In this document: one piece after another, positions 1 through 64,000 of the stretch | Layout of the letters: each line of letters begins with the position of its first letter | How positions within the stretch are numbered: the first letter of the stretch is position 1 | Assembly: GCF_000219725.1 (NCBI RefSeq) | Contig: NC_015732.1 | Location: 2,734,972-2,798,971, forward strand | Reading direction: 5' to 3' | Length of the DNA stretch: 64,000 nt | Source: Gracilinema caldarium DSM 7334 | Lineage (GTDB): Bacteria; Spirochaetota; Spirochaetia; Treponematales; Breznakiellaceae | Notes under the pieces: model-generated | Seen by the model: only the letters and a program-made list of their open reading frames with translations | What the model was told of the DNA's origin: nothing | The model's database searches: none | Position numbers and translations under genes: made by a program

Positions 1-80
1 TCAGGATGAGCCAGGGTCTGTTCTTCCAGAACTTGCCCCAGGGTTTTCTCTAATAGAATGATTAGAGGTTGTTGTGACAT
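1..80 (-). CDS. AMP-dependent acyl-CoA synthetase, N-terminus only
   Basis: Only the first 26 codons lie in the window. The peptide starts MSQQPLIILLEKTLGQVLEE and continues QTLAHP. A stretch of the type TLGQxLxxQxxxxPD is the usual opening of ANL-superfamily acyl-CoA synthetases, which activate fatty or other carboxylic acids with ATP and CoA. The start lies 12 bases after the stop of the XRE-cupin gene, with AAAGGAA upstream, so the two are probably one operon. That pairing (an XRE-cupin regulator in front of an acyl-CoA synthetase) supports the reading. The product beyond the edge is unseen, so the substrate cannot be stated. Confidence 0.55.
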   Translation of the reverse strand, partial: MSQQPLIILLEKTLGQVLEEQTLAHP

Positions 81-92
81 GGACAATTCCTT

Positions 93-665
93 TTAATAGG
101 GAGTATACACAACAGCTAGAATCCGGGCCTCGCCCGCGGTACTGTGGACATGATGTTCCACAATGGAATCCAGATAGATCGAATCCCCCTCATGAAGCAC
201 ATAGGTCTCCTTCCCATAAAAAACTTCCACGGCTCCCGTGAGTACATAGATAAATTCCTCACCTTCATGAGAAGAGGTATGGACATCCTCTGATGAGGAA
301 CCGTGAATATCGATAATAAATGGCTCCATATGGCGGCCTGCCTTGTTATGAGCCAGGGAATAAAAATCCAGATCACTGGAAACTGCACCGGTACGCCCCG
401 CAAAACGCACCGCTGGAACCTGAGCATCGGCCCTGGTAATAACAGGACCGAGGGAATCCACATCATCAAGAAAGGTTCCCAATCGGACCCCTAAGACCCG
501 GGCAATTTTGATGAGGGGTGCCAGAGACGGGGGCAACTGATTCTGTTCCAGAGCTGCAACCAGATCCGGATGCAGTCCTGCCCGCTCAGCCAGATCGGCC
601 ACACTGATTTTTCGAGATTCCCGCACAGTTCGTATTCGCTTACCAACGTTCGTAAAATCAGACAT
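93..665 (-). CDS. XRE-family transcriptional regulator with C-terminal cupin
   Basis: This 190-residue protein has an N-terminal helix-turn-helix of the XRE/Cro type (about residues 8-62, including SVADLAERAGLHPDLVAALE) and a C-terminal Cupin_2 domain (about 110-187, with HEGEEFIYVLTGAVEVFYG and a later HHVHS). Proteins of this layout bind operator DNA through the HTH and sense a small ligand or metal in the cupin. The gene sits directly upstream of an acyl-CoA synthetase on the same strand and probably regulates it, possibly in response to a fatty or aromatic acid; the ligand is inference. Length and domain order are normal for the family. Confidence 0.85.
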   Translation of the reverse strand: MSDFTNVGKRIRTVRESRKISVADLAERAGLHPDLVAALEQNQLPPSLAPLIKIARVLGVRLGTFLDDVDSLGPVITRADAQVPAVRFAGRTGAVSSDLDFYSLAHNKAGRHMEPFIIDIHGSSSEDVHTSSHEGEEFIYVLTGAVEVFYGKETYVLHEGDSIYLDSIVEHHVHSTAGEARILAVVYTPY

Positions 666-745
666 ATTTCACCATCCTTACCCTACTACAAATCTTAACA
701 GATATATAGAAATAGAGTAAGCATACCATAATAAAAAGGATAAAC

Positions 746-775
746 TTGACGTTAACTATAAGAATTTCATATTCT
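746..775 (+). promoter_or_regulatory. Putative promoter of the BamA-like gene
   Basis: TTGACG (746-751) and TATTCT (770-775) are separated by 18 bases. The -10 ends only six bases before the ATG at 782, so transcription would begin at or next to the start codon. The TTG at 746 could formally begin the reading frame, but it is better explained as the -35 box. Confidence 0.5.
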
Positions 776-781
776 AACAAT

Positions 782-2011
782 ATGAAATCACAGAACTTAA
801 TAAAACTAGTAAAACCAGTCATTATCGTTTTTTATCTTCTTTTCGTATGTTTAATCTTTGCAGAAACAACTACAACCATTACAGACATTGAAGTACAAGG
901 GCTGAAACGAACCAACCCAATAGTGGTAAAAAATCTGTTAAAGGCCTATATCAATAGAGATGCAGATAAAATCAACACTGATGAAATTATTGCACTTCTC
1001 GTTGCTACAGGTATTTTTGAAAATGTTACTGTTTCTGTTAAAGAAAACACCAACCAAACAGTATTGTTCATCAGTTTGGAAGAAAAATGGTCCATCATTC
1101 CATTACCACTTGTTTCTATAAAATCAGATAGTTATGTATTTGGATTAGGTTTCTTTGATGCTAACGCCTTTGGCCTTAATCATAAACTCTTTTCTTCCGC
1201 AAGTGTATCATCAAAGGGACCATCGATTGCCCTAGGATATATTATTAACTCTTTATGGCAAAGCAAATGGGACGGTGTATTTTCTATTTCCTATGCAACA
1301 AAAGATGAGACCTTCACTGATGTCTATGAGCATGAAATTAGTACATCCGATATTACCTCATTTTCCGCAACAATAAGCGGAAACTATTCTATTTTGAATA
1401 TATTGAAATGGGATTTTGGTTTTGAATATCAAACTAAATCATATACTGATGAACAAGATACAGATCTCACTAGCCTAGGACTACAAACAGGCATAACTTT
1501 ACAATCAAATGCTCATTGGAATGGTGTATTTCTTACAATGTCTGGAGTCCAGTTCTATTACACCTGGTATTATGGCATAGAAGGGCCATCCTATGGGGTA
1601 TTTTTAACAAAGGGATCCTACGAAACGGCACCAGTAAAAAACCTTAAACTTTCATTTAGAAGTGTTGGATTGTGGGGCCCCCAAACACCACAACTAGCAG
1701 AAATAGGAGCTAACAAACTTGGCTTAATCATACTTCCTGATACCTATACTGTTTATACTATGGCAACCTTTAGATCCGGTCTTGAACTAAAACTTTTTTC
1801 ATCTGGAATAGTAACCTTTGCAGGTTTAGCACATTATCATATAGGTTATTCAGAGGGCTCTCGAACAGAGCCCCATATTGATTATGGACCATCCTTTGGT
1901 TTACGACTCTATCTTGCAAAGGTAGCTTTACCTGCCATGGACATAAATATCGCTTATAACCAGACTACCGGCCTTTACCAGGCCAGTTTTTCTATTGGAA
2001 TGCAAATGTAA
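782..2011 (+). CDS. BamA/D15-like outer-membrane protein with one POTRA domain
   Basis: The 409-residue product begins with a signal peptide (hydrophobic VKPVIIVFYLLFVCLIFAET). One POTRA-like module follows at about residues 28-100 (ITDIEVQGLKRTNPIVVKNL up to LEEKW). The rest is alternating aromatic and polar beta strands ending in ASFSIGMQM, as expected of a surface-antigen (D15) beta-barrel. With a single POTRA it is shorter than BamA (about 800 residues), so it is more likely a specialised two-partner or lipid-transport barrel than the main assembly factor. I chose ATG 782 over the in-frame TTG at 746 because the signal peptide starts there and because 746 overlaps a -35 box. No Shine-Dalgarno sequence is visible. 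Confidence 0.75.
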   Translation: MKSQNLIKLVKPVIIVFYLLFVCLIFAETTTTITDIEVQGLKRTNPIVVKNLLKAYINRDADKINTDEIIALLVATGIFENVTVSVKENTNQTVLFISLEEKWSIIPLPLVSIKSDSYVFGLGFFDANAFGLNHKLFSSASVSSKGPSIALGYIINSLWQSKWDGVFSISYATKDETFTDVYEHEISTSDITSFSATISGNYSILNILKWDFGFEYQTKSYTDEQDTDLTSLGLQTGITLQSNAHWNGVFLTMSGVQFYYTWYYGIEGPSYGVFLTKGSYETAPVKNLKLSFRSVGLWGPQTPQLAEIGANKLGLIILPDTYTVYTMATFRSGLELKLFSSGIVTFAGLAHYHIGYSEGSRTEPHIDYGPSFGLRLYLAKVALPAMDINIAYNQTTGLYQASFSIGMQM

Positions 2012-2013
2012 AT

Positions 2014-2060
2014 ACACCTGTCCAAAGGGCAATAGCCTTTTGGACAGGTGTTCCTTTATT
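2014..2060. terminator. Bidirectional intrinsic terminator
   Basis: A 17-bp stem (arms 2014-2030 and 2035-2051, one G-U pair, loop AATA) lies between the convergent BamA-like and fumarate-reductase-like genes. A T-rich tail follows on the plus strand, and the minus-strand gene's stop codon lies just beyond it at 2056, so the hairpin can end both transcripts. Confidence 0.85.
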
Positions 2061-3795
2061 TTTTCATTATATACGCAACAGCGTTTTCACCAGCAATCCG
2101 ACCAAAGGTAACTATATCAGCGAGCGCATTTCCTCCCAAACGGTTTCCACCATGAACTCCACCGGTAACCTCACCAGCGGCATATAATCCTGGAATAACA
2201 GAACCGTCTGTGCGAAGCACTTGAGCTGAGGTATTAATCTTTACCCCGCCCATGGTATGGTGAATCGCAGGAGTTACCTTTATAGCATAATAGGGAGCTT
2301 CCGATAACGTTCTCGGCATATCACTGCGACCATATTCAGTATCCTTTTTAGAAAGAACAGCATCATTATAGTTTTTTATGGTCTTCTCGAGGGTTTCAGA
2401 AGTACTACCAATTTTATGGGCCAAATCAGCAAGATTTTGAGCTTCTAAAACAAAACCGGCTTTTAAATAGCTTTCAATTGCAGATAAACTTTTTCGTACC
2501 GAATTATCAAATACAAGATAGGCTATTTTCCCTTCCTGGGCAAGTATTTTTGCAGAAACCACATCCCGAGTTTCCAATTCATCAACGAAACGCTTGCCAG
2601 CTGAATTTACCAAAATAGCACCATTACCCCGTACGGCCTCAGTAACCATCTCATTGCCATCGGGTGCAAAGGTGGGATGGGTCTGAATCTGATCCATATC
2701 TACTAATGCTGCCCCAATAGCTTGGGCCATTAGGATACCATCCCCCGTTGCACCAGCATGATTTGTAGTAGCAAATCCTTTTAATGCAGGGTTAAATTTT
2801 GCAGCCATTTCATTATTAGCCCCAAAACCACCAGATGCAAGCACAACTGCTTTTGCTGTCACTTTATAGTCTTTTCCATCAATACGAACTACTACTCCTG
2901 TAACAGCCCCTTGTTTATTGGTAAGCAATGATCTTACTTCGGCATCAGTAAAGATGGAGAGCGTAGCAGATTGTTTGGCCTTATTGGCAAGGGTTTTAAC
3001 AATTTCTGGTCCCACTTTAGCACCACCAGAAGGCCGATGAGCCCGATTAACACTGGCACCGGCTAAGCGCCCCACATCTGATAAATCCGCACCCATATCA
3101 GTAAGCCATGAAACTGATGCTGCACTTTTCGTTGCCAGAGTTTTAACTAATTCAGGATCATTCTTGTTGTATCCGCCCTTCATAGTATCCTGAAAGAAAA
3201 GATCAGGACTATCTTTAATTCCCTTTTCGGCTTGTATAGCAGTACCTGCTGCATTTATACCACCAGTAGCACGAATGGTATTGCCACCCAGGATCCCCAT
3301 TTTTTCAAAAAGAACAACCCGTACCCCCTTTGCAACAGCGGCATTTGCTGCAGAAAGTCCCGCACCACCACCACCAATAATGACGAGATCATAGGACTTT
3401 GCAGGCAGATTTTTACTTCTTCCCTGTGTTTTTGTTTTTTTAACGGCAACGAAACCTGCCTTATTCAAAGCATCTTGAACGGCTGATATATATCCATTAC
3501 TTGCTTCAGTTGCACCACTTACTACATCAACCTCGGTACTATTTGCCTTTAGGATTCGGTCTTTCAAAGTTGCAAAAGCAGTATCACCAAGGAATGCTGT
3601 CTCCTGCATACTCATTATTTTAATGTCTTTTATATCTGTTTCAGTAACCGTAACTAGTACCCTTATGTCTCCACCATGACCTTTTCCTTCACCTTCATAG
3701 GTACCAGGCTGGAAACGAGGGGCGGTGCTGACACAGCCGATGAATGCTACACTAGCCCATAAAATGATAGTGTGCAAAAAATATTTAATCCTCAT
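2056..3795 (-). CDS. Fumarate-reductase-type FMN/FAD flavoprotein, lipoprotein
   Basis: This 579-residue lipoprotein has lipobox FIGC (Cys21). It carries an FMN_bind domain (about 30-113) with DVVSGATEAS, whose Thr96 fits the ApbE flavinylation motif. It then has a FAD_binding_2 domain from about residue 135, with the GGGGAG dinucleotide loop at 141-146. Residues typical of the soluble fumarate/urocanate reductase site are visible: THPTF, EAVRGNGAIL, IHHTMGGV and GGVHGGNRLGG. The layout matches extracytoplasmic reductases that use a covalent FMN to pass electrons to an FAD site reducing an enoate such as fumarate, urocanate or a cinnamate; the acceptor is not determined. No heme domain is present. 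GGAGG lies upstream of the ATG. Confidence 0.85.
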   Translation of the reverse strand: MRIKYFLHTIILWASVAFIGCVSTAPRFQPGTYEGEGKGHGGDIRVLVTVTETDIKDIKIMSMQETAFLGDTAFATLKDRILKANSTEVDVVSGATEASNGYISAVQDALNKAGFVAVKKTKTQGRSKNLPAKSYDLVIIGGGGAGLSAANAAVAKGVRVVLFEKMGILGGNTIRATGGINAAGTAIQAEKGIKDSPDLFFQDTMKGGYNKNDPELVKTLATKSAASVSWLTDMGADLSDVGRLAGASVNRAHRPSGGAKVGPEIVKTLANKAKQSATLSIFTDAEVRSLLTNKQGAVTGVVVRIDGKDYKVTAKAVVLASGGFGANNEMAAKFNPALKGFATTNHAGATGDGILMAQAIGAALVDMDQIQTHPTFAPDGNEMVTEAVRGNGAILVNSAGKRFVDELETRDVVSAKILAQEGKIAYLVFDNSVRKSLSAIESYLKAGFVLEAQNLADLAHKIGSTSETLEKTIKNYNDAVLSKKDTEYGRSDMPRTLSEAPYYAIKVTPAIHHTMGGVKINTSAQVLRTDGSVIPGLYAAGEVTGGVHGGNRLGGNALADIVTFGRIAGENAVAYIMKK

Positions 3796-3950
3796 AAAAC
3801 CTCCAATTGCATTATGGGTATATTATTATAGATATAATATTATTGAGTCAACCAGTTATACCATAACATCGATTAACATCATTTAAGCGGCTCTCTAAGA
3901 GGCATTGAAATTGGGTAGCTGCTTTAATTCTGTATATTTATTCATCTTCG

Positions 3951-3959
3951 CCCCCCCCC
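3951..3959. repeat. Poly-C tract (C9) next to the his promoter
   Basis: Nine consecutive C residues end two bases before the TTGACA -35 box of the histidine operon. A homopolymer here could slip in replication and change local promoter geometry. The surroundings are AT-rich, so the tract stands out. Confidence 0.8.
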
Positions 3960-3961
3960 AC

Positions 3962-3990
3962 TTGACATATTTTTTGCATACCGGTAGTAT
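3962..3990 (+). promoter_or_regulatory. Sigma-70-type promoter of the his operon
   Basis: A consensus TTGACA (3962-3967) is followed after exactly 17 bases by TAGTAT (3985-3990). The predicted transcript start, near 3997, is about 15 bases upstream of the leader-peptide ATG. This is the best promoter seen in the window. Confidence 0.8.
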
Positions 3991-4011
3991 ATTTATATGA
4001 AACGGATTACT

Positions 4012-4056
4012 ATGAACCACCATCATCATCATGGGTACTCATCCAGGGGGGCATAG
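4012..4056 (+). CDS. hisL: His operon leader peptide, MNHHHHHGYSSRGA
   Basis: The 14-codon ORF ATG AAC CAC CAT CAT CAT CAT GGG TAC TCA TCC AGG GGG GCA TAG carries five consecutive histidine codons. It lies just after a strong promoter, and an intrinsic terminator and hisG follow. In classical his attenuation, ribosome stalling at these codons when charged tRNA-His is scarce favours an antiterminator and lets transcription continue. The peptide is too short for ordinary gene finders. The only Shine-Dalgarno-like sequence is a weak GGA seven bases before the ATG. Confidence 0.88.
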   Translation: MNHHHHHGYSSRGA

Positions 4057-4094
4057 GGTCCGGTGCCGCGTTGCGGTTCTGTTCGGCATATACA

Positions 4095-4127
4095 GCCGTG
4101 GGCTCTATGGGGTCCACGGCTTTTTTT
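4095..4127 (+). terminator. His operon attenuator terminator
   Basis: GCCGTGG (4095-4101) pairs with CCACGGC (4114-4120). The stem extends inward through G-U and C-G pairs to a TATG loop, giving 11 bp, and is followed by seven T residues (4121-4127). It starts 38 bases after the leader-peptide stop. A CGGC at 4084-4087 could pair instead with GCCG at 4095-4098, the terminator's 5' arm, and is a candidate antiterminator element. An upstream hairpin around CCGCgttGCGG (4066-4076) may act as the pause structure. Confidence 0.85.
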
Positions 4128-4208
4128 ATGCCCCGAAGGGGACGTTTAAAACTAAGGTTATAAAACTTTAGTTTATAAAGGCACCCCGAAGTTACAAGGA
4201 GTTTTTGT

Positions 4209-5063
4209 ATGGGAAAATTGCGGATTTTAATACCCAAGGGCAGGATATTTGACAATGTGTCCCGATTGTTTGCCGAAGCGGGTATTCCAATAAGCCTTTC
4301 CGAGCGGACCTACCGGCCCAACATTGCCGCTGACTGGCTCGATGGAAAGGTCATGAAACCCCAGAATGTGGGGGAACTCTTAGAAATTGGGAGCCACGAT
4401 GCAGGTTTTACCGGCATCGACTGGATCCGTGAAACCGGATCGAACGTGGTAGAAGTGATGGACCTGGGCTTTGACCGGGTTCGGATTGTGGCAGCGGTCC
4501 CCGCTGAAATGGACGAGGCTGCCCTGCGGGGAAAGAAACTTGTTGTAGCCACCGAGTATGTTAACCTTGCCCGGGAATGGCTTACGAAAAAGGGCTATGA
4601 TTTCCGGATTCTCAGGACCTACGGCGCCACCGAAGTATTCCCGCCGGATGATGCGGACATGATCGTCGATAACACCTCCACCGGCCAAACCCTGCGGGAC
4701 AACGGCCTGCGGATCGTAGATACCATCCTTGAGTCATCAACCCGTTTTGTTGCATCCAAGATTGCCATGGCAGATCCGGAGAAGAAGGCTCAGATTGATG
4801 AACTGGCCATGCTCTTTAAGGCGGTCCTTGATGGCCGCGAAAAGGTCATGCTCGAAATGAACGTGAATAAGATCCGCTTCCCCGACCTGGTGGCAGGGCT
4901 TCCGGCTATGCGGAGCCCCACCATCGCCCCTCTGTATGGTGATGACGGCTATGCGGTTAAGGTTGCCGTTCCCCGCCACGAGGTGCCCATCCTGATTCCC
5001 CAGCTTAAACGGCTTGGAGCTACCGATATTGTTGAATATGAGCTGCGTAAGGTAGTTCCCTGA
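4209..5063 (+). CDS. hisG: ATP phosphoribosyltransferase, long form
   Basis: HisG joins ATP and PRPP to make phosphoribosyl-ATP, the committed step of histidine synthesis. The 284-residue length and C-terminal ACT-like part (about 205-284, ending PRHEVPILIPQLKRLGATDI) identify the long, self-regulated form that does not need HisZ. The PRPP-binding region DADMIVDNTSTGQTLRDNGL is visible. AAGGAG precedes the ATG by about seven bases. It is the first structural gene after the leader/attenuator and is therefore under histidine attenuation. It is also probably feedback-inhibited by histidine, as is known for the family. Confidence 0.95.
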   Translation: MGKLRILIPKGRIFDNVSRLFAEAGIPISLSERTYRPNIAADWLDGKVMKPQNVGELLEIGSHDAGFTGIDWIRETGSNVVEVMDLGFDRVRIVAAVPAEMDEAALRGKKLVVATEYVNLAREWLTKKGYDFRILRTYGATEVFPPDDADMIVDNTSTGQTLRDNGLRIVDTILESSTRFVASKIAMADPEKKAQIDELAMLFKAVLDGREKVMLEMNVNKIRFPDLVAGLPAMRSPTIAPLYGDDGYAVKVAVPRHEVPILIPQLKRLGATDIVEYELRKVVP

Positions 5064-5141
5064 TACGAACTCACCCTCAGCCGGCGGCAGATCGACAAAG
5101 ATTACAAGGATGCGGCCGCGGAGGCCCGCAAAGGAGGAGCC

Positions 5142-5747
5142 ATGGAACGGATTGCGGAAATTACACGGAAAACCGGAGAAACCGATATACAGGTAAAACT
5201 CAATATTGATGGAACAGGGTCGGCCAAAATCGACTGCCCCGTAGGTTTTGTAACCCATATGCTCACCACCTTTGCCCGGCATGGCCTTTTTGACATAGAG
5301 CTCACTGCCCGTGGAGACCTGGAGGTGGATCAGCACCACCTGGTAGAAGATATAGGCATTGTACTCGGTCAGGCTTTTGCCAAAGCCTTGGGGGACAAAG
5401 GGGGCATCAACCGGGTCGGAAGCTGTCTCTTCCCTATGGATGAAACCCTGGCCCGGGCAGCGGTGGACCTGTCCGGCAGGCCGTACCTCGTATTCGAGGC
5501 CAATCTGAGCGGCCTCCCCCTGGTTTCCACCGAGGCCAGTTTTCAGACCGATACGGTAGAAGACTTCTGGCTCGGTTTTGCCACCAATGCGGCCTGCGCG
5601 CTTCACCTGGATATACTCCGCGGTCGCAGTGACCACCACAAGATTGAAGCCCTCTTTAAGGCCGCTGCCCGGGCCATGCGGGAAGCCTGCAGTATCGATA
5701 ACCGCAGTTTGGGCCAGATCCCATCCACCAAGGGGGTTCTGGCGTGA
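5142..5747 (+). CDS. hisB: Imidazoleglycerol-phosphate dehydratase
   Basis: The 201-residue monofunctional HisB dehydrates imidazoleglycerol phosphate to imidazoleacetol phosphate. The metal-binding histidine motifs are clear: HMLTTFARHGLFDIE, DQHHLVEDIGIVLG and DHHKIEALFKAAARAM. There is no fused histidinol-phosphatase domain, so that step must be encoded elsewhere. AAAGGAGGAG lies just before the ATG. The 78 bases between hisG and hisB stay open in the hisB frame and would encode 26 residues after the hisG TGA, but no start codon supports a longer HisB. Confidence 0.95.
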   Translation: MERIAEITRKTGETDIQVKLNIDGTGSAKIDCPVGFVTHMLTTFARHGLFDIELTARGDLEVDQHHLVEDIGIVLGQAFAKALGDKGGINRVGSCLFPMDETLARAAVDLSGRPYLVFEANLSGLPLVSTEASFQTDTVEDFWLGFATNAACALHLDILRGRSDHHKIEALFKAAARAMREACSIDNRSLGQIPSTKGVLA

Positions 5748-6406
5748 TTGGCGTCCTCAACTACGGGGCAGGGAACCTGGGATCGGTGATGAATGCCCTT
5801 GCCCGGCTGGGCCTTCCGGCCCAATTCGTGACAGGTCCGGAGGAACTGCAGGTTCGCCGGGGAAACAACAGCGGATCTTCCGCCGGCCAGCAGTACTCGG
5901 CCATCATTTTTCCCGGGGATGGGCACTTCGCCACCGCCATGGAAGCCCTCACAGCCCAGGGCTATACCGAAGCCATCCGGGAGTGGATTGCTGCGGACCT
6001 GCCCTTTCTCGGCATCTGTATCGGCCTGCAATTACTCTTTGAACAGAGCGAAGAAGCACCGCCGGTTCAGGGCAAGGAAATCCCTGGATTATCGGTAATA
6101 CCGGGAAGGGTGAAAAAATTCCAGGGACCCAAGGTTCCCCAGATTGGCTGGAATGAAACCAAAGGTACAAGCCGTTCACGGCTTTTCCAGAACCTGCCGG
6201 AACGTTCTTTCTTCTATTATATACATTCCTATTATGTTGTACCTGCAGAGGAAGACTGGGTTGCCGCAGAGGCAGACTACTATGGAACCTACTGCAGTGC
6301 GGTGGAACGGGGTGCCCTGACGGCGGTCCAGTTCCACCCGGAAAAATCGGGAGCTCTGGGACTGGAACTCCTGCGGCGCTGGGCTGAGGTGTACCATGTT
6401 AGCTAA
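5744..6406 (+). CDS. hisH: Imidazole glycerol phosphate synthase, glutaminase subunit
   Basis: HisH hydrolyses glutamine and channels ammonia to HisF. The class I glutamine amidotransferase triad is present: Cys92 in FLGICIGLQ, with His198 and Glu200 in FHPEKSG. The 220-residue length is slightly long because of a short Gly/Ser/Asn-rich insert near residues 37-50 ([13 protein letters not shown]). The gene starts with GTG and overlaps the hisB stop (GTGA), so translation is probably coupled. The next gene, hisF, encodes its obligate partner. Confidence 0.95.
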
Positions 6407-7172
6407 ACGAATCATTCCCTGCCTGGACGTAGATGACGGCAGAGTCGTTAAGGGAATAAAGTTTGAAGGCATTAAGGACGCGGGGGACCCGGTGGAACTG
6501 GCCCGCTGCTATAATGAACAGGGAGCCGATGAGCTCACCTTTCTTGACATCGGCGCCTCCTACAAAAGCCGGGATACCCTCATGGAGGTAGTCCGCCAGG
6601 TTGCCCGGGAAGTCTTTATCCCCCTCTGCGTAGGAGGGGGGATCCGCACGGTAGAGGATATGCGCCTTGCCATGAACGCTGGGGCAGACAAGGTATCGGT
6701 CTGTACGGCAGCCCTGCGGAATCCTGCACTGCTCACCGAGATGGCCCGGGCCTATGGGAGCCAGTGCGTGGTCCTTTCCATCGATGCAAAACGGGTATCT
6801 GAGCCCGGCGAAGCTCCCCGCTGGCATGCCTTTGCCAAGGGCGGCAGGGAAGATACGGGGATTGATGCCATCCAGTGGGCCATAGAGGCGGTCCGGCTCG
6901 GAGCGGGGGAAATACTCCTTAACTCCATCGATGCGGACGGAACCGGTGCGGGCTATGACCTTGAACTAACCCGCCGGGTGGGAGAAGCGGTTCCCGTGCC
7001 GGTGATTGCCTCAGGCGGGGCGGGTAATCTGGACCAGATTGTCCAGGCTCTTATCCCGGAAGGGGGCAACGCCGATGCGGCCCTGGTGGCCAGCATGCTG
7101 CACTTCGGAAAAACAACGATACAGGAAATTAAAACCTACGCAGAACAGAAAGGAGTGGTAGTTCGATGGTAA
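6396..7172 (+). CDS. hisF: Imidazole glycerol phosphate synthase, cyclase subunit
   Basis: This 258-residue TIM barrel uses PRFAR and the ammonia delivered by HisH to form imidazoleglycerol phosphate and AICAR. The catalytic aspartates sit at residue 11 (PCLDVDDG) and residue 130 (VVLSIDAKR), and the phosphate-binding loops [10 protein letters not shown] and IASGGAGN are intact. The start overlaps hisH by 11 bases, as expected for subunits of one complex. Confidence 0.96.
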
Positions 7173-8437
7173 TAGCTTCTATAGATATTCAAAACGGAAA
7201 AGTCGTCCAGCTGAAACAGGGTTCTCAGCTCATGCTCGAACGGGAAGATGCGGCAGAACTGGCCGCCGAATTCGACAAATATGGGGAAGTGGCGGTCATC
7301 GACCTGGATGCGGCTATGAAAACCGGTTCCAACGACGAATTGGTCAAATCCTTGCTCCGCCGGGCCGATTGCCGGGTTGGCGGCGGCATCGCCACAGTGG
7401 AACGGGCGGCGGAGCTCGTCAGCCTCGGGGCAAAAAAGGTCATAATCGGGTCCAAGGCTTTCCGGACATCAGGAGACAGTTTCGGCATTAACACAGCCTT
7501 CCTGGAAGCCCTGGCAAAAAAGATCGGCCGGGAGCGGGTTATCGTGGCCGTCGATGCCCGGGACGGCGAAATCGTCGTCGATGGCTGGAAGACCCCCACA
7601 GGGCTGCCCCTTATCGAGAGTGCCAAAGCGCTGGAACCCTATGTGGGGGAACTGCTTTACACCTGCGTTGAGCGGGAAGGAACCATGACCGGCACCAACC
7701 TGGACAGTATCCGCTCCCTGCGGGAAGCGGTTTCCTGTCTCGTCACGGTTGCCGGCGGCGTGAGCACCCTGGAAGAAATCGAAGCCATCGCCCGGCTGGG
7801 CTGTGATGTCCAGCTCGGCATGGCCCTCTATACCGGCAAAATCAACCTGGCCGATGCCTTTATTGCAAGCCTTTCCTGGAACCAGGCCTGGCAGGAGGGA
7901 AAACTGCTACCCGTCGTCGCCCAGGCCCCGGACGGTCAGGTTCTCATGCTGGGCTACACCGACAGGGAGGCCCTGGCGGAGACCTTTAAGCGGGGAAACC
8001 TCTGCTTTCACAGCCGGAGCCGCAACAAGCTCTGGATGAAGGGTGAAAGCTCAGGTAACACCCTCAAACTCATTCGGCTCCGGGCGGACTGCGACCGGGA
8101 CACCATACTTGCGACAGTAGAACCGACGGGTCCCACCTGTCATACCGGAAACTGGACCTGTTTTACGGACCAGCGCTATACCTGGGAACTTTTGCAGAAC
8201 ATCGTCACTGAACGGTTCCGCAACCCCAAACCGGGTTCCTACACGGCAACGTTGGACGATGAACGGGTCCGGGAAAAGGTGATGGAAGAAGCCGAAGAGG
8301 TCTGCACCGCAAAAACCCATGATGAAATCATCTGGGAAGTGGCGGACCTTTTATATTTTACGACAGTATTGATGACCCGGGCCGGAGTCTCGGTGGTAGA
8401 GGTCATGGCTGAACTTGATCGGCGGCACAAGAAATGA
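7166..8437 (+). CDS. hisA/hisI/hisE: Trifunctional HisA-HisI-HisE fusion
   Basis: The single 423-residue ORF joins three enzymes. Residues 1 to about 238 are the HisA ProFAR isomerase barrel ([42 protein letters not shown]). Residues about 242-333 are the HisI phosphoribosyl-AMP cyclohydrolase, with Zn/Mg ligand motifs [10 protein letters not shown] and PTCHTGNW. Residues about 338-423 are the HisE phosphoribosyl-ATP pyrophosphohydrolase, with EEAEE and EVADLLYF. Together they run three consecutive steps, from PR-ATP to PRFAR. HisI-HisE fusions are common; adding HisA at the front is less usual. The reading frame is unbroken across both joins. The gene overlaps hisF by seven bases and hisC by four. 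Confidence 0.93.
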
Positions 8438-9612
8438 CCAGGTTGATGAAGGGAAGTCCCTACTGGAGCAGCCGCTGTGCAGCTCTGGAGCCCTACACTC
8501 CGGGGGAGCAGCCCCGGGACCGGCGGTACATCAAACTGAATACCAATGAAAGCCCCTACCCGCCTTCGCCGAAGGTGCTAGAAGCGCTTAAGACTGCGGC
8601 CAACGGGGACCTGCGGCTCTATCCGGACCCGACATGCCTTGCGCTCCGCGAAACAATCGCGAGGAGGTACGGGCTTCCGGGCCCCGAATGGGTCTTTGTG
8701 GGGAACGGCTCTGATGAAATCCTCGCCTTTGCCTTTGCGGCCTTTTTCGGTCCCCGGAAACGGACCGGCTCCACCCCGGCATCCGGCTCAGGGCTTATCA
8801 CAGGACAAAGCGGGCCGGATCCGCTCTACCAAGATGAGGCTCCCCTGCTCTTCCCGGACATCACCTACAGCTTTTATCCGGTCTATGCCCAGTTGTGGAA
8901 TATTCCCTACGGGACGATTCCGGTTTCAGACACGTTTGAAATAGATCCTCGGGAGTACTTGCAAAGGGCTGCCGGTGTAGTCCTGGCGAATCCTAACGCA
9001 CCAACAGGCCGCGCCCTCGGCAAGGGGGCTCTCAGGGAACTGGCCGCCTTTCATCAACAGAACCAACGGGTAGTTTTAATTGATGAGGCCTATGTGGACT
9101 TTGGGGGCGAATCCATGGCGGAAGATGTTAAACAGTTTGATAATCTCCTCGTGGTCCATACACTTTCCAAGTCCCGTTCTCTGGCAGGGCTCAGGGTGGG
9201 CTATGCACTGGGACATCCGGACCTTATCGAAGGCTTGCGGCGGATTAAGGACTCCTTTAATTCGTATACACTGGACCGGCTTGCATTGGCAGGTGCCCAG
9301 GCGGCCATCGAAGACCGGGACTATTACGATGCCATGGCTGCTCGGATTATCGCAACCCGAGAGCGGACCTGCACCCAGCTCGAAGCCCTGGGATTCGAAG
9401 TAATTCCCTCTGGGGCAAACTTTATCTTTATCCGGCATCCGGCGCGGCGCGGGGCAGAACTGTTTCAGTCGCTGCGAGACCGTGGGATCCTTGTCCGTCA
9501 CTGGAACAAGGAGCGGATCAGCGAGTACCTCCGGGTGAGTATCGGGACCGATGAGGAAATGGACAGCTTTGTAGGCTGTTGCCAGGAACTTGTAGAAAAG
9601 CCAAATACGTAG
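8434..9612 (+). CDS. hisC: Histidinol-phosphate aminotransferase
   Basis: This 392-residue class I/II PLP aminotransferase converts imidazoleacetol phosphate to histidinol phosphate. The family start KLNTNESPYPPSP, the VLIDEAYVDF aspartate (Asp218) and the Schiff-base lysine Lys246 in HTLSKSRSLAGLRVGY are present. Residues about 108-136 (TGSTPASGSGLITGQSG region) form a Gly/Ser-rich insert where the family normally has a short loop, explaining the length above the usual 350-370. The ATGA overlap with the preceding gene indicates coupled translation. Confidence 0.94.
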   Translation: MTRLMKGSPYWSSRCAALEPYTPGEQPRDRRYIKLNTNESPYPPSPKVLEALKTAANGDLRLYPDPTCLALRETIARRYGLPGPEWVFVGNGSDEILAFAFAAFFGPRKRTGSTPASGSGLITGQSGPDPLYQDEAPLLFPDITYSFYPVYAQLWNIPYGTIPVSDTFEIDPREYLQRAAGVVLANPNAPTGRALGKGALRELAAFHQQNQRVVLIDEAYVDFGGESMAEDVKQFDNLLVVHTLSKSRSLAGLRVGYALGHPDLIEGLRRIKDSFNSYTLDRLALAGAQAAIEDRDYYDAMAARIIATRERTCTQLEALGFEVIPSGANFIFIRHPARRGAELFQSLRDRGILVRHWNKERISEYLRVSIGTDEEMDSFVGCCQELVEKPNT

Positions 9613-9640
9613 GGAGCGCCATCGCACCAGAGGAATGATC

Positions 9641-11038
9641 ATGACCATACTGAAAGCCAAGGATTTTGATGCATACTGGAACTCACTCCATGGGGGCAGA
9701 CCTTTGCCCCGGGGAGACGCCGCGGCGGCTGGCCCCGCACACCTCGCATCCAGCCCTGCTGCCGCGGCCCCTGTTGCCGCGAGCCCCTCGCCTGAGGCCC
9801 TAAGCCCATCAGCGGCCACAGCGACCGACACAGCGGTCCTCGCCATCATCGAAGCTGTCCGTTCCGGCGGGGACCGGGCCCTGCGGGACCTGGCGGCCCG
9901 CTTTGACCGCTCAAGCCCAGAACGGCTGGAAGTTCCCATGACTGCGGCCCGCCGGGCCCTTGAGGAACTGGAAGCGACCGATGCGAGCCTCGCCACAGCC
10001 CTGAGGCTCGCCGCTGACCACATCAGGGTTTTTGCAGAACTGCAGAAAAAGCAGTTTACCGACTTTGAGGTGAAACTTGAGCCGGGGCTTTTCACGGGTC
10101 AGCGGTGCATTCCGGTGGAACGGGCTGCGGTCTATGTCCCGGCGGGCCGCTTCCCCCTCATTTCTACGGTGCTCATGGGGGTCATCCCCGCAAAGGTAGC
10201 CGGTGTGGATGAGCTTATCATCCTGTCACCGCCTCTTGAAGATGGCCTTCCGGACCGGCGCATCCTGGCCGCAGCGGCATTGGCCGGGGCAGACCGGATA
10301 TTTGCCGTCGGCGGTGCCCAGGCTGTTGCGGCAGCCGCCTTTGGAACCGAATCGGTCCCCCGCTGTGATGTGATCGTGGGGCCGGGAAATAAATATGTGG
10401 CCGCCGCAAAGCGGCTCCTCTTTGGCCAGGTCGGCATAGACTTTGTGGCGGGTCCCACGGATGTGCTCATCATAGCCGATGGAACGGCCAGCGCGGACCT
10501 CATCGCCGCGGATATGCTGGCTCAGGCAGAACATGATCCGGACGCCCGCGCCCGGGTCCTAGTCCCCAGCGAAGCGCTGGCCCAGGCCGTGCAGGCCGAC
10601 CTGGTGCGGCGGCTGAGCAAGCTGGGCACCGCCGACACCGCCCGGGCATCCCTCGATGCCGGGGGGCTTATCATCATCTATGAAACCCTGGACGAAGCCA
10701 TACAGATTGCTAACACCATTGCACCGGAACACCTGGAACTGCACCTGGCAGAGCCGGAGACCATTGCCGGCAGGCTCAGGAATTATGGCTCCCTCTTTAT
10801 AGGGCACCTGGCGGCGGAAGTGCTGGGCGATTATTCAGCAGGGATTAACCATACCCTTCCAACTTCAGGAACAGCCCGCTTTACCGGCGGCCTCTCGGTC
10901 CGGCACTTCATTAAAACCGTCACCAGCCTCCGCTGTACGCCAGGTTCCGGCTTTGAGACAAGCCGAAAGGCCGCTGCCATAATCGCCCGTGCTGAAGGGC
11001 TCGACGGCCACCGGCAAAGCGCTGAGAGCAGGGGATAG
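9641..11038 (+). CDS. hisD: Histidinol dehydrogenase
   Basis: HisD oxidises histidinol to histidine with two NAD and a zinc ion. The motifs GPGNKYVAAAK, DFVAGPTDVLI, LAQAEHDPDA (zinc ligands Gln/His) and LGDYSAGINHTLPTSG are all present. Two ATGs lie six bases apart; I prefer 9641 because AGAGGA (9629-9634) is correctly spaced for it and too close to 9635. From there the protein has 465 residues. A roughly 40-residue Ala/Pro/Ser-rich insert (about residues 24-62) interrupts the N-terminal region and accounts for the extra length. It is the last gene of the operon. Confidence 0.94.
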   Translation: MTILKAKDFDAYWNSLHGGRPLPRGDAAAAGPAHLASSPAAAAPVAASPSPEALSPSAATATDTAVLAIIEAVRSGGDRALRDLAARFDRSSPERLEVPMTAARRALEELEATDASLATALRLAADHIRVFAELQKKQFTDFEVKLEPGLFTGQRCIPVERAAVYVPAGRFPLISTVLMGVIPAKVAGVDELIILSPPLEDGLPDRRILAAAALAGADRIFAVGGAQAVAAAAFGTESVPRCDVIVGPGNKYVAAAKRLLFGQVGIDFVAGPTDVLIIADGTASADLIAADMLAQAEHDPDARARVLVPSEALAQAVQADLVRRLSKLGTADTARASLDAGGLIIIYETLDEAIQIANTIAPEHLELHLAEPETIAGRLRNYGSLFIGHLAAEVLGDYSAGINHTLPTSGTARFTGGLSVRHFIKTVTSLRCTPGSGFETSRKAAAIIARAEGLDGHRQSAESRG

Positions 11039-11093
11039 TCTGCAAGATCAGGTTTCACACGTAGGATGAGATCTGTTTAGGAAACGTGGCGCA

Positions 11094-11121
11094 TCTCAAA
11101 AGCTAACCGAGCTTTTAGAGG
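11094..11121. repeat. Hairpin after hisD, dispersed TTTTAGAGGCG family
   Basis: AAAAGCT (11098-11104) pairs with AGCTTTT (11110-11116), flanked by CTC and GAG, then GCGCC and TATTATT. It lies 56 bases after hisD and can terminate the operon. Its 3' half matches hairpins elsewhere in the window. From here to 11253 I see only an AT-rich stretch whose minus strand could carry a short decayed coding remnant, with no confident gene. Confidence 0.55.
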
Positions 11122-11253
11122 CGCCTATTATTCAACCTTAAAGTTCCGAACCTGGTTGATAATATGCTGAAACTGCTCAAAAAATTATTGGTTCAATGAA
11201 CTGATATTCACCGTATACTCTTTAACGCTGCTGGTACGGAATGTATCGTATGC

Positions 11254-12021
11254 TTAATTTGCTTTCTTTTTATAATAAATGTATAAAAAGACAGGCATAA
11301 TTATGATACCAATTATTAAACCATACATTACGTAGACAGAAATAAATAAAGGTCCTATAGGTTCTATGAAATAAACACTTAAATTATTAAAAAACACATA
11401 AACGAGTAACATAATCACCAAACATAAGGGTTGATAAAAAACTTTATAGTATGCATGAATAACTTGAATATCTAATAGCAAGGTTTCGCTATTTTTAGAA
11501 AATAGAGATTTTACTACTCTATATGCAGAATTATTCTCTATTGCCTTATAGGGTATCGCCTGAAGTTCAAAAAAATTCATTCTTTGTAAACTGCCCAATG
11601 GTGCGCTAAATCCCCGTTCAATACAAACAATAACAATACTAGAAACACCAATTTTAAATATCATTATTGCTATGATGAACCATACATCATATACAGGGTT
11701 TATTTTTTGCCACATGATGAAGCCATCACTATTAGAACCATATGGACCTTTTAAAATTATATAATTTAAAATTCCATCTAGTACATTTATAAACCAAGAG
11801 AAAAATATATTTAAAATACGGTATACTTTTTTTTGTATTTCAATGAATAAAAGTATAGATAATCCAAGACTATAAATTGATAATAAAAGCAGCATTACTC
11901 CGTTGACAAATCGGATAGGATTATAATTGGATAAAATAAACCAAGTAAAATAAAGTGATCCTGTTACCCACAAAAGTTCGCCTGGAAAAAGCTGATAATT
12001 CTTATATTTTATTAATTCCAT
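11254..12021 (-). CDS. Hypothetical polytopic membrane protein
   Basis: I do not recognise this family. The 255-residue product has about six hydrophobic segments: near the N-terminus (LLWVTGSLYFTWFILS), two in the first third, one near the middle (VWFIIAIMIFKIGVSSIVIV) and two near the C-terminus ending LYIYYKKKAN. A region near residues 160-200 is cytoplasmic-like and charged. An upstream in-frame TTG would add ten residues, but ATG 12021 fits a membrane protein start better. The gene is much more AT-rich than the his operon beside it and sits in a block of mobile-element remnants, so it was probably acquired by transfer. Confidence 0.55.
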   Translation of the reverse strand: MELIKYKNYQLFPGELLWVTGSLYFTWFILSNYNPIRFVNGVMLLLLSIYSLGLSILLFIEIQKKVYRILNIFFSWFINVLDGILNYIILKGPYGSNSDGFIMWQKINPVYDVWFIIAIMIFKIGVSSIVIVCIERGFSAPLGSLQRMNFFELQAIPYKAIENNSAYRVVKSLFSKNSETLLLDIQVIHAYYKVFYQPLCLVIMLLVYVFFNNLSVYFIEPIGPLFISVYVMYGLIIGIIIMPVFLYIYYKKKAN

Positions 12022-12081
12022 GGTAAACCAACCTATTATTTGGCCGCTCAAACCATTAACTCATTTGAGTAGCATGTGTTT

Positions 12082-12261
12082 TTAGAATTTACTACATTGC
12101 TGAACAGCTCTTCCTAAATCATATGAATCACATGCATATTGCACTGCTTTAGGAACAGAAGGATTTTTAATTGCATATAAACCAACACCTGCTGCAACAA
12201 CATCTGCAACAACCACTGCTGTTTTTTTAATTTCATTTATTGAATTTTTTACTTGAGATTT
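12082..12261 (-). pseudogene. C-terminal coding remnant, unknown family
   Basis: A 59-codon open stretch on the minus strand reads SQVKNSINEIKKTAVVVADV, then an Ala/Gly-rich hydrophobic segment, and ends AVQQCSKF before a TAA. It has plausible protein character but no start codon, and a stop lies directly upstream, so it looks like the tail of a truncated gene. It could be the end of a secreted or toxin-associated protein like its neighbours; that is a guess. Confidence 0.4.
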
Positions 12262-12339
12262 TTATGTACGGGAACCTGAACCTCTGCCATCACCATGGTA
12301 GCACCACGTTATTTGTCAACATAGATGTCGCCCGTTTAA

Positions 12340-12703
12340 TGATGCTGTGCGTTCAGCACCACTCTGTCACAATGGACCCAATCTTTAAGGGATGACCGTA
12401 TTTCTGGTCGAAAGAGCCGTACATAGGTAAGAGCTCTTTATCAATACCATAGTGGCGCTGATCGGGTGTCACAGAGCCAATCCCAGCATGTCGATGTTAA
12501 GTAATGTACCAATGGACAAAATCGGCAAACCACTGTTGTGCATGCTCTTGCATAGGATTCCCATTATCAACATACAGGTAAACAGGTCGTGTTCCATTCC
12601 GTGCAACCATTCTTTCAAAACACTGGCTCGCTAATGATGTTGTCTCCCGGTTATGAATCTCCCAGCCGACAATCTTTCTACTCCAGCGCCCAATTCCCCT
12701 AGG
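12340..12703 (-). pseudogene. IS3/IS481-type transposase remnant (rve domain)
   Basis: The minus strand reads WSRKIVGWEIHNRETTSLAS and later VYLYVDNGNPMQ, the catalytic-core region of an integrase-type (rve) transposase including the DNG aspartate motif. In a shifted frame follows GSVTPDQRHYGIDKELL, a typical C-terminal motif of the same enzymes. Frameshifts and stops show it is dead. It is fused at its 5' side to the end of a TPR-like coding region, so the original insertion probably interrupted that gene. Confidence 0.65.
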
Positions 12704-13231
12704 CCTGAGAATATGTGGGGTCATTGTCAATGTTTTTTTATAGGCCGTAGCGGCCTCTTGAGAGCGTTCCAGCTTTTGCAATACATCGCCAATGACCAGG
12801 TAAAAAGACTGATAGGCAGGAGCCAACAAAATGGCCTCCTAATATTAAGCTTTGACAGCTTCCTCGTACCCGCCAGTGGCCTGGAGGGTATTTGCTTCTG
12901 CTACAAGGGCATTGGCTTGCTCTTGCGGCACCGGAACAGTGGTAGATAGCCGGGGTGAGAGTTTCTTGTAGAGGTATGCCGCCTTGATCAAAATATCAGC
13001 AAACTCGGGATCATTTGCTTCAAATTCTCGAACAGCCAGAACGCCGATATTAATGCGCTTTTTCGCTTCCGCGGTCGGTACACGCTCATGATTAACATCA
13101 TCTTGCATGGCTTGCAACTGGGTTTGAATCACTTGCAGCACCTGCCAGCCCGGCGCGTGGGCCAACCTGTCATTGACCATCTTACTTGCTGAGTCTAGCA
13201 ATCCGCTCAATTCGGATATTTCCACACTCAT
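12704..13231 (-). pseudogene. Tsi6-like immunity domain plus TPR, interrupted
   Basis: The frame starts MSVEISELSGLLDSASKMVN and runs through NIGVLAVREFEANDPEFADI, resembling the Tsi6-type immunity domain that protects cells from a NAD(P)-targeting secreted effector. After QATGGYEEAVKA two in-frame stops (TAA, then TAG two codons on) interrupt it. The same frame continues EAILLAPAYQSFYLVIGD with TPR-like features and is cut by transposase sequence near 12703. The first 128 residues could still be made. The Tsi6 assignment rests on memory of the family pattern and is tentative; the interruption is directly visible. Confidence 0.45.
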
Positions 13232-13506
13232 ATCATTCCCCTAAGGTATGAAAACTACCCTTGTCAGCAGAAAAGAACTGGACACCTCCACCAATACAAG
13301 AAAAATTGATAGGAATTGTCATTTCGTGGTTTTTACGGTTTTGCGTCGAAATTCGGTTTTTCCCCTAAAATTATTTTCCAGCCCGAACAACTAAACCAAT
13401 CAAAAATTTCGGCAACGCCAACACTGTGAAGTATAATTTCAGTCTATTTCTGCCGTCAATCCCTGATTCGAGCCAATGTGACAAAGCTCAAAAATATAAC
13501 TCCCCC

Positions 13507-14073
13507 TCAAAGCCATATAACCTCCGGTTTTGAGTTTTTATCCTGTTCCGCATAAACTTCATTTTGGGAGTGGAACCTAGGGAATTCTCCAAAGGATTGG
13601 TTACTGACAACACAGACGCACAGCAGTGGCCGCCTTGCAGCAAGGGAGAAAAATTCAGACAGTAGCGAGAATAGTAACTTGGATACCTCTTCAAACAAGC
13701 GTTTATCAGATTTAAAGTATGGCTTTAGATTCTTGGGAATCGTAAACACAAATTGCCAATGCGATAAATCCAACAGCAAGTCCTAAGCCAGGTATTCAGC
13801 ATAGAGTAAGGTCCTCTTTTGGTTGCAGGATGGACAAAGATTGAAAACCTTGCACGAAAACGGCCTGAAGTAGGAATGACCACAATCTTCGTAACGGATA
13901 CGAGCTACACCTTTTGACCAGTCGGCGAAACCAGTGAATTGCTCTAGGCGGTCAAGAATTGTCTGGGGTGGACTGGCATAGGCTTGGTACTGAGTAAGAG
14001 AATTGCGGACTATGGTCTGGATTACTCCTTCCCGATGGGGAATAAGTGTATATGCAGTCTGCACCAAACACAT
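13507..14073 (-). pseudogene. IS91-family transposase remnant
   Basis: The upstream part (14073-13783) encodes the zinc-binding N-terminus, with RIRYEDCGHSYFRPFSC and FNLCPSCNQKRTLLYAEYLA. After an in-frame TAG the same frame continues DLLLDLSHWQFVFTIPKNLK, the start of the Y2/HUH transposase region. The sequence breaks off after SFGEFPRFHSQ, before the HUH and tyrosine motifs. A nonsense codon and 3' truncation make it inactive. The 270 bases between 13232 and 13500 hold no gene I can support. Confidence 0.7.
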
Positions 14074-14095
14074 AGAGACAGTTACAAAACAATAT

Positions 14096-14431
14096 GACTC
14101 TTCACTATTTTATATGGATAAGCATCTCAGCTTACCAGCGACCCGGTAAGTAATCTGTAAGCATATCCGGTCTTAATAGTCAGGTTCTCAGGATTTTTAA
14201 ACCAAGATATAATTATTTTGTTTAAATCTTTTACTTCAATCTGTTCTCTCTGACGAGTTTCATCAACACCAACTCGATAGACCTGGAGAAAACCGGATTG
14301 TTCACGAGCCCAGGGAACTTCATGCATACAGGTATATTTTGTATTGAAAACAATCAAGGTAAATATCCAATTTTTTAGGCCAAGAATCGCCTGAAATATT
14401 TTTGCCTACCCACACGTTTGAGCGAAGAGCC
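14096..14431 (-). mobile_element. Internally deleted ISL3-type element
   Basis: Both ends match the intact ISL3-type element at 34927-36194. GACTCTTCACTATTTTATAT begins at 14096 (the intact right end begins GGTTCTTCGCTATTTTATAT). The reverse complement of 14412-14431 reads GGCTCTTCGCTCAAACGTGT (the intact left end reads GGCTCTTCGCTAAAACGTGT). Between them only 336 bases remain, holding scraps of transposase (VPWAREQSGF, RVGVDET, WFKNPENLT). No target duplication is recognisable. Confidence 0.75.
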
Positions 14432-14447
14432 CTAAAATTGTAAAAAT

Positions 14448-15479
14448 TTATGGGATCCGAATTTCGTTCCTTAACACCTTCCGAACAAAACGGCCCGATT
14501 CGGAAAGGTCCGAATCTTTCCAATAGCCCTTTCCTTCCCGGTCAGCGTTGTACACCAGGGCGCCTGATTCTTCTCCCTTGTTATTGACCGACCAGTTAAC
14601 CCAGGAAATCTTATGCTTTTTCAGGAATGAAAGCCACTCTTTGGATTTTTCCATATAAAAGCCGCCGCCCCCGGAAGCATCGGAGGTGCCCCATTCGGTT
14701 ACAAAAAGAGGAAGTCCCTTAGCCAGCGCTTTCTCAGCTTTGGCTCGCAGTTCTTGTCCATGGGTCCCCGCGTAGAAATGGAGGGTATACATGATATTTT
14801 TCTGATTCTGTATGGGGTCCGCTGCAGCCACATCCACATCCTGACTCCAATTGGGGGTCCCCACAATGATGATATTATCCGGATCATACTGGCGAATTGC
14901 CGCAATTACTGCTTCCGCATAGGGCTTTATATTGCCCTGCCAGGTCACATCCTTACCGTTGGGCTCATTGCAGATTTCATAGATAATATGAGGGTACTTT
15001 CTATATTGCTGTGCTATATCTGTAAAAAACTCGATAGCCTTTGCCTGATACGCCTGGGGATTTTTATCACTGAGAACATGCCAGTCCACAATCACATAAA
15101 CACCGAGCTTTAAAGCTGCTTCTATGGAACTGATGACCTTTTCTTTGATGACAGGGTTCTGGATATAACCTCCCTCGGTAAGATACATGGCCGCCCGCCA
15201 TACCTGGATATTCCAGTCATCCCGGAGCCATCCTATGACATCCTCATTGGCATACTTGCCAGCCCACTGGAGACCAAAACTACTCATTCCCCGAAGCTGT
15301 ATCGGTTTACCCCCTTCGGTGCATAGCTTGGTACCAATTACCTGCAATTGGCCGAAGCGTTCCACTACGGTCTTGCCATTTTTATCCACCGAAAGCTGAG
15401 TATCATCAATCCCACAGGCTGATATCAACATGACCATCAAACCAAGGATTCCAAACCATGCAGTGCGTTCTTTCATCAT
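14448..15479 (-). CDS. GH5 endoglucanase-type lipoprotein
   Basis: This 343-residue lipoprotein (lipobox ISAC, Cys22) carries a glycoside hydrolase family 5 barrel. The acid/base is Glu172 in YEICNEPNG and the nucleophile is Glu262 in LFVTEWGTSDASG. Family landmarks RGMSSFGLQW, RAAMY, VDWHVLSD and VNWSVNNK are also present. The pattern is closest to GH5 cellulases that cut beta-1,4-glucans, and the lipid anchor suggests action at the cell surface or periplasm. GGGGGAAG precedes the start codons. A dispersed-family hairpin lies in its 5' leader. No separate carbohydrate-binding module is present. Confidence 0.9.
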   Translation of the reverse strand: MMKERTAWFGILGLMVMLISACGIDDTQLSVDKNGKTVVERFGQLQVIGTKLCTEGGKPIQLRGMSSFGLQWAGKYANEDVIGWLRDDWNIQVWRAAMYLTEGGYIQNPVIKEKVISSIEAALKLGVYVIVDWHVLSDKNPQAYQAKAIEFFTDIAQQYRKYPHIIYEICNEPNGKDVTWQGNIKPYAEAVIAAIRQYDPDNIIIVGTPNWSQDVDVAAADPIQNQKNIMYTLHFYAGTHGQELRAKAEKALAKGLPLFVTEWGTSDASGGGGFYMEKSKEWLSFLKKHKISWVNWSVNNKGEESGALVYNADREGKGYWKDSDLSESGRFVRKVLRNEIRIP

Positions 15480-15495
15480 CCTACTTCCCCCATTA

Positions 15496-15540
15496 TCGTT
15501 ATAGGGGACCTCTAAAACTTCACTTTTTAGAGGCGCTCTA
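15496..15540. repeat. Hairpin between divergent genes, dispersed family
   Basis: CCTCTAAAA (15509-15517) pairs with TTTTAGAGG (15525-15533), and outer flanks TTATAG and CTATAA also pair. It lies between the divergent GH5 and radical SAM genes, so here it is in the GH5 leader rather than behind a gene. A terminator role is possible only as a leader attenuator. Confidence 0.6.
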
Positions 15541-15703
15541 TAATGATAAGGTCACATTTATTGAATATTTTCAAACAATGCACATTAGTTTAATCTACTT
15601 TAGGAGAAAGTCAAGCTAAGAATCGGTCATGAGCTATTCAAGATGCACTAAATAGACAAGCGAGGCTCGACCTTGGTCGAACTCTTTTTCTATAATACCA
15701 GAT

Positions 15704-16645
15704 ATGAGTAGCTCAATCAGTTCCGTAAAAGATCATCGGCTTGACCGGGAAGCAGGGGCCATTATATATCCTGTCATATCCCGCAGAGCCGGGGGCCTTT
15801 CGGTGGGCATTAACCTGTTTCCAGACCGGAAAACCTGCAGTTTTGACTGCCCCTACTGCGAGGTGTTTCCCTTCGAGATGGACCTAAAGTTTTCTCTTGC
15901 AGCCATGGAACAGGGACTGCGGAACCTGGCAGAAGAGCTCCAGACAGATCCCCCTGCGCATCCGGTTCGGGACATCTCGTTTTCCGGGAATGGGGAACCG
16001 ACCCTGCATCCTGACCTTATTCCGGCCCTTACCCTAGCCGCCCGGTTGCGTCGCGAACTCTTTCAGGTTCATCAACCTGATGTAAAACTGGTGCTCATCA
16101 CGAACGGCACGGGGCTCCTGGATACATCGATAGCAGCATTCCTCGCCCAGGCAGCCCGGGGTGAAATGCCTTATTTTGATGGCCCCTCTGAAGCCCTCGA
16201 GATATGGCTCAAGATTGATGCGGGAACCAAATTCTGGTATGAACAAATGAACCGTTCAGCACTACCCTTTGAGGCACTGAACGAAGCAATCGATGCCTTT
16301 GCCCGGCGGGCCCCCTTCATCATCCAGACTATGATCTGCAAGGTTGATGGACAGCTCCCGCCCGAGGAAGAGGTTACTGCCTGGGAAGGGCGGATACGAC
16401 AGTTGGTGGAAGCCTCGCTTATAGAAGCACCACCCCACCCACCCTTGGCAGACGAATCATCTGCACCCACAGGTGGTAAGCACAGAACGGTTGGACCTCA
16501 GGCTATCCAGCTCTATGGAAAGGCTCGCCCTGCTCCGGAGGACCCGAAAACGGAACCCGTAGACGAGTCCTACCTTGCGGCTCGGCGGGCTTCCTTACTG
16601 AAAGCCCTCGCTCTCCATCATCTTCCGATAAATTTGTTTGTATAG
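15704..16645 (+). CDS. Radical SAM protein, CX3CX2C type
   Basis: The 313-residue product has the [4Fe-4S]/SAM motif CSFDCPYC (Cys45, Cys49, Cys52), then FSGNGEPTLHP, the GGE-like SAM-binding strand, and LITNGTGL. This pattern fits the COG0731-type radical SAM oxidoreductases related to the catalytic domain of TYW1, whose bacterial members mostly lack an assigned reaction. The region near residues 240-275 is a Pro/Gly-rich linker. No Shine-Dalgarno sequence is obvious, and a TATAAT at 15691-15696 lies close to the start. No neighbour points to a substrate. Confidence 0.75.
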   Translation: MSSSISSVKDHRLDREAGAIIYPVISRRAGGLSVGINLFPDRKTCSFDCPYCEVFPFEMDLKFSLAAMEQGLRNLAEELQTDPPAHPVRDISFSGNGEPTLHPDLIPALTLAARLRRELFQVHQPDVKLVLITNGTGLLDTSIAAFLAQAARGEMPYFDGPSEALEIWLKIDAGTKFWYEQMNRSALPFEALNEAIDAFARRAPFIIQTMICKVDGQLPPEEEVTAWEGRIRQLVEASLIEAPPHPPLADESSAPTGGKHRTVGPQAIQLYGKARPAPEDPKTEPVDESYLAARRASLLKALALHHLPINLFV

Positions 16646-16745
16646 GGTTATCTGGCCGCCTCATATTACTCTTTTTCCTCCCAAAAAGCACATCACGGCA
16701 ATACTGCAGAAGTAAAAAAATGAGTATCATGATAAAAAAGAAAAC

Positions 16746-16774
16746 TTGACCGATTAAATTGTCTGTACTATGCT
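16746..16774 (+). promoter_or_regulatory. Promoter of the TPR lipoprotein gene
   Basis: TTGACC (16746-16751) and TATGCT (16769-16774) are spaced by 17 bases, about 32 bases before the ATG. AAGGGG provides the ribosome-binding site. Confidence 0.6.
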
Positions 16775-16806
16775 AACTAAATCAACTTTGTTATAAGGGG
16801 TTTAAT

Positions 16807-17574
16807 ATGAAAAAATGTAGTATAGCGATTGCATTCCTTTATGTTCTACTGTTTGTTTCCTGTGCGACCAATAGCACTACTGCTAAGGATGATAGTACGA
16901 TTGATTCTGTAGCGGTCGTTACCAAGAAAAACTTTGAACTGGATATGTATGCTGATGCCCCACAAAGTGTTCGCGATGCCATAGCCCGTTGTGATAGCCT
17001 TATTACACAAGCTAAATATGCATCTGCCCTTCGTGCTCTTTCTATAGATGAAGATCTGGGAAAAGATAAGGACTATATTATCTATAAGTGGACAGAAGTA
17101 ATTACCAACTGGTTCAGTTTTAGCATGATGCATACTATGTTTGATATCAAGGACTTTAATAGTGAAGAAGAACTGTATGCCTATCGCCGCGACATTTCAT
17201 ATGGCAACAAAGAAATGAGTTTTAATTTAACCGTTGACTATACCGGACCCGAAGGTAAAATTGATGAATACGAAAAAATCTATGGCGAAACTCCAAGAAC
17301 TAATCTGGCACGGGCTCAGTACTATTTTGACGTCTCGCAACGCTATAAAGATCAATGGTTAAAACCATATGATGAACTACTATCACTTGCATATGAAAAT
17401 TACCGCAAAGCTATTAGCGCGAACTTTTACAATCTGAGGGCCCTTGAAAATTATGCCCAATCTGCTTTATTAACTAATCATTTTGAGGAAGCTTACAAAG
17501 GGTATAAAGATCTTGTAGAATATAGGCCAGAGTTTGGCAACTACTGGTATAATTTCGCCGTATCCAGTATGTAG
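16807..17574 (+). pseudogene. TPR lipoprotein, 5' part, interrupted by an IS
   Basis: The 255-residue product is a lipoprotein (lipobox FVSC, Cys19) with helical repeats toward its end (YENYRKAISANFYNLRALEN, HFEEAYKGYKDLVEYRPEFG). It stops at a TAG made of two target bases plus the first base of the insertion sequence. Deleting 17574-19222 and one copy of TATGTA joins it in frame to 19229-19802, giving an intact 446-residue TPR protein that reads SSMYLEQYNEAIDYCNKAI across the junction. The original role was probably an envelope-associated scaffold; the function is unknown. Confidence 0.9.
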
Positions 17575-19222
17575 GGCCTACTGAAAATGTCTAAAAATGA
17601 TATTTCAAAACTTTTTTACGTTAAAATGGGTTTAATTTAGTATACTAAAACTTTCAAATATGATTTATGAGGTTTAAAACCAAGTAAAAATAAAAAGCGC
17701 ATAAAAAGATCCCTCAGGATCTTTTCACAGTTGGTCAGCAATACACATACCATGATTGCTGTTTCACTAGTTTCGCGTAATTTTTCATAGATTGTACCAA
17801 GACCAAACTTTCGTTTCATATATCCAAAGCCACCTTCAATCGCTTGTCGAATGGCTTCGTCAAGTCTTTGAATCTTTCGTAGCTGTCGTACTATCTTTTT
17901 ATTCTCTAATGTTTCTTTAATCGGTCTGCCTAAGGGTGGTCCAGACAATCGTATTCCTCGAGCTTCACAATAGGCTCGGTTTGCTCGTGTCCGATATATT
18001 TTATCGGCATGCACCGATTCCGGATATCGACCACATCGCCTCTTATATTTTTCTATTTGTGTTGGCAAATCTTCTTGTTCGTTATAGGGTTCCCATTGTA
18101 ATCGATCTATAAAAATCATCCCGTGTTCGGTCATCGATGCTGATAGTTTTGCTCCGAATTCAAAGGCCGCTTTTGCTTTACCTCGGGCTATTGGTCGTAC
18201 ATGGGGTTGACTGATACTGACGATTTTTCCCGATATCGAATGGGTCTTTCCCTTATACATCTGTACCTGTTGCCGGTAAACCTCATGTATCACGATAAGA
18301 TCACGTCGCTGTTTTGCACTCAACGTTGTACTGGGAACCTTGTTTTGTAATTCATTGATAGTCCGTAAATTACGTCGTATGTATTGGAGTTGGGTCCGAA
18401 TCGCTCTGCGTATTTCTTTTTTTGTTCTTCGTCGCCCTCGTATAAAATTGAGATATTTGATACGGGCCTGTTTTCTATAGGTTCGTGGTTTTATGGTGAG
18501 CTCACTCGCTTCATATAACGTATCAATTATCTTTTCTGTTTTCCTTCGCGCTTCATCCAATAAAGTGACATCATGGGGATGCCGGATATCCTGGGGGACG
18601 CACGTGGCATCTATAATGAGTTGCCCTCGATTTCCATGATCATGGTCATCCTTTTGGTTTTCTTTGTTCTGTTTTTTTTCAGATTCTGCTTCTACCTGTT
18701 CTTGATACCGTTTCGCTATCAACTCATTTATCTGTGCTATTGCATCAGGTCCAAGCCGTTTTCGAAAATGAACCATCATGCTTGGATCAAAGGGTTTTTC
18801 ATCTTTGTAAGATTCATATCCTAAAAAATATTGCAGGTAATGGTTCTCTCGTATTGTTTCTACCGTTTCTTCATCTGTTAATTGTAATTTCTCTTTTATC
18901 AATAATGATCCCAAGGCGAGCCGTACGGTCTTGGCTGTTCTTCCAATTCGTTTTGAAAAACATTTTTTATATTCAGCTTCTATCTCTTCCCATGGAATAA
19001 TTGCGGCTAATCGTACCCATCGATTATCTTCTCGTAAATGTCCTCCGAAGGGTACATAAAAGTCTTCAAACTCAGGTACCTGTTCCTTTTCCTTATACAT
19101 CGTTACCCCATAGTAAAGTGCACGCTTTTTAAGGCCTTACCCCTTTCTTCCGTGCACTTCTTATTGAGATTATCTCTGTATTTGCTTCTTTTGTAAAGAG
19201 TTGTTTGTTTTTCAGGAAGCCC
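17574..19222 (-). mobile_element. 1649-bp insertion sequence, copy A
   Basis: Ends GGGCCTACTGAAAA (low side) and the complement of GGGCTTCCTGAAAA (high side) form 14-bp imperfect inverted repeats. The 6-bp target duplication TATGTA is present at 17568-17573 and 19223-19228. One 487-residue DDE transposase gene fills it. It matches copy B apart from one base seen at 17598. Size and a 6-bp duplication would fit the ISDol1-type group of ISNCY, whereas the transposase looks IS5/IS1182-like, so the family is left open. Confidence 0.93.
17637..19100 (-). CDS. DDE transposase, copy A
   Basis: The 487-residue transposase starts MYKEKEQVPEFEDFYVPFGG and contains the DUF772-type N-terminal region (NHYLQYFLGYESYKDEKPFD, then PSMMVHFRKRL). 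A charged low-complexity linker (QVEAESEKKQNKENQKDDHD) comes next. The catalytic region begins at QLIIDATCVPQDI (first Asp), with HADKIYRTRANRAYC (second Asp) and a C-terminal Glu in EGGFGYMKRKFG. It is full-length and without stops, so it is probably active. The product is identical to that of copy B. Confidence 0.92.
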   Translation of the reverse strand: MYKEKEQVPEFEDFYVPFGGHLREDNRWVRLAAIIPWEEIEAEYKKCFSKRIGRTAKTVRLALGSLLIKEKLQLTDEETVETIRENHYLQYFLGYESYKDEKPFDPSMMVHFRKRLGPDAIAQINELIAKRYQEQVEAESEKKQNKENQKDDHDHGNRGQLIIDATCVPQDIRHPHDVTLLDEARRKTEKIIDTLYEASELTIKPRTYRKQARIKYLNFIRGRRRTKKEIRRAIRTQLQYIRRNLRTINELQNKVPSTTLSAKQRRDLIVIHEVYRQQVQMYKGKTHSISGKIVSISQPHVRPIARGKAKAAFEFGAKLSASMTEHGMIFIDRLQWEPYNEQEDLPTQIEKYKRRCGRYPESVHADKIYRTRANRAYCEARGIRLSGPPLGRPIKETLENKKIVRQLRKIQRLDEAIRQAIEGGFGYMKRKFGLGTIYEKLRETSETAIMVCVLLTNCEKILRDLFMRFLFLLGFKPHKSYLKVLVY

Positions 19223-19228
19223 TATGTA

Positions 19229-19802
19229 TCTTGAACAGTATAATGAAGCAATAGACTATTGTAACAAAGCGATACAATACCCTGAAGAGAACAAAATATT
19301 TCAGATGGATGCATATATTTTGCTTTCTCATATTTATATAATTATTGGTAATACTAAAAAGGCAGAAGAGACTCTCATAAAACTTACCCATAACTATCCA
19401 GAAGACCCTTATGCTTTGCAGTTCTTTGGTCGTTTTTATTATAAATATGGTAACAATACAACTGATATCGACAAGGCTATCCATACCTTTAATGAATGTA
19501 TCAGGATATCCTGGGAGCAATTCGGACGTGTTAATGAAATTTCAGATATTGTAAAATATCTGGTTTCAGCCGGTGACTTTGTCCGTTCTCATGCAATTTT
19601 GCAGAATACAAAAGCAATAGTGACATCGAACAATGAAGCATCAGGTATTGTATACTACTTTGATGCCCAGATATATGCCCTAGAAGGAAACAATACTGAA
19701 GCTAGAAAAACTGCAGAACAGGCTCAATATTACTTTAAAGAAGCTAATAATCCAGAAGCTCTCAAAGAATTGCGGAATTTTCTGGAATCGATCGGTCAGT
19801 AA
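19229..19802 (+). pseudogene. TPR lipoprotein, 3' part
   Basis: This is the continuation of the gene interrupted at 17573. The residues YLEQYNEAIDYCNKAI, MDAYILLSHIYIIIGNTKKA and ETLIKLTHNYPEDPYALQFF are successive TPR motifs, with further repeats to FLESIGQ. An ATG at 19224, inside the target duplication, could start a 192-residue fragment, but that fragment would lack a signal peptide and no ribosome-binding site precedes it. It is best treated as the detached half of the 446-residue protein. Confidence 0.9.
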
Positions 19803-19810
19803 TATATAAA

Positions 19811-19894
19811 AGACGTTTAAAAACTTCTTTTTTTTAACGTCTACCATAGATGATAAACGCCTATAAAAAAATCAACGAATTTTTATTTAGAGGC
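19811..19894 (+). terminator. Two tandem hairpins after the TPR gene
   Basis: The first has arms AGACGTTTAAAA (19811-19822) and TTTTAACGTCT (19832-19842) with a long run of T residues in its loop and 3' arm. The second pairs CGCCTATAAAAAAAT with the complementary stretch ending AGAGGCG (to 19894). Both resemble the dispersed hairpin family. Together they would end transcription of the TPR gene. Confidence 0.6.
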
Positions 19895-19960
19895 GCCAAC
19901 AATACATGTAACTAAGGTCCGGTAAAGTTACATTAGCCAGGGTAGAACCTTTTCTAGGTA

Positions 19961-21609
19961 GGGCTTCCTGAAAAACAAACAACTCTTTACAAAAGAAGCA
20001 AATACAGAGATAATCTCAATAAGAAGTGCACGGAAGAAAGGGGTAAGGCCTTAAAAAGCGTGCACTTTACTATGGGGTAACGATGTATAAGGAAAAGGAA
20101 CAGGTACCTGAGTTTGAAGACTTTTATGTACCCTTCGGAGGACATTTACGAGAAGATAATCGATGGGTACGATTAGCCGCAATTATTCCATGGGAAGAGA
20201 TAGAAGCTGAATATAAAAAATGTTTTTCAAAACGAATTGGAAGAACAGCCAAGACCGTACGGCTCGCCTTGGGATCATTATTGATAAAAGAGAAATTACA
20301 ATTAACAGATGAAGAAACGGTAGAAACAATACGAGAGAACCATTACCTGCAATATTTTTTAGGATATGAATCTTACAAAGATGAAAAACCCTTTGATCCA
20401 AGCATGATGGTTCATTTTCGAAAACGGCTTGGACCTGATGCAATAGCACAGATAAATGAGTTGATAGCGAAACGGTATCAAGAACAGGTAGAAGCAGAAT
20501 CTGAAAAAAAACAGAACAAAGAAAACCAAAAGGATGACCATGATCATGGAAATCGAGGGCAACTCATTATAGATGCCACGTGCGTCCCCCAGGATATCCG
20601 GCATCCCCATGATGTCACTTTATTGGATGAAGCGCGAAGGAAAACAGAAAAGATAATTGATACGTTATATGAAGCGAGTGAGCTCACCATAAAACCACGA
20701 ACCTATAGAAAACAGGCCCGTATCAAATATCTCAATTTTATACGAGGGCGACGAAGAACAAAAAAAGAAATACGCAGAGCGATTCGGACCCAACTCCAAT
20801 ACATACGACGTAATTTACGGACTATCAATGAATTACAAAACAAGGTTCCCAGTACAACGTTGAGTGCAAAACAGCGACGTGATCTTATCGTGATACATGA
20901 GGTTTACCGGCAACAGGTACAGATGTATAAGGGAAAGACCCATTCGATATCGGGAAAAATCGTCAGTATCAGTCAACCCCATGTACGACCAATAGCCCGA
21001 GGTAAAGCAAAAGCGGCCTTTGAATTCGGAGCAAAACTATCAGCATCGATGACCGAACACGGGATGATTTTTATAGATCGATTACAATGGGAACCCTATA
21101 ACGAACAAGAAGATTTGCCAACACAAATAGAAAAATATAAGAGGCGATGTGGTCGATATCCGGAATCGGTGCATGCCGATAAAATATATCGGACACGAGC
21201 AAACCGAGCCTATTGTGAAGCTCGAGGAATACGATTGTCTGGACCACCCTTAGGCAGACCGATTAAAGAAACATTAGAGAATAAAAAGATAGTACGACAG
21301 CTACGAAAGATTCAAAGACTTGACGAAGCCATTCGACAAGCGATTGAAGGTGGCTTTGGATATATGAAACGAAAGTTTGGTCTTGGTACAATCTATGAAA
21401 AATTACGCGAAACTAGTGAAACAGCAATCATGGTATGTGTATTGCTGACCAACTGTGAAAAGATCCTGAGGGATCTTTTTATGCGCTTTTTATTTTTACT
21501 TGGTTTTAAACCTCATAAATCATATTTGAAAGTTTTAGTATACTAAATTAAACCCATTTTAACGTAAAAAAGTTTTGAAATATCGTTTTTAGACATTTTC
21601 AGTAGGCCC
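19961..21609 (+). mobile_element. 1649-bp insertion sequence, copy B
   Basis: This is the same element as copy A, in the opposite orientation and of the same length. The target duplication TAGGTA is present at 19955-19960 and 21610-21615. It inserted between the TPR gene's terminator and the AraC gene. Because its duplication differs from that of copy A, the two copies transposed independently. The two sites share the pattern TANGTA. Confidence 0.93.
20083..21546 (+). CDS. DDE transposase, copy B
   Basis: The translated sequence is identical to the copy A transposase (487 residues, same start MYKEKEQVPEFEDFYVPFGG and same catalytic landmarks QLIIDATCVPQDI and HADKIYRTRAN). Complete identity of two full-length copies indicates recent movement. 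The TTACTATGGGG just upstream offers only a weak ribosome-binding site, which is common for transposases. Confidence 0.92.
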   Translation: MYKEKEQVPEFEDFYVPFGGHLREDNRWVRLAAIIPWEEIEAEYKKCFSKRIGRTAKTVRLALGSLLIKEKLQLTDEETVETIRENHYLQYFLGYESYKDEKPFDPSMMVHFRKRLGPDAIAQINELIAKRYQEQVEAESEKKQNKENQKDDHDHGNRGQLIIDATCVPQDIRHPHDVTLLDEARRKTEKIIDTLYEASELTIKPRTYRKQARIKYLNFIRGRRRTKKEIRRAIRTQLQYIRRNLRTINELQNKVPSTTLSAKQRRDLIVIHEVYRQQVQMYKGKTHSISGKIVSISQPHVRPIARGKAKAAFEFGAKLSASMTEHGMIFIDRLQWEPYNEQEDLPTQIEKYKRRCGRYPESVHADKIYRTRANRAYCEARGIRLSGPPLGRPIKETLENKKIVRQLRKIQRLDEAIRQAIEGGFGYMKRKFGLGTIYEKLRETSETAIMVCVLLTNCEKILRDLFMRFLFLLGFKPHKSYLKVLVY

Positions 21610-21625
21610 TAGGTAGATAACTATA

Positions 21626-22474
21626 TTAGCCAATGTAGTGAGGATTTGTTTTTTTTCTGTATTCGAACGGATGTTGACCTGTTAATTCCCGAAAAACTCT
21701 ACCAAACTGGGTTAAACTACCAAAACCACAATGTTCAGCGATAAGATATATAGGCTTACGGGTTGTTGCAAGTAGCTGGCAAGCCCGCTGAATTCGAACA
21801 TAGGAAAGGTATTCATGTAAATGAATCTGCGTCTCTTTATAAAAGAGTTTAGATACATATGCAGGGCTCAAAGCCACTATACGAGCTACCCTGTCAAGAT
21901 CTATCATTTCTGTAAAATGTTCTTGAATCCATTCCATAATGGTATCTATACGAAAATCCGTCGAATGGTAGACCATGATTCCTTTTTCTTGCTCTGCATA
22001 TCGACACACCCGAGATATCAAGATTGTCATATAGGCCCATACCGTTTCCATATACCAGCGATCTTTCTTTTCAAGCTCAGCCCCAATAGTGTTTAAAAGA
22101 ACTTCTATTTCATAACGAGTTTTCTCTTCAAATTGTATAACTGGTTTATAGTGTTGAGCCCAACATGTATACAGAGGTACAAGAGGCATAAAAAGAGGAT
22201 GATGAGGATCGATAATATAAAGATTATAGAGCTCACAGGTTTCAGACCCGCGATTAATCCCTCTGTGGAGGACACCTGGAGGTATGAGAGCCAGGGATCC
22301 TTCATTCATTCGGTATGTCGCATGTTGATGAAAAAAGGTCCGGGATCCAGAGACTACATACAATAATTCCCAAGAATTATGAAAATGCCGTTCAGGATTT
22401 GTAGTAGCCCTGGATTTTCGAATGAATCGAAGATTACAAACCGTATCTTCTATCCGAATATCTGTTTGAAGCAT
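21626..22474 (-). CDS. AraC-family transcriptional regulator
   Basis: This 282-residue regulator has an N-terminal cupin-like sugar-binding half (HFHNSWELLYVVSGSRTFFH, IPPGVLHRG) and a C-terminal AraC/HTH_18 DNA-binding half (about 175-275: DLDRVARIVALSPAYVSKLF and IAEHCGFGSLTQFGRVFREL). It is divergent from the MATE exporter and next to the sugar ABC transporter and GH43 genes, so it is the likely activator of the hemicellulose locus. Its 3' end lies just beyond the target duplication of IS copy B, and the gene itself is intact. Confidence 0.88.
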   Translation of the reverse strand: MLQTDIRIEDTVCNLRFIRKSRATTNPERHFHNSWELLYVVSGSRTFFHQHATYRMNEGSLALIPPGVLHRGINRGSETCELYNLYIIDPHHPLFMPLVPLYTCWAQHYKPVIQFEEKTRYEIEVLLNTIGAELEKKDRWYMETVWAYMTILISRVCRYAEQEKGIMVYHSTDFRIDTIMEWIQEHFTEMIDLDRVARIVALSPAYVSKLFYKETQIHLHEYLSYVRIQRACQLLATTRKPIYLIAEHCGFGSLTQFGRVFRELTGQHPFEYRKKTNPHYIG

Positions 22475-22482
22475 AACAATAT

Positions 22483-22519
22483 ATGAACAAATTTCTAGTT
22501 ATTTGACAATAAATGAACA
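22483..22519. promoter_or_regulatory. Direct repeats in the AraC-MATE divergent region
   Basis: ATGAACA occurs at 22483-22489 and again at 22513-22519, 30 bases apart (about three helical turns), between the AraC start and the MATE start. AraC proteins often bind direct-repeat half-sites with such phasing, so this is a candidate operator. Confidence 0.3.
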
Positions 22520-22553
22520 CCTATTTTCTTGTTTTTTTGATACAAATTCTTTC

Positions 22554-23972
22554 ATGCGTACATTATTATCTGTTAAAATAGATGCCATCACTGATCGCCA
22601 TCGAAGCAAACGGGATTTTATTCTCCATGACAATTTATGGTCTGTGATCATACTCATCGGTCTTCCTCTGGTTTTCTATAACGGGTTAAGTCAAGTATTC
22701 AGTTTTATCGATACACTTATTGCCGCTTCTATGGGTCCCCGTATTGTGTCTATTATCTCTTTTATTTCTCAAATCCAATTGCTCTTTACAACGTTAAGTG
22801 CTGGTATTGGACTTGGTGGTGGTATCTTAATAGGTCGTGCAATTGGAGAACACAACACAGAAAAGGAATATCGTCTTATTGTAACACTTTCAATGATGAT
22901 AGGCCTTCTAATACTTCTTACTGTAGGCCTCGCTATTCCTCTGGCTCCATGGATTTTATGGTTTTTTAAAATGCCAGCGGATCTTTTTGAACCTGGGCTC
23001 ATTATGTTCAGGATAGAATTAAGCGGGTTAGTCTTTGTATTTCTAAATTCACTCTACTTTGCTATTCAACGAGCCCGGGGATATACGGGGAAAATATTCT
23101 CCTGGAATCTACTCATCCTCTCATTAAAACTAACAATAACTCTTTTTCTAGTATATGTTCTTGATATTGGTCCAATTTCTCTCTCGGTTGCATCATTTAT
23201 TGCACAGGGGCTCGTTGCTTTGTTAGCTGTAGGAATATTCTTTGTACATGAGGGAGCTTCTTTTAAAACTATTATCCAGAAACACAAAACAGGATTTACA
23301 GAATGTAAAGAAATTATTCATCTTTCATTGCCAGTATTTCTTGAAAAATTCATATTTAATTATGGAAAGGCTGTCGTGAACGGAATGAGTGCAATCTATG
23401 GGAGCATGGCAATTGGAGCCCTTGGTGTTTCCAATCGCATAGGGGGTCTAGTCACTATGCCACCCATCGGATTTCAAGAGGCAGAAGCTACAATTATAAG
23501 CCAGAATTTAGGTAATAAGAATTATCGCCGCGCTTTTGACACCTTTAAAGTAACATGTATGATCAATATAGTTTTAGGTATTTTCTTTTTTATAGCAATG
23601 AGTATCTTCAAAAATGATCTTATTCAACTTTTTTCAAAAGGGGACCCTCTTTTTTCTCAAGAAATTGCAAAAGTCTATAACTATGAACGATATGCATCCA
23701 TATTACTGGCTATTTCCAGTTCAGTCATGGGACTTTTATATGGCTTTGGATATACTCGTCTTTCTATGCTACTAAACCTTTTACGTCTTTTTGTATTCCG
23801 AATTCCACCACTTTGGTATTTTCAACATTTCACGAATATGAAGACAGAAGGCTTAGGAATCGCAATGATGATTAGTAATATGATGATGGGTATTAGTGCA
23901 ATTGTGGGGGCCCTTTTTATTATTCAACGATGGCGAAAGGGTCTTATAAGGACTTCACACAATAAAAAATAG
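22554..23972 (+). CDS. MATE-family multidrug/solute exporter
   Basis: This membrane protein has about twelve hydrophobic segments (472 residues from ATG 22554). The N-terminal half has GLPLVFYNGLSQVFSFIDTL and IGLGGGILIGRAIGE; the second half has the matching FIFNYGKAVVNGMSAIYGSM and GFQEAEATIISQNLGNKNYR. MATE proteins export cationic or organic compounds using a sodium or proton gradient. A TTG at 22503 could add 17 residues, but ATG 22554 starts closer to the first conserved segment. The substrate is unknown; location beside a sugar-utilisation locus may be incidental. Confidence 0.85.
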   Translation: MRTLLSVKIDAITDRHRSKRDFILHDNLWSVIILIGLPLVFYNGLSQVFSFIDTLIAASMGPRIVSIISFISQIQLLFTTLSAGIGLGGGILIGRAIGEHNTEKEYRLIVTLSMMIGLLILLTVGLAIPLAPWILWFFKMPADLFEPGLIMFRIELSGLVFVFLNSLYFAIQRARGYTGKIFSWNLLILSLKLTITLFLVYVLDIGPISLSVASFIAQGLVALLAVGIFFVHEGASFKTIIQKHKTGFTECKEIIHLSLPVFLEKFIFNYGKAVVNGMSAIYGSMAIGALGVSNRIGGLVTMPPIGFQEAEATIISQNLGNKNYRRAFDTFKVTCMINIVLGIFFFIAMSIFKNDLIQLFSKGDPLFSQEIAKVYNYERYASILLAISSSVMGLLYGFGYTRLSMLLNLLRLFVFRIPPLWYFQHFTNMKTEGLGIAMMISNMMMGISAIVGALFIIQRWRKGLIRTSHNKK

Positions 23973-23974
23973 GG

Positions 23975-24000
23975 GCCTCTAAAACTGCAGTTTTAGAGGC
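23975..24000. terminator. Perfect 26-bp palindrome between convergent genes
   Basis: Two 13-base arms, GCCTCTAAAACTG and its complement, form a perfect palindrome starting two bases after the MATE stop and ending nine bases before the ABC permease stop. It can fold on either strand and would terminate both genes. It is the cleanest member of the dispersed hairpin family. Confidence 0.7.
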
Positions 24001-24009
24001 TTCCAATAA

Positions 24010-24876
24010 TTATTCTTTTATTGAACCAACAGTTACACCTTGAATAAAATATCGCTGTGCATAAGGGTAAATAAACAAGAAAGGTACTATGGTAACAACC
24101 ACCGATGCATTTTTAACCATGTTTCCATATCCTATAATGGTAGGATCGTTCAGATTTTGTTCATTAAGAATTAATTCCCGTAATTTTACTTGGAAATTAT
24201 ATAAATCTGGTTTTGAAACATACATAACATAGGCAAAGAACTCATTCCAATATTGTACTGCAAAAAACAATCCGATAGAAGCCAGGGCTGCTCCCGATAG
24301 GGGGAGAACAATCCTGAAAAAAACCTGTGGTGGCGAAGCTCCATCAATTTCAGCAGATTCAAAAAGACTTACAGGGATTTGATCAAAAAAATTTTTCATT
24401 AAAAAAATATTAAATGCATTTACACTTGCAGGCAACAATACGGCCCAAAGAGTATTTGTCATTCCAAGATTTTTAAGTACTAAAAAAGTAGGAACAAGCC
24501 CACCATTAAAAATCATTGTTATAAATATAAAACGAGAAAAGAAACCTCGACCAATAAGATCTTTTTGTATTAAAACATATGCTGCAAGAGTCGTAATTAC
24601 CAGGCCAAGAAAGGTACCACTAACGGTAGTAAATAAAGAGATTAATAATGGTCGGTATAAATTTTTGTTAGAAATAATAACACGATACGCTTCAAGGGAT
24701 GGATTACGGGGCAGTAGATTAAGACCATACACCGCAGATCTATCCAGAGAATCAGATAGTACTTTTAAAATAGGAATAAGCATCAGTACTAATAATATAG
24801 CCATGAAGCATCCATTGCATATTCGAAACACATCCCGATTTATATAATGTTTGTTATGTAAAAAACCATGTTTCAT
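24010..24876 (-). CDS. ABC sugar transporter permease (MalG/LplC-like)
   Basis: The 288-residue inner-membrane permease has about six membrane segments and the EAA loop ESAEIDGASPPQVFFRIVLP that contacts the ATPase. The C-terminus IYPYAQRYFIQGVTVGSIKE is typical of the LplC/MalG-like half of CUT1 carbohydrate importers. It is the distal gene of the operon binding lipoprotein - permease - permease, 11 bases after the other permease gene. No ATPase is encoded nearby, so a shared MsmX-type ATPase elsewhere is likely. Confidence 0.9.
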   Translation of the reverse strand: MKHGFLHNKHYINRDVFRICNGCFMAILLVLMLIPILKVLSDSLDRSAVYGLNLLPRNPSLEAYRVIISNKNLYRPLLISLFTTVSGTFLGLVITTLAAYVLIQKDLIGRGFFSRFIFITMIFNGGLVPTFLVLKNLGMTNTLWAVLLPASVNAFNIFLMKNFFDQIPVSLFESAEIDGASPPQVFFRIVLPLSGAALASIGLFFAVQYWNEFFAYVMYVSKPDLYNFQVKLRELILNEQNLNDPTIIGYGNMVKNASVVVTIVPFLFIYPYAQRYFIQGVTVGSIKE

Positions 24877-24887
24877 AAGATTACCTC

Positions 24888-25808
24888 TTAGAATATTGAT
24901 GATCCTCGAATCTTTTCATTTATTTTATTTGTCATAAGCACTAAAATCATACCAATAAAAGATCTAAAAAGACCAATAGCTGTTCCCATCCCATAATTTG
25001 CTTGCTGAATCCCCGTTCGATATGCAAATACTGAAATTACATCTGAGACCTTAAGCACATTTGAGTTCATCAATACAAATACAGATTCAAATATATTAAG
25101 GACCTTACCTAGATTTAATACAAACACAATTATAATTGTAGGAACTAACGATGGAAGTGTAATATAAAGAGCTTGCTTCCATTTTCCGGCTCCATCAATT
25201 TCAGCAGCTTCATATAACTCTGGATTAATACCTGAAAGGGCTGCCAGGTAAATTATTGTTCCCCAACCAGTCTCTTTCCAACGACCTATAAATAGATATA
25301 TAGGAGTCCACCAGGTTTCTTCTGCTAAAAAATAAATTCGTTCATACCCCATGCTGGAAAGGAAATTATTTATAAGTCCACCCTGAGGTGATAAGATTAT
25401 TGTAAATATTGATGCAACCACTACCCATGAAAGAAAGTGTGGTAAATACAAAATACTTTGAATAAATGATTTAAATTTTCTACTTTCTATTTCATTGAGC
25501 AGTAATGCAATAGAAACAGAAATTAATGTCCCCAAAACAAGATTGGACAAACTCAGAAATATGGTATTATATACAGATCTCCAAAAATTAACTGATCGTA
25601 TTCCAAAAAAGAGATCTATAAAATTAGTAAAACCAACAAATTTAAATTTAAAGGGTGTAAAATCAAAAAAAGCTAACAATACACCAATCATGGGAAGATA
25701 ACAAAACAAAATAGCAAAAATAAAAACCGGTGCAAACATTATATAATACATTCGGTCATGAGAAATCTTTCTGAAAGCGCCCTGGAGTGTCATGGTCTGC
25801 TGTTTCAT
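24888..25808 (-). CDS. ABC sugar transporter permease (LplB-like)
   Basis: The 306-residue permease has the EAA loop YEAAEIDGAGKWKQALYITL and about six membrane segments (APVFIFAILFCYLPMIGVLL first). A longer frame from a GTG at 25871 would start inside a terminator-like hairpin and add a basic, non-homologous segment. I therefore start at ATG 25808, which has AAAGGAAG upstream. It pairs with the MalG-like permease to form the channel of a CUT1 importer, probably for xylo- or arabino-oligosaccharides given the GH43 neighbours. Confidence 0.9.
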   Translation of the reverse strand: MKQQTMTLQGAFRKISHDRMYYIMFAPVFIFAILFCYLPMIGVLLAFFDFTPFKFKFVGFTNFIDLFFGIRSVNFWRSVYNTIFLSLSNLVLGTLISVSIALLLNEIESRKFKSFIQSILYLPHFLSWVVVASIFTIILSPQGGLINNFLSSMGYERIYFLAEETWWTPIYLFIGRWKETGWGTIIYLAALSGINPELYEAAEIDGAGKWKQALYITLPSLVPTIIIVFVLNLGKVLNIFESVFVLMNSNVLKVSDVISVFAYRTGIQQANYGMGTAIGLFRSFIGMILVLMTNKINEKIRGSSIF

Positions 25809-25839
25809 AAAATACCATCTTCCTTTAAAAATAGGTAAG

Positions 25840-25877
25840 AATAAAAACCGGCGTCTATTTTTATAGAACACCGGTTT
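25840..25877 (-). terminator. Hairpin between binding protein and permease genes
   Basis: On the minus strand ACCGGTGTTCTAT pairs with ATAGACGCCGGT (one bulge), followed by TTTTTATT. It lies 38 bases after the binding-lipoprotein stop and would stop a share of transcripts, so that the binding protein is made in excess over the permeases. Confidence 0.65.
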
Positions 25878-25914
25878 AAAAACGTCTATCGTGATGATAA
25901 TATTAATAGTACTT

Positions 25915-27366
25915 TTATGGATCTATTTTCTGAAGCTCTTCAAGAATTGCATCTACATATTTTTGAGAATCTTTTTGATACTGAGCTAGACCTTCATCAA
26001 TAGTTAATGTTCCATATACCATTTTTGTTACATAATTAGCCTTAATCGTATTGAGTTCTGGTAATAACTGGCTAATAACATCCGATGAGGGGAATACTTT
26101 ATATGAAACTGCATCTTTCTGAAATATTTCCAATGAATTGGTAATACGCTCATCAGAAGGTTTCCATGCGGGATTCCAGCTAAACACAGGGATTTCAGGG
26201 CTAAACCATGCCTTTACAAAGGGTTTTGCAGGATCCTGAATGGAAGGAAGGAATTGAATCATTCCATCTTTAATCTCATAGGTTTTTCCCTCTACCCCAA
26301 AGGTTGCAAAAGTCTGCCCTTTCTCACCATCAAGAAGGAATTCTATAAAATATTTAAATACTGCTTCGGGGTTCTTACAAGATTTGCTGATAGCAAGTAC
26401 CGTTGCAGGTCGTTCAATATACTTTGTTTCCTTAATAGCAGGAATAGGGGTAACCTTAGCTTGTGGTTTATTTTTTTCTATATTGAGAGCAAGATTGCGA
26501 TTCCAGGTTCCAGCCCAATAATTAAAAACACCAACCACACCAGAATAAAATTTATCTCGACATGTCGAGGTTTTATTGGTAATGATTTCTTTATCAATAA
26601 GGCCCTCTGCATAGGCTTCTCGCATTCGTTTAAGAGCTGCAACCATGGATTGATCACTCATTCCATCAATCCATTTTCCGTTTTTCTTTATAAAATCTGG
26701 ACTTGCATCCTGGTAAAATTCTCTTAAATAGATGTCCAGCGGATATTCAGAATTCACAAGGCCAGCCGCCGTGAGAGGGATAACCTTATCTTGCGCAAGC
26801 CCATCAGGATTTTTATTTTTAAAGAGTCTCAGCATATTGATAAATTCATCGTAGGTCTTCGGTACTTCAAGCCCTAGTTTTTCTAGCCAATCGCCCCGCA
26901 CATAGGTCACCGTACCATTACCACGATCATAGGGAATTCCGTATAGCTTACCATTTACTTTAATAGCTTCTATGATTCCCGGATCCTTTATACGATCCTT
27001 GAGTGAAGACTTTTCATATAATTCGGTTAAATCGTACAAAGAGCCATTCGCAGCATATGAGGCATATGCATAACTCCCCAGCAATACAACATCGGGAACA
27101 TCGCCAGTAGAAAAAGCAAGATTCAATTTTTGGTAATACTCATTATGAGCTGGCTGATTCACCACAAGGTCAATACCAGTAAGTTCCTTATACCCTTGAA
27201 CTAGAACGTCTTGACCATTTTCCTTGGGTAGAAAAGTACCATCTACCATCAATGAAATAGAAACAGGCTTTTCGACTTTCTTTGCATCAGATGCTTTTTT
27301 GCCGCATCCTGCAAACATGAATACAGTGATAACAAGTAAGGCAGGTATAATTCGTTTATACATCAT
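25915..27366 (-). CDS. Sugar ABC transporter substrate-binding lipoprotein
   Basis: The 483-residue lipoprotein has lipobox FAGC and a cluster-1 solute-binding fold, with DVPDVVLLGSYAYASYAANG near the N-terminus and WKPSDERITNSLEIF later. It captures oligosaccharides outside the membrane and delivers them to the two permeases downstream. It is the first gene of the transporter unit, followed by an attenuating hairpin. The size (about 480 rather than 420) is usual for LplA-like proteins that work with LplB/LplC permeases. The actual sugar is inferred only from the adjacent GH43 enzymes. Confidence 0.9.
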   Translation of the reverse strand: MMYKRIIPALLVITVFMFAGCGKKASDAKKVEKPVSISLMVDGTFLPKENGQDVLVQGYKELTGIDLVVNQPAHNEYYQKLNLAFSTGDVPDVVLLGSYAYASYAANGSLYDLTELYEKSSLKDRIKDPGIIEAIKVNGKLYGIPYDRGNGTVTYVRGDWLEKLGLEVPKTYDEFINMLRLFKNKNPDGLAQDKVIPLTAAGLVNSEYPLDIYLREFYQDASPDFIKKNGKWIDGMSDQSMVAALKRMREAYAEGLIDKEIITNKTSTCRDKFYSGVVGVFNYWAGTWNRNLALNIEKNKPQAKVTPIPAIKETKYIERPATVLAISKSCKNPEAVFKYFIEFLLDGEKGQTFATFGVEGKTYEIKDGMIQFLPSIQDPAKPFVKAWFSPEIPVFSWNPAWKPSDERITNSLEIFQKDAVSYKVFPSSDVISQLLPELNTIKANYVTKMVYGTLTIDEGLAQYQKDSQKYVDAILEELQKIDP

Positions 27367-27452
27367 ACATACTCCTTTGAATAAAATAGGTATTTTATCG
27401 TATCTAATTTTTTTCTGATAATGCCGACCACTTTTAGAATTAAACCGTCTTT

Positions 27453-29006
27453 TTATATTTTTACCTCGACCCGTTCAATATCGCTCCATCCTTCTACAGA
27501 ATCCCTATTCATTGAAATCGAAAAAAGTCCAAAACGACCTCCCACCCAACGACCTGGCTCTACAGAGAAGGGCTCTCCAATTGGTTCAAAGGGGTTAGAA
27601 TTTCGAGTAAAATACCAACGTCCATGAGCAAGCGTATCGACTGTTACGCGAAGTGTGATTGGGAAAGGAGAACTATCATATACCTTACAAATATTGAAAC
27701 TATCCTTGCTTTCTTTAGAGCCCTGACCACACACAACCTTATATTGGGAATTCTCTTTAAGAACACCAATATAATAATAGGTGTCACCACATACTATCAG
27801 CCCTGACAATACATCATCTCCATAACTATCAAGGAAGACCACGTCCACTATAAATGAAGGGGCAGGAAATTTCTGTGTTATAATATTCGGGTATGTATAT
27901 AACCAAAAGGTATCACCTGGGCATGGTTTAGCAAAAAGCCGTAAACAACTGTTTTTCGCAATCAGCGAGTAGGCTGGCACAAGCGGGTTACCTTCCCATT
28001 GCCATTGTAAGGAAAGCTCTGAGTTATCAAAATCATCACTCAATCCGGTATGATAAGATGGATTATTATCAGTGTAGATTGGTACATGATAATAGGTTAC
28101 TGGTTCACCTATACCATCATGATTTTGGTCTACCCCAATAAGAGGCCAATCGTTAATCCATTGAACCGGTTGAAGATGCCAGATTCGACCATAGGCATCC
28201 CTATCTTGAAAATGAATAAACCAACCGGTTCCATCTTCTAAGGCTACATAGGCTCCTTGATGGGGGCCATTTATTTCTGTATCCCCCTGATGTAATACAA
28301 TCCGTTCTTCGTATGGGCCCCAAATCGATTTTGCACGGAGAACGGTCTGCCATCCGGGTTTAACACCACCAGCAGGCGCAAATATATAATAATAGCCATT
28401 ACGCTTATAGAGTTTTGGCCCTTCAATAGTAGGTTGAGTTTGGGTTCCATCGAATATTACAACCCCATCACCAAGCAGTGCTGAAGCATCTTCTTTCATC
28501 TGGAAAAGTTGAAGTTTGCTTTTTATCCCACAACGGCTCTTCGCAAAAGCATGTACCAAATAAGCTGTACCATCATCATCCCAGAAAGGACAGGGGTCAA
28601 TCCATCCTTGTACTGTATGTATACAATGAATAGGACTCCAAGGGCCATGAGGATGTTTAGCTCTTGTCATAAAGATGCCCTCATCGGGCATACTAAAAAA
28701 AATCCAGAACCAACCATCATGATAGCGCAAACTGGGAGCCCATACTCCATCTCCATGTCGGACAGGCCCATCATAATACAGGGGTAAACGGGGAATAGCA
28801 TAGGAGACAAGATGCCAGTGTACAAGGTCATCCGATTCAAGAACAGGAAGTCCCGGGGTATGAACAAAACTACTTGCGGTTCCAAAAAAACGGTCTCCAA
28901 CTCGAATAACATCAGGGTCAGAATAGTCTGCAAAAAGTATAGGATTTCTGTATTCAGTCGAAGAATACATAGGACTCCATAGTTCTTGAATATCCACAGA
29001 ACCCAT
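27453..29006 (-). CDS. GH43 beta-xylosidase/arabinofuranosidase
   Basis: The 517-residue enzyme has the five-bladed GH43 domain followed by a C-terminal beta-sandwich (from about residue 325, SDDFDNSELSLQWQWEGNP). Catalytic landmarks are Asp30 in DYSDPDVIRVGD (base), the aspartate in GWIDPCPFWDDDG (pKa modulator) and the glutamate in PTIEGPKLYKRNGYYY (acid). There is no signal peptide, so it is cytoplasmic and acts on imported oligosaccharides. It lies divergent to a second GH43 gene and upstream of the ABC transporter genes on the same strand. Confidence 0.9.
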   Translation of the reverse strand: MGSVDIQELWSPMYSSTEYRNPILFADYSDPDVIRVGDRFFGTASSFVHTPGLPVLESDDLVHWHLVSYAIPRLPLYYDGPVRHGDGVWAPSLRYHDGWFWIFFSMPDEGIFMTRAKHPHGPWSPIHCIHTVQGWIDPCPFWDDDGTAYLVHAFAKSRCGIKSKLQLFQMKEDASALLGDGVVIFDGTQTQPTIEGPKLYKRNGYYYIFAPAGGVKPGWQTVLRAKSIWGPYEERIVLHQGDTEINGPHQGAYVALEDGTGWFIHFQDRDAYGRIWHLQPVQWINDWPLIGVDQNHDGIGEPVTYYHVPIYTDNNPSYHTGLSDDFDNSELSLQWQWEGNPLVPAYSLIAKNSCLRLFAKPCPGDTFWLYTYPNIITQKFPAPSFIVDVVFLDSYGDDVLSGLIVCGDTYYYIGVLKENSQYKVVCGQGSKESKDSFNICKVYDSSPFPITLRVTVDTLAHGRWYFTRNSNPFEPIGEPFSVEPGRWVGGRFGLFSISMNRDSVEGWSDIERVEVKI

Positions 29007-29204
29007 TATTAGCTCCTAAGGTATCATAGTTTTAAACGTTTTTTTTACATGCATCGCTAGTATACAGGGGTTATCATAAACCTATTATGATGCATTATTC
29101 CGGCTTTCTTTTTTACTTTACCGGGCACCTATATCGTAGTATTCCTAATTTTAAGCGTTATAATCCATCACCAAGCTCTAGCTGTATATGGTATAGTTAT
29201 TCAT
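29007..29204. promoter_or_regulatory. Divergent regulatory region between two GH43 genes
   Basis: This 198-base region must hold promoters for both GH43 units. An inverted repeat ATCATAA-N5-TTATGAT at 29073-29091 is a candidate operator. A TTTTAAACG followed by a run of eight T residues at about 29022-29037 resembles the dispersed hairpin family. I cannot assign -10/-35 boxes with confidence. Confidence 0.35.
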
Positions 29205-30803
29205 ATGAAAAGGCTCCCAACCTACACTAATCCTGTCTATCCAGGGTTTCACCCTGACCCATCGGTGATTCGGGTTGGGCATGATTTTTACATGGTCAAT
29301 TCTACGTTTCATTATTATCCTGGGATTGTGATTTCCCACTCCAGGGATCTGGTACATTGGAACGCTATTGGACATGTTTGGACCCGCAATGATTGGCTAG
29401 ATATACGGCATCTGCTAGATGGCAGGGGATTCTGGGCCCCAGACATTTCTTACCATAATGGTACTTTTTATATATTTGTTACGCTCAGACTTAACGAAAT
29501 ACAGAGCAATAGAGAACCATCTCAGATCATACGACGACAAATGATTGTCACAGCTTCCAATCCTGAAGGGCCCTATTCATACCCTCATTTTATTGATGTA
29601 GATGGAATCGATCCTTCTCATTTTGTTGATGACGACGGAAAACACTACATGCTCCTCAATCCAGCGGTCCGTCTCATTCCTTTAAATGATGACTGTTCTG
29701 CCATTACAGGTGAAATTAAAACCATCTGGGAAGGATCTGGCGGTCGTATCCCTGAGGGGCCGCATCTTTTTAAAAAGGATGGCTGGTATTACCTTATTAC
29801 AGCTGAAGGCGGTACAGGCTACAACCATCAAATTGGATCAGGACGTTCCCGATCCCTTTATGGTCCTTATGAAAGTAATCCATACAATCCCATACTTAAA
29901 CAGCAAGATCCTACCGCTCCGCTACAACGTTGCGGACATGGGAAATTTGTTGAGGCCCCAGATGGCTCTTGGTGGGTTTTATATCTTTGTGGTCGGCCGA
30001 TCACCGCAACAATTAACGGTTTGGAAAACAACCGGTTTTGTATTTTAGGTCGTGAAACAGCCCTCGACCCTGTTTCCTGGACCGCTGAGGGCTGGCCAGT
30101 TATCAATGGGGGCAAAGGTCCCAGTCTAAGTAACCAGGTACCTCAATTACCATGGACACCTTCATCACCACATATTCGAGATGAATTTGATGACCAGGTA
30201 CTCAATATCCAGTGGTATACCCCACGAAATCCAGATCCTTCGGCATACTCACTTGTCGATCGCCCAGGCTTTCTTCGCCTTTATTGTCGGAGTACACCAT
30301 TAAACGAATTGGGAGCTCGGCCTATACTACAACGAGAAACAAGCCTTAATTCAGAAACCCGTTGTTGTATACATTTTACTCCACAAAATCCTGGGGAAAC
30401 CGCAGGCATAACTGCATACTATGATACAAAAACCCACATTATTTGTGGAAGACGTCGCACCCTTTCTGGGTATTCTCTTGTTGTAGAAGATTACCGCGGA
30501 AGCTCCTATATTACTTACGCCGAATATCCTGAAGAAATGACCACCATTTCTCCTATCCTGTATCTCTGTCTTAAAACCAATTGCCTGGAACGACGTTTTT
30601 TCTATTCTTACGATGGAGAAACATGGATTGAATTAGCTACTATTTCTAATGCATATCATCTGTCTGATGAAGGATATACGGGCCCTTATACCAAACGTTT
30701 TACAGGATCTATGGTTGGGATGTTTGCTTATAACGGTGGAAACGCAAGTACAACATCGGTCGATTTTGATTGGTTTGAATATATACCAAAAGATATATGT
30801 TAA
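29205..30803 (+). CDS. GH43 beta-xylosidase (xylan 1,4-beta-xylosidase type)
   Basis: The 532-residue enzyme starts TYTNPVYPGFHPDPSVIRVG, with base Asp18. It has IDPSHFVDDDGKHYML (modulator Asp), IPEGPHLFKKDGWYYLI (acid Glu) and a C-terminal beta-sandwich beginning at RDEFDDQVLNIQWYTPRNPD. This architecture is the GH43 beta-xylosidase type that releases xylose from xylo-oligosaccharides, often with arabinosidase side activity. It has no signal peptide. It overlaps the following alpha/beta hydrolase gene by seven bases, consistent with deacylation and backbone cleavage in one operon. Confidence 0.92.
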   Translation: MKRLPTYTNPVYPGFHPDPSVIRVGHDFYMVNSTFHYYPGIVISHSRDLVHWNAIGHVWTRNDWLDIRHLLDGRGFWAPDISYHNGTFYIFVTLRLNEIQSNREPSQIIRRQMIVTASNPEGPYSYPHFIDVDGIDPSHFVDDDGKHYMLLNPAVRLIPLNDDCSAITGEIKTIWEGSGGRIPEGPHLFKKDGWYYLITAEGGTGYNHQIGSGRSRSLYGPYESNPYNPILKQQDPTAPLQRCGHGKFVEAPDGSWWVLYLCGRPITATINGLENNRFCILGRETALDPVSWTAEGWPVINGGKGPSLSNQVPQLPWTPSSPHIRDEFDDQVLNIQWYTPRNPDPSAYSLVDRPGFLRLYCRSTPLNELGARPILQRETSLNSETRCCIHFTPQNPGETAGITAYYDTKTHIICGRRRTLSGYSLVVEDYRGSSYITYAEYPEEMTTISPILYLCLKTNCLERRFFYSYDGETWIELATISNAYHLSDEGYTGPYTKRFTGSMVGMFAYNGGNASTTSVDFDWFEYIPKDIC

Positions 30804-31894
30804 TTAACGGAATAAATAAGCAGGGGATTACGGATCTTGAAAAACCATTACCAGTTTTCTATGAGTCACTCCTAAACCGAATGTCCTTTACGCTTGGTTG
30901 GAAACATGATATCGATTTTGATACATGGATAACCAGGGCCCTCGAAAAGGCACGGGATTTTATCATTCCCTGGGAAGACAAAACTCCCTTTGAAATGGAA
31001 TTTCTTGAATCTGTAAATCGTGGCAAGTATACAACTCATAAAGTAGTTTTCAATATTACCAGTGACAGTAGAGTACTTGCATATGTACTTATTCCACACG
31101 GAACATCTCCTTTTCCGGCTGCCCTTTTACTCCACGATCATGGGAGCAAATTTGACATAGGGAAAGAAAAACTTGTTGAACCCTGGGGGGATACTGACAA
31201 GATTGATTCAAGCCGTCAGTGGGTAAATAGGTTGTATAGCGGACGATATATAGGGGATGAACTTGCGAAGCGTGGTTTTGTCGTTCTCAGTTTTGATGCT
31301 TTAGGATGAGGTGATCGTTCAATTAAAGGATGGAGTAATGAGAACCAACAAGCACTTGCTTCTAATTTAATGAATATGGGTGTATCTTATGCTGGAATCA
31401 TTGCCCTCGAAGATCTTCGTGCAGCCCAATTTCTTGCAACATTACCGATGGTAGACCCCAAACGGATAGTCGCTCTCGGGTTTTCAATGGGCGCCTTTCG
31501 GGCCTGGCAGTGTGCAGCTCTTTCAGCAGATATTACAGCTGGGATATGTATAAACTGGATGGCTACCATGAAAGGGTTAATGGTTCCTGGGAACAATCAG
31601 CTTAAAGGGCAATCGGCCTTTACAATGCTGCATCCTTTCCTGGGACGCTATCTGGATTATCCCGATATTGCAGGGCTTGCAGCTCCAAAACCAATGTTAT
31701 TCTACTCGGGCGAAATGGATACTCTTTTTCCTATTAACTCAGTCTTAGAAGCCTATGAAAAGTTACGAAATATTTACCGTACGATCGGTGCATCTGAACA
31801 ACTCGAGACACGCATATGGCCAACAGGTCATGTATATGATCTTGAAAAACAGGAAGCCTCTTTCTCCTGGCTTCTTGAAAAATGGAAACAGTAA
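30797..31894 (+). pseudogene. Alpha/beta hydrolase (esterase) with in-frame TGA
   Basis: One continuous frame of 365 residues is interrupted once, at residue 171, by TGA (31307-31309) in the context SFDALG-stop-GDRSIKGWS. TGG (Trp) would restore it by one base. Downstream the catalytic serine is at about residue 230 (ALGFSMGAF), with GEMDTLFP (Asp) and PTGHVYD (His), and upstream LLHDHGSKFD supplies the oxyanion region. It resembles acetyl-xylan-esterase/dienelactone-hydrolase-like enzymes. The truncated first part lacks the serine, so without readthrough the gene is dead. A sequencing error or recent mutation is most likely. Confidence 0.8.
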
Positions 31895-31914
31895 GTATAA
31901 TAAAGGTTTTTATT

Positions 31915-32814
31915 ATGCATGACGACTACCAATGGCCTGTTTCAGAGATTCCACTCTGGGATACCAGGTTTCTTAAAGAAGAACTTCAACGGGATATGCC
32001 TCCACTCCCGGAAGAACAGGTAGTAGATCGAAGTTCTGATCTAAAAATTCATGATCGATTTATATCTAATGTGCTCCGGCCTTCGATTTTTCCGATGATA
32101 CCAGAAAATCCTTTACCTTTAGGTATACTTATTATTCCTGGTGGAGGCTACGAACGAGTCGTTATAGATAAGGAAGGCTTTGAAATTGGTGCATGGCTTA
32201 ATAGTCATAGAATTAGTGCATTTATATTAAAATATCGCTTACCCTGTGAACGATATGAACAACCTCATGTAGTACCCTTTCTTGATGCTCATCGTGCGAT
32301 GTTGTTGCTACGAAAGCATGCTAAAGCGTGGGGGAATCTAACAACCATAGGGATTATGGGATTTTCCGCGGGAGCACATATAGCGGCAGAACTGTGCACG
32401 CACTGGGACACCCCGATGCCTTCTGAACAGAGGGATTCCATTGATATTCCTAATATAAGACCTGATGTTGGTATTTTAATCTATCCAGTAATTTCTATGA
32501 AAATAGAGATTACTCATCCAGGATCTCGACGCCGCTTACTGGGACCCAATCCTTCACCTGCACTAGTAGATCAGCACTCAATAGAACTCCAGATTCGAGA
32601 GAATATGCCTCCTCTTTTTGTTGTTCACGCCCTGGATGATAAAGCTGTACCTGTCACAAACTCCCTTTTACTTTGCGAAGCATGCAGTAAGAAAGGCGTC
32701 GCTCTAGAAGCCCATATATTTCCTGAAGGAGGTCACGGTTTTGGACTTCGTACTAAACATGGACCTATATCAGCCTGGCCACATTTACTATTGCGCTGGT
32801 TGAATATCGAATAG
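31915..32814 (+). CDS. Alpha/beta hydrolase, carbohydrate-esterase-like
   Basis: The 299-residue enzyme has the nucleophile motif GIMGFSAGAHIAAE (GFSAG), the acid in VHALDDKAVP and the histidine in FPEGGHGFGL, with the oxyanion motif LIIPGGGYERV. This is the BD-FAE/acetylxylan-esterase-like class of hormone-sensitive-lipase-type esterases. An ATG 33 bases upstream exists, but AAAGG and the better N-terminus favour ATG 31915. It follows the interrupted esterase in the hemicellulose operon and may provide the remaining deacetylation activity. No signal peptide is present. Confidence 0.85.
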   Translation: MHDDYQWPVSEIPLWDTRFLKEELQRDMPPLPEEQVVDRSSDLKIHDRFISNVLRPSIFPMIPENPLPLGILIIPGGGYERVVIDKEGFEIGAWLNSHRISAFILKYRLPCERYEQPHVVPFLDAHRAMLLLRKHAKAWGNLTTIGIMGFSAGAHIAAELCTHWDTPMPSEQRDSIDIPNIRPDVGILIYPVISMKIEITHPGSRRRLLGPNPSPALVDQHSIELQIRENMPPLFVVHALDDKAVPVTNSLLLCEACSKKGVALEAHIFPEGGHGFGLRTKHGPISAWPHLLLRWLNIE

Positions 32815-32959
32815 AATAAATAACTTAGAATCTAAGGCTAGAAAGTAATCTTCTCTGTTAACATACTAAACATTCTTTAAACTTTGGCTTGACAGCAGAT
32901 TTATAATAGCTTAATAATTATAGGCTTATATGTTCTTATATTCTATTCTATAGGATTTT

Positions 32960-34913
32960 ATGTGCATGAGTTTATATGATATATTAGTAGAACAGTTTAA
33001 AAAAGACCCTAAATATATAAATAAAAATGTAGAACTTAAAAAATGGGTTATTATACAAAGGGCACAAAATTTTGACAAAGAATTATTAGACCTTCTCATA
33101 CAAAACGATGTTCTGAAAAAGGAATTCTTTGTAAACATTCAAGGTATTTTAATTTTCAAACAAAACCTTTTTATCGATTTTTTAGAACAAAAAAACTATT
33201 TTAACAATAGTTATACTAAATATAAAAATAAAATTGGACTTACTATTGATGGTATGTATTTAAAACAGCGAAATGATATTGCTTTAATATGGCCATTTAA
33301 GGATTGTATTCTTGAAGGTGGTCAAACAAAAGAAGAGCAAAGCCGAAAAGAAATATTTTTTAATGAAATCTTAGCACAAGATGAAATTACTCAACTTTTA
33401 GAACCAAAAGTTTTAACTAATGCAAAACACTTCGATAAAAATGGTGAAAAGCTAGTAAAACAATTTAATCGAAATGAAGAAGGAATAATAACTGATAATC
33501 TAATAATAAAAGGAAATAATCTTTTAGCACTATATAGTATAAAAAAAGAATTTGCTGGCAAGGTAAAGCTTATTTATATAGATCCTCCATATAATACAGG
33601 TAATGATGAGTTTAAGTACAACGACAACTTTAATAGATCAACATGGCTTACCTTTATGAAGAATCGTTTTGAGATCGCTAAAGAATTACTTAGCAATGAC
33701 GGATCTATATTTGTACAATGTGATGACAATGAACAAGCTTATCTGAAAGTTTTAATGGATGAAGTATTTGGTACAGACAACTATCGAGAAACAATAGTTG
33801 TTAAAACTAGTACTCCAAGTGGTGTCAATGCAATAAATGTTAAAAGAGGTGAAAGACTTTTTAAGGTAAAAGAATATATTTTATTTTATTCTAAAACACC
33901 AACATTTCGCTTTAATCCGATCTATATAAAATCTGATTTTAATCCTAACTATAGATATGAAGTAATAAAGAGAGATGATAGATATATTATTAAAGATTTA
34001 AAAAAACAATATAAAAATAATATAGAATTAGAAGCATATGCTCTTAAAAATTATGATAAAATATATTCTCTAGAAAAAAAATAATAAAAAAGCTGGAGAT
34101 AAGATAAAAATGGAAATAGAAAAATCAAAAAACAATAAAGAAGTCATTGAATATATTAATTCTAAAGGTCAACTAGTTTTAATTTATAATGGCGGTGTAT
34201 TAGTGCCTTTAAAAGAGAGAGTTATAATAGATGATAATCAAGTATATTTTGGAACATTAATATCAGATTTGTGGGATGATGATATATTTCAAACAAATCA
34301 AACCGAAGGTGGAGTAAGGCTACCCAGCGGGAAGAAACCGGAAAAATTAATAAAAAGAATTATTGAATTAACAACAAAAGAGAATGATCTTGTTTTAGAT
34401 TATCACTTAGGTAGTGGAACAACAGCAGCCGTTGCACATAAAATGAAAAGAAGATATATAGGTATTGAACAGCTAGATTATGGTGAGAATGATAGTGTTG
34501 TAAGATTAAATAAAGTTATACAAGGCGACCAAACAGGAATATCCAAAAATATCAACTGGAATGGTGGCGGTTCATTTATTTATTTTGAGTTAAAAAAACA
34601 GAATGAAGATTTTATTGATAAAATAATAAATGCAAAAAGTGCATATGAACTAGAAAATATTTTAGATGATATAAAAATGAAAGCTTTTCTTAAATATAGT
34701 ATTGACTTAAAATTATTAATTGAAGAATTAGACCAGTTTAAAAAGCTTGTTTTTATAGATCAAAAAAAACTACTATTCGAATTATTAGATAAAAACCAAT
34801 TATATGTTAATCTTTCATCTTTAATGGATGCTGATTACAATATCAGTGAATACGATAAATATATTACAATGAATTTTTATAATTTAAGTGATAATTATGA
34901 CAAGTTATATTGA
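32960..34913 (+). pseudogene. mod: Type III restriction-modification Mod subunit, frameshifted
   Basis: The first frame (32960-34084, 374 residues) holds the adenine methyltransferase motif DPPYNTGNDEF (208-211). The second part (34085-34913) holds LDYHLGSGTTAAVAHKMKRR, the AdoMet-binding motif, with a Tyr-His in place of the usual Pro-Phe. They are separated by a shift in a run of eight A residues (34074-34081); with seven, the frame reads through LEKNNKKAGDKIKME into the second part. A complete Mod of about 650 residues would then methylate an asymmetric site and give specificity to Res. The gene is strongly AT-rich. An ATG at 34897 inside its 3' end is the remnant start of res. Confidence 0.85.
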
Positions 34914-34926
34914 AGATAGATTATTT

Positions 34927-36194
34927 GGCTCTTCGCTAAAACGTGTGGGTAGGCAATAATAAGCTACTATGAAAGATTATGAATTATTTCAGGCTGCTCT
35001 CAGCCTTGGGAACGAATGGTTTGTAGTACAGAGTGATTTCAATCAAACTGAAAAAAGGCTTGATATTTACCTTGATTTTGAACGGGGTTCTCAATTTGAA
35101 TGTCCCGTTTGCCACGAGCTGTGCGGTGCATACGATACAAAAGAATTAGTATGGCAGCATCTCAATTTTTTTCAATATAAAACCTATTTGCATGCATGGG
35201 TACCTTGGGTCTCGTGTAAAAAACATGGGGTGAAACAAATCCAGGTTCCCTGGGCTCGCGAACGATCCGGGTTTACCCTGCTCTTTGAAGCAATGATCAT
35301 GGCTCTGGTTGATGAGATGCCAGTAAAAGCAATTGCCGATATGGTAGGGATAGAGGATACACGGCTTTGGCGAATCATAGAGTATTACGTGAACAAAGCC
35401 CTGGAACAATCAGATCTGTCACAGGTCCGTCGAGTAGGAGTGGATGAGACTTCCAGTCGAAAGGGACATAAGTATGTCAGTCTGTTTGTAGACCTTGATA
35501 CGAACAAAGTCATATTTGTAACGAAAGGAAAGGATTCTCTTACACTACAAGCATTTAAAGAACATCTTGTCACATACGGAGGGGTTCCCGATGCCATTAC
35601 AGACTTTTCCTGTGACTTATCCCCTGCTTTTATAAACGGTATAGAAACACTGTTTCCCAAAGCCCAAATAACCTTTGATAAATTTCATGTAATGAAACTA
35701 TTAAACCAGGCTGTGGATGAAACTCGTCGGAGAGAACAGATAGAAGAAAAGGATTTAACAAAGACTCGATATATTTGGCTTAAAAATCCCGAAAACCTCA
35801 CTAAAAAACAAAAAGAAAAATTACAGTCTCTATCTTCATTACAATTAAAAACCGGTCGTGCTTACAGAATGAAATTAGTCTTTCAACACATATTTAAGCC
35901 AGGACCTGTTTCATTCAATCGAGAAGAAGCTCTTAAAAAATGGTATGCATGGGCAGTTCGATCCCGAATAGAACCGATGGTAGAATTTGCAAGAACCTTA
36001 AAACGGCATTGGAATGGTATTGTTCGTTGGTTTACCAGCCATATAACGAATGCAATTTTAGAAGGACTTAATAGTTTAGTCCAGGCTGCAAAAGCCCGGG
36101 CAAGGGGTTTTCGATCCCTTGATTATTTTAAGCTTATTATTTACCGGGTCGCTGGTAAACTGGGGTACTTACCCATATAAAATAGCGAAGAACC
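34927..36194 (+). mobile_element. Intact ISL3-type insertion sequence
   Basis: The 1268-bp element has ends GGCTCTTCGCTAAAACGTGT (from 34927) and, on the complement, GGTTCTTCGCTATTTTATAT (from 36194), imperfect inverted repeats. It lies inside res between codon 10 and the middle of the gene. No 8-bp duplication is visible at the flanks, consistent with a deletion next to the element. A deleted relative is at 14096-14431. Confidence 0.88.
34969..36180 (+). CDS. ISL3-family transposase
   Basis: The 403-residue protein has an N-terminal zinc-finger-like CPVCHELCG, an HTH region (PVKAIADMVGIEDTRLWRII) and the DDE core: VGVDETSSRKG (first Asp), TDFSCDLSPAF with FDKFHVMKL, and the C-terminal NAILEGLNSLVQAAKARARG (Glu). 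This is the standard ISL3/IS1001 arrangement. It is full-length and unbroken, so probably functional. Confidence 0.92.
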   Translation: MKDYELFQAALSLGNEWFVVQSDFNQTEKRLDIYLDFERGSQFECPVCHELCGAYDTKELVWQHLNFFQYKTYLHAWVPWVSCKKHGVKQIQVPWARERSGFTLLFEAMIMALVDEMPVKAIADMVGIEDTRLWRIIEYYVNKALEQSDLSQVRRVGVDETSSRKGHKYVSLFVDLDTNKVIFVTKGKDSLTLQAFKEHLVTYGGVPDAITDFSCDLSPAFINGIETLFPKAQITFDKFHVMKLLNQAVDETRRREQIEEKDLTKTRYIWLKNPENLTKKQKEKLQSLSSLQLKTGRAYRMKLVFQHIFKPGPVSFNREEALKKWYAWAVRSRIEPMVEFARTLKRHWNGIVRWFTSHITNAILEGLNSLVQAAKARARGFRSLDYFKLIIYRVAGKLGYLPI

Positions 36195-38020
36195 TATATA
36201 AATACGATCTATCTGAATTTAGAAAAGATAAATATTCTAAAGAAATTACTCTAATTCGTTCTTTGTATAATGAACAAAACAGAATTATTCAAGCTTTGAT
36301 ATTAAATTTATATCGTCAAAAATTAGCAGCTATTCATAATATCAATTTAAAACCAGTTATTTTATTTAAAGCAAAAAAACTATTAAAGAATCTGAACAGA
36401 ATAAAGAAAATTTTCATAAACTTATAGACATTTTATCTGTTCCTATGATTGATTATATTAAACAAACTTCAACCGTATCTATTGTACAAAAAGCTTTTGC
36501 CTTTTTTGATAAAAATGATATTTCATTAGAAACAATTGTCAAATGCATACAATCCAATTTTAAACCAGAAAACTGCTTAAGTGCAAATAATGATAACGAA
36601 GCAGAGCGCAATCAAATCTTACTTAACACATTAGAAGATGAAAATAATCCAATCCGTGCAATCTTTGCAGTCCAGAAACTCAATGAAGGTTGGGATGTTT
36701 TAAACCTTTTTGATATAGTTCGCCTTTATGAGGATAGGGATGGAAAGAATGGGAAACCAGGAAAAACAACCATTTCGGAAGCTCAGTTAATTGGCCGCGG
36801 GGCAAGGTACTACCCATTTTCTATTCACGAAAGACAAGACAAATACATTCGCAAATATGATAACGATCCTGCGAGTGATTTAAAAATATTAGAAGAGCTA
36901 TACTATCATACAAGAGAAGATAGTCGTTATATTTCTGAATTAAAAAGAGCACTTATAGAAACGGGCATATATGAAGATGAATCAGACTATATTGTAAAAA
37001 AACTTACATTAAAACAAATATTTAAAGACTCAGATTTTTATAAAAATGGCCGTGTCTTTTTTAACAAGAAAGAGATAAAAAAATATAAAGACTTACATAC
37101 TTTACTTGACCTAGGGTTAGGTAAAGTAAACTACCAGCATATTCTATCGTCTGGTATAGGAAAAACAACAACGATTTTTTCTGACTCAGAACCATTACAA
37201 AACAATGAAGTTATATTGAAAGGAAAAGATATAAAATTAATAGAAATTCCACAGCATATTATTCGGTATGCTTTAATTCTAAACCCATTTTTTTTATTTT
37301 GATAATTTATTACATTATTTCCCTGATGTAGGATCTCTTTCCAACTTTATCAACAAACAGGAATATTTAGCAGGATTAGAAATTACCTTTCGCGGTACAG
37401 AATCACGGTTACATCAAATCACTCCTTCTGACTATTTGCAAGCTATAAATAGACTTTTACAAAAGATTGAAACTACTTTAAAAAGTAATCTGATCGAATA
37501 TGAAGGTTCAGATTATATATTTGACTATATACATAATGTATTCAAGGATAAAGAAATTAAGATATCCCTGAACGATGAACGAGCAAATGGACAAGAAGCA
37601 CTAGTGAATAGTGCACCATGGTATGTATACAATGCTAATTATGGAACATCTGAAGAAAAAAAATTTATAGATCTTTTCTCAAGATGCTATAACGCTCTGT
37701 CAAACAAGTATGATGCTATTTATCTCATTCGAAATGAAAGGGAAATAAAAATTTATGATAACATTGGCAGAGCTTTTGAACCAGACTTTTTACTTTTTTG
37801 CAAACAACGTGAAGGCGAACGAATGACACTGCAAATATTTATAGAATCAAAAGGACAACATTTATTAGAACATGATAAATGGAAAGCTGATTTTTTAAAT
37901 GAAATAAGAAAAAAACATTATATTATAAAAACTAACACAGAAACCTATGTCATAACAGCTCTTCCGTTTTATAATTATAACAACGAACATGAATTTAAAC
38001 GACTTTTCGAAGTATTATAA
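36195..38020 (+). pseudogene. res: Type III restriction Res subunit, truncated and frameshifted
   Basis: Only the 3' two-thirds of res is left after the ISL3 element; its first ten codons (MTSYIEDRLF) survive at 34897-34926. The remaining frame reads LSEFRKDKYSKEITLIRSLY, then helicase motifs FAVQKLNEGWDVLNLFDIVR and EAQLIGRGARYYPF, then a PD-(D/E)XK-like nuclease region (AFEPDFLLF, IFIESKGQHLLEHDKWKADF). The Walker A/B part is missing. Two further shifts occur: a run of A at about 36373-36379 (one A too few) and a run of T at about 37288-37295 (one T too many). It cannot yield active Res. Confidence 0.88.
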
Positions 38021-38923
38021 TTTCCCTTCATAATAATACAATCGTTCAAGGTCCTCTTCTTTAAGACCTTTCAGACGTTTGAGTTCTTCTATGATAATGG
38101 GGTCCTCACTTGTCTGATAGGGTATTTTACCAGATTTTGCAAGAGCTTTATTAATAACGAGTTGATTTTTTTGAGCCAAACCTTGGATACGAGCAGCAAG
38201 ATTAATCCCATAACCAATATAGTCTCGATATTTTAGTTGAGAAGCTTCAGCAGATATTTCATATTTATAAAGCGTTTCTGAAACAAGCGCACCGCCAAGA
38301 CCAAGCTGAGGATATTCACAAAACAAATCTGTTTCCAAAAATTCAATATAGGTATCGAAAACTGCAAGAGCTTCCTGTATTGTAGCTTCATTAGTTTCAT
38401 CCCAGATAATAAGGGCGCCATCTCCGAGAAGTTTATAATAGGAACAGCCATAACCAAATTGATTTACACAGGATAGAAAATTAGATGTAAATTCCTTAAT
38501 CAGTTTAAAAACAGTTCCCTCGTCATGATCTCTGAGAAACCCACTAAAGTTGCGAATATCTGTACAAAGGACAAGGGCGGCAGGCTTCTTTTCATCAAGA
38601 TAATCATTATGAAAGATATCTACCGGCATTTTTTTAAGCCCCTGTAGAGCTGATGTATCAAGCTCTACATTGGGGTTGTATGGTCGAACTTCAGGCTTTT
38701 CTATTCCAAAAACCTCCCCGATTATACGCTGTAATTCCTCATCGGGAGGTAAAGCCATAAGCTTTTGTCGATACAGAGTCTTAGGTATATCACTATGAAT
38801 ATCTGCAATCACCAACGTTTGGTCTTCTTCTAAAACCAACATAATTTGATGATCTTGATTAAATTCGTCTTTTTTATTTGGATCCTTTACAATCCATCTA
38901 GAAGGATAAATATTAACAATCAT
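38015..38923 (-). CDS. Class III adenylate/guanylate cyclase-domain protein
   Basis: The 302-residue soluble protein has a cyclase homology domain at about residues 112-265. Metal-binding aspartates are visible at 122 (LCTDIRNFSGFL) and 168 (YKLLGDGALIIWDE), and the transition-state region is GYGINLAARIQG. The N-terminal 100 residues match no domain I recognise. It probably makes cAMP, judging by intact metal ligands, but the substrate-specifying residues cannot be read with confidence. It converges on and overlaps the end of res by six bases. Confidence 0.75.
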   Translation of the reverse strand: MIVNIYPSRWIVKDPNKKDEFNQDHQIMLVLEEDQTLVIADIHSDIPKTLYRQKLMALPPDEELQRIIGEVFGIEKPEVRPYNPNVELDTSALQGLKKMPVDIFHNDYLDEKKPAALVLCTDIRNFSGFLRDHDEGTVFKLIKEFTSNFLSCVNQFGYGCSYYKLLGDGALIIWDETNEATIQEALAVFDTYIEFLETDLFCEYPQLGLGGALVSETLYKYEISAEASQLKYRDYIGYGINLAARIQGLAQKNQLVINKALAKSGKIPYQTSEDPIIIEELKRLKGLKEEDLERLYYYEGKL

Positions 38924-38990
38924 ACACTTCTACTGTATCATAAGATTTCTGTCTGTGCGAGTATTTTTTATATATTGTAATGTATATTAA

Positions 38991-40190
38991 TCAATATCGC
39001 CGCTGCTTTAACAACTCGTCGAGCACTTCGTCAGTTTCGGCGGTTATGGTATAGTGACCTACCTTCCGGCCTGGACGGGCTTCTTTACCGTAGCTGTGAT
39101 AGTGGGCCCCCGGAATGGCCAGAATCGCTTCCATTTCGGGCATGGTTCCGATGCAATTTATCATGGCTGCCGCTCCCCGGAGGACAGTGGCCCCCAGGGG
39201 AAGCCCCAAGATGGCCCGGAGGTGATTCTCGAACTGGCTTGTAACAGCCCCTTCGATGGTCCAGTGGCCCGAGTTATGAACCCGAGGGGCGGTTTCGTTT
39301 GCCATAAGCCCCTGGGGAGTATCAAAGAGTTCCAATGCTAAGACCCCGACATAATCGAGGCGATCCAGAATTTTCCGGGCACAGGTTTCTGCCTCTGCCT
39401 GACGGCGGTCATTTCGGCGCGGCCGGGACAGGCGCAGGATACCCTCCCGATGAACATTTTCAGTCACGGGATAAAAGGCTTCTTCTCCGGTGCTGCTCCG
39501 CACCGCTATGATTGAAACTTCCCGGGTAAAATCAACAAAGGCTTCGAGGATGGCACTGCGCCCCTGAATCTGTTCCCAGGCGATTTTACAATCTTCTGCC
39601 CTGCGGATCACCACCTGGCCCTTACCGTCATATCCCATAGTCCTGGTTTTCAGTACCGCCGGAAAACCAATGCTTTGAACTGCCTGTTCCAGGTCGGCCA
39701 GGCTTTCTATCGCCGCAAAGGCCGGAGTGGGTATTCCCAGTTCAGTAAAGAGCTGCTTTTCAGCAAGCCGGTCCCGGGAGGTAGCCAGGGCTTTCGCAGG
39801 GGGATAGACCAACTGCTGCCGTTCTTCCAGAAAATGGACTGCCTGGACCGGTACATTTTCAAACTCGTAGGTGATAATATCCGCCCAGGCGGCCAGTTCT
39901 TCCAGTTTTGCCACATCGTCGTAGGGGCCCCGCACCTGGCGGGCCACCACCCCAGCGCAGGCATCGGGAGCGGGGTCAAGGAATGCCACCTCGAGTCCCA
40001 GCGGGTGGCCCGCCAGCGCCAGCATGCGGGCAAGCTGGCCGCCGCCCAGAATGCCGATGCGGCGAAGCTCGCGGCCTTGGCGGGCTGCGGTGCGGGGCCC
40101 TGCAACCTGAGGGCTCTGGGCTGAAACGAATTGGGCTGCGGTGCGAGATACTGGGACAGCCTTCGATGTAACTGCGTTGTGTTCGCTCAT
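38991..40190 (-). CDS. purK: N5-carboxyaminoimidazole ribonucleotide synthase
   Basis: PurK uses ATP and bicarbonate to turn AIR into N5-CAIR in purine synthesis. The ATP-grasp landmarks are present: [47 protein letters not shown] and [20 protein letters not shown]. The core starts near residue 45. The first 44 residues ([20 protein letters not shown] and onward) are a low-complexity extension with a repeated RTAA motif, absent from typical PurK of about 355 residues. ATG overlaps the purE stop, so the genes are coupled. Confidence 0.93.
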
Positions 40191-40681
40191 AGGGCCTCCC
40201 GGGGATCCGGATGGGAAAGGACCTGTTCGGTTTGCTTGGTCCGATAAGCCTTAAGCCGTTGGCGAATTTCAGGATATTTATTTGCCAGAATGCTGGCCGC
40301 CAGCAAGGCCCCGTTAATGGCACCGGCTTTGCCAATCGCCAGGGTGCCTACGGGTATCCCCGCCGGCATCTGTACAATAGATAGCAGCGAATCCAGGCCG
40401 TTCAAAGCCTTGGATTGGACCGGTACGCCCAACACCGGAAGGGAAGTCTTTGCGGCGGTCATACCGGGCAGGTGAGCCGCCCCGCCTGCACCGGCGATGA
40501 TGACCTCAATCCCCCGGCTTTCTGCCTGTTCTGCATAGGTAAAAAGTTTGTCCGGCGTCCGATGGGCCGAAACAACCTCTACTTCATAGGGTATTCCCAA
40601 TTCATCCAGGATGGCCGCCCCGTGGCTCATGGTTTCCCAATCGGAGGTGGACCCCATAATCATACCGACCAATATATGCAT
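40187..40681 (-). CDS. purE: N5-carboxyaminoimidazole ribonucleotide mutase
   Basis: The 164-residue class I PurE converts N5-CAIR to CAIR. The motifs [10 protein letters not shown] and [11 protein letters not shown] (catalytic His40), [13 protein letters not shown] and [20 protein letters not shown] are intact. It is first in the purE-purK pair, with AAGGAG seven bases before the ATG and a possible TTGCGA/TATAAA promoter in the 65-base gap upstream. The pair converts AIR to CAIR in two ATP-dependent steps. Confidence 0.95.
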
Positions 40682-40746
40682 ACACCGGCTCCTTATCCGC
40701 TGCCAGTTTTATAGTATAAATCGCCCATTCTCGCAATGACCGTTCA

Positions 40747-41865
40747 TCAATCTGGCCTTTTACCCGATTTCCCCTGGTTAAATCGTTGTTCAAATTCGCT
40801 CGGAGTTTCCCCCGTCTCTTCCTTAAATACCCGGTTAAAGGTGCTTTTAGCAGAAAATCCTGCTTCATAGGCTACTTCCAGAATCGTTTTTTGTTTCAAA
40901 GCTCCCCGCAAGACTTCCTGTTGAAAATATGCAATGCGGTACTGGTTCAATAACTTTCTGAAGGGCTTAGCAAGACTGCGGTTTACTGCCATAGACAGCC
41001 GGTTAGGGTGCACCCCAAGGGTTCTGGCTAATCGAGCTTCAGAAAGATTTGGATTTTTAAACATACCTCCATCTAGTTTTTCGATAGCCCTTTCTAGCAA
41101 TTCCCTGCATTGGTCATCGGTCGCCAGGTTTTGTCCTTTACAGCTAAGTGGAATACCTCCTGCTTCAAGACTGGCGGGGGCCAGAAGAACAAGAAAAGAG
41201 ATGGCATAGATAAGTAGAGACATAATCACCGCTAATATAATAAAGGGAGTTGTATTGCCCTGGACTAACTTTGCTGTGGCTCCCGGATATAAGGCGACAA
41301 TACAAAAAACTATCAGAACGAGGAATGGGATAATTGCTAGAACCCGTATCCAAACACGATGCACCGTAGATAGATGGAAGCTTTTTGGCCCAAAGGCGAG
41401 CCATAGGGTGCACATTACATAGCCCAGATTGATGATGACCTTCAGGCCATTCAGACCAAGCATCCAGAAGGGTGGATAACCATCAAACACAAGTTCTACC
41501 AGATACTGATACGACAATTCAGGAAGGGTTGCGACAATCAGACTGATGAGGAGGGTCCCTCCTATATAGGGGATGAAATGTAATATTGATATGCGGGATT
41601 GGTTAGTCTGGCTTAAGGATTGTACAGTCCAGAATAACAGGGGACCAAACAAAAAGGGCAAGGTAGTGGTTAATGGCCAGAGCCAGGGGTGAGATTGCAT
41701 GATATCCTTGTTCCAGGTAGGGATTGTCCCGAGTCTTAACGAAAAGGTAAGAATAAGCAAAGCAAGAGGAACATTACCGGCGTGGCGAAATCGTAACGTA
41801 ATAAGTAAAAGCAACAACATTCCCTGTATTGCTCCCGGAAGAGCAAAAAGTAGGAGTAGGCTCAT
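40747..41865 (-). CDS. Membrane-anchored AraC-family regulator
   Basis: The 372-residue protein has about seven hydrophobic N-terminal segments (GMLLLLLITL, LWPLTTTLPFLFGPLLFWTV and others up to about residue 235) and a C-terminal AraC HTH (about 270-365: LSEARLARTLGVHPNRLSMA and ILEVAYEAGFSAKSTFNRVF). Such proteins sense a signal in the membrane and bind DNA from there. The target is unknown. It is divergent from the lipoprotein gene at 41991, so that gene is a plausible target. Confidence 0.82.
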   Translation of the reverse strand: MSLLLLFALPGAIQGMLLLLLITLRFRHAGNVPLALLILTFSLRLGTIPTWNKDIMQSHPWLWPLTTTLPFLFGPLLFWTVQSLSQTNQSRISILHFIPYIGGTLLISLIVATLPELSYQYLVELVFDGYPPFWMLGLNGLKVIINLGYVMCTLWLAFGPKSFHLSTVHRVWIRVLAIIPFLVLIVFCIVALYPGATAKLVQGNTTPFIILAVIMSLLIYAISFLVLLAPASLEAGGIPLSCKGQNLATDDQCRELLERAIEKLDGGMFKNPNLSEARLARTLGVHPNRLSMAVNRSLAKPFRKLLNQYRIAYFQQEVLRGALKQKTILEVAYEAGFSAKSTFNRVFKEETGETPSEFEQRFNQGKSGKRPD

Positions 41866-41990
41866 ATAAAAAACATAGCATATTCCGCCCTAAATTTTTA
41901 GTCCTATATTGCATTTTAAGACGACAAACCAGTAGCAGCCGGCCATTAGTATTAGTAAGAAGAGCAAAAGAACATAAGGAGGATCATTCC

Positions 41991-42668
41991 ATGAAAGCAT
42001 CTGTATTGGTAATTGCTGCCCTCGGAGCTGTATATGTACTCAGTTGTACTGGAACACCCACGTCGGCTTCTTTTACTATTTCTACAGCTACTACAAAGCA
42101 AAATCAGGACCAAACCAAACCAGCACAACCAGCCCAAACAGGACCAAGCGAAAAAGATGGGATCATTACCTTTAACCAGGGTGGGCAATTGCCTAAAGGC
42201 TTGACCATGCCAGCGGAAACTTATCTAAAGGAAGGAGAAGTCTTTGTACCGGCCTATGCTCCGGACCGGTTTGAAGGCAACTGGGGAATCGGGAAAATAC
42301 TTACCCCTGCCTCCGCAAAGACAAAGGGAGAAGCGGAGGTACTTCAGTTCTATGATAATAAGTCATTTTGGATTTCTGCCAACTGGGTAATTACCAAAAG
42401 CAGACCCGCTGTAGCGGAGGAACTACAGGAGGGGATGCTCGTGCTCTGTGGTAAAATTGATGATGCTGGCCGTAGATCCTATGATACATGGTTTTTAGGA
42501 GTCATTAAAAGTACCGATACCCTCTATAAAAATGAAGTACGGCTCGAAAGATATCCCCATGATGCCAAAGCTGTCCAATTTAGCAAAAAGGTGAGCGATA
42601 TTCGGATTATCATTGAACCGGTTCTGAAATTTAAAAAGGTGGGATCTAATTACATGAAACTGCCCTAA
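41991..42668 (+). CDS. Putative lipoprotein, paralogue of the one at 49521-50060
   Basis: This 225-residue protein has a lipoprotein signal (VYVLSC) and then a Thr/Gln/Pro-rich linker (residues about 20-50). The folded part contains ILTPASAKTKGEAEVLQFYD and later SWVITKS-like and LVLCGK stretches that align with ITPASKETKNQAEVLFIEDG in the 179-residue lipoprotein at 49521-50060. I do not recognise a named family. ATG 41991 has AAGGAGGAT upstream; an earlier in-frame start at 41829 would place the lipobox internally and is rejected. No function can be given. Confidence 0.75.
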   Translation: MKASVLVIAALGAVYVLSCTGTPTSASFTISTATTKQNQDQTKPAQPAQTGPSEKDGIITFNQGGQLPKGLTMPAETYLKEGEVFVPAYAPDRFEGNWGIGKILTPASAKTKGEAEVLQFYDNKSFWISANWVITKSRPAVAEELQEGMLVLCGKIDDAGRRSYDTWFLGVIKSTDTLYKNEVRLERYPHDAKAVQFSKKVSDIRIIIEPVLKFKKVGSNYMKLP

Positions 42669-42748
42669 CATGACTTCCTGGCATTCCAGCGTCGACAGCA
42701 AAGCCAGGCGCTACAGCTATCTCGCTGGAATGCCAGCGGCTACCATAA

Positions 42749-45700
42749 TTAGGTGCCGTATTTGGCCAGGTAGGGTTCTACCACGTCATTTTTCTGGGCA
42801 CCGGTACCATCATAGGTGATGGAAAGGACCGGGACCCCGGTCAGGTTCTCGATGGCCTTGCTCATTCCTTCGGTAACAAGGGATGCACAGCAGAAGGCAG
42901 GGGCTGCCTGTACAAAGAGGGCTAGGTCCGGGTGTTCATCCAGAATCTTAAGCAGTTTGAGGGCATTGTCATAGTTTTCTCCGGACATTTCCGGCCGGAT
43001 GCCAAAGTACCGGTAGGCGTCCTGCCGCCGTCGATTGGTCCAGGGCCCTTCGCTCAGGGCAAGGCCGGTTTGCCGTTCCAGGGATTTTTCTACTGATGCG
43101 ATGGCCATCATCACGGCCCGGTATCCGAGCCAGGGGCCGTAACGCCGCTCGATGAGCAGGCGATCAAAGAAGGCGTCCACCGTGGCTTTCAGGTATTCCA
43201 CATAGGAGGTAGTTACCACCTCGCCGCCGGCCCGTTCGATGGACCGGATTAAGTCCTGGTTAAAGATATCGTTGTCCCGGACATAAAAGTCTCCGAAGAG
43301 GGCAACCTTGGGGCGCTTTCCCTCTTTGCGGGGAATAAAACTCAGGCCCGCCGCAATATCCTTAATCACGGGAACCATGGGCTGTCGTTTTTCCAGGGTA
43401 GTGGCGCACTTCTCTAATGCTGAGGCGATAAAGGCATCGGTAGCCCCCGGCAAGGTCTCGTAGGGCCGAATCCGGGTCCCAATTTTCCGCAAGAGGCCCC
43501 CCAGGGCATAAGCATAGTAAGCATCCAGGGTCATCCGGGCAGATACATCCATAAAGGTCAGGTCTCCTGTAAAGACCTGAACCGCTTCCATACCCTTGCC
43601 TGCTTTACGGAGTATCGATTCAATCTGGAGAGGATAGAGGGGAATATTGCAGGGCCAGAGGGCCTTTACCATCCAGAGCACCGTATTCTGAGGATCGAGC
43701 TTGCGGGTCTCGATATACTTCATCACCTCATAGGCAATGACACTGACGGGAATACATTGACCCGAATTATGGGTCATGGCGTGCTGAATATACTCACTCT
43801 TTTCTTCGAGCACATGGGCATCGATACCGTGGCCCCGGAGGGCTGCGGCGAGAAGTTCCACCACCAGGGGGTCCCAGTTGGGGAGGAGGACCGTCTTATT
43901 CCGCGGGAAGGGGATTTTTTCTGCTTTTGGTTTACTGCTGGTCTGACCGCCAGGAATCGGGGCTGGCTGGATGACCGCCGGGCCAGTGTGTAACGAGGTG
44001 GACTGTACCGAATGGAAATGGTTCCTGAAAGCCCGGACAGCTGCCTCAATGCGGGTCTCATAGCCCACCGCCGAGTCATGTTCATCAATCTGAAGAATAA
44101 GATAGGGCTTTCGGGCCTTGTCCAAGATTTCCTTAAAGGTCTCTATGGCAAATGAATCGGGGCCACACTTAAAGGATGTTACCAGTACAGGATACATGGT
44201 GGACTTCGTCCGGCAATAGAGGGCCGTTTCGATAACCCGGGAGGCATAGTACCAGTGATAGGCCTGGAGCAGGGCATCATGATGATGGATCTCTGGGGAG
44301 GGGAACATATCATGGAAAAACACCTTAAGGCCATGTTGGGCAAACATATCCGGGATACCCTTGTTCAGGCCCCTGCTCAGAGCGGTATAGGGTCTTCCGG
44401 TCAGTATGATGGCAAACTCGTCTGTTTCGGGCCGTACCCGCTGATATAAATCGACCAGAGCTTTGTTGTAAGCGGCTTTTATCGCCTTTATCTGGCGATA
44501 GAGCCGTTCCAGCACCGAGGGGACCGGTACATCGATACCCCGGCCTGCAAGGATGGGCCGCAGCATTTCCCGCAGTTCAAAAATTGCCTCGCTGTCGTTC
44601 CCGAAACTTGAATATATGAGGGGCTTTAGTATCCGATTTCCCTGATCGGTGGCCACACTGACCAGGGTCGGGGTGTACTGGGAATAGTTACAGTAAAAGA
44701 AACGACGTTCCTCAGCCTCTGGGACAGTTTCCCCATGCCGGGGAGCTTCGAGATAAATCGGGAGGAACACATAATCAGCCTTTTCCAGGAGACCCTGCAC
44801 CTGACCATGAATCATCGAGATGGGGGCGCAGAAATCTGCCCCGGCGATACGCTTTCCCGTTCCGATGGAAGCACTGGTATCTTCCCCCATCACCACCGTG
44901 AACCCCAGGGACTGGAAAAAGTACTGCCAGAGGCGGCTGTCTTCCTGCATATACAAAGCCCGGGGAATACCAATCCGGATTGATGAAAGGGCAGACTGAC
45001 CTGTGGCCTGACTGGAGTTTTGGGCGGTATCTTTCTCAGCGGGAACCCTGATTTTCAGCACCGAATCCGCCGCCTGGTGCAGGGCATCATTAAAGAGGTC
45101 GATGGTACTGGTAGAAAAGTTCACCACCGCGTTGGAAAGACGACCGGTGAGGCTTTGCTTACCCTGCCCGTTCTGCCCCTGATTGTGACGCGATACGGAT
45201 TGCACCGCCTGTTCCAGAAGGTGCCGCCGTTCCCGCAAAAGGTCAAAACCGGACTTATTCTTGGAGACAAAGGTCCGATCCCCGGCCCCGCGGCCGCAGA
45301 GGTAGCCATAGACAATTTCTTCGCCCTGAACAGTAATAATGTGAAGCTTGCAGTTATTGGTACAACCGTTACAGACATCGTTCCGTTGGGCAATGGTTTC
45401 CCGGGAAAGCCCAAGGCCCCGGAATTTGGTGCCCGCGGCGTCCGCAGCGCCGGTAGCGGTCACAGTAGTGGCGACGGACGCAGAGTCGGCGGCGGGCACG
45501 GTAACGGCTGCGGCGCTGGCGGCCGAGGCGCTGGAGGCAGGCACGGCGGAAAGCGTGGCCGCGGCGCCGACAGTTTTTGCCTGCGCGGCCTGGTCGTCCA
45601 GGGTTTGCAGGACCGCACCCATGGCACCCGTCAGGTGACAGTAGGGAGAGACCGCGATGGACCGCTTCAGTCGTTCCTCAAAGGCGGCCACCAGAGCTTT

Positions 45701-47359
45701 GTTTTTGGCGGTGGCCCCCTGGAACACCACATGGGAACCGATGGAACCTTCCATGGCCACCTTGGAAAGGTAGTTATCGGCTACCGAAAAGAGGGTTGCC
45801 ACCAGGAGTTCTTCTACCGCGTAACCTTCGTTCTGGTAGTTATTGAGGTCCCGCTCCATAAACACGGTACACCGGTCACTGGTAGCCGGTGCGGGATGTC
45901 CCAGGGCCCTGAGGGCATAGTCCCTGATGGGAACTCCGAGTTTCACCGCCTGTTCTTCTATAAAACTTCCCGTCCCTGCGGCACAGACCGTATTCATCTG
46001 GCTGAAAACGACAACCCCATCCTTAAGGACCGTAAACTTGGAATCCTGGCCGCCGATCTCGATAATGGTATCGACCTGGGGATCCAGTTCCACCGCCGCC
46101 CGGGCATGGGCGGTAATTTCGTCGATAACACCGTCGGCTCCGATAATGGCGCCGATCAGCTTTCGCCCCGATCCGGTCGTTGCACAGGCACGGACATCAA
46201 GGTTTACCCCTTCCTGGGCTTCTATAGCTTCCATGGCCTCTAAAAGTCCCTGCACCGCCCGAATCGGGTCCCCGGCGGTCCTGGTATAAAGCCCTGCCAG
46301 CATATTTCGGTTTTCATCGAGCAGGGCCGCCTTGGTGCTGGTGGAACCAATATCTATGCCCAGGTATACCGGCACTGTTCCCTGCGAAAGGGGGACATAG
46401 AGATCAATTTCGACCGGGTTTCGTTCACCCAGCCGGGTGGTTACCTGGTTGTAGCTTTTATAGGAACTAAAGTCCGGATAGTTTGCATTGTTCTTTTCCA
46501 AAGGTTGATGCACATAACGCCGTCGTTCTTCCTGTTTGCCCAGGATCTCTGCAGCAGATCTGGGCGGACGGGGGGTATCTTCGTTGCCAGCAACCTGCAG
46601 AGCCCGCTGAACCGCCCCGATGGCACCATAGAGGGCCGCCGATTCATCAACCATAATCTCAGCCCCTGCAAGGGCCGACAGGTGCTGTACAACCCGACGG
46701 TTCAGGGCAACCCCGCCTACCATGACGGTGGGGCTTGCAAGCTGTTCCGCGGGGAACAGGGTATCCGCAATGTTGCGGGCCAGTCCTGCACAGAGACCGT
46801 CAGAAATTTCCGAGAGGGCCCAGCCTTCCTGCTGAGCATGGATAAGGTCAGTTTTAGCAAACACAGAACAGCGGCTTGCGATGCGGGGTGTCTGGGGCCC
46901 CGACTGGGCGGCTAGTTCTGCAAGCCGGCCTGCAGACTCAATCGCAAGCCGCACCGCCTGCTGGTCGAGGAAACTTCCAGTCCCCGCCGCACAGGTGGAG
47001 TTGGCCTTCATTTTCCGGTATGAACCATCATCATTAAAGATGATACGGGCAAATTTTTCCGAACCCACAAGGAGTATGTTTTTCACATCGGGGTAACGCC
47101 GTTTAACCCCATCGATAAAGCAGATTTTGTTCTCAAACCGATGGTCTGCCAGCACAAAATAGGGGGTGCTGGAGGTTGCACTCACCAGCGAAAAGGTTTG
47201 ATAGGGACAATTCTGCAGGTACTGCTGAATTACCCCATAGGGATTTCCCTTGTGATAGGCATACAGTAAATCAAGGATCTGCAAATCCGCGTCCAACACA
47301 ACGATTTTTACTGTGGTAGAACCGCAGTCGATACCTAAGAAGGGATACTTCGTATTCAT
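42749..47359 (-). CDS. CoA-dehydratase activase-like fusion, two BadF/HgdC ATPase domains
   Basis: The 1536-residue protein has two ASKHA ATPase domains of the BadF/BadG/HgdC type (about 1-265, starting FLGIDCGSTTVKIVVLDADL, and about 330-600, starting LGIDIGSTSTKAALLDENRN). Each has the Fe-S cysteine motif (STCAAGTGSFLDQ and TVCAAGTGSFIEE). Next come an Ala/Val/Ser-rich linker (about 600-650), a cysteine motif CNGCTNNCKLHI, and a long C-terminal DUF2229/HgdB-like region with CGPDSFAIETFKEIL and APAFCCASLVTEGMSKA. Related proteins use ATP hydrolysis to push electrons into 2-hydroxyacyl-CoA dehydratases. This is the large stand-alone form with no assigned substrate. Confidence 0.8.
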   Translation of the reverse strand: MNTKYPFLGIDCGSTTVKIVVLDADLQILDLLYAYHKGNPYGVIQQYLQNCPYQTFSLVSATSSTPYFVLADHRFENKICFIDGVKRRYPDVKNILLVGSEKFARIIFNDDGSYRKMKANSTCAAGTGSFLDQQAVRLAIESAGRLAELAAQSGPQTPRIASRCSVFAKTDLIHAQQEGWALSEISDGLCAGLARNIADTLFPAEQLASPTVMVGGVALNRRVVQHLSALAGAEIMVDESAALYGAIGAVQRALQVAGNEDTPRPPRSAAEILGKQEERRRYVHQPLEKNNANYPDFSSYKSYNQVTTRLGERNPVEIDLYVPLSQGTVPVYLGIDIGSTSTKAALLDENRNMLAGLYTRTAGDPIRAVQGLLEAMEAIEAQEGVNLDVRACATTGSGRKLIGAIIGADGVIDEITAHARAAVELDPQVDTIIEIGGQDSKFTVLKDGVVVFSQMNTVCAAGTGSFIEEQAVKLGVPIRDYALRALGHPAPATSDRCTVFMERDLNNYQNEGYAVEELLVATLFSVADNYLSKVAMEGSIGSHVVFQGATAKNKALVAAFEERLKRSIAVSPYCHLTGAMGAVLQTLDDQAAQAKTVGAAATLSAVPASSASAASAAAVTVPAADSASVATTVTATGAADAAGTKFRGLGLSRETIAQRNDVCNGCTNNCKLHIITVQGEEIVYGYLCGRGAGDRTFVSKNKSGFDLLRERRHLLEQAVQSVSRHNQGQNGQGKQSLTGRLSNAVVNFSTSTIDLFNDALHQAADSVLKIRVPAEKDTAQNSSQATGQSALSSIRIGIPRALYMQEDSRLWQYFFQSLGFTVVMGEDTSASIGTGKRIAGADFCAPISMIHGQVQGLLEKADYVFLPIYLEAPRHGETVPEAEERRFFYCNYSQYTPTLVSVATDQGNRILKPLIYSSFGNDSEAIFELREMLRPILAGRGIDVPVPSVLERLYRQIKAIKAAYNKALVDLYQRVRPETDEFAIILTGRPYTALSRGLNKGIPDMFAQHGLKVFFHDMFPSPEIHHHDALLQAYHWYYASRVIETALYCRTKSTMYPVLVTSFKCGPDSFAIETFKEILDKARKPYLILQIDEHDSAVGYETRIEAAVRAFRNHFHSVQSTSLHTGPAVIQPAPIPGGQTSSKPKAEKIPFPRNKTVLLPNWDPLVVELLAAALRGHGIDAHVLEEKSEYIQHAMTHNSGQCIPVSVIAYEVMKYIETRKLDPQNTVLWMVKALWPCNIPLYPLQIESILRKAGKGMEAVQVFTGDLTFMDVSARMTLDAYYAYALGGLLRKIGTRIRPYETLPGATDAFIASALEKCATTLEKRQPMVPVIKDIAAGLSFIPRKEGKRPKVALFGDFYVRDNDIFNQDLIRSIERAGGEVVTTSYVEYLKATVDAFFDRLLIERRYGPWLGYRAVMMAIASVEKSLERQTGLALSEGPWTNRRRQDAYRYFGIRPEMSGENYDNALKLLKILDEHPDLALFVQAAPAFCCASLVTEGMSKAIENLTGVPVLSITYDGTGAQKNDVVEPYLAKYGT

Positions 47360-47434
47360 AATAGCTCTATCTTATCGAGAAGCCTTGCAGGGGGTCAATA
47401 TGACACTAAGACAACAACAGTCAAGTTTATTAAG

Positions 47435-47466
47435 GGACCCACTAAAAAATACAATTTTTAGAAGCG
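47435..47466. repeat. Hairpin upstream of the CoA activase, dispersed family
   Basis: CTAAAAA (47442-47448) pairs with TTTTTAG (47455-47461), preceded by GGGACC and followed by AAGCGTTATTAAA. The pattern matches the dispersed family (compare GGGACCTCTAAAA at 15505-15517). It lies in a leader or intergenic position. Confidence 0.5.
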
Positions 47467-47534
47467 TTATTAAATCGTATCCCCCCATCTATAGATGTAC
47501 TCATATTACAACAGTTTAAAGCCTATCTAAGCCT

Positions 47535-47737
47535 TTGAGGCTTGAGTGCCTCTTCCAGAACCTACAGCTTCGTTCATCTAGGTCAGCCTTCTTATCCGCT
47601 TCATACCGCTCCACCCACTTACGTACTGTCATAGTCGTGGGGCTATACTTCCTTTCTGTAGATTCAATACCCTTCTCTAAAGCTTCATGGACCATCTTGA
47701 GTTGTTACTCAACCAGTCTTTCCATTTCTTGATACAT
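47535..47737 (-). pseudogene. Transposase N-terminal (HTH) remnant
   Basis: The minus strand reads MYQEMERLVE, a stop, then QLKMVHEALEKGIESTERKY and SPTTMTVRKWVERYEADKKA. This is the helix-turn-helix start of an IS3/IS481-type transposase. It is cut by an in-frame TAA and lacks any catalytic core. Confidence 0.6.
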
Positions 47738-48185
47738 TCGTACTACTTATACTTTAGTTCTATCACTTGGAACCCTTCTCTTATGGTAATTCATATAATA
47801 GTATTTTTCCAAGCTTCGTTGGAGGCGCGTAGATCAAGGGGGTGCTATTATTTAGGAGCAGGAACCTTCACCAGAGGATCTTATATTGAGCTCATATCAA
47901 AGACACAGTGTACTAAACTTAATCACCCCTGTAATAAAGGCAAACCAAATGTAGCGATCACAATCCGTATTTCAGAATGAATACACAAAAGGAGGTTTAT
48001 CAACTTAGTAGTAAGCATCCTGGATAATTTAGGAAAAGGGCAGTAAAAGCTGCTTTCAAGACGAATCGAAAAGAAAAATCTAAAAAATATTCTTCTTCTC
48101 GTACCGCTAACCAGAGCCCGAACTTACTTATTTGAACAACTTCCACTGGAGAAGTGACGATTCCAGGCATTGACTATTTCCTCTA
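47738..48185. other. Gene-free decayed stretch
   Basis: About 450 bases without a supported gene. The open frame at 47687-47980 on the plus strand is opposite and partly over the transposase remnant and has no family character. The stretch probably contains further degraded mobile DNA. No RNA gene or promoter is convincing here. Confidence 0.5.
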
Positions 48186-49403
48186 TTACTCAAAATATGA
48201 AACTATAGCTTCCAGGAGCCGGCTGTCTGGAACACGGGAATCGGTGGCAAAGTGACTCAAGCCATCGATACGGATCAGGTCTGTTTCTACCGCCCGTTGT
48301 TGGATAAAGCGGGCATTATAAGTACTCTCGACCACCCTATCATGGACGGGCTGTATAATCCGGGTGGGCGGTAAGGGTATAGCGGTCTGTTTCTGTGCCC
48401 AGATGTTCCAGCGCACCAGTTCATCAAACCAATGGACCGGAAAGACCCGGAGCCCCAGAGGTGACTTTGCAAAGGCCCGGGTTTTCTGTACAAAGGGACC
48501 TAGTACCCAGCGGCCAAGACGGGCCATATGCCACCAGACAGGACGGATGAGAGGTGCATAGAACACCATACGGGTAAATCGGTTGGGATAACGGATAGAG
48601 TAGTCAACAAGAGCCAGGGCTCCAGTACTGTGACCAAAGGCAATAAGGGGTTCGGGAAGTTCATCAGAGAACAGGGGGAGTACCTGGTCAAGTACGGTTT
48701 GTACCATATCGCCGTAATCTGAAAAGGTCGTCACGTCTCCCCGCGGGCCTGTCGAAAGCCCATGACCAGGAAGGTCAACCAAAACCACCGCCCAGTTGCG
48801 GTTGAGCAGAGCCCCTGCAACGCCGGTCATGTAACTTGAATCGTTGGCATAACCATGGAACAGCAACGCTGTCCCCCGGGGATATTCTGTAGTTTTATAA
48901 AGAACCTGGATAAAAAGCTGTACATCCGCGGACCGCTGGGGTGCTTCCCGGAAAGGAACCCAGCCCAGGCGATAGACCAGGGCCCCCGCCCTGCCGGTCC
49001 CACCCGCGTCAAGATCATCGTCTGAATTGTCGCCAGAGGAGCTACCAGACTGTCCCCCTCCATCTCCTGAAGCTTCTGCACAGAACCTGCAGGTTTTGAA
49101 GATATTTTCCAGGAGCGAACGGCCATAATCCGCCAGGGGAGAGATTCTATCATAATTGATGTCCTCGCCGCCTGCTTCAGCGGTAACCCCCGTTGTGCCG
49201 GAGATCCCGCTAAGCCCCGGTGGTCCGCTTTCCCGGGACAATTGGGGAACCTCATTCCAGAGGGAGACCCGATATGCATTGGTTTCATCAACAAGAGGTT
49301 TTGTATTTGCACATGCTGTTATAAATATAAAACAGAACCATATCCCATAAACAACTTTGTTTTGCCACCTATGTTGTTTAAGATAATTATTGTTTAGAAA
49401 CAC
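48186..49403 (-). CDS. Alpha/beta hydrolase lipoprotein (lysophospholipase-like)
   Basis: The 405-residue lipoprotein (lipobox ITAC, Cys31) has a hydrolase fold from about residue 165: LFHGYANDSSYMTGVAGALL (oxyanion region), LVDLPGHGLSTGPRGDV, the nucleophile Ser259 in AFGHSTGALALVDY, PVHDRVV (Asp) and GLSHFATD (His). These features resemble monoacylglycerol lipase/lysophospholipase-type enzymes. Between the signal and the fold lies a disordered Gly/Ser/Asp-rich segment (about 58-140, with GSSSGDNSDDDLDAGGTG). It probably cleaves lipids or esters at the cell envelope. Confidence 0.82.
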   Translation of the reverse strand: MFLNNNYLKQHRWQNKVVYGIWFCFIFITACANTKPLVDETNAYRVSLWNEVPQLSRESGPPGLSGISGTTGVTAEAGGEDINYDRISPLADYGRSLLENIFKTCRFCAEASGDGGGQSGSSSGDNSDDDLDAGGTGRAGALVYRLGWVPFREAPQRSADVQLFIQVLYKTTEYPRGTALLFHGYANDSSYMTGVAGALLNRNWAVVLVDLPGHGLSTGPRGDVTTFSDYGDMVQTVLDQVLPLFSDELPEPLIAFGHSTGALALVDYSIRYPNRFTRMVFYAPLIRPVWWHMARLGRWVLGPFVQKTRAFAKSPLGLRVFPVHWFDELVRWNIWAQKQTAIPLPPTRIIQPVHDRVVESTYNARFIQQRAVETDLIRIDGLSHFATDSRVPDSRLLEAIVSYFE

Positions 49404-49520
49404 ACAGTTACACCTACTTATAATTACTATACCGATTTTTAAGATAAATCTCTGTTATGAGGGTCCTTCAAAGGATCAATAAATATGAAAGACCCTGTGT
49501 TTTTTATAATTGTTTCCCTC

Positions 49521-50060
49521 TTATTCGATTTTTTCTAAGGGAATACGAATTACCGAATAGTAATAAGACGCCCCAGCAATTTCTATCAAATTTTTAAAGA
49601 GTTCATCATTATTGGTAATTCTACCAAGTCTCCACGTGGCAAAACGATATTGATCCTGACTCATTTTTTCATGCATTTGCCATCCATCAGGGTAAAATAC
49701 TAAAGTGCCTATAGTCAAATCTGCTTTTTCTACTTTTCTTGTTAAAATAACCTTACTCGTCCATCCCTTAACACCATCTTCTATAAAAAGAACTTCTGCC
49801 TGATTTTTTGTTTCCTTGGAAGCAGGGGTAATCACCCTCGCTAAATAGAATCTTCCATTATTAGATTGATCTTGAGGACTTAAACATAAAACCTCATCTT
49901 TTTTAAAATCCATAACTTCAGATGAAGAAGCTGTTGCAGCGGCCCCAGACAAATTCGGACCTGGAATATTTACTGAAACACCAGGAACTGGCATACTACC
50001 ACAACTATCTAGTAATATTATAATTATTAACAAACCCGTGAGAAGTACACTTCTTTTCAT
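49521..50060 (-). CDS. Putative lipoprotein, paralogue of the one at 41991-42668
   Basis: The 179-residue protein has a lipobox (LLDSC) and a Pro/Gly/Ala-rich linker, then a domain with VLCLSPQDQSNNGRFYLARV, ITPASKETKNQAEVLFIEDG and TIGTLVFYPDGW. These align with the lipoprotein at 41991-42668, showing the two form a small local family of unknown function. AAAGGAG precedes the ATG. The shared core may bind a peptide or carbohydrate in the envelope, but that is a guess. Confidence 0.75.
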   Translation of the reverse strand: MKRSVLLTGLLIIIILLDSCGSMPVPGVSVNIPGPNLSGAAATASSSEVMDFKKDEVLCLSPQDQSNNGRFYLARVITPASKETKNQAEVLFIEDGVKGWTSKVILTRKVEKADLTIGTLVFYPDGWQMHEKMSQDQYRFATWRLGRITNNDELFKNLIEIAGASYYYSVIRIPLEKIE

Positions 50061-50300
50061 AGCAACACTCCTTTATCAGAATAAGAATGATAATTTGCCT
50101 CAGGATCATATGATTCATAACCATGTACCACATGATTCGAGGTTTACCTTTATAAGTATATTGCTAATATTAAAGAAATCTAGAGAAAATAATTCCTTTT
50201 TTTTAAAACCCTTCTAAAGTACAGTTAATACCAGCATTACGTTTGTTCACAGCTTGTACTAAGCATTAAATTATAGTATATTGTTTAAGGGATCATTATT

Positions 50301-51494
50301 ATGAGAATAAATAATAATAACTTTCAGCGGAATGCCAATATCTCAATGGTCGCCCAGACCATTTGGCGAAAACCTGGCATCAGCCGCATTGAGATAGCCC
50401 GAGAACTCAAGCTGTATCGTTCAACTGTAACTAACATTATCCAGACACTTATCGATGCCCAGGTAGTCTATGAAGCCGAAGAAGGAGAAGTTACGAGTCA
50501 GGGTGGTAGGCGCCCTATACTACTTAGAATTAATGAGCACATGGGATGTGTATTAGGCTTAGAACTACAGATTGATAGGTTCCGTGCGGTAGTTGTAGAT
50601 GTCTATGGTACCACGTTGCATCAGATAGAAGGTCCCGTACAAAATAAAGATTTTCCCTTAGCCTTTAGTGAAGTAGTGGAACGGATGCGGCCGGTGGTAG
50701 AGAGCACTCGACTCCCCCTTTTAGGGATCTGTGCTGGCCTTCCAGGCATTGTTAACCCCGATGAATGCATCATTCTCAAGTCAGACCCTTTCAAATTGGA
50801 AAATTACCACTTCGGAAAGGAAGTCGGTTGTACCTATCCGGTACCGGTACTCATCGAGAATGATGCCAATTGCTGTGCCTGGGAAGCTCTGGCCCGGTAT
50901 CGAGACCCACCATTACAGGACTTTCTCTGTGTATTGATAGAACATCATGGATACAATACGACCACCGGTCTTGGTCCTGGCATGGGAGTAGGTATGGCCT
51001 TGGTTCTTGGCGGAAAGCTCCATTATGGGAAACGCTATGCCGCAGGAGAGTTTACCAGTGTACTCTGGCGACCCGGCGACGGCAGCCAGTTTGGAATGAA
51101 TTTTCAGGAAATGGCCCGGATTCAACAGGATGATGGGGTATACAAAACCTTTATTGCGGAACTTTTCGAGAGCTTAAAACCGGTGGTTTCTGTTTTTGAT
51201 CCGGAAACAATGTTCCTCCATGGCGATATCTGTACCCGGCAAGACCTGGTACAAACTGTTTATGATGAACAGCTCGATGGATTAAAGAAAGTGATGGACC
51301 GGGTCGACTGCAGGCTCGAGTTTTCTTCCGGCGGCCGAATGGATGTCGCCCATGGGGCTGCCTCCATGTTCCTGGGAAAACTCTTTTCGGTGCCCGAACT
51401 TTCCGATGTTCGCGGGTACCTCAGAATCGACTGGGACGATGTGTTTACCCTGATTGCCCAGGGACATACCAGAAAAGAACCTAGCAAGCAATGA
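50301..51494 (+). CDS. ROK-family transcriptional regulator
   Basis: The 397-residue protein has an N-terminal winged HTH (about 15-75, RKPGISRIEIARELKLYRST) and a ROK sugar-kinase-like fold, with GICAGLPGIVNPDE and IENDANCCAWEAL. ROK regulators such as NagC and XylR bind amino sugars or xylose to control catabolic genes. It stands directly before nagA and nagB and is the likely N-acetylglucosamine-6-phosphate-responsive regulator of those genes. The typical ROK zinc-binding CXCGXXGC motif is not visible in the expected central position. Confidence 0.85.
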   Translation: MRINNNNFQRNANISMVAQTIWRKPGISRIEIARELKLYRSTVTNIIQTLIDAQVVYEAEEGEVTSQGGRRPILLRINEHMGCVLGLELQIDRFRAVVVDVYGTTLHQIEGPVQNKDFPLAFSEVVERMRPVVESTRLPLLGICAGLPGIVNPDECIILKSDPFKLENYHFGKEVGCTYPVPVLIENDANCCAWEALARYRDPPLQDFLCVLIEHHGYNTTTGLGPGMGVGMALVLGGKLHYGKRYAAGEFTSVLWRPGDGSQFGMNFQEMARIQQDDGVYKTFIAELFESLKPVVSVFDPETMFLHGDICTRQDLVQTVYDEQLDGLKKVMDRVDCRLEFSSGGRMDVAHGAASMFLGKLFSVPELSDVRGYLRIDWDDVFTLIAQGHTRKEPSKQ

Positions 51495-51500
51495 ACCTAC

Positions 51501-51531
51501 AAAGCCGTTACTAAGTCAAAGGCGGCTTTTT
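51501..51531 (+). terminator. Possible terminator between ROK gene and nagA
   Basis: AAAGCCG (51501-51507) pairs with CGGCTTT (51523-51529), followed by two more T residues. It lies soon after the ROK stop, with a second weaker stem around CACAGG/CCTGTG downstream. It may lower read-through into nagA rather than block it. Confidence 0.4.
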
Positions 51532-51601
51532 AAAGAAGTCTGCTAAATAAGCTCACAGGGCTCGTTCAGCAGCCTGTGCAAGAAGTGCAAGGGAGTTACC
51601 A

Positions 51602-52771
51602 ATGGGATCATTGTGTTTATATAACGGTACCGTCCTCACCGGTTTTGCGGCCATGGAGCACTGTGCAGTGCTGATAGAAGGGGGCGTTATTTCCGATGTC
51701 TTTTCCCAGCGTCGTTTTGAACAAAAACGATTCAGCGCCGATGTTCAACTCATCGATACGGGCGGCACGTATATCGTACCGGGATTCATCGACACTCACA
51801 TCCATGGCTTTGGCGGCTTTGGCACCGACGATGCAAGCACCGAATCGGTTGTGGAAATGTCCCGGCTCCTGGCAGGATACGGAGTCACCGCTTTTAATCC
51901 AACCCTCTACCCTGCGGAACCCAAGGCCATGCTCGAAGCAGTCAGAAAGGTATCCGCCGCTATAGGAAAGGAATCGGGAGCTAAAATCATGGGGCTTCAC
52001 CTGGAAGGCCCCTTTATTTCACCGGAGCGGCTCGGGGTCCAGCGACCGGAAACCTTAAGCCCCGTAGACCTATCCTTTATGGAACAGCTCTGGGAAGCCT
52101 CCGGGGGCCACATTGTCAACATGACCGTTGCCCCAGAACTGAAAAACATGCGAGAACTGGCCCTGTTCTGCGTCAAAAAAGGAATTGTGTTACAGGCGGG
52201 CCACACCAATGCTAACTATGAAAACATGGTCGAGGGCATGCAGGTCGGGATCTTGCACACCACCCACCTCTTTAATGCCATGAGCAAACTGGACCACCGG
52301 AACCCAAACGCGGTTGGTGCGGTCCTTATCCACCCGGAGATGTCCTGCGAAATCATCGCCGACGGGGTTCATGTACATCCTGACCTCTTTACCCTGCTCC
52401 GCCGGGACAAGCCAATCGATAAGATTGTTCTCGTAACCGACGCATTAAAACCAACGGAACAACAAACGGGCCCCTTTATCGCCAATGGGGAAGAGGTCCT
52501 GCTGAGAGACGGAGTGTTCCATCGTAAGATTGATGATGTGATCGCCGGCTCGAGTCTTACCATGATTCGGGGCATCCAAAACCTGGTACGCTTTGGCTTC
52601 TCTTTGGAAGAAGCAGTCAAAGCCGCCAGCACCAATCCAGCCCAGGTCATGCGCTTTGCCCGCCGGGGAACCATCATTCCCGGAAACGAAGCAGACCTGG
52701 TGGTATTCAACAGCCAGTTTCAGGTCCTTGCCACCGTCGTTGGAGGCAGCCTTAAAAAGAATCTATTATAG
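51602..52771 (+). CDS. nagA: N-acetylglucosamine-6-phosphate deacetylase
   Basis: NagA removes the acetyl group from GlcNAc-6-P to give GlcN-6-P. The 389-residue amidohydrolase has the metal and substrate motifs VPGFIDTHIHGFGGFGTDDA, GLHLEGPFISPERLGVQ, QAGHTNANYE, THLFNAMSKLDHRNP and LVTDALKPT. Length and order of motifs are standard. It precedes nagB by 58 bases and follows the ROK regulator, forming a typical nag catabolic unit. Confidence 0.93.
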   Translation: MGSLCLYNGTVLTGFAAMEHCAVLIEGGVISDVFSQRRFEQKRFSADVQLIDTGGTYIVPGFIDTHIHGFGGFGTDDASTESVVEMSRLLAGYGVTAFNPTLYPAEPKAMLEAVRKVSAAIGKESGAKIMGLHLEGPFISPERLGVQRPETLSPVDLSFMEQLWEASGGHIVNMTVAPELKNMRELALFCVKKGIVLQAGHTNANYENMVEGMQVGILHTTHLFNAMSKLDHRNPNAVGAVLIHPEMSCEIIADGVHVHPDLFTLLRRDKPIDKIVLVTDALKPTEQQTGPFIANGEEVLLRDGVFHRKIDDVIAGSSLTMIRGIQNLVRFGFSLEEAVKAASTNPAQVMRFARRGTIIPGNEADLVVFNSQFQVLATVVGGSLKKNLL

Positions 52772-52829
52772 GTACGCTTCTTAAAACAAACCAAGCTGTG
52801 AGAAGCAACCTACAACTAAGGAGTGTGAC

Positions 52830-53630
52830 ATGCGTCTTGTTATCCAGCCGAATTACGAAGCAGTCAGCCGATGGACCGCCCAGTACATTTCACAACGAAT
52901 CAGAGATTATAAGCCGACCAAAACCAGGCCCTTTGTTCTTGGGCTTCCTACCGGATCAAGCCCCCTGGGGGTTTATAAGGAACTTATCACCATGTATAAG
53001 GCCGGGGAGATATCCTTTGCCCATGTGGTAACCTTTAATATGGATGAATATCTCGGCCTCGATGCCCAACACCCCCAGAGTTACCACCGTTTTATGTGGG
53101 AAAATTTCTTTTCTCATATCGATATTGATGAACGGAATGTCCATATTTTAAACGGTATGGCCCCGGATCCGGCCAAAGAATGCGCCGATTACGAACAGGC
53201 CATCGCGGCCGCTGGCGGTATTGAACTCTTCCTCGGAGGTGTAGGGGTCGACGGGCACCTGGCCTTTAACGAACCGGGCTCGTCCCTCTCCTCCCGAACC
53301 AGAGATAAGGAACTAACCCTGGATACCCGGCTTGTCAACGCCCGGTTTTTTAATGGGGATGTAAGCCAGGTGCCCGTCGCGGCCCTCACGGTCGGAATCG
53401 GCACCGTATTGGACGCCCGGGAAGTGGTCGTTATCGCCAACGGCCACAACAAGGCCCGGGCCCTCCATGCAGCTATCGAAGGAGGCATTAACCACATGTG
53501 GCCCATATCGGCCCTGCAGATGCACCAGCGGGCCATCATCGTCTGCGATGATGCGGCCACCGATGAGCTTAAGGTAGGTACAGTCCGCTACTTTATGGAT
53601 ATCGAAAAGGCAAACCGCATTCCCGGCTGA
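52830..53630 (+). CDS. nagB: Glucosamine-6-phosphate deaminase
   Basis: NagB converts GlcN-6-P to fructose-6-P and ammonia. The 266-residue protein shows LGLPTGSSPLGVYKEL, TFNMDEYLGL (catalytic Asp), FLGGVGVDGHLAFNEPGSS (catalytic His) and SALQMHQRAIIVCDDAAT. The start is ATG 52830 with AAGGAG seven bases upstream. The product feeds glycolysis, so the nagA-nagB unit lets the cell use GlcNAc from chitin or peptidoglycan. Confidence 0.95.
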   Translation: MRLVIQPNYEAVSRWTAQYISQRIRDYKPTKTRPFVLGLPTGSSPLGVYKELITMYKAGEISFAHVVTFNMDEYLGLDAQHPQSYHRFMWENFFSHIDIDERNVHILNGMAPDPAKECADYEQAIAAAGGIELFLGGVGVDGHLAFNEPGSSLSSRTRDKELTLDTRLVNARFFNGDVSQVPVAALTVGIGTVLDAREVVVIANGHNKARALHAAIEGGINHMWPISALQMHQRAIIVCDDAATDELKVGTVRYFMDIEKANRIPG

Positions 53631-53681
53631 ACCTTGTCTCAGTTAGCCCTTGTAGCAAAAGAAACTGGCGGCACAAAAAAC

Positions 53682-53710
53682 TTGAAACTTTTCAAAAGTT
53701 TATATATGCT
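53682..53710 (+). promoter_or_regulatory. Candidate promoter for the mgtE leader
   Basis: TTGAAA (53682-53687) and TATGCT (53705-53710) are spaced by 17 bases. The same stretch contains an inverted repeat (AAACTTGAAA with TTTCAAAAGTTT) that may also end nagB transcription or serve as an operator. A second possible -10, TATAAT, is at 53762-53767. Confidence 0.4.
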
Positions 53711-53792
53711 GTAAAAACAACATAGAGAGCCACGTGCTTTTGGTACGGCTTTTCTTTTGCCGTATAATCCCATCGAGAGAAGGAGGAAAGGT

Positions 53793-53912
53793 ATGAACGA
53801 TTCCGACGGCCCTGGTAGTAGTCAGCCCCCGGAACCTCACTTATGTGTTCAACTTTGTTCAACACAACGTTCTAAACCGGAAGCCCTCCTCCTCTTGTCT
53901 GCCTGTCTCTGA
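53793..53912 (+). CDS. Small ORF in the mgtE leader (39 codons)
   Basis: The ORF begins MNDSDGPGSSQPPEPHLCVQ and ends LLLLSACL before a TGA. It has an excellent ribosome-binding site (AAGGAGGAAAGGT before the ATG), better than those of many real genes in the window. It ends 59 bases before mgtE. It is rich in Pro at its start and Leu at its end, with no known domain. Codons 32-34 overlap the pyrimidine tract that can pair with the mgtE ribosome-binding site, so its translation may control mgtE. It is too short to prove as coding by sequence alone. Confidence 0.4.
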   Translation: MNDSDGPGSSQPPEPHLCVQLCSTQRSKPEALLLLSACL

Positions 53913-53966
53913 ATTGTAGACCGACCAACCAGCAGGAGTGCTTCCGAATGTAATCACTATAGGAGG
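53878..53966 (+). promoter_or_regulatory. Possible regulatory RNA structure before mgtE
   Basis: CGGAAGC (53878-53884) pairs with GCTTCCG (53940-53946), extended by CTCC (53886-53889) with GGAG (53935-53938), one mismatch between. Separately, CCTCCT in 53885-53893 is complementary to the mgtE Shine-Dalgarno AGGAGG (53961-53966) and also to the small ORF's own AGGAGG (53781-53786). Alternative pairing could couple leader translation to mgtE expression. It does not match the M-box magnesium riboswitch consensus as I remember it. Confidence 0.35.
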
Positions 53967-53971
53967 CAATC

Positions 53972-55351
53972 ATGCTGGATCAATTAATCGCGCCGGACAT
54001 TAAGGCCCTCATCGAAGAGGGCAAATTCGAAGAAATTGCCGCATTTATCGAAGACCGACACCCCACAGAAGCCGCAGAAATTCTATCTGGACTCCCAGAG
54101 GACGATGTAAACCTCGTTTTGGAAAAACTTCCCCTCCAGACCGCCGCAGATATTTTCTGCGAACTACCAGGTTCCCTGCAATCCCATATTGCAGCAAAAC
54201 TGAATAAAAACGACCTGGCCAAGCTAGTCATCAACCTTTCTCCGGACGACCGGGTCGACCTATTAAAATCCCTGCCGGAAGAACAGTTCGATTCGGTCCT
54301 CCCCGTCCTGGCCAAACGGGAACGGGAAGATATAAAGAAGCTGGCATCCTATAAGGAAGGCACAGCTGGCTCCATTATGACTACGGACTATATTGCTCTG
54401 CCGGCGGATATCACAGTCCGGGAAGCCCTGGATAAAATACGGCTGGAAGGTCCCGCTAAGGAATCTATTTATACCATTTTTGTCCTCGATGAAGGCCGCC
54501 ACCTAGTAGGCTCTGTCCGCCTTGCGGATCTCATCCTCTCCCATCCTTCCAAAAAACTCCGGGACATTATGGATGGCCAGGTAGTTGCCGTTCAGGCAGA
54601 AGCGGACCAGGAAGAAGCAACCTATAAATTCTCCCGGTACGACCTGGTAGCACTGCCGGTGGTAGATACAAATGGAAATCTGGTGGGTATCATCACCCAC
54701 GACGATGCCCTGGATGTTATTGAGCAGGAACGGACCGAAGACATGGAACGGTTCATGGCTATATCAGGAAAACATGAGGATACCAACTACCTACAAACAT
54801 CCATTTGGACCCATTTCAGTCATCGGGTCGTTTGGCTTATCATTCTCGCTATTCTGGGATTGGTTTCAGGGGCTATCCTCCAGTCCTTTGAATCCACCCT
54901 TATGAACCTGATGATCCTCGCCTTCTATATGCCCATGCTGGCTGATACAGGAGGCAACACCGGAAGCCAGTCGGCTACTGTGGTGGTTCGAGCCCTGGCA
55001 CTGAAAGAAATAAACCCAAAGGATATTCTTAAGGTAATCTGGAAAGAAGCCCAGGTCGGTCTTCTGCTCGCTCTAGTACTGGGGGTACTTGCGTTCCTCC
55101 GGGTATACTTTACCTCAAGCGGAGCAAGCATCCCCGAATCTATGAACATCATTAATATAGGGCTCGCCATCGGTATAGCCCTTGGGATTCAAGTTCTCAG
55201 TGCTACGATTATTGGGGCTCTTCTCCCCCTCATCGCAGCAGCCTTCGGGCTTGATCCGGCCCTCGTCGCAAGCCCTGCCTTAACCACCATTGTGGACATT
55301 TCGGGGCTCTTTATCTATTTCAGCACCGCCCGGCTTCTGCTCGGTATATAA
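53972..55351 (+). CDS. mgtE: Magnesium transporter MgtE
   Basis: The 459-residue protein has the MgtE N domain (about 10-130, helical repeats such as HPTEAAEILSGLPEDDVNLV), two CBS domains (about 135-260, GSIMTTDYIALPADITVREA and VVDTNGNLVGIITHDDALDV), and five C-terminal membrane segments with FYMPMLADTGGNTGSQSATV, the pore motif. The cytosolic domains sense Mg2+ and close the channel when it is abundant. AGGAGG is spaced five bases from the ATG. The leader upstream suggests additional control at the RNA level. Confidence 0.95.
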   Translation: MLDQLIAPDIKALIEEGKFEEIAAFIEDRHPTEAAEILSGLPEDDVNLVLEKLPLQTAADIFCELPGSLQSHIAAKLNKNDLAKLVINLSPDDRVDLLKSLPEEQFDSVLPVLAKREREDIKKLASYKEGTAGSIMTTDYIALPADITVREALDKIRLEGPAKESIYTIFVLDEGRHLVGSVRLADLILSHPSKKLRDIMDGQVVAVQAEADQEEATYKFSRYDLVALPVVDTNGNLVGIITHDDALDVIEQERTEDMERFMAISGKHEDTNYLQTSIWTHFSHRVVWLIILAILGLVSGAILQSFESTLMNLMILAFYMPMLADTGGNTGSQSATVVVRALALKEINPKDILKVIWKEAQVGLLLALVLGVLAFLRVYFTSSGASIPESMNIINIGLAIGIALGIQVLSATIIGALLPLIAAAFGLDPALVASPALTTIVDISGLFIYFSTARLLLGI

Positions 55352-55420
55352 GATTAAACGTCGGGCCCCCAGTCATAGAGGAATTGAATACCCCGCCAGG
55401 ATTTGCCATACTGTTCAATC

Positions 55421-55819
55421 ATGAACATACTGGCAGTATTACTAGGCGGGGGCACTGGGGCTGTCTCCCGTTATCTCTTATCTCGTATCATCTCAGAACA
55501 TTCCACTGCCCCCATACCTCTGGGGACTCTGGCAGTGAACCTTATCGGATCGTTCCTAATTGGCTTTTTCTTTCAGGCCTTTAAGGAATCCACCGCAAAT
55601 CCTGCCTTCAGATTACTGGTAACCACAGGTTTTTTAGGAGGCTTTACCACCTTCTCAACCTATGCCCTGGAAACCATAAACCTGGCAGAGGAACATGAAG
55701 TCGGTTACACGCTGCTTAATCTTGCCCTCCACAATGGCTTAGGGCTCCTTGCGGTTCTTTTTGGCATGATATCCTTTTCTATGCTAAAATCATTGTTAAC
55801 AGGAGGCTTCCATGCATAG
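55421..55819 (+). CDS. crcB: Fluoride channel CrcB/Fluc
   Basis: The 132-residue four-helix membrane protein starts MNILAVLLGGGTGAVSRYLL and has GTLAVNLIGSFLIGF and TTGFLGGFTTFSTYALET. These are hallmark motifs of dual-topology Fluc channels that expel fluoride. Upstream TTG 55403 would add six residues, but the family begins at this ATG. No fluoride riboswitch consensus is seen in the 69 bases after mgtE. It overlaps the following DUF190 gene by eight bases. Confidence 0.92.
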   Translation: MNILAVLLGGGTGAVSRYLLSRIISEHSTAPIPLGTLAVNLIGSFLIGFFFQAFKESTANPAFRLLVTTGFLGGFTTFSTYALETINLAEEHEVGYTLLNLALHNGLGLLAVLFGMISFSMLKSLLTGGFHA

Positions 55820-56168
55820 TGAAGAAAAAGACCTCCTTCTGAGGATTTTTATCGGAGAAAATGACCATCATCAAGGTCGCCCCCTCTACGAGGTCATCGT
55901 AAAAAAAGCCCGTGAGTTAGGTCTGGCAGGTGCAACAGTCCAGAGAGGCATTATGGGATTTGGGGCTGATAGCAAACTAAAAAGCGCCCATATACTCGAT
56001 CTGTCCAACGATATGCCGATTATAATTGAAATTATTGATATACCTGAACAGATCGATAAAATTCTCCCCTTTCTTGATGAGGTTGTTACCGAAGGTCTCG
56101 TAACCATGGAAACGATACGGGTTATTAAGTATCGGGATCATCGTGGAACTAGTACCAAGCTGGTATAA
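55812..56168 (+). CDS. DUF190 family protein
   Basis: The 118-residue protein (LLRIFIGENDHHQGRPLYEV and VQRGIMGFGADSKLKSAHIL) belongs to DUF190, a PII-like small ferredoxin-fold family often encoded beside crcB. It may sense or signal fluoride or a nucleotide, but no activity is proven. The overlap with crcB by eight bases supports a shared role. Confidence 0.85.
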   Translation: MHSEEKDLLLRIFIGENDHHQGRPLYEVIVKKARELGLAGATVQRGIMGFGADSKLKSAHILDLSNDMPIIIEIIDIPEQIDKILPFLDEVVTEGLVTMETIRVIKYRDHRGTSTKLV

Positions 56169-56181
56169 AAGGAGGTAGAGT

Positions 56182-56598
56182 ATGCAACATGAAATTAACT
56201 GTACGTGGAATAACAACATGTCTTTTACGGCCGAAGTCGGCGGCCACAAAATCTCTCTGGACGCGGATGCGGCAGTAGGCGGTAACAATACCGGCCCAAC
56301 GCCTAAACCGCTTCTCCTTGTTTCCCTTGCAGGCTGTACCGGTATGGATGTGATTTCCATACTCAAAAAGATGCGGGAACCCGTATCCTATTTTAACGTG
56401 CGGGTCCAGGGGGATCTAACCGAAGAACACCCTAAAACCTATACTACCATTAAAATTATCTACGAATTTAAAGCCTCCGACGGCCTTAAGGATGAAAACG
56501 TCCGCAAAGCTATCAGCCTTTCACAGGATCGCTATTGCGGAGTCAGTGCGCTTCTTAAAAAGGCGCTTCCTGTCGAGTTCGAAGTTCAGTATATCTAG
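56182..56598 (+). CDS. OsmC family peroxiredoxin-like protein
   Basis: The 138-residue protein has the two conserved cysteines: LAGCTGMDVISILKK and DRYCGVSALLKK. OsmC/Ohr proteins reduce organic hydroperoxides with thiols. The pattern is nearer to the general OsmC (YhfA-like) class than to Ohr. AAAGGAGG lies just before the ATG, and it is 13 bases after the DUF190 gene in the same operon. Confidence 0.88.
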   Translation: MQHEINCTWNNNMSFTAEVGGHKISLDADAAVGGNNTGPTPKPLLLVSLAGCTGMDVISILKKMREPVSYFNVRVQGDLTEEHPKTYTTIKIIYEFKASDGLKDENVRKAISLSQDRYCGVSALLKKALPVEFEVQYI

Positions 56599-56605
56599 TA
56601 TATTG

Positions 56606-57739
56606 ATGAAACGACGGTCCGCTGTTTTTCCCCTCATTGCTGTTTTAAATCTGGCCCTGTGGTTGCCAGGGATCCTTGCCAGTGCAGAGTCTCCTGACCT
56701 TTCGGCAATTACCCAATTCGCATCTCCCTCGGAACAATGGGAACGGGGTACTGAAATTGCCATCGAGGAAGCCTACCGCCAATGCTTCAAGACCTACATC
56801 ATTGATGGCAGAGTTATGAACATCAGAATGCCCTTTGCCGAAAACAATGAACGGTCAGAACTGGCAGATACAGACCTTATCATTCAAGGAGGAGGAAAGT
56901 CGAATCCTAGTGAATTATGGACCAGTATCGATACCATCCTCACATCAGAGGATTTTTCCAGGTATCTCAACATACTACAGGATGGAAAAGAAAAGGTACT
57001 CATATTCGATCTTGCAAGCCGTCGCTGGACCTGGACGAGAGACTTGTTTGAAATTGCCCGTATGAAAGCCCAAGCATACAAGGGCTTGCCCCATCGACCC
57101 TATGTGCTCCACTACGGACAGGACGTAGACCCCACCGATATATATAATTACCTCTATTGTATCGGACGGCTTGGTATGGATTGTTCTGGATTTGTGTGGC
57201 ATGTGCTAACCTCTACAGCCCGTAAAGCTGGTGTCGATTTACGGAGTACCGTACAAAGGGCCCTGAAACTGCCCCGAAAACTCGACCCAGGACAATTTGT
57301 CGGGACCTGGTATTTCGATTCTAAACGGCCTGAGTTAGAACAAGTACCAGATTCCATACAAAACCTGCGAAGTGGCGATATCATTCTCTTTCGGGGTAGT
57401 GACGGACGGGCAGTACATTCAGCCATAATCCAGTCAGTGGATTTTCAAAACGGAAGAATCCGGTACCTCCAGAGTACCGATGAGGCCCCCTTGGAAGAAC
57501 GGGGGGTCCACGAATCTTTTATCGAATTTGACCCTGCAAAACCAGGTACCAGTCTTAAAGATCCATCTTTACGCTGGACCCAAAAGCGGTACCCCCCCTT
57601 CCCTGGTGAAAAAGCCTCCGCTTTTTCCGATGATGGTGAGCGATACCGAGCATTTCCGGAACACGGTGCGGGCAAGGTGGTACGTTTTAAATTGATGAAT
57701 TCGGTTTTTACAATCCTGAATGACCGTTATAAGGGATAG
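56606..57739 (+). CDS. NlpC/P60-like secreted cysteine peptidase
   Basis: The 377-residue protein has a signal peptide (FPLIAVLNLALWLPGILASA). Near its C-terminal half it carries the NlpC/P60 features GRLGMDCSGFVWH (nucleophile Cys193), followed by LRSGDIILFRG and GRAVHSAIIQS (His270). Such enzymes cut peptidoglycan stem peptides. The N-terminal part (about 30-160) is not a domain I recognise. I chose ATG 56606 over an earlier start at 56492, which lies inside OsmC and would precede the signal peptide with a basic stretch. Confidence 0.78.
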   Translation: MKRRSAVFPLIAVLNLALWLPGILASAESPDLSAITQFASPSEQWERGTEIAIEEAYRQCFKTYIIDGRVMNIRMPFAENNERSELADTDLIIQGGGKSNPSELWTSIDTILTSEDFSRYLNILQDGKEKVLIFDLASRRWTWTRDLFEIARMKAQAYKGLPHRPYVLHYGQDVDPTDIYNYLYCIGRLGMDCSGFVWHVLTSTARKAGVDLRSTVQRALKLPRKLDPGQFVGTWYFDSKRPELEQVPDSIQNLRSGDIILFRGSDGRAVHSAIIQSVDFQNGRIRYLQSTDEAPLEERGVHESFIEFDPAKPGTSLKDPSLRWTQKRYPPFPGEKASAFSDDGERYRAFPEHGAGKVVRFKLMNSVFTILNDRYKG

Positions 57740-59981
57740 TAAAGAATCTGATATCCCGCTGTTCCTGCTTATCCACCAGTGTATCGATGAATGATGCGCC
57801 AAGGGGTTCATCAATGTGATTTTGTATATAGTTTATAGCGGATTCTGAACAGAGTAGTCGAACCTGATAGCGTCCGGCAAGACCAGATAAGACCCGTGCA
57901 TGAATACTGATTCTGCCAAGGGCAGAATATCCAGAAAGAACATCAAAATAAAAGGCAGAAATCCCATAATCAATACCCACCGTCACCGGTTCATCAGAAA
58001 AAGTAGTAACAATGTTCTGGGCTGCAGTCAGGGCTTCTCGAGCAGGATTCCAGGAAGGCAGAGAAGCGCGGTGGGGAAAACCAAAGGCTGCAAAGAGTAC
58101 CTCACCGTCCATCCACAGGATCGTACCACCATATGACTTGATCAATTCTGCTGTTTTGTGCCGAAAAACTTTCACATCCTGGGCAAAATCTTTAAGAGGG
58201 ATGGAAGGGCCATCGCCTAAAAAGGATGCATGCCGTACACACAGAATAAGGGCTTCCATTTCTTGAATATCGACTGGTTTTGGGACCACCGCCAGATCAT
58301 GCAGGGGAATAGACCGGAGATGGGTTTTAAAGGCATCCTGTGACATGCGATATTTCAGCGCCAGTTCCTGATGGCGGCGCATATATAGTAAGAGCAGAGC
58401 CTGTTCAAGCAGATAAAGCAGCGATGAACCTAACACGATACCTACCGGTATAATTGGTGCATACCAGTATCCACCTATAACAAAAAGCCCAGCATTAATA
58501 AAGAGACAAATGATTGCTAAAATAACAGAAAACACAAAAAACCAGAGGGGAGAAAACAGAGTACTCATGATAAAGAGTACGAGAAGAACAACCGTATTTG
58601 CCAGAAAAAGATAGAGGGGTTTTCCAGGATAGATAAAAGAACGGGACAGGATAGTACTGAGCAAGGCCACACTAGCTTCTGCATCTCCCGATGTGGAACC
58701 GACAATGCAGTAACCATTATAAAGAACCGATTCTAGTTGAGTATACAACACCATCAGTTCATCGTAGGCTTTCCGTGCCCAGCTAAAGGATTGGGAAACC
58801 AGTTCTTTAAGAGAAGCAATTCGTTCCTTGCCTCCTTCCTTCAGGTTCTCTGTTACAAGTAGTGCATCATAGCCCTTAAGAATAGTCTGTTCTGCAGGGC
58901 CCTGAAGATACTCTGATACAGCTTTATAAAACGCTTTTCGAGCTTCACGCCATTGTCGTAATAGATCTGGCAGAGGTGAATCCAATACCTCCATTTCCAG
59001 AGACTGGGTATATTCATATAATGTAGTAGGATACTGGAGGGGATCCAGATGAATAAAATAACCGGACCGCTCCATTTCTTTGAGGGCTTCGTAAAGTTTT
59101 TTTTCCTGTTCCTGATAGGCAAGTATATCTTTTAATGGTATCGTTTTATAGGATTCAGTATGATGAACCAGAAAGCGGCCGCGAGTATCCAGAGGAAGCA
59201 CATACTGGACCTTTTCATTTCTTATACTGAGGGTATTCACAGAACCTTCAATGGTAGCATCTCCACCTATGGTGTATAGGAGCAGGGCCATACCAGCATG
59301 GACCAGTTGTTTATTAGGCAGTTCTCGTACCGGATAGATTCGCCGTAACATACCGTCAGCATCCCTATCTACGCTGGAATACACGGCCTGCCCGCCCCAA
59401 ACTTCCAGTGCACTTCCTGCAGAACGCCCCCACTCAAGGTCATCACATACAATGATTCGGTTAAAAAGAGCACGGGCCTTTTCGAGCTCCAATTCCCTTA
59501 TATTACCTGATTCGGCGATAGTGAGGAGAAGCCGATTTTTACTTTCTTCCACAAGGCCCGTTACATCCTGAACATACCGCGCGGCATCCTGAGGCCGTAC
59601 CGAACCCAAACGGATACCATCAAATAGATTGATAATATTTTTCTGAATCCGTGCAAATTCTCTCTGTACTAGCCGCTGACGTTCGGTACTGCTGAAGCTT
59701 TGATGCTCATCGGGCAAATGGACCCTGGTTTGAAACACCGCCAGACGACTTTCCATAGCAGAGAGGGTTATGAGCAAACGAACCACATCGTCTGAAGTAA
59801 TGGGATCTCCATCTAGATTGGTAGTATCAATCACCACAAGATCTGCGGGAGCTTCCAGCCTGGGCCTCAATTTCATCAAGAGATCATACATTGGTCCTAA
59901 GGGAAGGTCAGGAATGCTCAGAATATATATCCCTGATATAAGCAGAGCTATAATAAAGGGCACAAACTTCAGATGTTTCAT
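57708..59981 (-). CDS. CHASE2 sensor with degenerate cyclase domain
   Basis: The 757-residue membrane protein starts MKHLKFVPFIIALLISGIYI and has an extracytoplasmic CHASE2 domain (about 30-430; VVIDTTNLDGDPITSDDVVR, WGRSAGSALEVWGGQAVYSS). Three hydrophobic segments follow (about 455-530), then a cytoplasmic cyclase-like domain (about 580-755). In the cyclase the first metal-binding aspartate position reads LILCVRHASF and the second reads GGTILWMDGEVLFAAFG, so the usual first ligand is missing. It may be a catalytically dead sensor or a regulator. Start ATG 59981 is preferred over 59996. Confidence 0.75.
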   Translation of the reverse strand: MKHLKFVPFIIALLISGIYILSIPDLPLGPMYDLLMKLRPRLEAPADLVVIDTTNLDGDPITSDDVVRLLITLSAMESRLAVFQTRVHLPDEHQSFSSTERQRLVQREFARIQKNIINLFDGIRLGSVRPQDAARYVQDVTGLVEESKNRLLLTIAESGNIRELELEKARALFNRIIVCDDLEWGRSAGSALEVWGGQAVYSSVDRDADGMLRRIYPVRELPNKQLVHAGMALLLYTIGGDATIEGSVNTLSIRNEKVQYVLPLDTRGRFLVHHTESYKTIPLKDILAYQEQEKKLYEALKEMERSGYFIHLDPLQYPTTLYEYTQSLEMEVLDSPLPDLLRQWREARKAFYKAVSEYLQGPAEQTILKGYDALLVTENLKEGGKERIASLKELVSQSFSWARKAYDELMVLYTQLESVLYNGYCIVGSTSGDAEASVALLSTILSRSFIYPGKPLYLFLANTVVLLVLFIMSTLFSPLWFFVFSVILAIICLFINAGLFVIGGYWYAPIIPVGIVLGSSLLYLLEQALLLLYMRRHQELALKYRMSQDAFKTHLRSIPLHDLAVVPKPVDIQEMEALILCVRHASFLGDGPSIPLKDFAQDVKVFRHKTAELIKSYGGTILWMDGEVLFAAFGFPHRASLPSWNPAREALTAAQNIVTTFSDEPVTVGIDYGISAFYFDVLSGYSALGRISIHARVLSGLAGRYQVRLLCSESAINYIQNHIDEPLGASFIDTLVDKQEQRDIRFFTIPYNGHSGL

Positions 59982-60153
59982 GGGTCCATAATACACAATT
60001 TCTTGTTTTTATAGATAGGTGGGGGATATAGTTATAGAGTAAGCTCTAGGAGCTTGGGATGATTTAAGTTTTTATCAAGATGCGGTATCATGAGCAGCAG
60101 TTTATTGCCGATAGATAGAGAAAGGGTATGTATACCCACTTTTGGAGGAACCC

Positions 60154-60738
60154 ATGAAACGAAACAGTATGTATCTTACAGGAATTGCATTGGTATCCCT
60201 GGTCGTACTTTTTTCCTGTGCAAAACCGCCAACAGCTGAAATGGACGCAGCCACAGCAGCGGTAGCAAAAGCTCAATCTGATCCTAATGTAACCCTATAT
60301 GCTCCAGAATCGCTGAAACGGGCAACCGATTCTCTTACCAAAATGAAAGCAGAAGCCGATGCGAAACGGTATGATACTGCAAAAGCTCTAGCCCAGGAAA
60401 CCATAAAACTTGCTGATCAGGCTATTGCCGATGGCAGTACAGGACTTGAACGGGCTAAGGATGAAGCGGCTGGACTCATTGCTTCATGTAAGTCCTTAGT
60501 ACTGGAAGTAACCAATACGCTGAATGGTGCGAAGAAAGTCGCCCGTGTTAAACTTAACGTTACCGATATAACGAAACAATTCAATAATGCAAAAGCCACG
60601 CTGGCATCTGCAGAAAAAGATCAAGGGGATGGTAATTTTAAAGGAGCCATAGATAAGGGAAAATCGGCCCGAACAACCCTGAGTGATATTCTTTCCACAA
60701 TCAGCGGGGCTGTTCAAGCTGCATCAAAGAAAAAATAA
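60154..60738 (+). CDS. DUF4398-like lipoprotein
   Basis: The 194-residue lipoprotein has lipobox LFSC and a helical domain with PPTAEMDAATAAVAKAQSDP, LYAPESLKRATDSLTKMKAE and later NAKATLASAEKDQG, matching the DUF4398-type helical repeat. Such proteins bind the cell envelope, often near OmpA-type proteins. GGAGG is five bases before ATG 60154; the frame's earlier ATG at 60142 is less likely. Its function is not known. Confidence 0.75.
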   Translation: MKRNSMYLTGIALVSLVVLFSCAKPPTAEMDAATAAVAKAQSDPNVTLYAPESLKRATDSLTKMKAEADAKRYDTAKALAQETIKLADQAIADGSTGLERAKDEAAGLIASCKSLVLEVTNTLNGAKKVARVKLNVTDITKQFNNAKATLASAEKDQGDGNFKGAIDKGKSARTTLSDILSTISGAVQAASKKK

Positions 60739-60770
60739 TACTCATTTCATAACGTGGTTATTTAATAGGT

Positions 60771-61688
60771 CTATACCGAGGACTTTCGGCGCAGTACAAG
60801 ACTGGCATTGCGCCGAAGGGACACCGGGCCAAGCCATTGCATACCCAGGGCTGATCCTTGCACAGCCTTTCGTATCGATTCATCGGAAGAGGAAAGAACC
60901 CATTCTGCTGTAAAAAACTCCGGTAATTTTCCCCGCTCTGTGTCTGATCCCTTAATCTTTTTTTTATTATAAGGACACGCATCTTGACAGTAGGTACAAC
61001 CATACAGCTGGTTTTCCCAGACATCTGCTACAAAATTAGGTACCGTAGTACCATTCCCCGATGCATACCATTGGATACATCGATCAGTTTGGACAGTGCC
61101 ATCACCGGAGAGAGCCTTGGTAGGGCAAGCATTCATACAAGCTGGGCTGTCTCCACAGACTTTGCAAGCAGGGAAAGCCAAAGCCCGTGCTCCGAGGAAT
61201 ACTCCGGACAAGGGGGAATCTCCAGGAAGCTGAAAAGGCAAGGTCATTGCGGCTATAATAACGAGGGATCCCGCTTCAGGAGTGATAATAAGGCTGTTTT
61301 TACCAAGCCAGCCTAAACCACAGAGGAGAGCAAGCGGCTTTTCTGGGACTGGTGAATTACATAGAATTCGATAATCAGATCGCTGACCACCAAAGCGGGC
61401 CCGCACATTCTTTGCCACGTCCTTAAGTCTGGTAACCGCTTCAGCATAATAATTTCGCCGTGCAAAAGGCGCAATCGTTGAAGGTTGACCTAAAGCCCCT
61501 GCAATACCAGAATTACCGTAGGGAAGTGCAACGACTAAAAGAGAAGGCGCCCCCTTCCAATGATTGTCAGTACCGTCCAATCGGTTAAAAATAGTACCAG
61601 GATTGTATGGAGAAAGGAATCGTACCCGGGAAAATCCTTTATCATAAGCCTCAGTTCGTATATAATCTGCTATTGACGCTGGGTCCAT
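60771..61688 (-). CDS. queG: Epoxyqueuosine reductase
   Basis: QueG reduces epoxyqueuosine to queuosine in tRNA, using cobalamin and two [4Fe-4S] clusters. The 305-residue protein has the cluster-binding motifs CKVCGDSPACMNACPT and CTYCQDACPYNKK and the LGWLGKNSLIITPEAGS region of the family. The length is slightly shorter than E. coli QueG (about 379) because the C-terminal HEAT-like part is missing, a common variation. It is convergent with the DUF4398-like gene. Confidence 0.9.
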   Translation of the reverse strand: MDPASIADYIRTEAYDKGFSRVRFLSPYNPGTIFNRLDGTDNHWKGAPSLLVVALPYGNSGIAGALGQPSTIAPFARRNYYAEAVTRLKDVAKNVRARFGGQRSDYRILCNSPVPEKPLALLCGLGWLGKNSLIITPEAGSLVIIAAMTLPFQLPGDSPLSGVFLGARALAFPACKVCGDSPACMNACPTKALSGDGTVQTDRCIQWYASGNGTTVPNFVADVWENQLYGCTYCQDACPYNKKKIKGSDTERGKLPEFFTAEWVLSSSDESIRKAVQGSALGMQWLGPVSLRRNASLVLRRKSSV

Positions 61689-61735
61689 TTTACCATTACT
61701 GTATGTAAACTAGAATATTTTATCTAGGGGTCCCC

Positions 61736-63271
61736 ATGGCAATTGAGTTTCTAGAAAAGCTGTTATCTCTTTTTACCGGCGGAATGGATAGTGAATCTGA
61801 AAAACGCCGTCAGCTAAAACAAATTGCTCGGGATATTACAAAGAATAGATACAAATTTTACAAGATTCGAGGCGAAGAGGTTCAACCTCTTTTTGCTAAA
61901 CTCTTTTACGATATTTATAAAGTCCTTTCCCCATCCCAGGTTTTTTTACAGAATGCCGATAAATCTAATCAGCTTAAACAATTAGTTATAGAAACATTCC
62001 TCGACAAGCCTCTGCTCAATTTACAAGAACGACTTTCAGAAGAGTCCATTAAAGAACGGGCAAAAACAACAACAATTAAGGAACTGGCGCAACAGCTTAA
62101 CAATGATCTTACTAATTTTATTGCAGGTTTCGATGGAGAACGGAGTAATGCTATCGATCGCTGTTATAACCAGATACTTACCTTTGTACAGCTCGTTAAT
62201 TTTGATTATTTCTTTCTCCTTAAAAAATTTGATGCAAACATTTCAGAACGCAATTTTACCTATAAGCCCCAGTTTGAACCTATCAGGGGTGAATACATCA
62301 GCGATGACATCAAAGATTTTTTGGAAGTCCTTTATGCCATCGATTTTGACCAAGATTGGAAACAAGCCTTTTCTGCTCTTAAAACCTATAAGGGAGTCGA
62401 GGTTGTCGCTATTGACCAATGGAACAGGTTAGTTAATATATTCCGGGATCTAAAACGGGCTGGTATTTTTGAACTTATGGTCCGCCATATTGACAAAAAT
62501 CCTAGCTGGCTTCCTAAACCACATATTCCCAATGAATATATACTAGACGCGTATCTGCAAAAAACCAGAACACAAGTAGAAGTATTTATACAGCAACTCG
62601 TACAAGAACGACGAAATGCCAAGATTGAGGAACTCGCAAAAGCAATCTTCGGAACCTCTGCAGTAATCAGGCTTAAAAATTACACCGAAAAAGCAAATGT
62701 TACTTTTCAGAAAAAAATGCTAGGAGGCTACATACATATTCAAGGACTTAATTTCCTTAAAGCCTTTTTGCTCGACTATTTTAAAAAAGATATTCGAGAA
62801 CTCTGTGACCTACTCCTGGTTCGAGGCCAATGGTCTACTAACATCCTTTCTCAACAATTATCTGAAGGTTATCATGAACTGATGGCCATCTCTGATAAAT
62901 TAATAACCTTTGATGATTCCCTGGCTGACGATGGGGACATGGGCGGCAGGCTCCGCATCGCCATGGCCAAGGCAGAACGGGATAAGGAACACATAAAATA
63001 TGTGCGAACTTTATTGAAGGGTGTGAACGATGAAGCCCTTAAATTTATTAATCTGAGTGCCCAAAATCTCATCATTGTAGGAAAAAATCTAAAACAAGTA
63101 TTAGAGGATTATCAGCGAACACCCCATGAACTTATCATCAACTGGAAAGATATTGAAAATTCCAGTGAAAAACCCATCGATCAGCGAATAACTGAAGTGT
63201 ATAAAATTATTTATTATTTCATACAACTCATGCAATTCTTTGTTAAACAGGAACAAACACCTGGACAGTAA
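61736..63271 (+). CDS. Conserved spirochaetal protein of unknown function (DUF5312-like)
   Basis: The 511-residue protein has no signal peptide or membrane segment. It is predicted to be mostly helical, with runs such as SESEKRRQLKQIARDITKNR and QERLSEESIKERAKTTTIKE. It resembles a conserved Treponema protein I remember as DUF5312, but the match is from memory. It ends with a helical segment near YKIIYYFIQLMQFFVKQEQT. Context (queG and nifJ) gives no functional hint. Confidence 0.6.
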   Translation: MAIEFLEKLLSLFTGGMDSESEKRRQLKQIARDITKNRYKFYKIRGEEVQPLFAKLFYDIYKVLSPSQVFLQNADKSNQLKQLVIETFLDKPLLNLQERLSEESIKERAKTTTIKELAQQLNNDLTNFIAGFDGERSNAIDRCYNQILTFVQLVNFDYFFLLKKFDANISERNFTYKPQFEPIRGEYISDDIKDFLEVLYAIDFDQDWKQAFSALKTYKGVEVVAIDQWNRLVNIFRDLKRAGIFELMVRHIDKNPSWLPKPHIPNEYILDAYLQKTRTQVEVFIQQLVQERRNAKIEELAKAIFGTSAVIRLKNYTEKANVTFQKKMLGGYIHIQGLNFLKAFLLDYFKKDIRELCDLLLVRGQWSTNILSQQLSEGYHELMAISDKLITFDDSLADDGDMGGRLRIAMAKAERDKEHIKYVRTLLKGVNDEALKFINLSAQNLIIVGKNLKQVLEDYQRTPHELIINWKDIENSSEKPIDQRITEVYKIIYYFIQLMQFFVKQEQTPGQ

Positions 63272-63333
63272 ACCAATCCGGCGGTAGACAGTACCGGGGT
63301 GCTTGCACAATTTTACTCGGAGCTATAATATAG

Positions 63334-64000
<667 letters not shown>

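Follow-up and report, generated by a model that had tools for sequence, protein, structure and literature searches.

The region upstream of hisG

The window, the whole 64,000-nucleotide stretch analysed here, belongs to a genome assembled as a single contig of 3,239,340 bases. It carries a cluster of his genes headed by hisG, and hisG through hisD presumably form a single operon. Upstream of hisG lie a promoter, a short ORF with a run of His codons and an intrinsic terminator.

3962-3967, plus strand: -35 box TTGACA, starting 35 nt ahead of the ATG of the leader ORF
3985-3990, plus strand: -10 box TAGTAT; transcription predicted to start on the A of the ATG at 3997 or adjacent to it
3997-4056, plus strand: leader peptide ORF of 19 codons (MKRITMNHHHHHGYSSRGA, then stop), probably leaderless
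4003-4014, plus strand: segment 1 (CGGATT A CTATG), predicted to pair with segment 2 if the ribosome is absent (folding, swap test and pair counts)
4018-4032, plus strand: five consecutive His codons, CAC CAT CAT CAT CAT; candidate sensing site
4052-4062, plus strand: segment 2 (CATAGGGTCCG), overlapping the stop codon; partner of segment 1 or 3
4065-4098, plus strand: spacer with small hairpins, including 4084-4087 paired with 4095-4098, the inner antiterminator arm
4094-4127, plus strand: intrinsic terminator, with a 12-bp stem (4094-4121), a 4-nt loop and seven T (4121-4127)
4100-4109, plus strand: segment 3 (GGGCTCTATG), which pairs with segment 2 in the antiterminator and also contributes to the 5' arm and loop of the terminator
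4209-5063, plus strand: hisG, first his gene, long form with a C-terminal domain (TIGR00070 and TIGR03455 above cut-off)
5142-11038, plus strand: hisB, hisH, hisF, a hisA-hisIE fusion, hisC and hisD, same-strand ORFs that overlap or are closely spaced

The two promoter boxes are separated by a 17-nt spacer and agree with the consensus at 10 of 12 positions. Just upstream of the -35 box, at 3951-3959, stands a run of nine C, possibly a length-variable tract. The stop codon of the leader ORF (4054-4056) falls inside segment 2. By chance, a run of five CAY codons would turn up about 1e-5 times per 300 nt at the base composition of the window; the 3.24-Mb genome holds only four such runs.

A sequence-only reading of this DNA had proposed a his attenuator in a probable spirochaete, with a consensus promoter, five consecutive His codons and a terminator with a seven-T tract placed 82 bases before hisG. 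Each of these parts is present and the distance is correct, the ATG of hisG being at 4209; together with the his cluster and the conservation described below, they support the attenuator reading. The spirochaete assignment also holds: the nearest named relative of HisG, at 95% identity, comes from a Gracilinema caldarium MAG (Spirochaetota, Spirochaetia, Treponematales, Breznakiellaceae). The leader ORF had been drawn with 14 codons (4012-4056). That ORF exists but is the inner part of the 19-codon ORF, whose start at 3997 is the conserved one.

Competing helices in the leader RNA

In silico, the leader RNA folds into two competing helices. The antiterminator is a 10-bp helix between segments 2 and 3 (4052-4061 with 4100-4109); the helix between segments 1 and 2 (4003-4014 with 4052-4062) blocks it. 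Folding with and without the ribosome-covered segment, as the sequence-only reading had suggested, gave a different structure in each situation: the 1:2 helix when the nascent RNA reaches 4109 and the whole leader is free; the 10-bp 2:3 helix when the RNA ending at 4109 is freed from 4033 or 4046, as with a ribosome on the His codons; and the terminator when the RNA runs from 4058 to 4126, with segment 2 largely covered as by a ribosome at the stop codon. At full length, the minimum free energy favours the terminator in every case, and antitermination must therefore be kinetic, as it is in textbook attenuators.

The pairing of 4084-4087 with 4095-4098 had been put forward as the antiterminator, with the concern that it was short. 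It exists as a conserved inner hairpin (91% of cells paired in relatives), but it is not the main helix; the 10-bp 2:3 helix removes the concern. For the main terminator stem, 94.8% of cells are paired across 23 relatives. The consensus words of the family are CGGAyT in segment 1, GAGTCCGG in segment 2, CCGTGGACTC in segment 3 and GAGTCCACGG in segment 4.

We compared the pairing energy of segments from the same genome with that of segments re-paired at random among genomes, a swap test that replaced a shuffle test after the result of the latter had been seen; the family sample is related by descent, and the p values of both serve as guides. Own-genome pairing was stronger for 1:2 (-12.66 against -10.91 when swapped, p=5e-5) and for 2:3 (-19.38 against -16.55, p=5e-5), and also among 22 less redundant leaders (p=5e-4 and p=2e-4, respectively). 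The control pairing 1:3 gave no own-genome excess in this test, showing the opposite tendency. Against composition alone, the shuffle test of 2:3 was weak, with a mean z of -1.2. Column covariation for the OFF structure scored above all 500 shuffles; for the ON structure alone it was weak (101 of 500 shuffles reach the score), because the conserved words leave little variation. The swap test supports both competing helices, 1:2 and 2:3, in the family, as judged from sequence.

A crude model of ribosome occlusion was applied to 32 leaders. Mean sequestration of the terminator arm was 0.59 without a ribosome, 0.72 with a ribosome on the His codons and 0.30 with a ribosome at the stop codon; the stalled value exceeded the stop value in 30 of the 32. 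The leader of the window is one of the two exceptions (0.62 stalled, 0.64 at the stop): the score does not separate its two states because the inner hairpin at 4084-4098 can form in both.

Leader start, distribution and proposed switch

Of 85 non-redundant relatives, about half have a leader with a His run ahead of hisG, the run counting three to six consecutive His codons in many relatives. Conservation of the run had been set beforehand as the test of the attenuator proposal, which passes it; the run is the best-kept feature of a leader peptide that is otherwise poorly conserved. A covariance model (R1) built from 23 leaders, its training loci coming from the same family that was then searched, matches 62 of 200 family genomes at E<=0.01. 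By comparison with the positions of hisG matches, nearly all of these are found immediately before hisG. At this strict filter, no R1 match appears in over two thirds of the family genomes, many of them being incomplete MAGs and some having no hisG; the element is not universal in the family, or it has diverged. In one genome (G095), the attenuator precedes hisB-hisH-hisF instead of hisG. In another (G017), a reverse-transcriptase/maturase-like ORF, likely a group II intron, lies between the his attenuator and hisG (L255 744-2174, G017:C74). One R1 match (G015:C3) is probably due to chance, and those outside the family at E>1e-4 (L148, L149, L152-L154, L158) are mostly ordinary terminators; we set them aside.

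The relatives keep the outer start of the leader peptide (MKRI, MNRI, MNRT, MNWI and similar), and we therefore prefer 3997 to 4012 as its most likely start, giving 19 codons and not 14. Since CGGAyT in segment 1 is conserved, the apparent conservation of MKRI/MNRT at the peptide start seems to be, at least partly, that of the RNA segment.

The -35 box stands 35-37 nt before the outer start codon in 40 of 42 family leaders (35 nt in 20, 36 nt in 17 and 37 nt in 3). The search for leaders relied on His content and on a TTGAC close by, over a range of 28-43 nt, only matches with an HH-bearing peptide being counted; the count is conditional on both features, and its informative part is the concentration at 35-37 nt inside the searched range. 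The same distance is found in 13 of 16 distinct leaders from other families of the class. L184 shares this spacing but has GTG as start codon; L194, L202 and L204 have a longer 5' region, with a Shine-Dalgarno-like sequence in L194 and L202. In this genome, ATG is offset by 35 from TTGACA in 12 of 100 cases among the matches listed, the commonest of offsets 27-56 among them (binomial p of about 1e-4 under a uniform null). Taken with the 17-nt spacer, the 35-37 nt distance suggests that transcription starts on the A of the AUG or right next to it; from this promoter geometry we infer that the transcript probably begins at AUG 3997, i.e. is leaderless. No ordinary Shine-Dalgarno sequence was seen before 3997. 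In Leptospira, another spirochaete, about 440 mRNAs have a 5' UTR under 10 nt (PMC5243855).

We give a probability of about 90% to the reading that 3962-4127 attenuates transcription of the his operon by a ribosome-mediated mechanism, its leader peptide being translated from a leaderless transcript. Transcription would start at or beside AUG 3997, and a ribosome would load on the 5' end. With charged His-tRNA plentiful, it would pass 4018-4032, reach the stop codon at 4054-4056 and cover segment 2; segment 3 would then build the terminator, ending transcription before hisG. With His-tRNA scarce, the ribosome would stall on the His codons, covering or displacing segment 1 and leaving segment 2 free to form the 10-bp helix with segment 3; the terminator would come too late, and hisG and the downstream genes would be transcribed. 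If no ribosome loads, the 1:2 pairing would let the terminator form. The locus has the parts of this class of mechanism: a small reading frame with consecutive cognate codons ahead of a biosynthetic operon, and an intrinsic terminator before the first structural gene. Computationally, the antiterminator excludes the terminator, and a ribosome that has reached the stop codon hides the 5' arm of the antiterminator, the window alone not being discriminated by the occlusion score.

The same attenuator could have its leader translated from the inner ATG at 4012, behind a short 5' UTR. This ATG is in frame and is found in the four Gracilinema genomes; nearly all other leaders of the family lack it while keeping the outer start, no clear Shine-Dalgarno sequence precedes it, and the distance of 35-37 nt between the -35 box and the outer start is maintained across families, which makes a 14-codon leader unlikely. 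The peptide might instead be a His-rich small protein, perhaps metal-binding, with a function of its own next to a constitutive terminator and without any attenuation. Its small size and His content agree with this, sequence alone leaves room for a peptide function, and leader peptides can act in trans, as does peTrpL of S. meliloti (PMC7298713). Poor conservation outside the His run, alternative RNA pairings kept by own-genome complementarity and the tie between the position of the element and the his genes render it highly improbable.

A control of the terminator by a trans-acting factor or a riboswitch-like RNA (a T-box or a His-binding aptamer), the ORF being incidental, is the least credible option. 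Switching between terminator and antiterminator would by itself fit many 5' elements. An Rfam search of the window, including the T-box covariance model, returned no family at the gathering score and few matches at a relaxed threshold, far below gathering scores; besides, it is the His run that is best kept in the peptide. Attenuation by a ribosome translating from 3997 remains our preferred reading.

Other leaders and known attenuators

Beyond this family, at least four others of the class (f12, f56, f57, f65) and one genome of f58 (G493) also carry a His leader with a terminator behind it; HisG is only about 25-31% identical there. Their antiterminators use other sequences, e.g. GAAGTGCG with CGCATTTC, GGGATGCG with CGCATTCC, and GGAATGCG with CGCATTTC. 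At class level, the swap test gives p=5e-5 for 2:3 and p=0.002 for the His run with segment 2, so segment 1 may be the His run itself in these families. Most class genomes with short HisG matches have no leader within 700 nt upstream of hisG; hisG is perhaps not the first gene there, and this is not evidence of absence.

Leaders for other amino acids were also seen. An Ile-rich leader (MNHYDSAQNSIIILIIIESLM, then stop), with TTGACA 38 nt before its ATG and followed by a terminator, precedes a citramalate/isopropylmalate-synthase-like gene in a genome from a different family of this class and is a candidate Ile attenuator (L147, G448:C3:298750-298872, locus position 1501). In family f22, which lies outside this class but within the same phylum, leaders with a Trp run, for example MMHKNLTSMINNSWWWWTKAMST (then stop), stand before a trpE-like gene; their terminator, of the AAGCCGTGGGT type, is single or present as a tandem pair (L150, L155, L156, L157). 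An ORF with seven Tyr codons (MIYFYYYYYYYPYG, then stop), possibly of low complexity, has a terminator behind it and stands before an MBL-fold-like gene (L146, G372:C79:17175-17299). In this genome, no leader peptide was seen ahead of trpE or ahead of the DAHP-synthase/ilvN/ilvC/leuA cluster. An ORF resembling a DAHP synthase-prephenate dehydratase fusion heads a cluster of ilvN-, ilvC- and leuA-like genes (L193, G000:C1:3030700-3036500).

We lean towards the view that leaderless leader peptides serve attenuation as an old and general form of regulation in Spirochaetia: counting this one, no fewer than five families carry His leaders, whose pairing sequences differ, and in a further family the Ile leader ahead of a citramalate-synthase-like gene has almost the same arrangement of promoter and AUG. 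If so, the sensing ribosome would initiate on a bare 5' AUG, and sensing and initiation would be coupled from the first nucleotide. Dozens of genomes from several families form a large natural series with a probably leaderless leader ORF, in which one could ask whether leaderless initiation is fast enough for attenuation and with what frequency the switch arises anew with other pairing sequences. In practice, the analysis yields small ORFs and regulatory sites likely to escape annotation pipelines.

The sequence-only reading knew of no described case in spirochaetes; in agreement, mostly open-access literature with a spirochaete scope gave no earlier report of his attenuation there, and classical attenuation would be extended to a phylum for which no report was found. 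Published predictions of his attenuators cover Proteobacteria and, outside them, some Firmicutes, namely the Bacillus cereus group, Peptostreptococcaceae and Erysipelotrichales, where comparative genomics points to three to five His codons; that study does not mention spirochaetes and is not known to describe a leaderless layout (PMC9413887). The element is not a member of the Rfam His_leader family (RF00514), scoring 17.3 bits (E=1.8) against a gathering threshold of 49 bits. With the enterobacterial his attenuator (hisL; RF00514) it shares a leader peptide with a His run, mutually exclusive terminator and antiterminator, and a place upstream of hisG. It differs in its pairing sequences, in segment 1 preceding the His run in this family and in an apparently leaderless transcript, a layout absent from the enterobacterial paradigm. 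A precedent for the latter is the trpL attenuator (rnTrpL) of Sinorhizobium meliloti, where the RNA starts directly at the leader-peptide AUG, as it would here; that system is alphaproteobacterial, senses Trp and controls a different operon (PMC7298713). The element of the window would therefore be a known mechanism in a new, leaderless version in spirochaetes.
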